Positions 1-31,038 of a DNA stretch of 31,038 nt are shown here, in pieces; position 1 is the stretch's first letter; every line of letters begins with the position of its first letter. This DNA is from a virus. The stretch spans positions 1 to 31,038 of the IMG/VR virus record IMGVR_UViG_3300015371_000126; one strand, written 5' to 3'. The notes beneath the pieces are model-generated. The model was not told the origin of the DNA. It searched no databases and was given only the letters and a program-made list of their open reading frames with translations. Made by a program: the position numbers and the translations under genes.

Positions 1-294
1 CCTGTTTTTCTCTCCCTAGCGAACAGTCGCGCAGGATCGCGCCGCAGCCGCGCGCATCGTGGCTATGGGCAGGCACACAGGAAACTTCGCCGTCTTCTGT
101 TGCCAATCGTGGCGGGAGGATTGGCCAGCTGCGCGCGCTGTGGCCAGACGATTCAGCCTGGGCAACAGTGGGACCTCGACCACAAAGACGACCGGCGAGG
201 GTATCTAGGGCCCTCCCACGCGCGCGCCGCTGACTGTTCGGCTGGCGGGAATCGGTCGACGACGAAACGCCGCAAGGCGTCGCGCCGATGGTGA
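1..294 (+). CDS. HNH endonuclease (5' end outside window)
   Basis: Small HNH-type nuclease just upstream of the large terminase, where such enzymes commonly assist DNA packaging in HK97-like phages. The reading frame is open from base 1 and has no ATG or GTG before the conserved core, so the start lies upstream of the window; a TTG at 100 would cut off the basic region with RGYG and HRKLRR at bases 58-93. The core shows a CARC pair, WDLDH (first His), a conserved GPSH (second His) and a terminal Asn in GGN, matching the HNH zinc-finger layout. The second CxxC pair expected in many relatives is reduced to a single Cys. The stop overlaps the terminase start by 7 nt. The family call rests on motif order; a role in packaging is inferred from position. 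Confidence 0.8.
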   Translation, partial: PVFLSLANSRAGSRRSRAHRGYGQAHRKLRRLLLPIVAGGLASCARCGQTIQPGQQWDLDHKDDRRGYLGPSHARAADCSAGGNRSTTKRRKASRRW

Positions 295-1751
295 TCGATC
301 TCGTCAGACCGCGTGTTCACTGGGTGCCGACGCCGCAGCGCACGCTGGGTGACGAGGCGGTCGCCTTCGCCCGTCGCTGCGGCATGACGCTAGATCCTGA
401 ACAGGAACTGGTATTGGCTGGCGCGCTGGGGCTGCGCGACGACGACCGCTGGCAGACGCGCGAGGTCGGAGTCAATATGCCGCGCCAGAATGGCAAGGGC
501 GAAATTCTGATCGCGCGCGAGCTGTTCGGGATCTTTTGCCTGGGCGAACGCCTGGTCATTCACACGGCGCACGAATTCAAGACGTCAGCTGAACATTTCC
601 AGCGCCTGGAGTCTGTCATCAGAGACTGCGACGACCTGCACGCGCAGGTGAAACGCGCTGGATCTGGGCGCATTACGGGCTACAGGTATTCGCACGGAGA
701 AGAGTCGATCACGCTGCAGAATGGCGCGCGAATCGAATTCAAGACGCGCACGAAATCGGGTATGCGTGGCTTCGCTGGCGTCGACCTGCTGGTTCTCGAC
801 GAGGCGATGATTATCAGCGAGGCGCAGCACAGCGCTGCGATGCCGATCATTCGCGCGTCGAAGGCGCAGCGCGGTCCGCAGCTGTGGTACTCAGGCAGCG
901 CCGTCGACCAGGAGACGCACGAACACGGCGTCGTCTGGACGCGTGTTCGGGAACGTGGCATCGCTGCCGACGATCCTGCGCTGGCGTATTTTGAATGGTC
1001 GATCGACGCTGACCACCCAGACGACGTCTCAGACGAAACGGCGCTGGATCAGGACGTCTGGCGCAGCGTGAATTTTGCGATCGATCGTGGTCGCGTCTCG
1101 CTGGAACACATGGAATGGGAACGGCGCGCCATGTCGTTTCGTGGCTTCGTCGTCGAGCTGCTAGGCGCTGGCGACTACCCAGCGACCGATGCGTCACACG
1201 ACGTGCTGCTGGATCTGGAGGCGTGGACAGCGCTGGAGGACCCAGACAGCGTGGTTATCGATCCTGTCTGCCTCGCCTTCGACGTCTCGCCTGACCGGCA
1301 CACGGCGATCGTCGCCTGTGGTCGAAACGATCGTGGCCAGCTGCACGTCGAACTAATCCATGCGAACCACGGCACAGGCTGGGTGACGCAGCGGCTGCAG
1401 GATCTGTATCAGCGGCACGACGTCGTCGAGATCGTCTGCGATGGCTACGGACCGTCGGCGGCGATTGCGCGTAAGGCTGACGAGGCAGGAATCAAGGTCA
1501 GGCGAATGGACGCTGGCGAATACGGGCAGGCGTGCGGCGTCTTCGTTGACGCTGTCGGCGAACAGACGCTGCGCCACATCGGCCAAGAGGAACTAGCGAC
1601 CGCAATTCGTGGCGCCAAAGCCAGACCGCTGGTCGATCGCTGGGCCTGGTCGCGCACGAAGTCGACCGTAAACATTTCCCCGCTGGTCGCAGCCACATTG
1701 GCGCTGTGGTCTGCGGTCGAATCAGACCTGGGAGAGGTCCAGATTTTCTGA
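288..1751 (+). CDS. terL: Terminase large subunit
   Basis: ATPase-nuclease motor that packages phage DNA into the prohead. The 487-residue protein has a Walker A variant PRQNGKGE (65-72), a Walker B VDLLVLDEA (165-173) and a C-terminal RNase H-like nuclease half with the first catalytic Asp in LAFDV (D332) and a second acidic site in VCDGYG (D385). The length is typical for HK97-like phages. ATG 288 overlaps the HNH stop by 7 nt, and the stop overlaps the portal ATG as TGATG. No small terminase is visible, so it must lie upstream of the window or be absent. Confidence 0.96.
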   Translation: MVIDLVRPRVHWVPTPQRTLGDEAVAFARRCGMTLDPEQELVLAGALGLRDDDRWQTREVGVNMPRQNGKGEILIARELFGIFCLGERLVIHTAHEFKTSAEHFQRLESVIRDCDDLHAQVKRAGSGRITGYRYSHGEESITLQNGARIEFKTRTKSGMRGFAGVDLLVLDEAMIISEAQHSAAMPIIRASKAQRGPQLWYSGSAVDQETHEHGVVWTRVRERGIAADDPALAYFEWSIDADHPDDVSDETALDQDVWRSVNFAIDRGRVSLEHMEWERRAMSFRGFVVELLGAGDYPATDASHDVLLDLEAWTALEDPDSVVIDPVCLAFDVSPDRHTAIVACGRNDRGQLHVELIHANHGTGWVTQRLQDLYQRHDVVEIVCDGYGPSAAIARKADEAGIKVRRMDAGEYGQACGVFVDAVGEQTLRHIGQEELATAIRGAKARPLVDRWAWSRTKSTVNISPLVAATLALWSAVESDLGEVQIF

Positions 1752-2890
1752 TGCCTCGGCTGAATCTAAATTGGCTGCTGGGCGAAAAGGTCCAGCGTGT
1801 CGAACCATTAGAGGGAACGAATATTTCCCTTTACAACACGATCATTCCGGCATGGTGGGACCAGAACATAAACGGCGTCCCTGTCTGGGGCACAGCCTCG
1901 CTGGCCGAACAGGTCTGGGTCGCCAATCGCTGCCAGCAGATGAACGCGCAGCAGATCGCGTCGATGCCGGTCGAATACCACGGTCCGACCGAACCTGCCT
2001 GGGTTTCCTCGCCTGACCCGAACTGGTATCCGAACGGGATCGGCGATGCCGTGCACGCGATCGTCGAACTGATCTACGGCTGGGGCTTCGCCTGCCTCTA
2101 CGTCACAGACACCTACGCAGACGGATTCCCACGCACTTGGACCGTGCTGCCATCCGCCAGCCTGACGATTACGGCGCCGGACGGCAGCCGTCAATACAAG
2201 CTGAATGACACGCAGCTGGACGCCAGGCGCGTGATCCAGATCGATCGCAACCCAGGCACCGGGCTGCACGGCACATCAGCGCTGCGCGCCTATGCGCAAC
2301 AGGCGTGGGGTCTGCTGGCTGCTGGGAACCAGTCGATGACCGTTTCGCAAGGCGGCATCCCCCAAATGTGGCTGAAGTCGGAACGAAAGATCTCCAAAGA
2401 ACAGGCAGAGGCGCTGCAGCTGCAATGGATGACAGCGACCAGCGCGCGCAATGGCGCGCCGCCGGTCGTGCCGCCTGAGATCACGCCCGAACAGCTGTCG
2501 ATCAATCCAGCAGATCTGGCGCTACTGGAGACGCAGGAATGGAACGCGCGCATGTTGTGCACGGCATATGGCGTGCCGTCCGTGCTGATGAATATGGCGC
2601 TGCAGGGCGGGCTGACGTACCAGAACCCTGCCGCGCTAGGCGAAATGTGGTGGCGTTTCGAGCTTCGGAATACGGCGACGAGGATTGCCAACGCCTGGTC
2701 AGCGCAGATGCTGCCGCGCGGTCAATGGGTGACGATTCGCGCTGAAGACACATTCGCGCCGCTGTTGCCTGACTCGACCGAAGACGACCCACAGCTGGCG
2801 CCACAGCAGGACGCGCCGCAGCCGCAGATCGCCAAAGCCTCGCCAGCACAGCAGCCAGGACGGCTGACAGCGATTGGAGGGAGTCGATAG
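1751..2890 (+). CDS. HK97-type portal protein
   Basis: Dodecameric portal at the unique capsid vertex through which DNA enters and leaves. The 379-residue product has the HK97 portal layout: an N-terminal segment with AEQVWVANRCQQM and a clip region, then the conserved helix region around GLTYQNPAALGEMWWR near residue 290. Length and position between terminase and protease fit. The start is the ATG overlapping the terminase TGA; the same frame is open 45 nt further upstream but would run deeper into terminase. The C-terminus is Gln/Pro rich and probably flexible. The stop is followed after 4 nt by the protease ATG. Confidence 0.93.
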   Translation: MPRLNLNWLLGEKVQRVEPLEGTNISLYNTIIPAWWDQNINGVPVWGTASLAEQVWVANRCQQMNAQQIASMPVEYHGPTEPAWVSSPDPNWYPNGIGDAVHAIVELIYGWGFACLYVTDTYADGFPRTWTVLPSASLTITAPDGSRQYKLNDTQLDARRVIQIDRNPGTGLHGTSALRAYAQQAWGLLAAGNQSMTVSQGGIPQMWLKSERKISKEQAEALQLQWMTATSARNGAPPVVPPEITPEQLSINPADLALLETQEWNARMLCTAYGVPSVLMNMALQGGLTYQNPAALGEMWWRFELRNTATRIANAWSAQMLPRGQWVTIRAEDTFAPLLPDSTEDDPQLAPQQDAPQPQIAKASPAQQPGRLTAIGGSR

Positions 2891-2894
2891 CAAA

Positions 2895-3632
2895 ATGAGT
2901 ACGGCGCCAGAGACGACGCAGCTGGAAACTGAACGCCCCGATAGGGGCGTTTTGCATAGGACGTTCGCCGTCGACGTCACGGCAGGCGAGGGACGCACGA
3001 TCGACGTGCGCATCGTTCCCTACGGTCAAACCTGCATGGCTGCCGACGGGCTGGGTGGTCTGCCGCGCGGCGTGCCATACGAAGAGGAATGGGCGCCTGG
3101 CGCCTTCTCAGGCCAGGAACGCGCGGCGCACCGCGTGCTGATGAACGTCGAACACGAACCAGGCATCAGAGGCGTAGTCGGGCACGGCATCGCGCTGCGA
3201 GAGGCGGCCGACGGTTTTTACGGATCGTTCAAAGCGCACGAAACGCCAGAAGGCGACAAAGCGCTGATGCTGACGAAGGAAGGCGTATTCGGTGGCGTCT
3301 CGCTGGAGGCGTACCCGAAAAAGAGTCTGCGCACGGCAGCTGGCGTCGTGCGTCGAATCAAAGGCCACCTAGATGCCATCGCGCTGTGTCGTGAACCCGC
3401 GTTCGCAGACGCAGTCGTGCTGGCTGTTCGGCAACACGTCGTCCTAGACGACGAGCTGCTGCCGATCGCGCCAGATCCAGAGGCGATCGAACGCTGCCGA
3501 CGCCTCGGCATTGCACTACCGCAGCGATACCAGACGCACCAGGCAGATGCGGACACCTCTGCGCAGACGGCAGACACCCCCGATGCCTCACCCGTCGACG
3601 TCGTCAATTCAGACAGCACGGAGGATTCGTAA
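2895..3632 (+). CDS. Prohead maturation protease (HK97 U35 family)
   Basis: Serine protease that cleaves the scaffold (delta) domain of the capsid protein during head maturation. The 245-residue protein carries VRIVPYG near residue 37, a likely catalytic His in NVEHE (H87) and a likely catalytic Ser in GGVSLEA (S136), in the order of the peptidase U35 family. After about residue 195 the tail is acidic and low in complexity, as in a scaffold-like tail. ATG 2895 was chosen; a TTG 21 nt upstream (2874) lies within the portal gene, and the GGAGGG at 2876-2881 is rather far (13 nt) from the ATG, so the start is not certain. The stop overlaps the capsid ATG as TAATG. Confidence 0.92.
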   Translation: MSTAPETTQLETERPDRGVLHRTFAVDVTAGEGRTIDVRIVPYGQTCMAADGLGGLPRGVPYEEEWAPGAFSGQERAAHRVLMNVEHEPGIRGVVGHGIALREAADGFYGSFKAHETPEGDKALMLTKEGVFGGVSLEAYPKKSLRTAAGVVRRIKGHLDAIALCREPAFADAVVLAVRQHVVLDDELLPIAPDPEAIERCRRLGIALPQRYQTHQADADTSAQTADTPDASPVDVVNSDSTEDS

Positions 3633-4882
3633 TGGCTACTGCCACAGCATCAGAACTGCGCCTGGCGACGCTGCTGGACGAACGGGACCAGACGCAGAAG
3701 CTGCATGAAACTGTGATTACGACTGTCGAGGCGTCCGACGAAAAGATGCCGACAGAGTCGCAGGCAGAACAGATCAAGGCCTATCGTGAGAAGGCGCATG
3801 CGCTAGACGACGAGATCGCGCAGCTGTCGATCGACGTCGAGGCGGCACGGAAGGCGATGGAGACGTCGAAGGCGATTCGCCGCGCGCTGGCAGGATCGGT
3901 CGATGGCGTCGAGGTCGTCGACGATGAGATCGTCTATCGATCCATGTCCGCCTATGCGCGTGACGTCATCATCACGCGCGAAGGGCCGATCTGTTCGCAG
4001 ATCGCAGCCCAGTTTTCGACGCCCGACGGCATCCAGGCGGCACGCGATCGGCTGCGTCTCATCAAGAGAACGCCTGCCAACACGCTGTCGGCGAACGTCG
4101 AAGGGCTGCAGCCTGACCAGCACATCGCCCAGATCTTCCAGGTGATCGACACGTCGCGTCCGCTGGTCGCGTCGGCGATCAGGTCGACGCTAGAACGTGG
4201 CGTGCTGACGTATCCGTCGATCACGCAGCGGCCGGTCGTCGCTGTGCAGAACACGCAGAAGACGGAGGCTGGGAACACGGGCATGGTCGTGGACATGGAA
4301 ACGGCGACCGCCTCGACGTACCTGGGTGGCGGCGATCTTTCCTGGCAGGCGATCAATTGGTCGACGCCTGACGCCCTCGACCTCTGGTTCAGGCTGGCTG
4401 CTGCCAACTACGCCCTGAAGACGGAACAGGACGCAGCGCAGGCGATGCAGCACAGCGCATTCTCGTTCAATATCTCGTCGACGATCAGCGGTTCGCCTAC
4501 GTTCGCCGAATTCATGACGGCGATTGGCGCAGGCTATGCAGAGGTTTTCGCCAATTCTGGTCGCACGCCTGACACGATCTACATGGCGCCTGACCGCTTT
4601 GGCTATCTGCTGGGTTTGACGTCTAACGCCTTTACGCAGTTCACGAACGTCAGCGGTAGCCAGGTCGGACCGCTGAACGTGGTCGTGTCGCGCGGCATGG
4701 ATGCAGGCGTCGTCGTCGTCGGCGACAGCGAAGGGCTGTTGGTTGCAGAGACGGCAGGCGCGCCGGTCGAACTGCGCGTCGTCGAACCGGCAATCGGCGG
4801 CGTCGAGGTCGGCATCATCGGCGCATTCGAAGCCGTCGTGGTCGACCCCGGTGCGTTCGCAATGCTGACGACTGCCAGCTAA
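3632..4882 (+). CDS. Major capsid protein (HK97 fold)
   Basis: Main shell protein of the head. It has 416 residues. The first 100 or so are helical, charged and coiled-coil-like (delta domain, expected to be removed by the upstream protease), followed by the phage_capsid region with the typical E-loop/P-domain pattern, including LEGLQPDQHIAQIF, SRPLV and DLSWQAINWS. It starts at ATG 3632 with GGAGG at 3620-3624, the best ribosome binding site in the head region, fitting high expression. It is followed by a 14-bp hairpin in the 64-nt gap before the next gene. Confidence 0.95.
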   Translation: MATATASELRLATLLDERDQTQKLHETVITTVEASDEKMPTESQAEQIKAYREKAHALDDEIAQLSIDVEAARKAMETSKAIRRALAGSVDGVEVVDDEIVYRSMSAYARDVIITREGPICSQIAAQFSTPDGIQAARDRLRLIKRTPANTLSANVEGLQPDQHIAQIFQVIDTSRPLVASAIRSTLERGVLTYPSITQRPVVAVQNTQKTEAGNTGMVVDMETATASTYLGGGDLSWQAINWSTPDALDLWFRLAAANYALKTEQDAAQAMQHSAFSFNISSTISGSPTFAEFMTAIGAGYAEVFANSGRTPDTIYMAPDRFGYLLGLTSNAFTQFTNVSGSQVGPLNVVVSRGMDAGVVVVGDSEGLLVAETAGAPVELRVVEPAIGGVEVGIIGAFEAVVVDPGAFAMLTTAS

Positions 4883-4893
4883 CGATCTAACGA

Positions 4894-4929
4894 GGGAGGG
4901 AGGCGCCGCCGCAATCGGCGCCCCCTCCC
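4894..4929 (+). terminator. Strong hairpin after capsid gene (attenuator or mRNA stabiliser)
   Basis: Arms 4894-4908 and 4916-4929 pair over 14 GC-rich base pairs with only A4901 bulged and a 7-nt loop (CCGCAAT). There is no U-run, so it is not a textbook intrinsic terminator; partial termination or 3'-end protection of the abundant capsid message are both possible. The CCTCCCC in the 3' arm (4924-4930) is also complementary to the GGGGAGG ribosome binding site of the next gene (4932-4938), so hairpin formation and site occlusion are mutually exclusive. Confidence 0.7.
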
Positions 4930-4946
4930 CTGGGGAGGCACATTAG

Positions 4947-5339
4947 ATGACTGTTGGACTGGCATCGAGTCAGGCGAACGCGATCCTGGACGCGATCTGC
5001 CGTAGTACCACCTACACAGACCCAGCGGCGTTCTGGGTGAAGCTGCACACGGGCGATCCTGGCGCCGCTGGTGCTGGCAACGCAGCTGGCGAGACGACGC
5101 GCAAACAGGCGACGTTCGCAGCGGCGTCTGGTGGATTGTCCACGACGTCGGCTGATCTCGTCTGGACGTCTGTATCGACCTCAGAGACGTATTCGCACGT
5201 CTCGTTCTGGGATGCCTCGACGGCAGGCACGTTCCTGGGGTCAGACGCCCTGGATACGTCGCGTGCCGTCATCGCAGGCGACACGTTCACGATCCCGACA
5301 GGGTCGCTGACCGTAACGCTGGCGCCGCTGGCTGCGTAA
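4947..5339 (+). CDS. Virion structural protein, Gp80/tail-fibre-like family
   Basis: 130-residue beta-rich protein. The pattern (N-terminal ANAILDAICRSTTYT, then FWVKLHTGDPG, then ETYSHVSFWDA, then a FTIPTGSLTVTL C-terminus) matches a family widespread in actinophages, usually annotated as a tail-fibre or Gp80-like protein. The molecular role is not established. Here it sits directly behind the capsid gene, so a head-decoration role is a reasonable alternative. GGGGAGG at 4932-4938 precedes ATG 4947. It is coupled to the next gene by TAATG at 5337-5341. Confidence 0.75.
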   Translation: MTVGLASSQANAILDAICRSTTYTDPAAFWVKLHTGDPGAAGAGNAAGETTRKQATFAAASGGLSTTSADLVWTSVSTSETYSHVSFWDASTAGTFLGSDALDTSRAVIAGDTFTIPTGSLTVTLAPLAA

Positions 5340-5671
5340 TGCCGACGTACACATACAAGGTTCTGGGGCAGTCGGACCCCAGCGCTGCGTCGCTGACCAC
5401 GCTTTACACAGTTCCTGCGTCTACGCAGACGGTCGTATCCACGATTACGGTCTGCAATCGATCGGCCACGGCGACGACGTATCGGCTTGCCATTCGCCCA
5501 GCTGGCGCAGCTATTGCAAATGCGCATTACATAGCCTACGACCACGAAATATTAGGTAACGAGTCATTCACCTGGACAGACGGCTTCACGCTAGCGACGA
5601 CTGACGTCATCAGCTGCTATGCCACGCTGGCGACGCTGTCATTCCAGGCGCACGGGCAGGAGATCACATAA
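5339..5671 (+). CDS. Small beta-rich virion protein
   Basis: 110 residues, predicted all-beta: LTTLYTVPASTQTVVSTI, VCNRSATATTYRLAI, HYIAYDHEI, then FTWTDGFTLATTDVI and a final strand. This pattern of VPA..QTVVST.TVCNR..T is common in small phage structural proteins that form a trimerising or decoration domain, but I cannot name a precise family. It is translationally coupled to both neighbours. Its TAA stop shares bases with the ATA proposed as start of the next gene. Confidence 0.7.
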   Translation: MPTYTYKVLGQSDPSAASLTTLYTVPASTQTVVSTITVCNRSATATTYRLAIRPAGAAIANAHYIAYDHEILGNESFTWTDGFTLATTDVISCYATLATLSFQAHGQEIT

Positions 5672-6375
5672 GCACGACGCGCACACAGCGAGGCGCATCT
5701 GTTCTGGGCAGATTTCTACAGCTCGACCAGATCACAGCCACGGGCGTATCGAATTACAGCGTGCCGTCGAACGCGCGAAAGCTGGTCGTTACCTGTATCG
5801 GCAGCGGCGGCGCTGGTGGATCGGCTGATGGCGGATCGTCACAGATGGGCTGCGGCGCAGGCGGTGGCGGCGCCGGTATGTGCGTGAAGGAATACGACGT
5901 CTCTGGTGGCGAGTCGATCGCCGTCACTGTCGGCGCTGCTGGTGCGCCTGGATCGACAGGCAATAACGCAGGCGGGAATGGCAACGTCACCGAATTCGAC
6001 ACTGGCGCGCTGCTGGCCACGAAAATGTCAGCCAAAGGCGGCACAGGTGGCGGATCTGTTGGCGCTGCAGGCACCAGTGTTGTGTTCAGCATGGGTGGCG
6101 CTGGCGCTGTCGTCGCTACAGGCGGCGATCTGAACATGGGTGGCCAGCCTGGGCTGATGGCCAAGCGTGAATCGGGAACGGTGGGCTGGTCTGGCGCTGG
6201 CGCGCCTGGTCCGCTGGGTGGCGGTGGCGGCGTCGGGCAGGCGGCTGGTTCTGCCGATGGCAACAGCGCGACGAACTACGGCGCTGGTGGCGGTGGCGCA
6301 ATGTCGAATAACACGACCGATCGCGCAGGCGGCGCAGGATCGCAGGGCGTGATTTTCATTCAGGTGTATTCGTGA
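5668..6375 (+). CDS. Glycine-rich appendage protein (probable ATA start)
   Basis: 235-residue protein with a beta N-terminus followed by a long Gly-rich region (GSGGAGG, GCGAGGGGAG, GGGGGVG), like the Gly-rich receptor-binding or tip domains of phage fibres. The usual strand motif before the Gly-rich part, YSVPSNARKLVVTCIGSGG, begins at about base 5755, so the only canonical start downstream of the last in-frame stop (TGA 5602), GTG 5761, would cut into the fold. The frame has no ATG, GTG or TTG between 5605 and 5760. ATA 5668 lies 5 nt after AGGAG (5658-5662) and overlaps the upstream TAA; CTG 5704 is the main alternative. The gene ends in a GTGA overlap with its neighbour. Confidence 0.72.
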   Translation: MSTTRTQRGASVLGRFLQLDQITATGVSNYSVPSNARKLVVTCIGSGGAGGSADGGSSQMGCGAGGGGAGMCVKEYDVSGGESIAVTVGAAGAPGSTGNNAGGNGNVTEFDTGALLATKMSAKGGTGGGSVGAAGTSVVFSMGGAGAVVATGGDLNMGGQPGLMAKRESGTVGWSGAGAPGPLGGGGGVGQAAGSADGNSATNYGAGGGGAMSNNTTDRAGGAGSQGVIFIQVYS

Positions 6376-6944
6376 CCGTTACGCGCACGCGCATACCAGC
6401 TGGGGCGACTGGTGCGGCTGGCGCGCCTGGCGCGATGGTTCGGCTTTATGACTCGCTGCTGACAGGGACAGCGTCCAACTTCGACCTAACGTCGATTAGC
6501 CAGGCTTACTATCACCTAAAACTGTATTTGTACCTGCGCAGCACGGGTGCCGTGGAAGGTGACTTTGCGCTAATGACGTTCAATGGCGATTCAGGCGCCA
6601 ATTACAACGAAGAAACGCTATACGGACAGAATACGACTGCAAGCGCAGGCAAGAGTGGCGGCGCGTCGCGCCTGGCGCCCATCTGGTCGTCAGCAGGCGG
6701 CAGCACAAACGCCGCCAACTTCGCAGGCGGCGTCTTTGATATTCCGCATTACACCGGCGCCAATCGAAAGATGATTTACGGCGTATGCGGTTCGTGGGAC
6801 GATGCTGGATCGCCTGCGTATGGCACGGTCGCTTCATACATGGGGCAATGGGCGAGTACGTCGGCGATCACCCAAATAACGCTAACGCCCTTTACAGGCA
6901 GTTTTGCAGCAGGATCGCGCGTCACGCTTTATGGGATCGCCTAG
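6372..6944 (+). CDS. Collagen-like virion appendage protein
   Basis: 190 residues. It opens with a short collagen-like stretch (GATGAAGAPGA, residues 12-21), followed by a compact beta domain with YYHLKLYLYLRS and LTPFTGSFAAGSRVTLYGIA, resembling the small trimeric domains of phage fibres. It starts at GTG 6372, in a GTGA overlap with the preceding gene. It ends at TAG 6942-6944. The stop codon of the antisense membrane ORF on the other strand occupies the same CTAG. Confidence 0.7.
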   Translation: MTVTRTRIPAGATGAAGAPGAMVRLYDSLLTGTASNFDLTSISQAYYHLKLYLYLRSTGAVEGDFALMTFNGDSGANYNEETLYGQNTTASAGKSGGASRLAPIWSSAGGSTNAANFAGGVFDIPHYTGANRKMIYGVCGSWDDAGSPAYGTVASYMGQWASTSAITQITLTPFTGSFAAGSRVTLYGIA

Positions 6945-7075
6945 CCCTGATACGAACCCAGCAGCCGAAAGATCCAGGCAATGGCTAGACCAGCCAGGAT
7001 CATTGCGACGACCCACAGCCACGCAGGCGCTGACAGCAGGATCGATGGACGACGACGGCGGCGCTGGCGAGGCAC
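6941..7075 (-). CDS. Antisense single-span membrane micro-protein
   Basis: 44-residue ORF on the minus strand that fills the only gap (143 nt) in this part of the plus-strand operon. It has a basic N-terminus (RQRRRRR, residues 3-9) and one hydrophobic span of about 20 residues beginning at W19 and ending near F36. Its codons (ctg, gtc, gct, tgg) look like the rest of this phage, unlike the plus-strand alternative. The start is a GTG with no good ribosome binding site, so initiation is uncertain. Its stop shares a CTAG with the plus-strand stop. Function unknown. Confidence 0.4.
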   Translation of the reverse strand: MPRQRRRRRPSILLSAPAWLWVVAMILAGLAIAWIFRLLGSYQG

Positions 7076-7087
7076 GGCGACAGCATA

Positions 7088-7948
7088 GTGGCTAACGGCA
7101 TCGTCAATCCCAGCCCGACGCCCGAATGGCTGATGGCTGGTGCCGATCTGGAGGCATGGACGTGGTTTCAGCAGCCAGACGTCACGTTCAGCAGCGTCAC
7201 AGGATCGGCCACGGCTGCGTTCACGTTTGGCGTTCAGACAGCTGGCGTCCGCAAACGCCTAGGGTCGTCTACCACAGCGCTGACGCTGGGTATCGCCACG
7301 GCTGGCTATGCGACGAAGCGGTCTGCCAGCACGACGGCGATCGTCTTTGGCGTCTCCAGCGCTGGCGTGCGCACGCGCAGCAGCTCGACGACCATGGCGC
7401 TGACGTTCGACGTCAATACGACGGCGCGCGTGTCTGGCTTTGGCGAATCCGCCTGGGTCGTGATCTTCAATGTTCTGACTGCCTCGACGGCGATGGAACT
7501 GGGATCGTCGACCATGGCGCTGACGTTCGGTGTCACGTCGACGGCTGGTGTTACCAGGCATGGATCGTCGACCACAGCGCTGACCTGGGCTGTCGCCAGC
7601 GCAGGTCGCGCAGGCAAATACGGGTCGACGACGACAGCGCTGCTGTTTGGCGTCCAGACGCGCGGTGGGAAGATCGTCGCCGCCTCGACGACTACGGCGC
7701 TGCTGTTCGACGTCCAGACGATCGGCGGCGTGCCGTCGTCGGCAGCTATCCGTCTCGACCTGCTGTTTGGCGTCCAGACGAACGGCATCCATCGATTCGT
7801 GATCGGCCAGCCTGGGCAGATCGCTGACGACCTCGAGGGACGTATCGCGGGAATGATCGTGGCGCAGATCGCCTCTGACCATCGTGGCCGAATCGCGCCA
7901 GCGCACCAGGGACGCAAAGCCGAACAGCTGACGGGGGCGATCGAATGA
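7088..7948 (+). CDS. Virion protein with ten tandem 20-residue repeats
   Basis: 286 residues. After an N-terminal segment with a W-rich WLMAGADLEAWTWF patch, residues 40-240 form ten copies of a 20-21 residue unit of the type STTALTFGVQTAGVRKRLGS. Alternating hydrophobic residues suggest one beta strand per unit and a turn, as in a solenoid or stacked-strand fibre. A C-terminal segment with repeated GRIA/GRKA motifs follows. I do not recognise a named family. GTG 7088 is immediately preceded by an in-frame ATA at 7085. It ends as ATGA with the connector gene. A head-fibre or decoration role is inferred from position. Confidence 0.75.
   Translation: MANGIVNPSPTPEWLMAGADLEAWTWFQQPDVTFSSVTGSATAAFTFGVQTAGVRKRLGSSTTALTLGIATAGYATKRSASTTAIVFGVSSAGVRTRSSSTTMALTFDVNTTARVSGFGESAWVVIFNVLTASTAMELGSSTMALTFGVTSTAGVTRHGSSTTALTWAVASAGRAGKYGSTTTALLFGVQTRGGKIVAASTTTALLFDVQTIGGVPSSAAIRLDLLFGVQTNGIHRFVIGQPGQIADDLEGRIAGMIVAQIASDHRGRIAPAHQGRKAEQLTGAIE
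7205..7807 (+). repeat. Coding tandem repeat, about 60 bp x 10
   Basis: Ten degenerate 60-63 bp units encode the 20-residue repeats of the surrounding gene. The most constant parts are the words for TTAL and F(G/D)V. Units 6 to 9 are the most alike at nucleotide level (for example GGATCGTCGACCA before two units), suggesting recent duplication inside an older array. Confidence 0.75.
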
Positions 7949-8574
7949 CGCAGGTGATCTCGTTTGAAAACTATCGGCCGATCGCGCGTTATGACGACGT
8001 CCCCTGGGCAACAGTCAGGCTGGACGAAGGCGAGACGGCGACAGGTCCCTGGACGCAAATCGACACGTTCACGCTGGCGCCGGTCGACGTAGATCCCAGC
8101 GACCCTGCGGTGCGCAATTTCACGACCAGCCTGGCCAGCGACACGATCGGGCTGTGGTATCAGCTGACGTTCATCGATGGCGTCGCTGCCTCAGAACAGC
8201 CGACGGTGCCGGTGCAGAATCTGGCCAGCGATTCGACGCCCTATGCGACCGTCGACGAACTGGCGCGCATTCTGAAAATCCGCACGCCTACGGACGATCA
8301 GACCGTCGCAATGGAACGCGTACTGCTGGCAGCCGCTGGCGAGATCAATGCCGAAATGGATCGCGCCGACGACGACGACGACCTGGCTGGCTGGCAGCTG
8401 TCGCTGGCTACTGAAGTGAACCTGGAACGTGCCGTCGAACATTGGCGCCAGCAGGAGGCGCCATTCGGTGTAATCGGTCTGGGCGGCGAACTGCCGACGC
8501 ATCTGGGGCGTGACTCCTGGGAACGGCACGCGCTGAAGCTCGCGCCGCTGAAGACGCAATGGGGCGTCGCATAG
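7945..8574 (+). CDS. Head-tail connector with N-terminal Fn3-like domain
   Basis: 209 residues in two parts. Residues 1-95 look like a fibronectin III or Ig-like beta domain (ATVRLDEGETATGPWTQI, then WYQLTFIDGVAASEQ). Residues 95-209 are helical and match gp6-like head-tail connectors (YATVDELARILKIRTPTDDQ, an acidic DDDDD turn, VNLERAVEHWRQQEAPFG). Such connectors form the adaptor ring under the portal. The Fn3-type extension may project from the neck. It starts with ATGA overlap and its TAG overlaps the next gene by 16 nt. Confidence 0.82.
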   Translation: MTQVISFENYRPIARYDDVPWATVRLDEGETATGPWTQIDTFTLAPVDVDPSDPAVRNFTTSLASDTIGLWYQLTFIDGVAASEQPTVPVQNLASDSTPYATVDELARILKIRTPTDDQTVAMERVLLAAAGEINAEMDRADDDDDLAGWQLSLATEVNLERAVEHWRQQEAPFGVIGLGGELPTHLGRDSWERHALKLAPLKTQWGVA

Positions 8575-9014
8575 GCGTTCTGCGTGAAATCCTCGACCAG
8601 ATCGCACAGCAGCTGTCTGACGCATACGACGATCTCGACGTGCCTGTGCAGGTCGTGCCGCGCGCCTGGTTCAATCCCACGCCGCCATGCATCGATATGT
8701 GGCCAGGCGAGACGACACGCGACCCAAACAGCGCGGCATTCGGCGACATTGACGGTGGCTATGTCGTCACGCTGCGCGCGCGCGTCTCGACGGCCGATGG
8801 CGACGCTGGACAGGATCTGCTGGTGGCGTTCCTAGACGACACAGACGATCTGTGCATCGCGCGTCCGCTGTTCGACGAACCCACGCTGGGAGGCATTGCC
8901 TCGTCGATCCTGGTCGAACCGCCGCTGGGTCCGTTCCAGTACCCAGACCCCAGCGGCGAAGGGTCGCTGTGGGGCTACACCTGGCGCGTGACCGTATTGG
9001 CGATCCAGTCATGA
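8559..9014 (+). CDS. Head-tail joining / tail-terminator-like protein
   Basis: 151 residues with an N-terminal helix (LREILDQIAQQLSDAYDDL) and mixed alpha-beta body (PCIDMWPGE, YVVTLRARVSTADGDAGQDLLVAFLDD) ending in a beta strand (YTWRVTVLAIQS). This matches the small neck or tail-terminator proteins found between connector and tail tube. ATG 8559 is used here, overlapping the upstream gene by 16 nt. An in-frame ATA at 8571 lies in the stop overlap (ATAG) with GGGG 6 nt before it, so initiation there is possible too. Confidence 0.75.
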   Translation: MGRRIGVLREILDQIAQQLSDAYDDLDVPVQVVPRAWFNPTPPCIDMWPGETTRDPNSAAFGDIDGGYVVTLRARVSTADGDAGQDLLVAFLDDTDDLCIARPLFDEPTLGGIASSILVEPPLGPFQYPDPSGEGSLWGYTWRVTVLAIQS

Positions 9015-9649
9015 CGACGGCGACGCAGACACCGATCAGTCTGGAGGTCGGCTGCAGACGATCGCTGCTGTGCCGGGACATTGCCAGTGGTCTGCTAGAT
9101 CAGCTGCGCCAGGGATACGAACACTGCAGCGTGCTGCAGATCCCAGAAGCGATCGACGACTGGCGCGCAGACCATCGCAGCGCGCGAAAGCGTGCAGCGC
9201 GCGCGAGGCGATTTGGCTACCGATTCCAGCCGATCAATCGCAGTCTCTACACAGACGACATATGGGCGATCAATACGTCTGCGACTCATCGGCAAGGGCG
9301 CCCGATGACAGCCAGCTATCGACGTCGTCCCAGCGACGCCCCGCTGCCCGCCTACGCCTGCGCGCGTCACAGCGTCAGAACGTATGGCGTCCTGCGTGGC
9401 GATCGCTTACGCGCCTACCTGTGGCTATACAGGGCAGGCGATCTGGCGCTAGTCAGTTCGATTCTGGGGCACGCCAGCGATCTGGCGGACGGCATCATGT
9501 TTCTGCTGTTCGATGGCGTGCTGGAGGCAGAGACGTGGCACACGCCAGGCGTGATGGTCTACAACCGCCACGACTCAGGCACAGACGGGCTGCGTTTTTT
9601 CAAAGAACGCCTCGGCTTCGCAGCTGCGGAGGTCGCCTGGCTGCCGTGA
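9011..9649 (+). CDS. GNAT/FemAB-like acyltransferase
   Basis: 212 residues. The C-terminal half carries the signature of the FemAB/GNAT superfamily: AYLWLYRAGDLALVSSILGH, LFDGVLEAETW, then DSGTDGLRFFKERLGF. The N-terminal part is Arg-rich (RSARKRAARARRFGYRF). Such enzymes transfer acyl or aminoacyl groups to sugars or peptide amines. The true donor and acceptor cannot be read here. It is the first gene of a five-gene island that splits the neck genes from the tail tube gene, coupled to its neighbours by ATGA and GTGA. Confidence 0.65.
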   Translation: MTTATQTPISLEVGCRRSLLCRDIASGLLDQLRQGYEHCSVLQIPEAIDDWRADHRSARKRAARARRFGYRFQPINRSLYTDDIWAINTSATHRQGRPMTASYRRRPSDAPLPAYACARHSVRTYGVLRGDRLRAYLWLYRAGDLALVSSILGHASDLADGIMFLLFDGVLEAETWHTPGVMVYNRHDSGTDGLRFFKERLGFAAAEVAWLP

Positions 9650-10131
9650 CTGTGCTGGCGCCGCCTCTGGATGCAGTCTCAATGCAGGCGCGACCGTACC
9701 CAGCGCACAGCCTGAAGAGGCGAGGCACGGGCCTCTGTCTCTTCGCTGCTGCATTCAGTGGCGTAAACGACGCGATCCACATGGCGCGCGCAGACATGAC
9801 GGTCGACTGCGTCGACGTCAATCACAGCGCGCTGATGCAGATGGCGACGCTGTACCCACGCGACTGGTCGTTTCATCACGACGACGCCTGGACGTTCGCA
9901 GAGGAAAGCCGAGCTGCTGGCGTGGTCTGGGATTGCGTCAGCGTCGACACGTTCACTGGCGATGCCGAACAGCGCAGCATGGCGTCACTCGACCTCTGGT
10001 GCGCATTGGCAGCCAGCCTCGTCACAGCCACTGTCACGACGACGATGCGCTGGCGTGCGCCAGACGGCTGGCGTGGGTCGCTGTTTTTCCGATCGCCCGA
10101 CGTTCACTGGCTGGTGCTGCGTCCGTGCTGA
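9646..10131 (+). CDS. SAM-dependent methyltransferase-like protein
   Basis: 161 residues with a class I Rossmann order: a Gly-containing loop in GLCLFAAAFSGVNDAIHMA (about 28-46), an acidic strand end in VDCVDVNHSAL (motif II-like), an acidic residue in HHDDAWTF, then WDCVSVDTFTGD (motif IV-like) and a terminal beta hairpin. The glycine motif is weak (AAAFSG instead of GxGxG), so the activity could be degenerate. Starts at GTG 9646 in a GTGA overlap. Neighbours suggest a sugar or other small group as acceptor, but this is inference. Confidence 0.5.
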   Translation: MTVLAPPLDAVSMQARPYPAHSLKRRGTGLCLFAAAFSGVNDAIHMARADMTVDCVDVNHSALMQMATLYPRDWSFHHDDAWTFAEESRAAGVVWDCVSVDTFTGDAEQRSMASLDLWCALAASLVTATVTTTMRWRAPDGWRGSLFFRSPDVHWLVLRPC

Positions 10132-10709
10132 ATCCAGACGACGTCACCGCCTGCCTGGTCACGCGCGGCGATCAGCCCGAAATGATCTGGCGCATTCGGG
10201 ATTTGCTGATCTTCGACAGCGTGATCGTCTGGGATAACAGCGAACGCCCAGACCGCAAAACGGCCGGTCGATACTTCGCAATGCTGGAGGCAGCTACCGA
10301 TCTCGTCTATTTCCAAGACGACGACGTGCTGGTGCCGCCTCAGACGCAGTATGCGCTGGTCGACGACTACGACGGCGAACCATGTCTGGCCAACTGGGGC
10401 CACGGCGACGATCCAGATGGTTACGACGATCTGCCGCTGGTCTGCGGCGGTGCGATCGTCGACAGGCGCGCAGCCCTCGACGCGATGCTGCGCTGGGCAC
10501 GCTATTACCCGCTGGACGAAGCGTGGGACTACGAAGCCGATTTCGCTGTCGGCGCGCTGTATGAATCCTTCCGTCATGTTTGGCTGTCATTCGATATCCA
10601 GATGGACGTCGCACAGCATCCCAGTCGTCTGTGTAACCAGCCCTGGCAGCGCGATCTAAAACGGGCGGTCACAGAACAGGCGCGGTCGCTGCGCCAGGTA
10701 GTCGCATGA
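10125..10709 (+). CDS. GT-A (family 2-like) glycosyltransferase, short form
   Basis: 194 residues with the N-terminal nucleotide-sugar fold VTACLVTRGD, then VIVWDNSERPD, and a metal-binding acidic motif DLVYFQDDDVLVP (D65-D67). A later CGGAIVDRRAALDAML and an acidic LDEAWDYEADF segment fit the acceptor-side helix with a catalytic acidic residue. It is shorter than typical family 2 enzymes and lacks membrane segments, so it is probably cytosolic. GTG 10125 overlaps the previous stop by 7 nt. Donor and acceptor unknown; a phage virion glycan is a reasonable guess. Confidence 0.78.
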   Translation: MLNPDDVTACLVTRGDQPEMIWRIRDLLIFDSVIVWDNSERPDRKTAGRYFAMLEAATDLVYFQDDDVLVPPQTQYALVDDYDGEPCLANWGHGDDPDGYDDLPLVCGGAIVDRRAALDAMLRWARYYPLDEAWDYEADFAVGALYESFRHVWLSFDIQMDVAQHPSRLCNQPWQRDLKRAVTEQARSLRQVVA

Positions 10710-11443
10710 AAGACAGGGCGCCGTTCGACATGGCAGACCTGGCCGAACTGGAACTGTGCCTGCTGGAACGCGCAGCGCGCGTCGTCTCTATGGCCGAAAT
10801 CATCGACGGCGACGACGACACAGGCGTAATCGGTCTGCGTCACGACGTCGACAATTTCATCGAACCAGCTGTCAGCCTCGCTGCCTGGGAAGGCGACAGA
10901 GGCTACCGCGCCACATATTTCGTGCTGCATACGGCGCCCTACTGGACAGACAAAGTTCTGCTGCGCGATTCGCTGGCAGCGATCAGCGAACAGGGTCACG
11001 AAATCGGTTTCCACCTGAACGCGATTACGCAGGCGCTAGAGACGGGCGGCGATCCGCTGGACCTGCTAGACGAGGCGGTCGAGGAACTGCGCAGCTATGG
11101 CTATGCCGTGCGGGGCGTGGTCGCGCATGGCGACGCTGCCTGTTACACACACACGTTTGTAAATGACGAGATCTTCAGCGAATCGCCTCGACCAGACTGG
11201 GGCGCACCAGATCGTCTGATCGGCGGACGCGTCCAGCTGAAGCCTGTGTCGCGCGCCAAATTCGGTTTCGACTACGACCCGAACTGGATCACGCGCAGCG
11301 ATTACCTGTCTGATTCGGGCGGTCGCTGGTCACAGCCGTTCGACGAGGTCTGCGAGCGTTTCCCTTCGCTGATCGGCCAGCTGCACATTCTCTGGCATCC
11401 AGACTGGTGGTCGCAGGCGTTCCCACAGGCGGTCGCCGCCTAG
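10706..11443 (+). CDS. NodB-type polysaccharide deacetylase-like protein
   Basis: 245 residues. NodB motifs are visible in order: LRHDVD (residues 44-49, metal and base Asp), YRATYFVL (67-74), GHEIGFHLN with the metal-binding His103, GVVAHGD and a late LHILWHPDWW. Family members remove N-acetyl or other acyl groups from sugars. There is no signal peptide, unlike peptidoglycan deacetylases, so it probably acts on cytosolic sugars or nascent virions. Coupled by ATGA to the glycosyltransferase upstream and directly abutting the next one. Confidence 0.75.
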   Translation: MKDRAPFDMADLAELELCLLERAARVVSMAEIIDGDDDTGVIGLRHDVDNFIEPAVSLAAWEGDRGYRATYFVLHTAPYWTDKVLLRDSLAAISEQGHEIGFHLNAITQALETGGDPLDLLDEAVEELRSYGYAVRGVVAHGDAACYTHTFVNDEIFSESPRPDWGAPDRLIGGRVQLKPVSRAKFGFDYDPNWITRSDYLSDSGGRWSQPFDEVCERFPSLIGQLHILWHPDWWSQAFPQAVAA

Positions 11444-12433
11444 ATGCCGTCTCTGTGGTTCGTCGTGCCCGTTCACGGGAGGCTACCGCTCGCCCTAATC
11501 TGCCTCCGTCAGCTGCGCCAGACCTGTGATGCGCTGACGGCAGACGGCGTGGACGCCACGGCTGTCGTGGTTGCCGACGCAGACGATCTGCGCGCGCTGC
11601 GTCATCGCCTCGACCGTCGCCTACTGGGATTCGGCAGCGTCGAACGCGATAACGCCTACCTGAGTCGGCGCTACAACGACGGCATTCAGCTGGCGTGCGA
11701 TCGACCGCTGCCGCCTCGACGACGCGACGCCACGCACGGCGAATATCTGGTCGCAGGCGTTCGGGCCTATCGTGGCCACCAGCCAGGCGTCGTCTTCGCA
11801 GCCAGCCTGGACCGTGGCGCCGAATCGCGCGCGATCTACAGAGGCGATCTTCGCCTACTGCGGCGCGTGCGTCCTGGGCTGCGTCCAGACAGCTGGCAGC
11901 TGCCCGACGGCTGGGACCCAGAACGAGCTGCGGATTACGTCGTGCCGTGTGGATCTGACGACTGGATCGACCATCGCATCCTGCTTTCGTTGCCTGACCA
12001 GCGCACGGTCGTCGGGTTTCAGCACATCGCATTCGTCAGAGAAGACGGCCGGGAAATGGTCGCACGTCATCTGGCGTACACAGGTGGCTGCGGCATTCGG
12101 ATCTACCCTCGCCAGCTGCTGGAGGCGCTGACGTTTAGACCAGGCGACGAAGACAGACAGCGCGCCTGCGATACGTCGATTTTGACGAACCTACGCACGC
12201 AGCACGGCGATCGAATGCGAGTTCGGCACGTCGCCATCGATCCACGGCAGATCGTCGACTGGAAATCTGGCGCGCAGCAGCTGAACAGCTATTCGATGAT
12301 TGCCCAGCACAGGGCTGAACGGTCGTGGGACGACCCATTCGCCGCGCTGGCAGACCTCTTCCCTGCGCAATCCCTGCGCGCCATGCGTGCGCACTACGCG
12401 CGCGCGCAACCACCGCAGGCGGTGTACGCCTGA
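11444..12433 (+). CDS. Glycosyltransferase, GT-A family
   Basis: 329 residues. The N-terminus FVVPVHGRLPLALICLRQL is a family 2 start; the metal/donor motif is CGSDDWID (D172-D173), followed by a GFQHIAFV strand and an acceptor-side GGCGIRIYPRQLLEAL. The central segment (about 85-165) is Arg-rich and unusual for the family. There are no membrane segments. The ATG starts right after the deacetylase TAG, and the gene is the last of the island: 26 nt with a GAGGGAGGG site separate it from the tail tube gene. Confidence 0.8.
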   Translation: MPSLWFVVPVHGRLPLALICLRQLRQTCDALTADGVDATAVVVADADDLRALRHRLDRRLLGFGSVERDNAYLSRRYNDGIQLACDRPLPPRRRDATHGEYLVAGVRAYRGHQPGVVFAASLDRGAESRAIYRGDLRLLRRVRPGLRPDSWQLPDGWDPERAADYVVPCGSDDWIDHRILLSLPDQRTVVGFQHIAFVREDGREMVARHLAYTGGCGIRIYPRQLLEALTFRPGDEDRQRACDTSILTNLRTQHGDRMRVRHVAIDPRQIVDWKSGAQQLNSYSMIAQHRAERSWDDPFAALADLFPAQSLRAMRAHYARAQPPQAVYA

Positions 12434-12459
12434 CCACAGTAGAGGGAGGGTAGATCGGC

Positions 12460-12876
12460 ATGTCGTATACGAAGATTGTCGCGCTGCACGATCGAATCGA
12501 GATCGACGGCACGGACGTTTCTAACTCATTCAATGAGTTCGGGTTCACGTCCGAACACACGGAGGTCGATGCATCCGGCTTCAGTGTCACCGGTACCGAC
12601 GAGACGCTGCCTGGCAACACGCAGCAGGGCTTCACTGGCACAGCGTTCATGTCTGAAGAGTTCATCGCACTAGTCGCGCCGCTGCACGCGAATAAAACGG
12701 TCGTCGAAATTCTCTGGCAGCCGAATGGGCTGGTGAATAGCGCTGCGACCACGTTTTTTGGAAACTGCACAATCAACACGTTCAGCCCGACTGACACGCG
12801 TGGGTCAGTCTCGACGATGGCGTTCACGGCAAAGCCTGCAGACGAGGACGGTATCCAGTCGGGCGCCGGGACCTAG
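12460..12876 (+). CDS. Major tail (tube) protein
   Basis: 138 residues, beta-rich, matching small siphophage tail tube subunits: HDRIEIDGTDVSNSFNEFGF, then VDASGFSVTGTDETLPG, then FFGNCTINTFSPTDTRGSVST. Many copies stack to form the tube. GAGGGAGGG at 12443-12451 gives a strong ribosome binding site before ATG 12460, one of only a few non-overlapping starts in the operon, fitting high expression. It is directly upstream of the frameshifted chaperone. Confidence 0.85.
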   Translation: MSYTKIVALHDRIEIDGTDVSNSFNEFGFTSEHTEVDASGFSVTGTDETLPGNTQQGFTGTAFMSEEFIALVAPLHANKTVVEILWQPNGLVNSAATTFFGNCTINTFSPTDTRGSVSTMAFTAKPADEDGIQSGAGT

Positions 12877-12893
12877 ACTAGACAGGAGGTCGC

Positions 12894-13424
12894 ATGGCCG
12901 AATCCGACGCTGGATTCCAGATCGGCGGCGTCGTCTATCCATTTCCGACGCTGGATTCACTCGACCTGGACGAAGCCGAGCTGTTGTACCTGGCCAGTGG
13001 CTGGGGCATCGAAGATTTCGTCATCGATCCAGACGATGCCAATGTCGGCGAGGTCGCCAAACGCTTGATACGCGCCTCGACGCTGAAGGCGCTGGCGACG
13101 ATCGCCTATAGACGTGCGCATCCAGACGTCGACGAGGCGTTCGCAGCGGCGCTGGCTGGTAAGGCAAACGCAATGGGCGCCCTGACGGCGCTGATGACAC
13201 GGGGAGACGATGCAGACCCCCCGTCCGAGGCGCCGACGAACGGCGCGACGCCATCATCGAACGAAATCGCCTCGTCAGAGAACGTCTCGTCAGACTCACC
13301 GAACGCGATTTCTGGGAACGCTTCAGAGACGAATTCGGCCGAACAGGACGACGACCAGCTGACTACGTCGACGCCCGCGTCTCACACGTCACGGGGTACA
13401 CACGCGCCACAGCCGGTTCGATGA
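12894..13424 (+). CDS. Tail assembly chaperone, zero-frame product (gpG-like)
   Basis: 176 residues. Residues 1-105 are a helical domain typical of tail assembly chaperones (VVYPFPTLDSLDLDEAELLYL, then a long helix to about 100). They hold the tape measure during tail assembly. The C-terminus after residue 110 is Ser/Thr/Asn-rich and overprinted on a second frame. AGGAGG at 12883-12888 precedes ATG 12894. The zero frame ends at TGA 13422-13424; a longer product arises by the -1 shift described in the next entry. Confidence 0.85.
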   Translation: MAESDAGFQIGGVVYPFPTLDSLDLDEAELLYLASGWGIEDFVIDPDDANVGEVAKRLIRASTLKALATIAYRRAHPDVDEAFAAALAGKANAMGALTALMTRGDDADPPSEAPTNGATPSSNEIASSENVSSDSPNAISGNASETNSAEQDDDQLTTSTPASHTSRGTHAPQPVR

Positions 13425-13477
13425 GGCCTGCTGATCTGCTGGCAGCCCTAGACATATTCAATGCGCTATTCAGCTGA
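12894..13477 (+). CDS. Tail assembly chaperone, -1 frameshift product (gpGT-like)
   Basis: Shifting back one base at CCCCCCG (13217-13223) fuses the chaperone domain to a C-terminal domain of about 85 residues in the -1 frame. That frame reads as a charged helix (ERNRLVRERLVRLTERDFW), then RPADYVDARV, then SMRPADLLAALDIFNALF, exactly the pattern of the T domain of tail chaperones, and ends at TGA 13475-13477, overlapping the next ATG as TGATG. The fused product has 194 residues. The -1 frame has no start of its own, so only frameshifting expresses it. Efficiency is unknown. Confidence 0.88.
13217..13223 (+). other. -1 ribosomal slippery site CCCCCCG
   Basis: Heptamer C CCC CCG in the zero frame (codons 13218 CCC and 13221 CCG). 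After a one-base slip both tRNAs re-pair as CCC CCC, which fits tandem slippage. It lies about 200 nt before the zero-frame stop. GC-rich sequence follows directly; I did not define a pseudoknot. Confidence 0.85.
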
Positions 13478-13875
13478 TGGCAGCTAGTCGCGCGCTGCGT
13501 GTGCGTGGTCTGCGTGAACTGAATCGGGCGTTCGCCCTCGCCGACGCGACGTATCAGCGTGACTATCACGCCAGCCTGCGAAAGATCGCCGAACCAGTCA
13601 GGCGAGACGCAGAACGCCTGGCAGGCGACGAGGTCCGCAATGTCCATCCAGGCGACGACTGGGCAGGTATGCGCGTTGGCATCACGCGCAGGCTGGTCTA
13701 CGTCGCACCGCAGAAGCGAGGTAGCAAGCGAGGCACAAAGAAACGCCCGAACCTGGCGCCGCTGCTGATGGACAGGGCGATGCAGCCAGCGCTGGATTCT
13801 GGCGTCGGCGGCGTGACGGCCGAATTCGGTCTGCTGCTGGATCACATGGCGTCCGTCTGGGGTCGCGGTGGCTAA
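13477..13875 (+). CDS. HK97 gp10-like tail/neck protein
   Basis: 132 residues, starting RALRVRGLRELNRAFALAD with a long helix, then KIAEPVRRDAERLAGDEV, a beta region with GMRVGITRRLVYVAPQKRG, and a final LMDRAMQPALDSGV helix. This resembles HK97 gp10-like small proteins and other minor tail proteins. In most siphophages this gene lies before the tail tube gene; here it follows the chaperone. Its start overlaps the frameshifted product's stop, and it overlaps the tape measure start by 8 nt. Confidence 0.7.
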   Translation: MAASRALRVRGLRELNRAFALADATYQRDYHASLRKIAEPVRRDAERLAGDEVRNVHPGDDWAGMRVGITRRLVYVAPQKRGSKRGTKKRPNLAPLLMDRAMQPALDSGVGGVTAEFGLLLDHMASVWGRGG

Positions 13876-16360
13876 CAGAAAACTCATCGTCGAGATCATC
13901 GGCGACAGCTCGTCGCTGGAACGTGCATTCGGCCGATCGGCGAAAGGCGCCAAAGCCTTTGGCACCAGCCTGATCGGCATAAACCAGGGCGTCAAAGCCT
14001 CGACCGTGGCGCTGGCTGGTGGCGTCGGGTCGCTGTCGGCATTCGGGCTGGCCAGTCTGAATGCATCGGCGCACTACGGCGACGCCATGCAGCGCATCGT
14101 CGGGCTGTCGGGAGTCGCGCAGGACAGCGTCAACCAGTTTTCTGACGAGGTCCTGAACCTGTCGCGCAGCGTCGGGCGCGGTCCGCAGGAACTGGCAGAA
14201 GCGCTGTTTTTCATCACGTCGTCGGGCATCGATGCAGCCCACGCAATGGACGTGCTGAAGGTGTCCGCAGAGGCATCTGCAGCAGGGCTGGGACAGACGC
14301 AGGTGGTCGCCGACGCCATTACGTCAGCGATGAACGCCTACGGTCCGGCAGTCGTCGACGCCACGCGCGCGACAGACGTTCTGGTCGCCACCGTTCGTGA
14401 GGGTAAAGGCGAGGCGGCCGATTTCGCTGGCGTCATCGGCAACGTCACCGCCTTTGCATCACAGCTGGGCGTCAGTTTTGAGGACGTCGGCGCAGCGCTG
14501 GCAGCGATGACGAGGCTGGGCACAGATGCAGAGACGTCGGCGATTCAGCTGCAGCAGGTTTTCAGCGCGCTGGTCAAAGTCTCGCCAGCCTCCGAAAAGG
14601 CGTTCCGATCAGTCGGGCTATCCAGCGCTGCGCTGCGCAAGGAACTGCGCGAACGCGGGCTGCTGGCCACGCTACAGACGCTGAAAACAGCGTTCGGCGG
14701 TAACGAAGTCGCAATGGCTGGCGCCTTCCGTGAAATTCGCGCGCTGCGCGGCGTCTTCTCGCTGATCGGCAACCAGGCGCAGACCACGGCTGGGATCTTC
14801 GATCGCATGTCGCACAGCGCGGGATCGCTAGAGACGGCTTTCGGTGCCGTCAAGGAAGACGACCTGAACCGCTGGCGCCGATTCAGCGCCACAGTCGACA
14901 CGCTGAAAATCAAACTGGGTGGCGCGCTATCTAAGCCGCTGACAGAGGCAGCCGACGACGCCCTACACCTACTCAATGTCCTAGAGAAGCTGGCAGCCGT
15001 CAGAATTCCCGTTATCAAAATTCCCTTTACGACGGTCAAGGTCCCTGGCCAAAAAGAGGGGACGACGCTAGGCGACATTTTCGAGAAATCCCTGTTTATC
15101 GGGCCGGAGGCCGTCCAGTCGATAATCGACATTATCCAGGGCAGTGGCGATAAGGTCGGCGATGCTGGCAGTAAGGCATTCGCCAAAGAGATCCAGAAGA
15201 TTCGGGATAAGTTCGGCGCTGCACGTCTGGGTCCGCCTGCGCCTGGTGCAAACCAGACACCGTTCATGAAAGAGATCGAACGGATTAGAAAGCAGTATCA
15301 GGTGGCGATTCCACCTGGCGTGTTCATCGGCCAAAGTGGAATCTTTGGCGCCGACACACGAAAGATCACGACGAAGCTGGTCGAACAGCGCAATAAGGTT
15401 TTCGACGCGATGATCGGTCGCCAGCGCGATCGTGTGCAGGACGTGCCATCGCTACAGGGACAGGTCGCAGCGCTGACGCGCATCGGCAGTCTGCTACAGC
15501 AGCGCCTCGACAAAACGAAAGACGCGACGCGACGGCTGAACCTGGAACAGCAGATTCTGGAAAACAGCCGCGCCGTTCAGGCGGCACGACAGGACATTCA
15601 GGACGCCTTTCTAGACCGCCTCGGCTTCAGGCTGACGAAGGCAGAGGCGACAGCGGGGCTGAAGGACGACGTCGCAGCGCTGGCCACGATCAATGCCGAA
15701 CTGGCCAAGCGCATCGAAGCCGAAAAGGACGTCAATCGGAAACTGCAGCTCGAACAGCAGCTGTTCGACAATCAGCAGAAGCTGCGCCAGAAGAGGCAGC
15801 AGCAGGCTGACGCTGCGCAGTTCAGACAGCTGGGGTTGGGTCCGACAGGCGACAAACTGATTCCGACCGTGCCACGGCTGCAGAAGGAACTGGGCACGAT
15901 CGAAAACCTAGTGTCAGGTACGTTCCTCGACACGACGAAAACGCAGTCTGTCTTTCGCCAGATCGCCAACGTGCTGTCGGCAGGCGTCGACAACGTCAGC
16001 GGCAATGTGCGCCAGGCGATCCAGCAGATGCTGTCTGACATAGATCGGCAGCTGCGCGATCACCAGTCTGGCCATCAGACGCGCGCACGCGTCGTCGACA
16101 CAGATCGAATCCTGTCTGGGCTGGGTCTGTCGCCAGACCAGATCCGTGAGGCGAAAGCCAAGCTGGCGCATCTGACTGTGACGCCACCGCCGACAGTGAC
16201 CAGGCAGGGTCGTGCGCTGCCAGCTGGCGCCGTCGTCGCTGGAGGCGACACGCTGGTTCAAGTCTTCGTCGGCGGTAAGCAGGTCGAAGCTGTCGTCACT
16301 CGACAGCAGCAGACGCGCGCACGGCGCAATCCGCCTCGTCGTCGAGGCGGACACCGATAG
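13868..16360 (+). CDS. Tape measure protein
   Basis: 830 residues, the longest gene, sets tail length and is packed inside the tail tube. Residues 1-330 are a TP901-type tail domain (SSSLERAFGRSAKG, ALAGGVGSLSAFGLA hydrophobic segment, ELAEALFFITSSGIDAA). Residues 529-597 and 598-666 are two copies of a helical unit of the type VAALTRIGSLLQQRLDKT, KDATRRLNLEQQ. The C-terminus is basic (TRARRNPPRRRGGHR). Starts at GTG 13868 and ends at TAG that overlaps an in-frame ATA of the next gene. Confidence 0.93.
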   Translation: MANRKLIVEIIGDSSSLERAFGRSAKGAKAFGTSLIGINQGVKASTVALAGGVGSLSAFGLASLNASAHYGDAMQRIVGLSGVAQDSVNQFSDEVLNLSRSVGRGPQELAEALFFITSSGIDAAHAMDVLKVSAEASAAGLGQTQVVADAITSAMNAYGPAVVDATRATDVLVATVREGKGEAADFAGVIGNVTAFASQLGVSFEDVGAALAAMTRLGTDAETSAIQLQQVFSALVKVSPASEKAFRSVGLSSAALRKELRERGLLATLQTLKTAFGGNEVAMAGAFREIRALRGVFSLIGNQAQTTAGIFDRMSHSAGSLETAFGAVKEDDLNRWRRFSATVDTLKIKLGGALSKPLTEAADDALHLLNVLEKLAAVRIPVIKIPFTTVKVPGQKEGTTLGDIFEKSLFIGPEAVQSIIDIIQGSGDKVGDAGSKAFAKEIQKIRDKFGAARLGPPAPGANQTPFMKEIERIRKQYQVAIPPGVFIGQSGIFGADTRKITTKLVEQRNKVFDAMIGRQRDRVQDVPSLQGQVAALTRIGSLLQQRLDKTKDATRRLNLEQQILENSRAVQAARQDIQDAFLDRLGFRLTKAEATAGLKDDVAALATINAELAKRIEAEKDVNRKLQLEQQLFDNQQKLRQKRQQQADAAQFRQLGLGPTGDKLIPTVPRLQKELGTIENLVSGTFLDTTKTQSVFRQIANVLSAGVDNVSGNVRQAIQQMLSDIDRQLRDHQSGHQTRARVVDTDRILSGLGLSPDQIREAKAKLAHLTVTPPPTVTRQGRALPAGAVVAGGDTLVQVFVGGKQVEAVVTRQQQTRARRNPPRRRGGHR

Positions 16361-17733
16361 CCCTCGCTGGTCGCGTGTCGATCGGCTTTGCCGACGATGA
16401 ACTGACGCCTAACGACGACGTCGCCTGGACAGTGATCGACGACGTGGTTCGTGTGGCGCAGATAGAGATCCACGACGGGCGCCAGACCGAATTCGACGAG
16501 ACAGAGACGGGCAGCGCCACGATTGCTATCCACGACCGCACAGGCGACTTCGACCCAAATAACGTCGGCAGCCCGTATTTCGGCCAGCTGGACAGTCGAC
16601 CGATCGCAGTAGCGCTGTGGAATCCAGTAGATCTGGAATGGGTGCCGCAGTGGCGAGGCACGATCGATGATCTGCAGTACGTCATCGAACCTGTGATCGG
16701 GCCAGACGGCAAACCGATTCTGGCGAACGTCCAAATTGAATGCGTCGACATTTTCGACTACCTGGGCACCGCCGAAATGGCGCCGCTGGATGGTTTGGGA
16801 GGCGGCGACGGCGACACGCCACCGCCGGATTCTGACGTCGGGCTGATCTTTTACGAAGACGCCAACGTCGACGACAGGATCAATGCGCTACTGACAGACG
16901 CGCGAATCCCGACAGCGTCGCTGGCCATGCGTGTCGTCTTCAGCGGAAACGTCAAGGTCTTGGAATCGAAATACGACACAGGCGACACGTTCCTATCTGC
17001 GCTGCGCGAGGCAGCCGATGCTGAATTCCCTGGTCTAGCTGCGCTGTACGTCGATTCGCTGGGGCGCGTGGTTTTTCATGGCAGGCAGGCGAGGCTAGAT
17101 CCCTTTGGCGTCGCAGCCGACGCTGGTGGGTCGTGGGATTTCACGCGCTGGAAAGCTGGCGACGGCCCAGCCGTTCAGGCTGACTCGACGCGTGCCCAAA
17201 TTCGGGAATTCGCCTACGCCAGGTCGAGGTCGCGCAGGATCAATCGCGCCACCTGTTACCCAGAATTCACAGCCGACGTCGACATACCTGGGCAGACGGT
17301 CGACGTCAGCGCAGGCGGTCCGATCTATTCACGATCGGACACAGACCTAATCAATGACGGGCACCAGGCGAATGGCGCGCCAGCTGCGTCCGATACGGGT
17401 CTCGACGACACGCTGAAGATCGCCACGTTTTGGACGACGTACTACAGCGAGGCGCTGACCAGGATCGAACGCGTGACGTTCAAGTCTGTACGTCCGACAG
17501 ATCCACGAGCTGCAGCGACGTGGGGTCTGCTGACAGGCGCGTCGATCTCCGATCAGCTGAACGTCAGCGTGGGTTATCCAGGCGGCACGGGCATTCAGGA
17601 CACGAACTACTACATAGAGGGGCGGGACATGACGATTACGCCTCTCGACCCAGACTTCGACATGGTCGAACTGACGCTGAACGTCTCGCCAGCGATTGTC
17701 GACACAGAAGGGATCTTCGACGGCGACGGCTGA
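16357..17733 (+). CDS. Minor tail protein (Dit/Tal-like tail tip)
   Basis: 458 residues. The N-terminal part (RVSIGFADDELTPNDDVAWTVIDDVV, then DETETGSATIAIHDRTGDFDPNN) is typical of actinophage minor tail proteins that follow the tape measure; the middle contains FLSALREAADAEFPGLAALYVD, and the C-terminus a beta region (DTNYYIEGRDMTITPLD). ATA 16357 is proposed because it overlaps the tape-measure TAG and has GAGG 9 nt upstream; GTG 16375 is the conventional alternative and has no clear ribosome binding site. The call does not depend on the start. Confidence 0.82.
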   Translation: MALAGRVSIGFADDELTPNDDVAWTVIDDVVRVAQIEIHDGRQTEFDETETGSATIAIHDRTGDFDPNNVGSPYFGQLDSRPIAVALWNPVDLEWVPQWRGTIDDLQYVIEPVIGPDGKPILANVQIECVDIFDYLGTAEMAPLDGLGGGDGDTPPPDSDVGLIFYEDANVDDRINALLTDARIPTASLAMRVVFSGNVKVLESKYDTGDTFLSALREAADAEFPGLAALYVDSLGRVVFHGRQARLDPFGVAADAGGSWDFTRWKAGDGPAVQADSTRAQIREFAYARSRSRRINRATCYPEFTADVDIPGQTVDVSAGGPIYSRSDTDLINDGHQANGAPAASDTGLDDTLKIATFWTTYYSEALTRIERVTFKSVRPTDPRAAATWGLLTGASISDQLNVSVGYPGGTGIQDTNYYIEGRDMTITPLDPDFDMVELTLNVSPAIVDTEGIFDGDG

Positions 17734-18185
17734 TGCCTGGTCTGCCGATTCCATATCGCAACCACGGCAACAGGCACAGACCAGGCGGCACAGATCCCAT
17801 CCCCGATCTGGAATCAGGCGGGGGCAAGTTTGAACTAAAAGTGTTTCCAGACACGGCGATTTTGGCTACTGGCGACGGCGCCCTAATCATGTTCGTTCCA
17901 GAGGATTTGGACGCCACGGCGCTGACTGCTGTAGCTGCTGCCGTGACGACCGTTTCTAGTTCAGGCCTTCCGACTGTGCAGATCAGGAATGTGACGCAGG
18001 CGCACGACATGCTGACGACCAGGATCACGATCGACGCCTCAGAATTCACCAGCTACACAGCTGCGACGCCTCCAGTCATAAACGCAGCGAACGCCACAGT
18101 GGCGAAGGGCGACAGGATCGCTATCGACGTCGACGTCGCAGGCACGGGCGCCAAAGGGCTGATGGTCGCGCTGGAGTTCGCATAG
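17733..18185 (+). CDS. Small tail-tip/fibre protein
   Basis: 150 residues. It has the common appendage pattern: a His/Pro/Gly N-terminus (PYRNHGNRHRPGGTDPIPD), a beta domain beginning ATGDGALIMFVPEDLDA, then VQIRNVTQAHDMLTTRITID and KGDRIAIDVDVAGTGAKGLMVAL. Such short domains occur in many actinophage tail tips and often in multi-domain fibres. TGATG overlap at 17731-17735 gives the start. It probably sits beside the preceding protein at the tip; receptor binding is possible but unproven. Confidence 0.75.
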   Translation: MPGLPIPYRNHGNRHRPGGTDPIPDLESGGGKFELKVFPDTAILATGDGALIMFVPEDLDATALTAVAAAVTTVSSSGLPTVQIRNVTQAHDMLTTRITIDASEFTSYTAATPPVINAANATVAKGDRIAIDVDVAGTGAKGLMVALEFA

Positions 18186-19399
18186 CGATCTTCTGTGGCT
18201 ATGTCGACGTCGCGCCTGGCTGGCCAGCGCGCCTTCCTACCCCGTGGCTGCCCGACGCAGTAATGGCATGGACCGTGCAGCAGACAGCAGAGGGTTACTA
18301 CAACGATTCGCCTAATTTCCAGTCGCCAAATGGTGAAATCGTGTTCGGCACAGCGGGCCGATCGCCATTCGCGCAATCATGCGCAGCCGTCGCTGATTTT
18401 CCTATCCCGTTTTTTGCGACAGGCAATAACGCGTCGAGGCGAACTGCCACAAATAGGCTAATCGTTACTGGACGATCAGGCGACATAACCAGTTCTGGCC
18501 TAGACCTCTTCGTTAGTAGCTGGGATCGCTGCGGTATGGCGATGGGCACCAGCGGCAGCTGGTCAGGTCGCGTCCATTACATGGCGCTGGCAGGCAGCAC
18601 ACTGAAGGCGACCAGCGGCAGTTTCCTGATGCCGTCGACGGGCAACGTGACCGTCAGTGGCGTGACGCTGAACCCTGCGCATCCCACGCTGCTGATCTGC
18701 TACTCGACGTTTCGCAATGGGGGCGCCACCGATGGCATTTTCTCTATCGGCTTCACGTCGGGACCAGGCACAGATCGCGCCTCGCTGCTGTTTGTGCCAT
18801 ATAACTCCTGGGGATTTCAGACCGCGCCGAATAACACGCTGATCGAATCAGGCGCCGGTCGCGCGCAGCTAGTCTCGTTCAATTCAGGATCATTCACTCT
18901 GTCCCAGGATATTCCGCGTGGGCAAACGTACACCGTTGGATATCTGCTGCTAAACGACGTCGGCGGAAATTTCAACGTGTCGAACTACGCCTGGCCAACT
19001 GCGTCAGGCAGCAGGTCGATCGGATTTCAGCCACAGGGCGTGCTATTCCACGGCACCAGGAACGGCGCCGAAACGTCTGGTGGTTCGGTCACGCTTGGCG
19101 CGCTAGGCGAAACGGTCGCGCAGTCAATCGTGTTCGGCGGCAATAACGTGACAGGCGCTGGCCAGCCTCGCATCTGGACGGCGATGGATTCGGACCTCGA
19201 CGCGCTGTTGGACTACACCGGCAGCGCAGGCACGCTGCTGGCTGAATTCACGCCTGGTCCGATCACGTCGACGGGCTACAGCACAAATGGCTACAGCCTG
19301 GGTGGCACGCGATCTGCGGTCGCTGCCGCTGCGATGAGAACTAGTGCACCAGCGGCACCAGACCTCTGCGCGCCGCCACAAATCTGGCGCTACGCATAA
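18182..19399 (+). CDS. Large tail appendage protein (probable ATA start)
   Basis: 405 residues if begun at ATA 18182, 378 if at ATG 18263. ATA lies 5 nt after GGAG (18173-18176), overlaps the preceding TAG, and the frame is open across the 77 nt otherwise left empty, encoding IFCGYVDVAPGWPARLP. ATG 18263 has no ribosome binding site. The body is Ser/Gly/Thr-rich and beta-like (SWSGRVHYMALAG, RASLLFVPYNSWGF, SIGFQPQGVLFHG), like phage adhesins. No enzyme motif is seen. 16 nt separate it from the lyase-like gene. Confidence 0.78.
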   Translation: MAIFCGYVDVAPGWPARLPTPWLPDAVMAWTVQQTAEGYYNDSPNFQSPNGEIVFGTAGRSPFAQSCAAVADFPIPFFATGNNASRRTATNRLIVTGRSGDITSSGLDLFVSSWDRCGMAMGTSGSWSGRVHYMALAGSTLKATSGSFLMPSTGNVTVSGVTLNPAHPTLLICYSTFRNGGATDGIFSIGFTSGPGTDRASLLFVPYNSWGFQTAPNNTLIESGAGRAQLVSFNSGSFTLSQDIPRGQTYTVGYLLLNDVGGNFNVSNYAWPTASGSRSIGFQPQGVLFHGTRNGAETSGGSVTLGALGETVAQSIVFGGNNVTGAGQPRIWTAMDSDLDALLDYTGSAGTLLAEFTPGPITSTGYSTNGYSLGGTRSAVAAAAMRTSAPAAPDLCAPPQIWRYA

Positions 19400-19415
19400 G
19401 ACAGGAGGGGACGAC

Positions 19416-20681
19416 ATGAAACTGCGTAAACAGGCGTCGGGCGTCAAGTATTCGCCAGCTGCGCGCGACGACGAACCAGCGATCGACGGTCGCGTCTCGA
19501 CGCAGGGACAGCCGCGCGATCTGACCGCGAACCCAGATGGCGCCATCGCGCCGCTGGTGCAGGAGATCGGCGGCGTCAGCAGCGTGACGCTGATCGCTTC
19601 AGACCATCCAGCCGTTAGCAAGGTCGCACGCGTCCAGATCAAACCTGGCAGTTCGACCAGCTATGGCAACACGGTACGACTGCTGATGGCCGATACGTCT
19701 GGCACCGATCCAGCGCCGCCATCGCCGACACTCGACTACGCCCACGCCTTTGCTATTCGGCTGCCGTCGCATTTGAACGATGGTGGATTCCCACGCACCG
19801 GGCTGGTCTGGGAACTGCACAACACGGCAGCGTTCTACAACTACAGCGGCCCTGCCGCGCTGGCGCCTCACGCGCTGCTGATTCGCCCAAATCGCGTGCT
19901 GGCAAATCGCTGCTGCACAGGTCCGCTGTCACAGACAGGCTGGACCGAATGGCACCCAGAAGACAAGGTGATCGACCTAAAGCCAGACGCCTGGCTAGAC
20001 GTCGTCCATCGCTGCAGGTTCAGCGAGGCGAAAGACGGGCTGGTCGAAGTCTTCGCCTGGTGGCATGGGTCGACGCCGCCGACAGCGCCGCAGCTGCGCC
20101 TACAGAACGTCTGCACAGCGCAGTCGATCCCGCAGGCGAATCCGCCTCTGCATAACGACCGCCTGTACCTGGAATGTGGTTTCTATCTCGACGGCGCGTC
20201 GTCGACGAATCGAAACGACACGATCGACCACACGCTGCCACGCAGGTTCACGGGCGCCACGCTGGTAACAGACGCCATCGCCTGGCTGGCGGGATCGGCG
20301 CCGCCACAGCCACCGCAGACATACAGCTACGCCTCGTCGGTCAAGACAGGCGACGTCATCGTCGACGGGCATGTCTGGACAGTGACCAGCGACGATCCAG
20401 CCTGCAGGCAGGCGCGATTTTTCGCTGACAATGTCGAACTGGAACGTGTCGCCTGGGCTGAAGGCAAAGCCTCGACCACGCTGCATCTGCCGCCGACGTC
20501 CGACAATGGCGGCGTGACTTTGCACGATCCCGCAGGCGCGATGCTGTGGGGCAGCGGTTCGATCGACTGGACAGTCGAGGCGCCACCAGATCCACCAGAC
20601 CCCACGCCCGACACATACGACGTGACTGGCACAGCGACGGTCGACGGCGACGAGATTACGCTGCAGCTGAAACTGACGTGA
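19416..20681 (+). CDS. Polysaccharide-lyase-like tail spike
   Basis: 421 residues. Residues about 60-310 show the outline of the heparin-lyase-like jelly roll: FAIRLPSHLNDGGFPRTGLVWELHN, WLDVVHRCRFSEAKDGLVEVFAWW, then RLYLECGFYLDG and a closing beta strand. His and Tyr positions that would make a catalytic centre are plausible but not proven. The N-terminus is short, and the C-terminus after Pro-rich QPPQTYSY (about 325) adds two small beta modules. AGGAGGGG at 19403-19410 precedes ATG 19416. If correct, it degrades a capsule or cell-wall polysaccharide during adsorption. A non-enzymatic sugar-binding role is the alternative. Confidence 0.55.
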   Translation: MKLRKQASGVKYSPAARDDEPAIDGRVSTQGQPRDLTANPDGAIAPLVQEIGGVSSVTLIASDHPAVSKVARVQIKPGSSTSYGNTVRLLMADTSGTDPAPPSPTLDYAHAFAIRLPSHLNDGGFPRTGLVWELHNTAAFYNYSGPAALAPHALLIRPNRVLANRCCTGPLSQTGWTEWHPEDKVIDLKPDAWLDVVHRCRFSEAKDGLVEVFAWWHGSTPPTAPQLRLQNVCTAQSIPQANPPLHNDRLYLECGFYLDGASSTNRNDTIDHTLPRRFTGATLVTDAIAWLAGSAPPQPPQTYSYASSVKTGDVIVDGHVWTVTSDDPACRQARFFADNVELERVAWAEGKASTTLHLPPTSDNGGVTLHDPAGAMLWGSGSIDWTVEAPPDPPDPTPDTYDVTGTATVDGDEITLQLKLT

Positions 20682-21448
20682 CGATCTCGACGTCAGCGTT
20701 TCCCTACACAGGTCCCTATTCGGTCGAAGGGAACGGACAGCACAAGGGACCTACAGCGCTGGCGCTGAAACGCGCGATGGCGCGCATGGGGCATCTGCCG
20801 TGGCAGCCAGACCTCTGGGACGCGATCTACAACCGAAAACTAGAGGCGGCGCTAGACGAATGGGACGCTGGGAAAAATGGCTATGCAGAAGGCAGGTACG
20901 ACCGCATACGCGCTGCCATCATCCCAGCTGAACTGCCACACGCAGGCGAACCAGCGCTGGACAGCGTCTGCCTGCAGCTCGTCGTCGAAGAGGCTGCCAC
21001 GAAGGCTGGCTGGTCGAGTCTGGGACCTGTGTTCAATGGCGGCGCCAGCGTGCTGCAGCACGATCTGACGCACGCCACGTCTGGCATCGCGCTATACCCA
21101 GCGTTCGACGACGCCTTCACACAGGGGACAACGATCATCGCCCCAGAGGCGCTGACAGTGACGCGCGACTCTTCGTCGACGCCAGGCGATGCGTTCTATG
21201 CAGACGGCGCGTCAGGGCTGCGCTACTGGTTCGGCCATCTGGACATTGCGCCACCTGTCGGCATGAAACTAAAGACGGGGCAAACGATCGCGCACGTCTG
21301 CGCCAATACGGTCGGCGGCGGTCCGCACGTTCACGTCGCTGTAAACGTCGAACAGATCTGGGGAGTCGGGCAGCAGCTGCAGCATCACACTGACTACACA
21401 CACGGCGCCCCGCTGATCGGCGACCAGCTGGCGGCGCATGTCTGCTGA
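20678..21448 (+). CDS. Endolysin, M23-type peptidase (LysA)
   Basis: 256 residues. The N-terminal 70 residues resemble a peptidoglycan-binding-like domain (NGQHKGPTALALKRAMARM). The C-terminal half is a lysostaphin-like M23 zinc peptidase: LTHATSGIALYPAFDDAF with the metal-binding region, WFGHLD (H187) and GGGPHVHVAVN (H217 and H219). It cuts peptide bridges of the host wall at lysis. No signal peptide, so it needs the holin-like neighbour. Starts at GTG 20678 overlapping the spike's TGA. Confidence 0.85.
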   Translation: MTISTSAFPYTGPYSVEGNGQHKGPTALALKRAMARMGHLPWQPDLWDAIYNRKLEAALDEWDAGKNGYAEGRYDRIRAAIIPAELPHAGEPALDSVCLQLVVEEAATKAGWSSLGPVFNGGASVLQHDLTHATSGIALYPAFDDAFTQGTTIIAPEALTVTRDSSSTPGDAFYADGASGLRYWFGHLDIAPPVGMKLKTGQTIAHVCANTVGGGPHVHVAVNVEQIWGVGQQLQHHTDYTHGAPLIGDQLAAHVC

Positions 21449-21590
21449 GACGTGGTCGTTTTTCGGATCAGTATTCGGGCTGCTGATCGTGTTGGTTCTC
21501 TACTTGGCCAGACGCCTCGTCGACCTGCGGGAACGCGTGGCGCGTCTAGAGGAATGGCAGCGCTACGTCAATGGTCGTCGTCGTCAGTAG
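21438..21590 (+). CDS. Holin-like single-span membrane protein
   Basis: 50 residues, too short to be noticed easily. One hydrophobic span (FFGSVFGLLIVLVLYLA, residues 8-24) is followed by a charged amphipathic tail (RRLVDLRERVARLEEW) and a basic end NGRRRRQ-like. This is the usual small-holin layout. The ATG lies inside the 3' end of the endolysin gene (11-nt overlap), so lysis genes are coupled. Its last 23 nt overlap the 3' end of the convergent minus-strand gene. Confidence 0.7.
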   Translation: MSAETWSFFGSVFGLLIVLVLYLARRLVDLRERVARLEEWQRYVNGRRRQ

Positions 21591-21771
21591 GAATCAGCCA
21601 GACGACGATGTGTTCACCAGGGCGCACGATCACGCGCATGGTTCGTGGATCTCCAGCGGCGCCCCGCAGTTCGTCAGCGCTGATGACGAGACGACCGCCG
21701 TAGCGCTTCGCCAGCGCCTTTGCGAACAGCTGCAGCGCATCCAGGCGCGCGTCATCGTCCAGCTGGGTCAT
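21568..21771 (-). CDS. Small protein of unknown function
   Basis: 67 residues (MTQLDDDARLDALQLF start). It has a helical first half and a beta second half with RLVISADELRG and MRVIVRPGEHIVVWLIP, ending in four Asp and a His. ATG 21771 is chosen because it overlaps the upstream stop as ATGA; the frame is open for 19 more codons upstream but these lie inside that gene. No family recognised. It is the last gene of the minus-strand run and collides with the lysis operon at its 3' end. Confidence 0.6.
   Translation of the reverse strand: MTQLDDDARLDALQLFAKALAKRYGGRLVISADELRGAAGDPRTMRVIVRPGEHIVVWLIPTDDDDH
21579..21607. terminator. Possible bidirectional terminator hairpin
   Basis: CGTCGTC (21579-21585) pairs with GACGACG (21601-21607) around a 15-nt loop, exactly where the plus-strand lysis gene and the minus-strand gene converge. 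There is no U-run on either strand, so termination is a guess from position. Confidence 0.3.
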
Positions 21772-22106
21772 GGTCGTGCCAGCGCGTCGTCGATCGCTGC
21801 CTGACGCGTGCGATAGCTGGTCCCCCATTCGTGCCAGTAGCGATCTCGCACGCTGACGTCGTCGTCTTCTGCCTGTAGCGCAGCGGCGACCGTTTCCTGC
21901 CAGGGTTCGCCGCCGACGTAATAGGACGCTGTCCAGAACCAGCCACGCAGGTAGCGCCGTTCTGCCTCTGGCGTATCGATCGATCCCCAGAAGGCGCTGC
22001 CGTTTTCCCAGTAGCGATGGATGCGCCAGAGACGCGACGCATCGTTCGACGGCAGCAGATAGTCGCCTGGCGCCAGCCTCGTCATCTGCCAGGTTCGTTC
22101 GGTCAT
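21768..22106 (-). CDS. Hypothetical protein, Trp/Tyr-rich
   Basis: 112 residues, unusually aromatic: WRIHRYWENGSAFWG, RYLRGWFWTASYYVGGEPW and RDRYWHEWGTSYR. No membrane segment and no known motif. Starts at ATG 22106 with ATGA overlap to the zinc protein upstream and ends with ATGA overlap downstream. It may be a small regulatory or inhibitor-type phage protein, but nothing in the sequence says which. Confidence 0.6.
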   Translation of the reverse strand: MTERTWQMTRLAPGDYLLPSNDASRLWRIHRYWENGSAFWGSIDTPEAERRYLRGWFWTASYYVGGEPWQETVAAALQAEDDDVSVRDRYWHEWGTSYRTRQAAIDDALARP

Positions 22107-22339
22107 GGGTAGGCGCCAGGCAGAACGTGAATCAGCGGACGCCCAGCGGCGCGCCTGTTTTCATTGGCGATCTCGACGCAGGTGGCGCAGACAGGCTGGC
22201 GCACGCAGCGCGCAGGGTCGCCACCCATGTCAGACGTTCGGCCAGTCTCTGGATCGATCGGAATCGACGGCACACGATCAGGGTCGAAGCAAAACCGGCG
22301 ACCACACGACCAGCAGCTGGAGACAGCCAGCAGCGTCAT
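22103..22339 (-). CDS. Zinc-ribbon protein
   Basis: 78 residues. Two Cys pairs, CWSCGRRF near residue 9 and CVRQPVCATCV near residue 53, bracket FDPDRVPSIPID, and the end LIHVLPGAYP is conserved in many actinophage proteins of this size. They are thought to bind zinc and nucleic acid or a protein partner; the role is unknown. The ATG at 22339 overlaps the stop of the 30-residue gene upstream (ATGA), which decides the start over two Met codons further upstream. Confidence 0.7.
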   Translation of the reverse strand: MTLLAVSSCWSCGRRFCFDPDRVPSIPIDPETGRTSDMGGDPARCVRQPVCATCVEIANENRRAAGRPLIHVLPGAYP

Positions 22340-22428
22340 CGTCGTTTCTGGATCACGACCCATGCCACGGCTGTAACCAGCACAGCGACGGCGACGTTCC
22401 CAGCCAGCCAATAGGTGACGACGTCCAT
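22336..22428 (-). CDS. 30-residue single-span membrane micro-protein
   Basis: A micro-gene between two neighbours: GGGAG, 5 nt, ATG. The product is MDVVTYWLAGN, then a hydrophobic run VAVAVLVTAVAWVVI, and ends QKRR, so N-out/C-in is likely. It overlaps the preceding stop (TAATG at 22426-22430) and the next start (ATGA), so it is embedded in the coupled run. Function unknown; holin-like or toxin-like roles are possible. Confidence 0.65.
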   Translation of the reverse strand: MDVVTYWLAGNVAVAVLVTAVAWVVIQKRR

Positions 22429-22661
22429 TAGATCTCCCTTCCCTGTCGTTGGTATTCAGCCCAGACGTTTTGCAGCGCCTCGACGCCAGCTGCGGTCAGA
22501 CGACTGGTCGTAGCAATCGTCTGCAGCGCAGACCACAAGAGGCGTTCACGTCGCAGCGCATCACGCAGCATTCGACTTGTGCGCAGATTCACCCAGAAGA
22601 CGAACAGCGCCGACGCCAGCGATACCAGCGACATGGCCAGCACGAACCAGCGCAACGTCAT
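22428..22661 (-). CDS. Membrane-anchored coiled-coil protein
   Basis: 77 residues. An N-terminal hydrophobic segment (WFVLAMSLVSLASALFVFWV, residues 5-24) is followed by a long charged helix (RTSRMLRDALRRERLLWSAL) and a basic end. One membrane span and a cytosolic helix. It overlaps the HTH gene upstream and the 30-residue gene downstream. Role unknown; superinfection exclusion and lysis control are the usual candidates. Confidence 0.65.
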   Translation of the reverse strand: MTLRWFVLAMSLVSLASALFVFWVNLRTSRMLRDALRRERLLWSALQTIATTSRLTAAGVEALQNVWAEYQRQGREI

Positions 22662-22864
22662 CGCCTTGCCAGCGTGATGCGCCGGACCTCTTCGTGCGAC
22701 ATATGCGCAGCTGTGCCGATTTGACGCAGCGACAGACCGGCGGCACGCGCGGCGCGGATCTCGTCCAACAGCTCGTCGCGCGCTGTCAGCAGATCGGCTT
22801 TGGCTGCTGCCACGCGCTGCAGCATCTGCGCCATGCTAGGTGTGATCGTCGGCGATGCTGTCAT
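22658..22864 (-). CDS. Small HTH protein
   Basis: 68 residues. A long helix (LQRVAAAKADLLTARDELLDEI) leads into a helix-turn-helix: GLSLRQIGTAAHMSHEEVRRI, with a resolvase/sigma-like layout. Too short for a full transcription factor, so it may bind DNA as a dimer or act as a co-regulator. Coupled to the winged-helix gene upstream by an ATGA overlap. Confidence 0.7.
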   Translation of the reverse strand: MTASPTITPSMAQMLQRVAAAKADLLTARDELLDEIRAARAAGLSLRQIGTAAHMSHEEVRRITLARR

Positions 22865-23256
22865 CGCCTCTGCGTTCCGAACAGGAATTCACGACGCAGC
22901 ATCTGCGCCATCATTGGATCGCCCAGCCTGTAGCGCGATGTGACGTGCGCCATTACTTCGACCAGCGATTCGTCGGGCACGGCTGCGATCGTCTTCGTGG
23001 CAGCCGCGCGCAGTTTCGATTCGACGACACGATCGCCACCAGCCGACAGCGACCATGTGTGTTCCTTCTCGTCGTAGGCGACCATTCCATATTTGCGCAT
23101 CCAGGCGAACCGAATGCCGACGGACCTGATGCCATTGGCATCGTCGATACCTAGCGCCTCTGCCATCAGCTGCGCAGAAATACCGCTGGCGCCCTCCCTC
23201 GCCAGCCGCATCATCAAGTCAATGTCGCGCACGTCATACATAGACAGGCGACTCAT
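22861..23256 (-). CDS. Winged-helix protein, phage type
   Basis: 131 residues starting MSRLSMYDVRD; ATG 23256 overlaps the upstream gene's TGA. The core (GISAQLMAEALGI, then VGIRFAWMRKYGMVAYDEKEHTW) is a winged-helix module; the C-terminus is helical (TKTIAAVPDESLVEVMAHV). Genes of this pattern occur in many actinophages with unknown role. The likely function is DNA binding, perhaps regulation of the lysogeny genes. Confidence 0.65.
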   Translation of the reverse strand: MSRLSMYDVRDIDLMMRLAREGASGISAQLMAEALGIDDANGIRSVGIRFAWMRKYGMVAYDEKEHTWSLSAGGDRVVESKLRAAATKTIAAVPDESLVEVMAHVTSRYRLGDPMMAQMLRREFLFGTQRR

Positions 23257-23816
23257 GCTTTCACTCGACCCTGAAGGATCGTCAGCCCATAGTTCAGCGC
23301 GCCAGCGGTGCCACTGCCTGTGACGACCAGGTCGCCAGAGTCGCGCAGTACGTCCAGCGCCTGTCGACAGGTGATCGCGCCGATACCCAGTTCGGGCGCC
23401 TCGTCCGTTACCAGCCGATGCAAACCAGACGCAGTGATGTGGTCGACCAGGATCGGGTCGACGTCTTTGTGATCGATCAGCCACCTGCGCAGTGTGTCGA
23501 TCTTCTTTGCCTGTTTCTTCTGATGGAAGTCGACCGATGCAGCGGCAGCCCCAGGGCGATAACCGCCGCTGCTGTTCGTCCCCCTGGGCTTTCGACCAGG
23601 CTTGCCAGGCGCTGGCGTCGAGGGGTCGATACGCAGCAGCGTGGCGGTGACGCGTCGGCGCAGCGTCTCCAGCTGTTCGCGTTCGTCGGCGATGGCAGCC
23701 AGCCGATCGTCGATCATGACCAGACGCATCTGCAGCGGCGTCTGCAGTTCCCGCAGGTCATGATCGACCTCTGCAGCCAGCGCTGTCAGTGACTCAGAAC
23801 CATTGCGGTCCGACAT
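23253..23816 (-). CDS. Putative regulator with C-terminal winged-helix-like domain
   Basis: 187 residues. Residues 1-75 are a coiled helix (LRELQTPLQMRLVMIDDRL, EREQLETLRRRVTATLL), followed by a basic linker (GKPGRKPRG) and a wing-type C-terminus (QALDVLRDSGDLVVTGSGTAG). AGGAGG lies just before ATG 23816, and the gene is the first of the minus-strand run, facing the divergent regulatory region. It could be the lysogeny regulator of this operon, but an exact name is not possible. Confidence 0.65.
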   Translation of the reverse strand: MSDRNGSESLTALAAEVDHDLRELQTPLQMRLVMIDDRLAAIADEREQLETLRRRVTATLLRIDPSTPAPGKPGRKPRGTNSSGGYRPGAAAASVDFHQKKQAKKIDTLRRWLIDHKDVDPILVDHITASGLHRLVTDEAPELGIGAITCRQALDVLRDSGDLVVTGSGTAGALNYGLTILQGRVKA

Positions 23817-24069
23817 GGCGAGGCCTCCTGTCGTGGCTTGGACGATCGCATCGTGCCACATTCCGTGACGGGTGCAATAGGAACGAAACACGAACGACTG
23901 GTGAACGATGGGTGAACCGCGCCTGCACCGAAAGGCGCAAACTGCAGGTTTTCGTGTTGGCATGCGGCATCTGCTGGGCGTAGCGTGCGAGTCGTACCGG
24001 ACGGACCCGATGGCGGCGTCGGGGTTGCCTGACTTGTAAGGGCGGGGTCTATGACCGAAGCTGTCGCGC
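23817..24069. promoter_or_regulatory. Divergent control region (lysogeny switch)
   Basis: 253 nt between the minus-strand regulator (starting 23816) and the plus-strand HTH gene (24070). It contains the four-copy GAAC array (23881-23924), the hairpins GCGCCT/AGGCGC (23919-23938) and CCTGCA/TGCAGG (23923-23948, followed by TTTT), and a weak -35/-10 pair TTGCCT (24025-24030)-17-TCTATG (24048-24053) for the plus strand. There is no clear minus-strand promoter by eye. No gene is supported in it. Confidence 0.6.
23881..23924 (+). repeat. Four 11-bp-phased GAAC repeats
   Basis: The word GAAC recurs at 23881, 23892, 23903 and 23914, exactly 11 bp apart; the first three read GAACGA and the last GAACCG. 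The third and fourth are preceded by GGT, giving two GGTGAAC copies. The 11-bp period places all sites on one face of the helix. This is the layout of an operator cluster or iterons. Confidence 0.7.
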
Positions 24070-24321
24070 ATGGCCGATGACCACGAATCGTTCGCCGAAC
24101 TGATGCTGCGTGCACGCGCAGCGCTTGGCCAGACGCAGGCGGCGTTCGGCAGGTCGCTAGGCGTCTCGACACGCACAGTCGTCGCGTGGGAGGCTGGAGA
24201 CGCCAGGCGCCTACCCTCGCCAGAACGCCTGGTGCGGATCATCAGCCTGACAGCGCGTCGCAGCGGCGCACCCAGCGCCGACGAACTGAACGCCGCGTGG
24301 GCGAGGGCGAAGCGTGACTAG
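24070..24321 (+). CDS. XRE-type HTH transcriptional regulator
   Basis: 83 residues with a Cro/CI-like helix-turn-helix: LMLRARAALGQTQAAFGRSLGVSTRTVVAWEAGD (residues 12-47), the classic plant/phage repressor pattern with QAAFGRSLG as first helix and TRTVVAWE as recognition helix. No N-terminal extension or peptidase domain, so it is more Cro-like than CI-like. It faces away from the minus-strand genes across the 253-nt control region, and no ribosome binding site is visible, so the message may be nearly leaderless. Confidence 0.82.
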   Translation: MADDHESFAELMLRARAALGQTQAAFGRSLGVSTRTVVAWEAGDARRLPSPERLVRIISLTARRSGAPSADELNAAWARAKRD

Positions 24322-24511
24322 CCAGCAGCCGACGCCATACCAGCGCGCGCTGCTGGAGATCGCACGACAGCGCCACCCACGCCACCGCTTCAGGCTTCAG
24401 AAGCGGGGCGCAGGCGGCGTCGTCGTGGGAGGCGCTACGCCTTCCGCCACGCGATCGTCGCGCGATCGTCAAACTTCGACGGACCACGGCGCGTCGTCGG
24501 ATGAACAGTGA
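24314..24511 (+). CDS. Possible small protein overlapping the integrase 3' end
   Basis: 65 residues from GTG 24314, 6 nt after GAGGG (24303-24307), overlapping the HTH gene stop by 8 nt. N-terminus PYQRALLEIARQRHPRHRF looks real; the rest (after residue 40) overlaps the integrase coding region on the other strand and is low-complexity. Either a short true gene or a chance frame. The inverted repeat at 24369-24436 lies inside it. Confidence 0.35.
   Translation: MTSQQPTPYQRALLEIARQRHPRHRFRLQKRGAGGVVVGGATPSATRSSRDRQTSTDHGASSDEQ
24369..24436. repeat. Long inverted repeat at integrase stop (terminator or attP candidate)
   Basis: Arms 24369-24381 and 24424-24436 match over 12 of 13 bases; the right arm overlaps the integrase TAG (24435-24437). 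Inside, CCGCTTC/GAAGCGG (24385-24391 and 24400-24406) forms a second, off-centre hairpin. It could end transcription from both sides or be the phage attachment site, which for serine integrases usually lies next to the gene. Confidence 0.5.
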
Positions 24512-25844
24512 TCCTGTCGACAGCCGAGGCAATGAACGTGCGGCGCTGGCTGTTCGTCAGATCGTCCCACATGGCGTCAGCGTCGACTGCCAGCTGGGTG
24601 ACACGCTTGGCAGCGCGCAGCTGCCGCAGCCGATCGCGTGCGGCGTCGACTGCGTTCTGCCTGTCGGCAGTGGCGGCGACATAGACGGCTTCGTCCAGCG
24701 CGCTGCTGATCGGGCTGGAGACCCACGCCGTCAGTTCGCCTTCTGCGGCAGCGACAGCATCTTCTGCCTCTGCCAGTTCCACGACGTCGGCAGGATCGCC
24801 GACAGCGCTGGGCTGCTGCCTCGACCACGCGCGGAACGAGTCAGTGACAGCCTCGTCAGCGGCACGCGCGCTGATCGTGACTGGCGCCGGACAGACGCCA
24901 TGCGAGGAATGGCGCTGGCAGTAGTAGGTCGGGTACGGCTGGCCATTCTTCATCTTCAGCATGTGGAACGTCATACGCTGGCCACAGCTGGCGCATGTCA
25001 TCAGACCAGCCAGCAGCGATTCGTGTTTGCGGTACGGCCGCAGCTGTGGCGCCGCCTGGACAGCGTCGAACGTAGCCTGGTCGACCAGCGCGGTGTGCGC
25101 GTCGTGGCAGACGAGGTCGCTGCCCGACCGAACCTGACCCAGATAGGTGGGATTCGACAGCATGCGACGCAGCGCGTTCGGTGGCTGATGGACGCCGGTC
25201 GCCTCTTTGATGTAGGTAGAGATCGCCGTCCAGGTGGCACCGCTGGCGCGCATGGCGTATGCCTCCGTGACGGCTGGCCCTTTGATCGGGTCGACCTCCA
25301 GTTTCCGACTGGGGCGCAGGTAGCCAAACGGCACACGTCCCATGATCGGAATGCCGCTGGCGATGGCGTTGGTTCGGCTGTCCAACGAGTGTTCACGCGC
25401 CAGGTCCAGTTCCAGTTCGGCGAAGGCGCCCAGAACCGAAACCATCATCTTCCCCATGTGCGACGTGCCGTCGATCCTGCCAATGTCGCCAAACACGATG
25501 TAGCCACCAGCATCGGTCACGCGTTTGACGACCTCCTGAATGCCGACGACGGATCGGCCAAGACGCGACAGACGCGCCACGATCAGCGCGCGCGCCTCGC
25601 CAGATTCGATCCTGGCCAGCGCCGCCTGCAGCCCCTCACGATCGTTACTGCCACCCGATTTGCCTTCGTCGACGTAGCTGTCGATCAGTTCGACGCCGCT
25701 GTCGGCGGCGATCTCTGCGTTTCGTTCCGACTGCGCGTCGAGGGTACGCAGCTGGTCTGCGTTCCTCTTCCCCAGACGGCTGTAACGCTGGTAATCGACG
25801 CCAGGCGTCCGGCGCGTGCGCCTGCCAGAAGCTGTCGGCGCCAT
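24435..25844 (-). CDS. int: Large serine recombinase (phage integrase)
   Basis: 469 residues. Resolvase domain with the catalytic Ser (DYQRYSRLGKRN, S22), the conserved RLSRLGRSVVG motif and GKMMVSVLGAFAELELDL; recombinase domain from about 165 (GRVPFGYLR, NALRRMLSNPTYLG); zinc ribbon with CASC (C284, C287) and C309, C318; then a coiled-coil region (AEAEDAVAAAEGELTAW) and a short tail. This is the phage-integrase type that joins attP to attB. It adjoins two small minus genes by TAG-ATG, not overlapped. It shows this phage is temperate or a prophage. Confidence 0.95.
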   Translation of the reverse strand: MAPTASGRRTRRTPGVDYQRYSRLGKRNADQLRTLDAQSERNAEIAADSGVELIDSYVDEGKSGGSNDREGLQAALARIESGEARALIVARLSRLGRSVVGIQEVVKRVTDAGGYIVFGDIGRIDGTSHMGKMMVSVLGAFAELELDLAREHSLDSRTNAIASGIPIMGRVPFGYLRPSRKLEVDPIKGPAVTEAYAMRASGATWTAISTYIKEATGVHQPPNALRRMLSNPTYLGQVRSGSDLVCHDAHTALVDQATFDAVQAAPQLRPYRKHESLLAGLMTCASCGQRMTFHMLKMKNGQPYPTYYCQRHSSHGVCPAPVTISARAADEAVTDSFRAWSRQQPSAVGDPADVVELAEAEDAVAAAEGELTAWVSSPISSALDEAVYVAATADRQNAVDAARDRLRQLRAAKRVTQLAVDADAMWDDLTNSQRRTFIASAVDRITVHPTTRRGPSKFDDRATIAWRKA

Positions 25845-26075
25845 CTAGATCGCCTCCCCTGGGCGCCAGCCGATCTGCTGCTGGCAGAACGCATAGATGG
25901 TTTCCAGCGCCTCGCGCGTCGGACCCTGTTCGGTCTGATTCAGCGGCACGTCGAGACGTGCGAACAGCGCGTTTTCGGCGCCAATCAGCGCCTCGTCGCC
26001 ATCATCACCGGCGGCGGCGTAGCCCTCCCACGCGTCACGCAGCGCGGTGGCCAGCTGTACGTCGTGCGTCGCCAT
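25845..26075 (-). CDS. Small acidic helical protein
   Basis: 76 residues, mainly helical and acidic: LRDAWEGYAAAGDDGDEAL, then REALETIYAFCQQQIGW. The TAG ends directly before the integrase ATG, so it is cotranscribed with the integrase. A recombination directionality factor would be one candidate by position, but the product has no DNA-binding look, so this is only a guess. Confidence 0.55.
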   Translation of the reverse strand: MATHDVQLATALRDAWEGYAAAGDDGDEALIGAENALFARLDVPLNQTEQGPTREALETIYAFCQQQIGWRPGEAI

Positions 26076-26294
26076 CTAGATCGCGTCCCACACGCCACGG
26101 TCGCTGGCTGCGACCAGGGCGCCGTCGATGTAGACGTCGACGCAGCGGGTTTCGATGATGCGCGCGCGACCCTGAACCTGGACGCGTCGCGGCCAGCCGT
26201 CGCCGATCAGACGCCTGGCATCGGCCAGCGTGTCTGTCGTGTCGACCTCCAGCCAGCTGCCAGTCAGATCGTCCCAGACCTGAACTTGAAACAT
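26076..26294 (-). CDS. Small beta-rich protein
   Basis: 72 residues, start MFQVQVWDDLTGSW, with AAGGGAGG just before ATG 26294. A single beta-rich module (SWLEVDTTDTLADARRLIGD, then RIIETRCVDVYIDGALVA). The upstream frame continues for 16 residues but without a better start. First gene of the integrase transcript. Function unknown. Confidence 0.6.
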   Translation of the reverse strand: MFQVQVWDDLTGSWLEVDTTDTLADARRLIGDGWPRRVQVQGRARIIETRCVDVYIDGALVAASDRGVWDAI

Positions 26295-26504
26295 GGTGCC
26301 TCCCTTGCGGTGGGATTCACGCGCTGTCTGCGCGCTGGGCACATATTACCTATAAACGCGCACAACTGTTCAGATAGGCGCGTAAACCGGCAATACGGCT
26401 GGAGGTCTGCGCCAGACAGGCGGCGACACGGCGTCGCTGGCATCAGGTCTGCACGCGCCGGGACCCTAACCCAGACAAACGACAGACCAGAGGAGGTCTG
26501 ACAC
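26295..26504. promoter_or_regulatory. Divergent promoter region with hairpin leader
   Basis: 210 nt without a gene. The only AT-rich patch (26341-26375) holds TATAAA (26351-26356, plus strand) and TAATAT on the minus strand (26348-26343); these would serve the early operon and the integrase operon. Between 26403 and 26500 the leader carries three GGTCTG words (26404, 26446, 26495) and several CAGAC partners, giving alternative hairpins. Confidence 0.5.
26483..26500 (+). promoter_or_regulatory. Hairpin enclosing the ribosome binding site of the Lsr2-like gene
   Basis: CAGACC (26483-26488) pairs perfectly with GGTCTG (26495-26500) around AGAGGA, so the AGGAGG (26491-26496) that serves ATG 26505 is partly in the loop and partly in the stem. 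Pairing with an upstream GGTCTG would free the site. Confidence 0.5.
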
Positions 26505-26741
26505 ATGGCACACAAAACCGTGCTGGTAAGCGATCTGACGGGGCAGGAGATCCAGACCCCGGCAACAGTCACGATCGCCCACGCCAACGATCCTTCGACC
26601 AGCGTGCTGTTGGACGTCGACGCCAGCGAGGTCGCCGACATGGCAGCCAAGGGTCGCCAGGTGAAGCGTCGCGGTCGACGTCCTCGTCAGGCGCAGGCGC
26701 AGGCGCAGCCGGAGGCATCGACGGAGGCAGACGACGAATGA
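26505..26741 (+). CDS. Lsr2-like small DNA-binding protein
   Basis: 78 residues. The N-terminal half resembles the dimerisation domain of Lsr2 (TVLVSDLTGQEI, then TVTIAH and LLDVDASEVADM), and KGRQVKRRGRRPR is a basic, AT-hook-like stretch that could contact DNA, with a polar QAQAQAQ tail. Lsr2-type proteins are nucleoid silencers of Actinobacteria, and phage copies are common. It is the first gene of the early operon and overlaps its neighbour as ATGA. Confidence 0.65.
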   Translation: MAHKTVLVSDLTGQEIQTPATVTIAHANDPSTSVLLDVDASEVADMAAKGRQVKRRGRRPRQAQAQAQPEASTEADDE

Positions 26742-26989
26742 CCAGTACCGAACTGGTGCAGCTGCCGCACCCAGCCGACGCCTGGCGTGACGCCACGGCG
26801 CTGGCGCTGGAGGCAGACGCCCAGCGATTCAATGACGCCCTGGCGTCGCTGGCGCAGGTCGAAGAGGTTTTCGATTTTCACGCTGACGAGTCAGCTGCCA
26901 GCGAGGTCCGGCAGCTATGTGGGCTGCTGCGTGAACGTGCCTCGACGTCCAACAGCCGCGCGCGCGAACTGCGGATGGCGCAGGTGTGA
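26738..26989 (+). CDS. Small acidic helical protein
   Basis: 83 residues, helical, with a heptad-like pattern (ATALALEADAQRFNDALASL, then SEVRQLCGLLRERAS). Unknown family. Coupled to both neighbours by ATGA and GTGA. By place it belongs to the early gene set. Confidence 0.65.
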   Translation: MTSTELVQLPHPADAWRDATALALEADAQRFNDALASLAQVEEVFDFHADESAASEVRQLCGLLRERASTSNSRARELRMAQV

Positions 26990-27264
26990 CGCCCGACATG
27001 CCGGACGAGATCGTCGACCAGTACGTCTGGGTGCCAGAGACGGACAGAGACTGGATCGTGCTGGCGCCGGATGACCATCGGCTGTGCCGTCGACCGCAGT
27101 GTCATCGACGAGCTGTAGCAGCGCTGATGCGAACCCAGCGCCAGCAGGGCTGGCCACATCGCACGCATCGGGTGGCGTGGCACTACTGCGATCAGCATCT
27201 GTACGGACGGCGTCTGGTCGACGGTCTGCTGTTGCGACCGATCCCACGAAAGGCGCTGACGTGA
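26986..27264 (+). CDS. Zinc-finger protein, actinophage type
   Basis: 92 residues, GTG start. C54RRPQC-type pair (CRRPQC) and a HYCDQHLYGRRLVDG motif form a likely four-ligand zinc site (two Cys plus Cys and His). This small domain recurs in actinophages and is of unknown role. It overlaps its neighbours as GTGA. Confidence 0.7.
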   Translation: MTPDMPDEIVDQYVWVPETDRDWIVLAPDDHRLCRRPQCHRRAVAALMRTQRQQGWPHRTHRVAWHYCDQHLYGRRLVDGLLLRPIPRKALT

Positions 27265-27455
27265 CCCCTCGTCCCCTAACGATGCAGGACCGCCTACTGG
27301 TCGCAGCGCATGTCGAGACGCTGACACGCGCTGACCCCAGCATTCGGCCGATCGCAGATTCGATCATCAGCTGCGTGCGCTGCTGCATGGCGTTTCCCGA
27401 ATGCGCGCATGTCTTGGCTGAGGCAGAACGCGTGCAGGCAGGTGGCGACGAATGA
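27261..27455 (+). CDS. Small Cys-containing helical protein
   Basis: 64 residues from GTG 27261 (GTGA overlap). The ISCVRCCMAFPECAHVLAEAE core has four Cys in a C..CC....C pattern that could bind a metal. Otherwise helical. Unknown role in the early operon. Confidence 0.6.
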   Translation: MTPRPLTMQDRLLVAAHVETLTRADPSIRPIADSIISCVRCCMAFPECAHVLAEAERVQAGGDE

Positions 27456-27895
27456 AACTGACCGTGGCCGTCTTCGTCGCTGCGCTGATCTTTGCGCCGT
27501 GTGGTCGAGGCGCTGACCGTGTCGACCGCATGTCGCAGACGACGCTGGAACGTCAGGCTGAACTGGTCGTCACGACAGGCGGCGTTCGTGGTCGCTGTCA
27601 CGGCTGCGCCACGCCATACATGCGTCGGCTGGCGCAGGAACTGATCGCGCGCGCCTTCGTCGGCGACGCCAGGCGCTGGGCGTTATGCGTCGTCGATCGT
27701 GAATCTGGATTCAATCCAGGCGCCGTCAGTCGCACGCACGACTACGGGCTGGCGCAGATCCATGCGTCGTCGCATCCCTGGGTGAACGTAGATCGGCTGC
27801 TGGTCGATCCTGTCTATGCCGTCTCGACGATGCTGCGTCTGTCGCGCGGAGGCTGGCAGCGCAGCCCGTGGTCTGGGGGGTCGCACGCGTGCTGA
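27452..27895 (+). CDS. Exported lytic transglycosylase-like protein
   Basis: 147 residues. A Sec-type signal peptide (MKLTVAVFVAALIFAPCGRGA, residues 1-21) leads to a lysozyme-like module: CVVDRESGFNPGAVSR with the catalytic Glu84, DYGLAQIHASSHPWV and AVSTMLRLSRGGWQRS. It would act on peptidoglycan outside the membrane. It is not in the lysis or tail module but in the early operon, so it may remodel the wall during infection or be carried in the virion. Confidence 0.75.
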   Translation: MKLTVAVFVAALIFAPCGRGADRVDRMSQTTLERQAELVVTTGGVRGRCHGCATPYMRRLAQELIARAFVGDARRWALCVVDRESGFNPGAVSRTHDYGLAQIHASSHPWVNVDRLLVDPVYAVSTMLRLSRGGWQRSPWSGGSHAC

Positions 27896-28371
27896 TGGCC
27901 CTTGAGGAATTGCGCATGGCTGCCGCTGTCGGCTGCGAACGCCAGCTGCGTGCGATGCGTGGCAACTACTCACCTGGCCACGGGCTGAAGCCAGCGCCGG
28001 TCAATGACTGGGGCATTTCGATCTGTGGCGCAGCGGCCGAACTGTTCGTCGCCAAATCCCTCGACCTATTCTGGTGCGACCGGCCAGCCCTCGACTATGA
28101 CGGCGACGTCGGGCCGTACCACGTTCGCTGGACGCCTTACGTCTCTGGCCATCTGACGATCCACGCACCAGACCCAGAAGACGCGCCGTTCGTGCTGGTC
28201 ACAGGCACGCCGCCGCAGCTGGCGATCAGGGGCTGGACGTTCGCCCACGTCGCACAGCAGAAGCGCTACTGGTCCGATCTGGGTGGCGACGGGCGATGGG
28301 CGTTCAATCTGCCAATCAGCGATCTGCAGCCGATGGTCGAACTGCCGACGATCCACGAGCTTCAGCTATGA
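27895..28371 (+). CDS. Conserved phage protein, PD-(D/E)XK-like pattern
   Basis: 158 residues. It shows ICGAAAELFVAKSLDLFW, DYDGDVGPYHVRWTPYVSG and APFVLVTGTPPQLAIRGW. This E...AK, DVG..x.VR arrangement is a widespread phage protein of unknown function that resembles restriction-endonuclease-like folds, but the Lys of a canonical EXK is replaced by Arg. TGATG coupling at 27893-27897 favours ATG 27895 over GTG 27889. Confidence 0.6.
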   Translation: MALEELRMAAAVGCERQLRAMRGNYSPGHGLKPAPVNDWGISICGAAAELFVAKSLDLFWCDRPALDYDGDVGPYHVRWTPYVSGHLTIHAPDPEDAPFVLVTGTPPQLAIRGWTFAHVAQQKRYWSDLGGDGRWAFNLPISDLQPMVELPTIHELQL

Positions 28372-29693
28372 CGATGCGCTGGCTGCAGGATTCTGACTTC
28401 GTCCTCTGGCAGGGCGACGTCGTCGACGTTCTGGATGGCGAGATCGCCAGCGATTCGATCGACTGCTGCATCACGTCGCCGCCTTACTGGGGTCTGCGCG
28501 ACTACGGCACAGGTGGCTGGTCAGGTGGCGGCGCTGACTGCGACCACGCAGCGGCGAAGCGCACGACACGTTTCGACTATTCGCTAGAGGCGACGCGCGC
28601 CAATCCTCACCAGGTCCGTGCACAGACGACCGCGCCAGAAGGGACAGACGGCAGGCAATGGCACAGCGTCTGCCCGACGTGCGGCGCCAGGCGCGTCGAT
28701 GCACAGCTGGGGCTGGAGGCGACGCCAGAGGAATACGTCAGCCGTCTGGTCGACGTCTTTCGTGAGGTCTGGCGCGTGCTGGCACCGCACGGCAGCGTCT
28801 GGCTGAACCTGGGTGACAGCTACAGCGGCGCCACGCCTGGTCGAAACGATCTCGACCGCATCGGCCAACGCGTGACCGATCCGAATCCCACGACGCCGCC
28901 GACGTCGAAATACACAGACGACGCCCAGCGCCAGCGTCGAGGCGCACGCAGCGCCTCTGGGCTGCCTGCGAAAAACCTGGTCGGGATTCCCTGGCGTGTC
29001 GCCTTCGCCCTGCAGCGTGACGGCTGGCTGCTGCGTAGCGACACGATCTGGGCGAAGCCGAACCCGATTCCAGAATCGGTCGCCGATCGTCCGACGAAGT
29101 CACACGAATACGTTTTCCTGCTGGCCAAACAGCCGCGCTACTGGTTCGACCAGGCGGCGGTCGCCGAACGTGCGATCAGCGGTACAGACCTGGGGCTGCT
29201 GCGTGGTCGCATCCCAGACGACGCAGACGACCGTGTCAGCTGGCACGCAGATTCCATCGCAGCCAGGCAGCGCGCTGGCGTCGACAGTCGCACCGGCAAT
29301 CCATCGGCCACCAGGAACGTGCGCAGCGTCTGGTCGATCAGCGCGCAGCCCTACGCCCACGCGCATTTCGCCACCTATCCGACCGAACTGGTGCGGCGCT
29401 GCCTCTTGGCCAGCTGTCCCCAGCGCGTCTGCCTCGACTGTGGCCAGCCCGACGGCTGGTCTGACTGTGACCACGACAGCTGGCGTCCAGGCGTCGTCCT
29501 AGATCCGTTCATCGGGTCCGGCACGACGGCGCTGGTGGCACGTCGGCATACGCGCGCCTGCGTCGGCATTGAACTGAACCCCGCCTATTGCCATCTGATC
29601 GAACACAGACTGCAGCAGCTGGCGTTGGATGGCGCCGAATACGAACCGCCGCTGGTCGAGGCTGTCGACGTGCAGGAATCGCTATGGGCGTAA
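28368..29693 (+). CDS. DNA adenine/cytosine-N4 methyltransferase
   Basis: 441 residues. Beta-class order: catalytic TSPPYWGLRDYG (S37-Y40) first, SAM-binding DPFIGSGTTA (379-385) near the C-terminus, and two Cys pairs (CPTCGARR and CLDCGQ) that suggest a structural zinc ribbon in the central part. SPPY is typical of N4-cytosine enzymes, but N6-adenine cannot be excluded. No partner endonuclease is evident, so it is an orphan that protects phage DNA. Coupled by ATGA to its upstream neighbour. Confidence 0.88.
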   Translation: MTMRWLQDSDFVLWQGDVVDVLDGEIASDSIDCCITSPPYWGLRDYGTGGWSGGGADCDHAAAKRTTRFDYSLEATRANPHQVRAQTTAPEGTDGRQWHSVCPTCGARRVDAQLGLEATPEEYVSRLVDVFREVWRVLAPHGSVWLNLGDSYSGATPGRNDLDRIGQRVTDPNPTTPPTSKYTDDAQRQRRGARSASGLPAKNLVGIPWRVAFALQRDGWLLRSDTIWAKPNPIPESVADRPTKSHEYVFLLAKQPRYWFDQAAVAERAISGTDLGLLRGRIPDDADDRVSWHADSIAARQRAGVDSRTGNPSATRNVRSVWSISAQPYAHAHFATYPTELVRRCLLASCPQRVCLDCGQPDGWSDCDHDSWRPGVVLDPFIGSGTTALVARRHTRACVGIELNPAYCHLIEHRLQQLALDGAEYEPPLVEAVDVQESLWA

Positions 29694-30448
29694 AGGCGCC
29701 GCCGACACGTCGCGTGAACCACGGATCTGGTCACGTCTATTACGTCGACGATCGCAAACAGGACGGCATCACGACGCTGATCGGCAAAGGCGTGCCGAAA
29801 CCAGCGCTAATCAATTGGGCGCCACGCATGTCGGCTGACTTTGCGATCGACCACTGGGACGAGCTGCTAGAAATGTCGCCGTCTGAACGGCATAAGGCGC
29901 TGGCGTTTGCGCATCGCAATGTGGCCAGCGACGCAGCCGAACGAGGCACGCTGGTTCACGCGCTGGTCGCACACATGACGACAGGCGAGGAATTAGACGT
30001 GCCAGAGGCGTTCACGGGGCACGTCGACGCCTGGCTGCAGTTCGACCATGACTGGCGCCCACAGGTGATGCTGGCTGAAGCGATGGTCATAAACAGGCGC
30101 CATCGCTACGCAGGCACGCTGGATCTGGTCGCGCGCCTCGCTGATGGACGTACCTGGCTGCTGGATTACAAGACGGGGCTAAAGGGCGTCTATCCAGAGG
30201 CGGCACTACAGCTGTCGGCGTATCGCTACGCAGAGACATATCTGAACGCCCGTGGCGAGGAAATGCCCATGCCTGCGATCGACCAGGCAGGTGCCATCGA
30301 ACTGAAGGCAGATGGCTATCGGCTGTTGCCTGTGCAGACAGACGACCTGACGTTTCGGACATTCCTTTATGTGCAGCAGGTGGCGTATTTCATGGACACA
30401 GGAAAATTCCTGATTGGCGACGCGCTGTCGCCGCCGGAGGCGAAATGA
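29684..30448 (+). CDS. PD-(D/E)XK exonuclease (RecE/Cas4-like)
   Basis: 254 residues. The nuclease core carries a TLDLVARLADGRTWLLDYKTG string: D147, then D161 and K163 (motifs II and III), followed by LQLSAYRYAE (QxxxY motif IV). It would resect DNA to make single strands for the annealing protein encoded next. ATG 29684 overlaps the methyltransferase end by 10 nt, and the stop overlaps the next ATG. Confidence 0.85.
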   Translation: MGVKAPPTRRVNHGSGHVYYVDDRKQDGITTLIGKGVPKPALINWAPRMSADFAIDHWDELLEMSPSERHKALAFAHRNVASDAAERGTLVHALVAHMTTGEELDVPEAFTGHVDAWLQFDHDWRPQVMLAEAMVINRRHRYAGTLDLVARLADGRTWLLDYKTGLKGVYPEAALQLSAYRYAETYLNARGEEMPMPAIDQAGAIELKADGYRLLPVQTDDLTFRTFLYVQQVAYFMDTGKFLIGDALSPPEAK

Positions 30449-31038
30449 ACACGACCATGTCGCTGGTGCCAGCATCGAACGTGAACGTGGCTGCCCGTCG
30501 CTGGGATGCTGACTGGCTGCTGGACCCTGCAGAGATCGCACAGCGCATCGGCGGTACAGACTTCGTGCCGTCAGCGCTTCGCAATAACCCAGCGGCGATC
30601 ACAGCAGCGCTGCTGTACGGCGCAGAGGTCGGGCTTGGCCCGATGCAATCGCTGGCGCACGTCTCTGTGATCGAAGGGCGCCCGACGCTGGCAGCTGAGA
30701 CGCAGCGCGCGCTGGTGCTGGCAGCTGGGCACGAAATCTGGCTGGAAGATGCCTCGACCACGAAAGCGACGATGGCTGGGCGCCGTCGAGGCAGCGACCA
30801 GATCAGCCGTGTGACCTGGACGATTGACGACGCCAAACGCGCTGGCATGGATGGACGCCCGAACTGGCGTCGCTACCCACGCGCCATGCTGATCGCGCGC
30901 GCCTCTGCCGAACTGGCGCGCACGACGTTTCCAGACGCGATCGGTGGGTTAGCAGCCACAGAGGAATTCGATACCGAACAGATCCCAGCTGCGCTGGAGG
31001 CAGCTGCTTCCAGCCAGGACGCCAGGCAGGGCGGTGAC
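30445..31038 (+). CDS. RecT-like single-strand annealing protein (3' end outside window)
   Basis: 198 residues are visible, no stop. PAAITAALLYGAEVGLGPMQSL, then RPTLAAETQRALVLAAGHEIW and PNWRRYPRAMLIARASAELAR are the conserved actinophage RecT pattern. It anneals complementary strands exposed by the exonuclease encoded just upstream. The C-terminus is probably short of 100 residues further. Confidence 0.82.
   Translation, partial: MNTTMSLVPASNVNVAARRWDADWLLDPAEIAQRIGGTDFVPSALRNNPAAITAALLYGAEVGLGPMQSLAHVSVIEGRPTLAAETQRALVLAAGHEIWLEDASTTKATMAGRRRGSDQISRVTWTIDDAKRAGMDGRPNWRRYPRAMLIARASAELARTTFPDAIGGLAATEEFDTEQIPAALEAAASSQDARQGGD

Follow-up and report, generated by a model that had tools for sequence, protein, structure and literature searches.

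Does one tail gene of an uncultivated phage make two proteins from a single start, and if so, where would ribosomes change frame and what would the two products be? The question is raised by positions 12894 to 13477 of the 31,038-base IMG/VR virus record IMGVR_UViG_3300015371_000126 (the window is the whole record), which derives from an uncultivated tailed phage and contains a portal gene and a tail module. A first-pass annotation, made from the letters alone, had placed here a tail assembly chaperone with a −1 frameshift at CCCCCCG. In phage lambda, a −1 shift close to the end of G yields a fusion beside the short G protein, and the two act with the tape measure and major tail proteins (available text of PMC5009743). 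On the sequence comparisons described below, the locus very probably encodes a tail assembly chaperone of the G/GT kind known from lambda, with a longer form that arises through −1 ribosomal frameshifting.

Two overlapping frames and an in-phase heptamer

From the major tail protein gene to the tape measure gene, all features of the locus lie on the + strand. The zero frame (12894–13424, ATG to TGA) encodes a gpG-like protein of 176 amino acids, which is folded to about residue 103 and continues as a low-complexity tail. An open −1 frame spans 13163–13477 and contains a T-like domain of 85 residues (13220–13474) followed by a TGA stop at 13475–13477. The final A of this stop is the first base of the ATG of the next gene (13477), so the overlap of stop and start noted in the first-pass annotation is real, and its estimate of about 200 nt coding in two frames agrees with our count of 198 nt between the last base of the heptamer and the zero-frame stop. 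The −1 frame contains no ATG, GTG or TTG upstream of 13421, and the 85-residue domain therefore requires a shift; a −1 shift would yield a G-T fusion of 194 amino acids (12894–13477). Together, these features fit an architecture in which two products would arise from one start, the longer through frameshifting, as does the selection pattern described below.

The slippery heptamer C_CCC_CCG (13217–13223) is the single copy of CCCCCCG in the whole record, and it is read in the zero frame as GAC CCC CCG, the phase needed for re-pairing on CCC CCC. Shuffling the gene's own codons 20,000 times placed an in-phase CCCCCCG within the open overlap in 0.9% of cases, and any in-phase XXXYYYZ in 28%. The −1 frame stays open from 13217 to 13424 in 2% of synonymous recodings. 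Taken alone, these odds are suggestive of frameshifting, and it is the comparison with relatives that is decisive. Combined with conservation in two relatives and with the substitution pattern, they confirm, at the level of sequence, a frameshift arrangement beyond chance.

The heptamer itself is of a kind known to slip. Indeed, in E. coli reporters without stimulators, C_CC.C_CC.G, C_CC.C_CC.A, C_CC.U_UU.G and C_CC.U_UU.A all belong to the heptamers that shift at >0.10% and are underrepresented in that species, and C_CC.Y tetramers are ranked as shift-prone given a strong stimulator (Sharma et al., PMC4066793, available text). Proline pairs of the CCC/U-C type are also reported to cause frameshifting, of the +1 kind (PMC8129111, available text), which supports the slipperiness of such pairs and not the −1 direction. 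A literature search for CCCCCCG in phage frameshifting returned nothing relevant, a weak negative since papers write the motif with separators.

Conservation and selection across related loci

A search with the G domain identified two IMG/VR contigs (L001 and L002, 64 and 63% identity), and a search with the −1 domain independently recovers the same two (65 and 66% identity). In each of them CCCCCCG stands at locus position 4324 in the phase seen in the window, and their −1 frame, the stop of which overlaps the start of the next gene, opens at 4318, only 6 nt earlier; the slip site in these contigs must therefore be at 4318 or later. A third contig (L097, T identity 47%) has the same heptamer, again with the −1 frame opening 6 nt before it, and the heptamer is shared with more distant loci as well. 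Comparison narrows the site down further than one sequence alone could.

The wider family was reached in two ways: 22 further contigs (L035–L056) through P0001, the product of the gene after the window chaperone, and 38 loci, on contigs partly shared with that set, through a profile scan with the relatives' T domain. Duplicates were removed before counting (L066, L071, L072 and L077, together with L095 and L096, which are the same contigs as L001 and L002), and the counts leave out L051 (no chaperone frame in the region viewed), L043 (ends before the chaperone) and the tape measure relatives L005–L034. Each of the 41 distinct loci, window included, has an open upstream frame relative to which the T domain is encoded at −1. 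A slip-type motif is present at the G/T junction in 39 of the 41; L041 (AAACCCT) and L088 (GAC CCT CAG) are counted in the 41 and lie outside the 39. These 39 loci are related and non-independent, and proportions among them are descriptive only.

Canonical heptamers account for 22 of the 39 junctions (CCCCCCG 13, CCCTTTG 6, and CCCCCCA, CCCTTTA and CCCAAAC 1 each), and the remaining 17 have CCCTCCN, which includes a C_CC.Y-type tetramer. The CCCTCCN loci, in which the motif is not a canonical heptamer, are L057–L060, L062–L065, L067–L070, L073, L082, L090, L091 and L049; in L069, L082 and L091 the −1 frame opens 6–9 nt before the motif. Where more than one in-phase candidate was present (L063, L081, L092 and L093), the one at the G/T junction was taken, and the common form C_CCN is partly our choice. 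The −1 frame opens at most 9 nt before the motif in 13 of the 39 loci, and a Pro-Pro pair is found at the junction in 31. In 38 of the 39, no start codon occurs at or after the slip site until the last 45 codons, and in 34 there is none anywhere upstream in the −1 frame either. The stretch between the slip motif and the zero-frame stop has a median length of 153 nt (range 24–198, 39 loci). The zero-frame stop lies 50–56 nt before the −1 stop in 29 of the 39 loci (in the window it is at 13422–13424) and is usually formed from NTG-A of the T domain.

Substitutions in the overlap show which frame is constrained. A comparison of the zero-frame tails of L001 and L002 gives 11 substitutions, of which 8 are at zero-frame codon position 2, equivalent to −1 position 3, with a dN of 0.083 and a dS of 0; over the whole T domain read in the −1 frame, dN is 0.022 and dS 0.196. 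Across 12 independent, non-overlapping locus pairs, overlap substitutions at −1 codon positions 1, 2 and 3 number 58, 59 and 133. Since substitutions gather at −1 position 3, which is zero-frame position 2, the −1 (T) frame is the constrained one. The frameshift at CCCCCCG proposed in the first-pass annotation is thus upheld by the phase of the heptamer, the position of the gene and a −1 frame that is conserved, under selection and lacking a start codon of its own.

The low-complexity character of the zero-frame tail, also noted at first pass, is real: S, P, T, G, A, N and Q make up 0.73 of the window tail, against 0.60 expected from T codons read one base on (p 0.008). In most relatives the composition equals this expectation, and in most loci low complexity is a by-product of T-domain codons read one base on. 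The window is an exception, with an open frame expected in 4.9% and the composition p value given above. We also considered selection on the zero-frame tail itself, which is unsupported in most loci, where composition is at expectation.

Candidate stimulators around the probable slip site

A Shine-Dalgarno (SD)-like GGGGAG at 13201–13206 lies 10 nt 5′ of the heptamer, and in E. coli dnaX the SD-to-heptamer spacing is 10 nt. Its anti-SD duplex energy of −7.5 kcal/mol, calculated with an assumed host anti-SD, is within the best 1.2% of positions in 8001–18000. The element contains GGAG within the spacing range published by Sharma et al.; by the same criteria an SD-like element occurs in 36 of the 39 loci (those without are L081, L097 and L054). 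As background, 13% of codon positions in eight genes of the window would qualify, and in the other loci 20% of positions. Across loci, anti-SD affinity has a sharp peak at 7–11 nt spacing. The element persists where the usual Glu-Glu is replaced, by Arg-Gly-Asp in the window and by Gly-Gly-Glu in L001. Upon synonymous recoding, the mean anti-SD energy is −8.0 observed versus −6.9 expected; the window GGGGAG is not significant against recoding (p 0.163), and most relatives have p above 0.3. Selection on the SD-like RNA is not demonstrated because synonymous recoding yields nearly equal affinity. A role for the element as a stimulator of the shift is plausible, and its presence largely follows from the encoded residues.

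On pseudoknot-free folding, downstream RNA structure as a frameshift stimulator is not supported. A possible 6-bp G+C hairpin (13230–13246), weak and situated 6 nt 3′ of the heptamer, is unsupported as a selected feature; the 3′ stretch containing it ranks at the 49th percentile of window folding, with z −0.30. In the window, three stretches give z of −0.30, −0.11 and 0.45, no better than shuffles. In L001 a single stretch of 67 nt reaches z −2.40, which becomes −0.41 when 124 nt are folded, and among 22 representative loci, 7 fold within the best 7.5% of their own locus and 15 do not.

Identity of the gene and alternative readings

The chaperone gene lies between the genes for the major tail protein (12460–12876, 138 aa) and the tape measure protein (13868–16360; PF10145, E 9.8e-24; phrog_991, E 1.3e-31), with a 132-aa gene (P0001, 13477–13875) intervening before the tape measure; relatives of the 132-aa product weakly match ‘tail completion or Neck1’. 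The major tail protein has no direct PHROG or Pfam match and is assigned by profile comparison: a profile of the window protein with those of L001 and L002 matches the relatives' major tail proteins in hhalign (E 3.9e-7, probability 92.8), and these in turn match phrog_4574. In the relatives of the L035–L056 set that were read through, the order is major tail, P0001-like gene, chaperone and tape measure; in the window and L002 it is swapped, with the 132-aa gene after the chaperone instead of before it. Elsewhere in the window, between the portal and major tail protein genes, 4947–6944 and 9933–12433 contain fibre-like genes (PF23140, E 1.6e-30; phrog_863 ‘tail fiber assembly’, E 3.9e-28) and glycosyltransferase-like and deacetylase-like ORFs (weak PF00535, E 0.0067, the rest by eye), and a DNA methylase gene is found at 28296–29693 (PF01555, E 1.6e-37).

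At the protein level, the window-type T domains match those of the wider relatives in hhalign (E 1.4e-7, probability 94.0), and the G domains match with E 2.3e-4 and a probability of only 44.6%. With the family alignment, AlphaFold2 folds T confidently into helices (mean pLDDT 87.7) and G residues 1–109 with moderate confidence (mean pLDDT 75.4). Pfam and PHROGs searches with G, T and their relatives gave no match above chance and no named chaperone family; a tblastn search of 50,697 phage records with G and with T gave no match, and a relative's T gave only chance-level matches to phage records. Two scans of genome contigs, one per T profile, gave no match, hence no pointer to a host, and a PDB sequence profile search with G gave 0 matches. 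In a BFVD fold search with G, all matches are weak: the best hit (E 0.032) is uncharacterized, and named tail assembly chaperones appear at ranks 6 and 8 (E 0.16–0.21). The G fold aligns with ORF12 of lactococcal phage p2 (PDB 3d8l), a tape-measure chaperone, with Z 2.2, level with unrelated chains; fold searches with the T domain gave no convincing match to a known T domain. The helix described at first pass as T-domain-like is thus predicted as helical and matches no named T-domain family, and the −1 frame has homology to −1 domains of uncultivated phages only, none to named tail chaperone families. By sequence, G and T both fall outside the named families; what supports the name tail assembly chaperone is where the gene lies, how it is built and the weak fold similarities.

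It is very improbable that a gene with a real frameshift here encodes some other two-domain morphogenesis protein. The want of a named family match for either domain and the extra gene before the tape measure gene would allow this reading; against it are the place of the gene, which follows that of the major tail protein and adjoins the tape measure module, the four relatives (L035, L036, L044 and L050) in which the shifted gene lies directly 5′ of the next long, tape-measure-sized ORF, and the wide conservation of G-T architecture in this gene of long-tailed phages (PMC5009743, available text).

Three other readings concern the change of frame itself. RNA polymerase could slip on the six-base C homopolymer, so that some mRNAs gain an extra C with the same change of frame as a −1 shift. 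However, 25 of the 39 junctions (CCCTCCN 17, CCCTTTG 6, CCCTTTA 1 and CCCAAAC 1) are without a homopolymer of six and keep the same −1 arrangement, which makes transcriptional slippage unlikely as the family mechanism, and the SD-like element upstream in 36 loci would be without a role in transcription; we regard this reading as very improbable. Still less probable is a free-standing T gene that overlaps G, has a start of its own and is not fused to G. The −1 frame is open from 13163 and GGGGAG lies 5′ of the T domain, as such a gene might have, but there is no start codon in that frame before 13421, only 6 nt are open before the heptamer in L001 and L002, and the 34 loci without any upstream start in the −1 frame repeat the pattern. 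Homopolymers are prone to indels, and an assembly or sequencing error in the C run, or decay of a gene that was once one continuous frame, would also separate the two domains; given the identical frame relation in 41 of 41 loci with several junction motifs, and purifying selection on both arms, we consider this close to negligible.

In the favoured reading, that of −1 ribosomal frameshifting, most ribosomes would translate 12894–13424 into the 176-aa gpG-like protein. A minority would arrive at CCC CCG with the P site and the A site both occupied by tRNA-Pro (assuming the host's Pro tRNAs) and, perhaps helped by the SD-like element, slip back one base in tandem on the C run. With the two anticodons paired anew to CCC CCC, translation would proceed in the −1 frame as far as 13477, giving the fusion with its helical T domain. 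The ratio and the functions of the products are taken from lambda; by that analogy, the 176-aa protein would cover the tape measure protein, and recruitment of the major tail protein would fall to the fusion.

The likeness to lambda gpG and gpGT lies in a short protein with a −1 fusion and in a tail gene by the tape measure and major tail genes, here read from the genes alone, and there is no detectable sequence similarity to the window proteins. The lambda slippery heptamer is G_GGA_AAG, whereas the window has C_CCC_CCG, 198 nt to the zero-frame stop and one gene before the tape measure. The actinobacteriophage chaperones surveyed by PRFect are alike in their −1 shift and high GC content, and the ‘six’ motif of the survey appears to be a run of six (PMC10885494, available text). 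They differ in that tblastn against the 50,697 phage records gave no match to the window, and in overlap length: the window overlap of 198 nt (family median 153) compares with a mean site-to-in-frame-stop distance of 26 nt in the survey and 36 nt in the Xu set, as described there (PMC10885494, available text). With E. coli dnaX the window shares an SD-like element upstream of the heptamer (PMC3711429, available text); it differs in having no supported hairpin, Pro instead of Lys codons, and a fusion that is the longer product. The window chaperone is a sequence-divergent addition to the well-known −1 frameshift chaperones, with no named relative family.

Automatic annotation of such a locus would yield the 176-aa frame only and miss the constrained 85-aa domain, and the long overlap makes it a useful case for frameshift predictors, which score closeness to the in-frame stop. 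We tentatively raise the idea, doubtful as yet, that this chaperone family shifts from a proline codon (C_CCN), mostly at Pro-Pro, about 10 nt past an SD-like element and with 3′ structure dispensable, and that slow Pro-Pro bond formation may be the pause driving the −1 slip; in that case, the G:GT ratio would vary with EF-P and the supply of Pro-tRNA. Together, these observations fix a likely shift site for a chaperone family that is unnamed in family databases, and show that the slip motif can change, between CCCCCCG, CCCTTTG, CCCAAAC and CCCTCCN, while the two-frame architecture stays.
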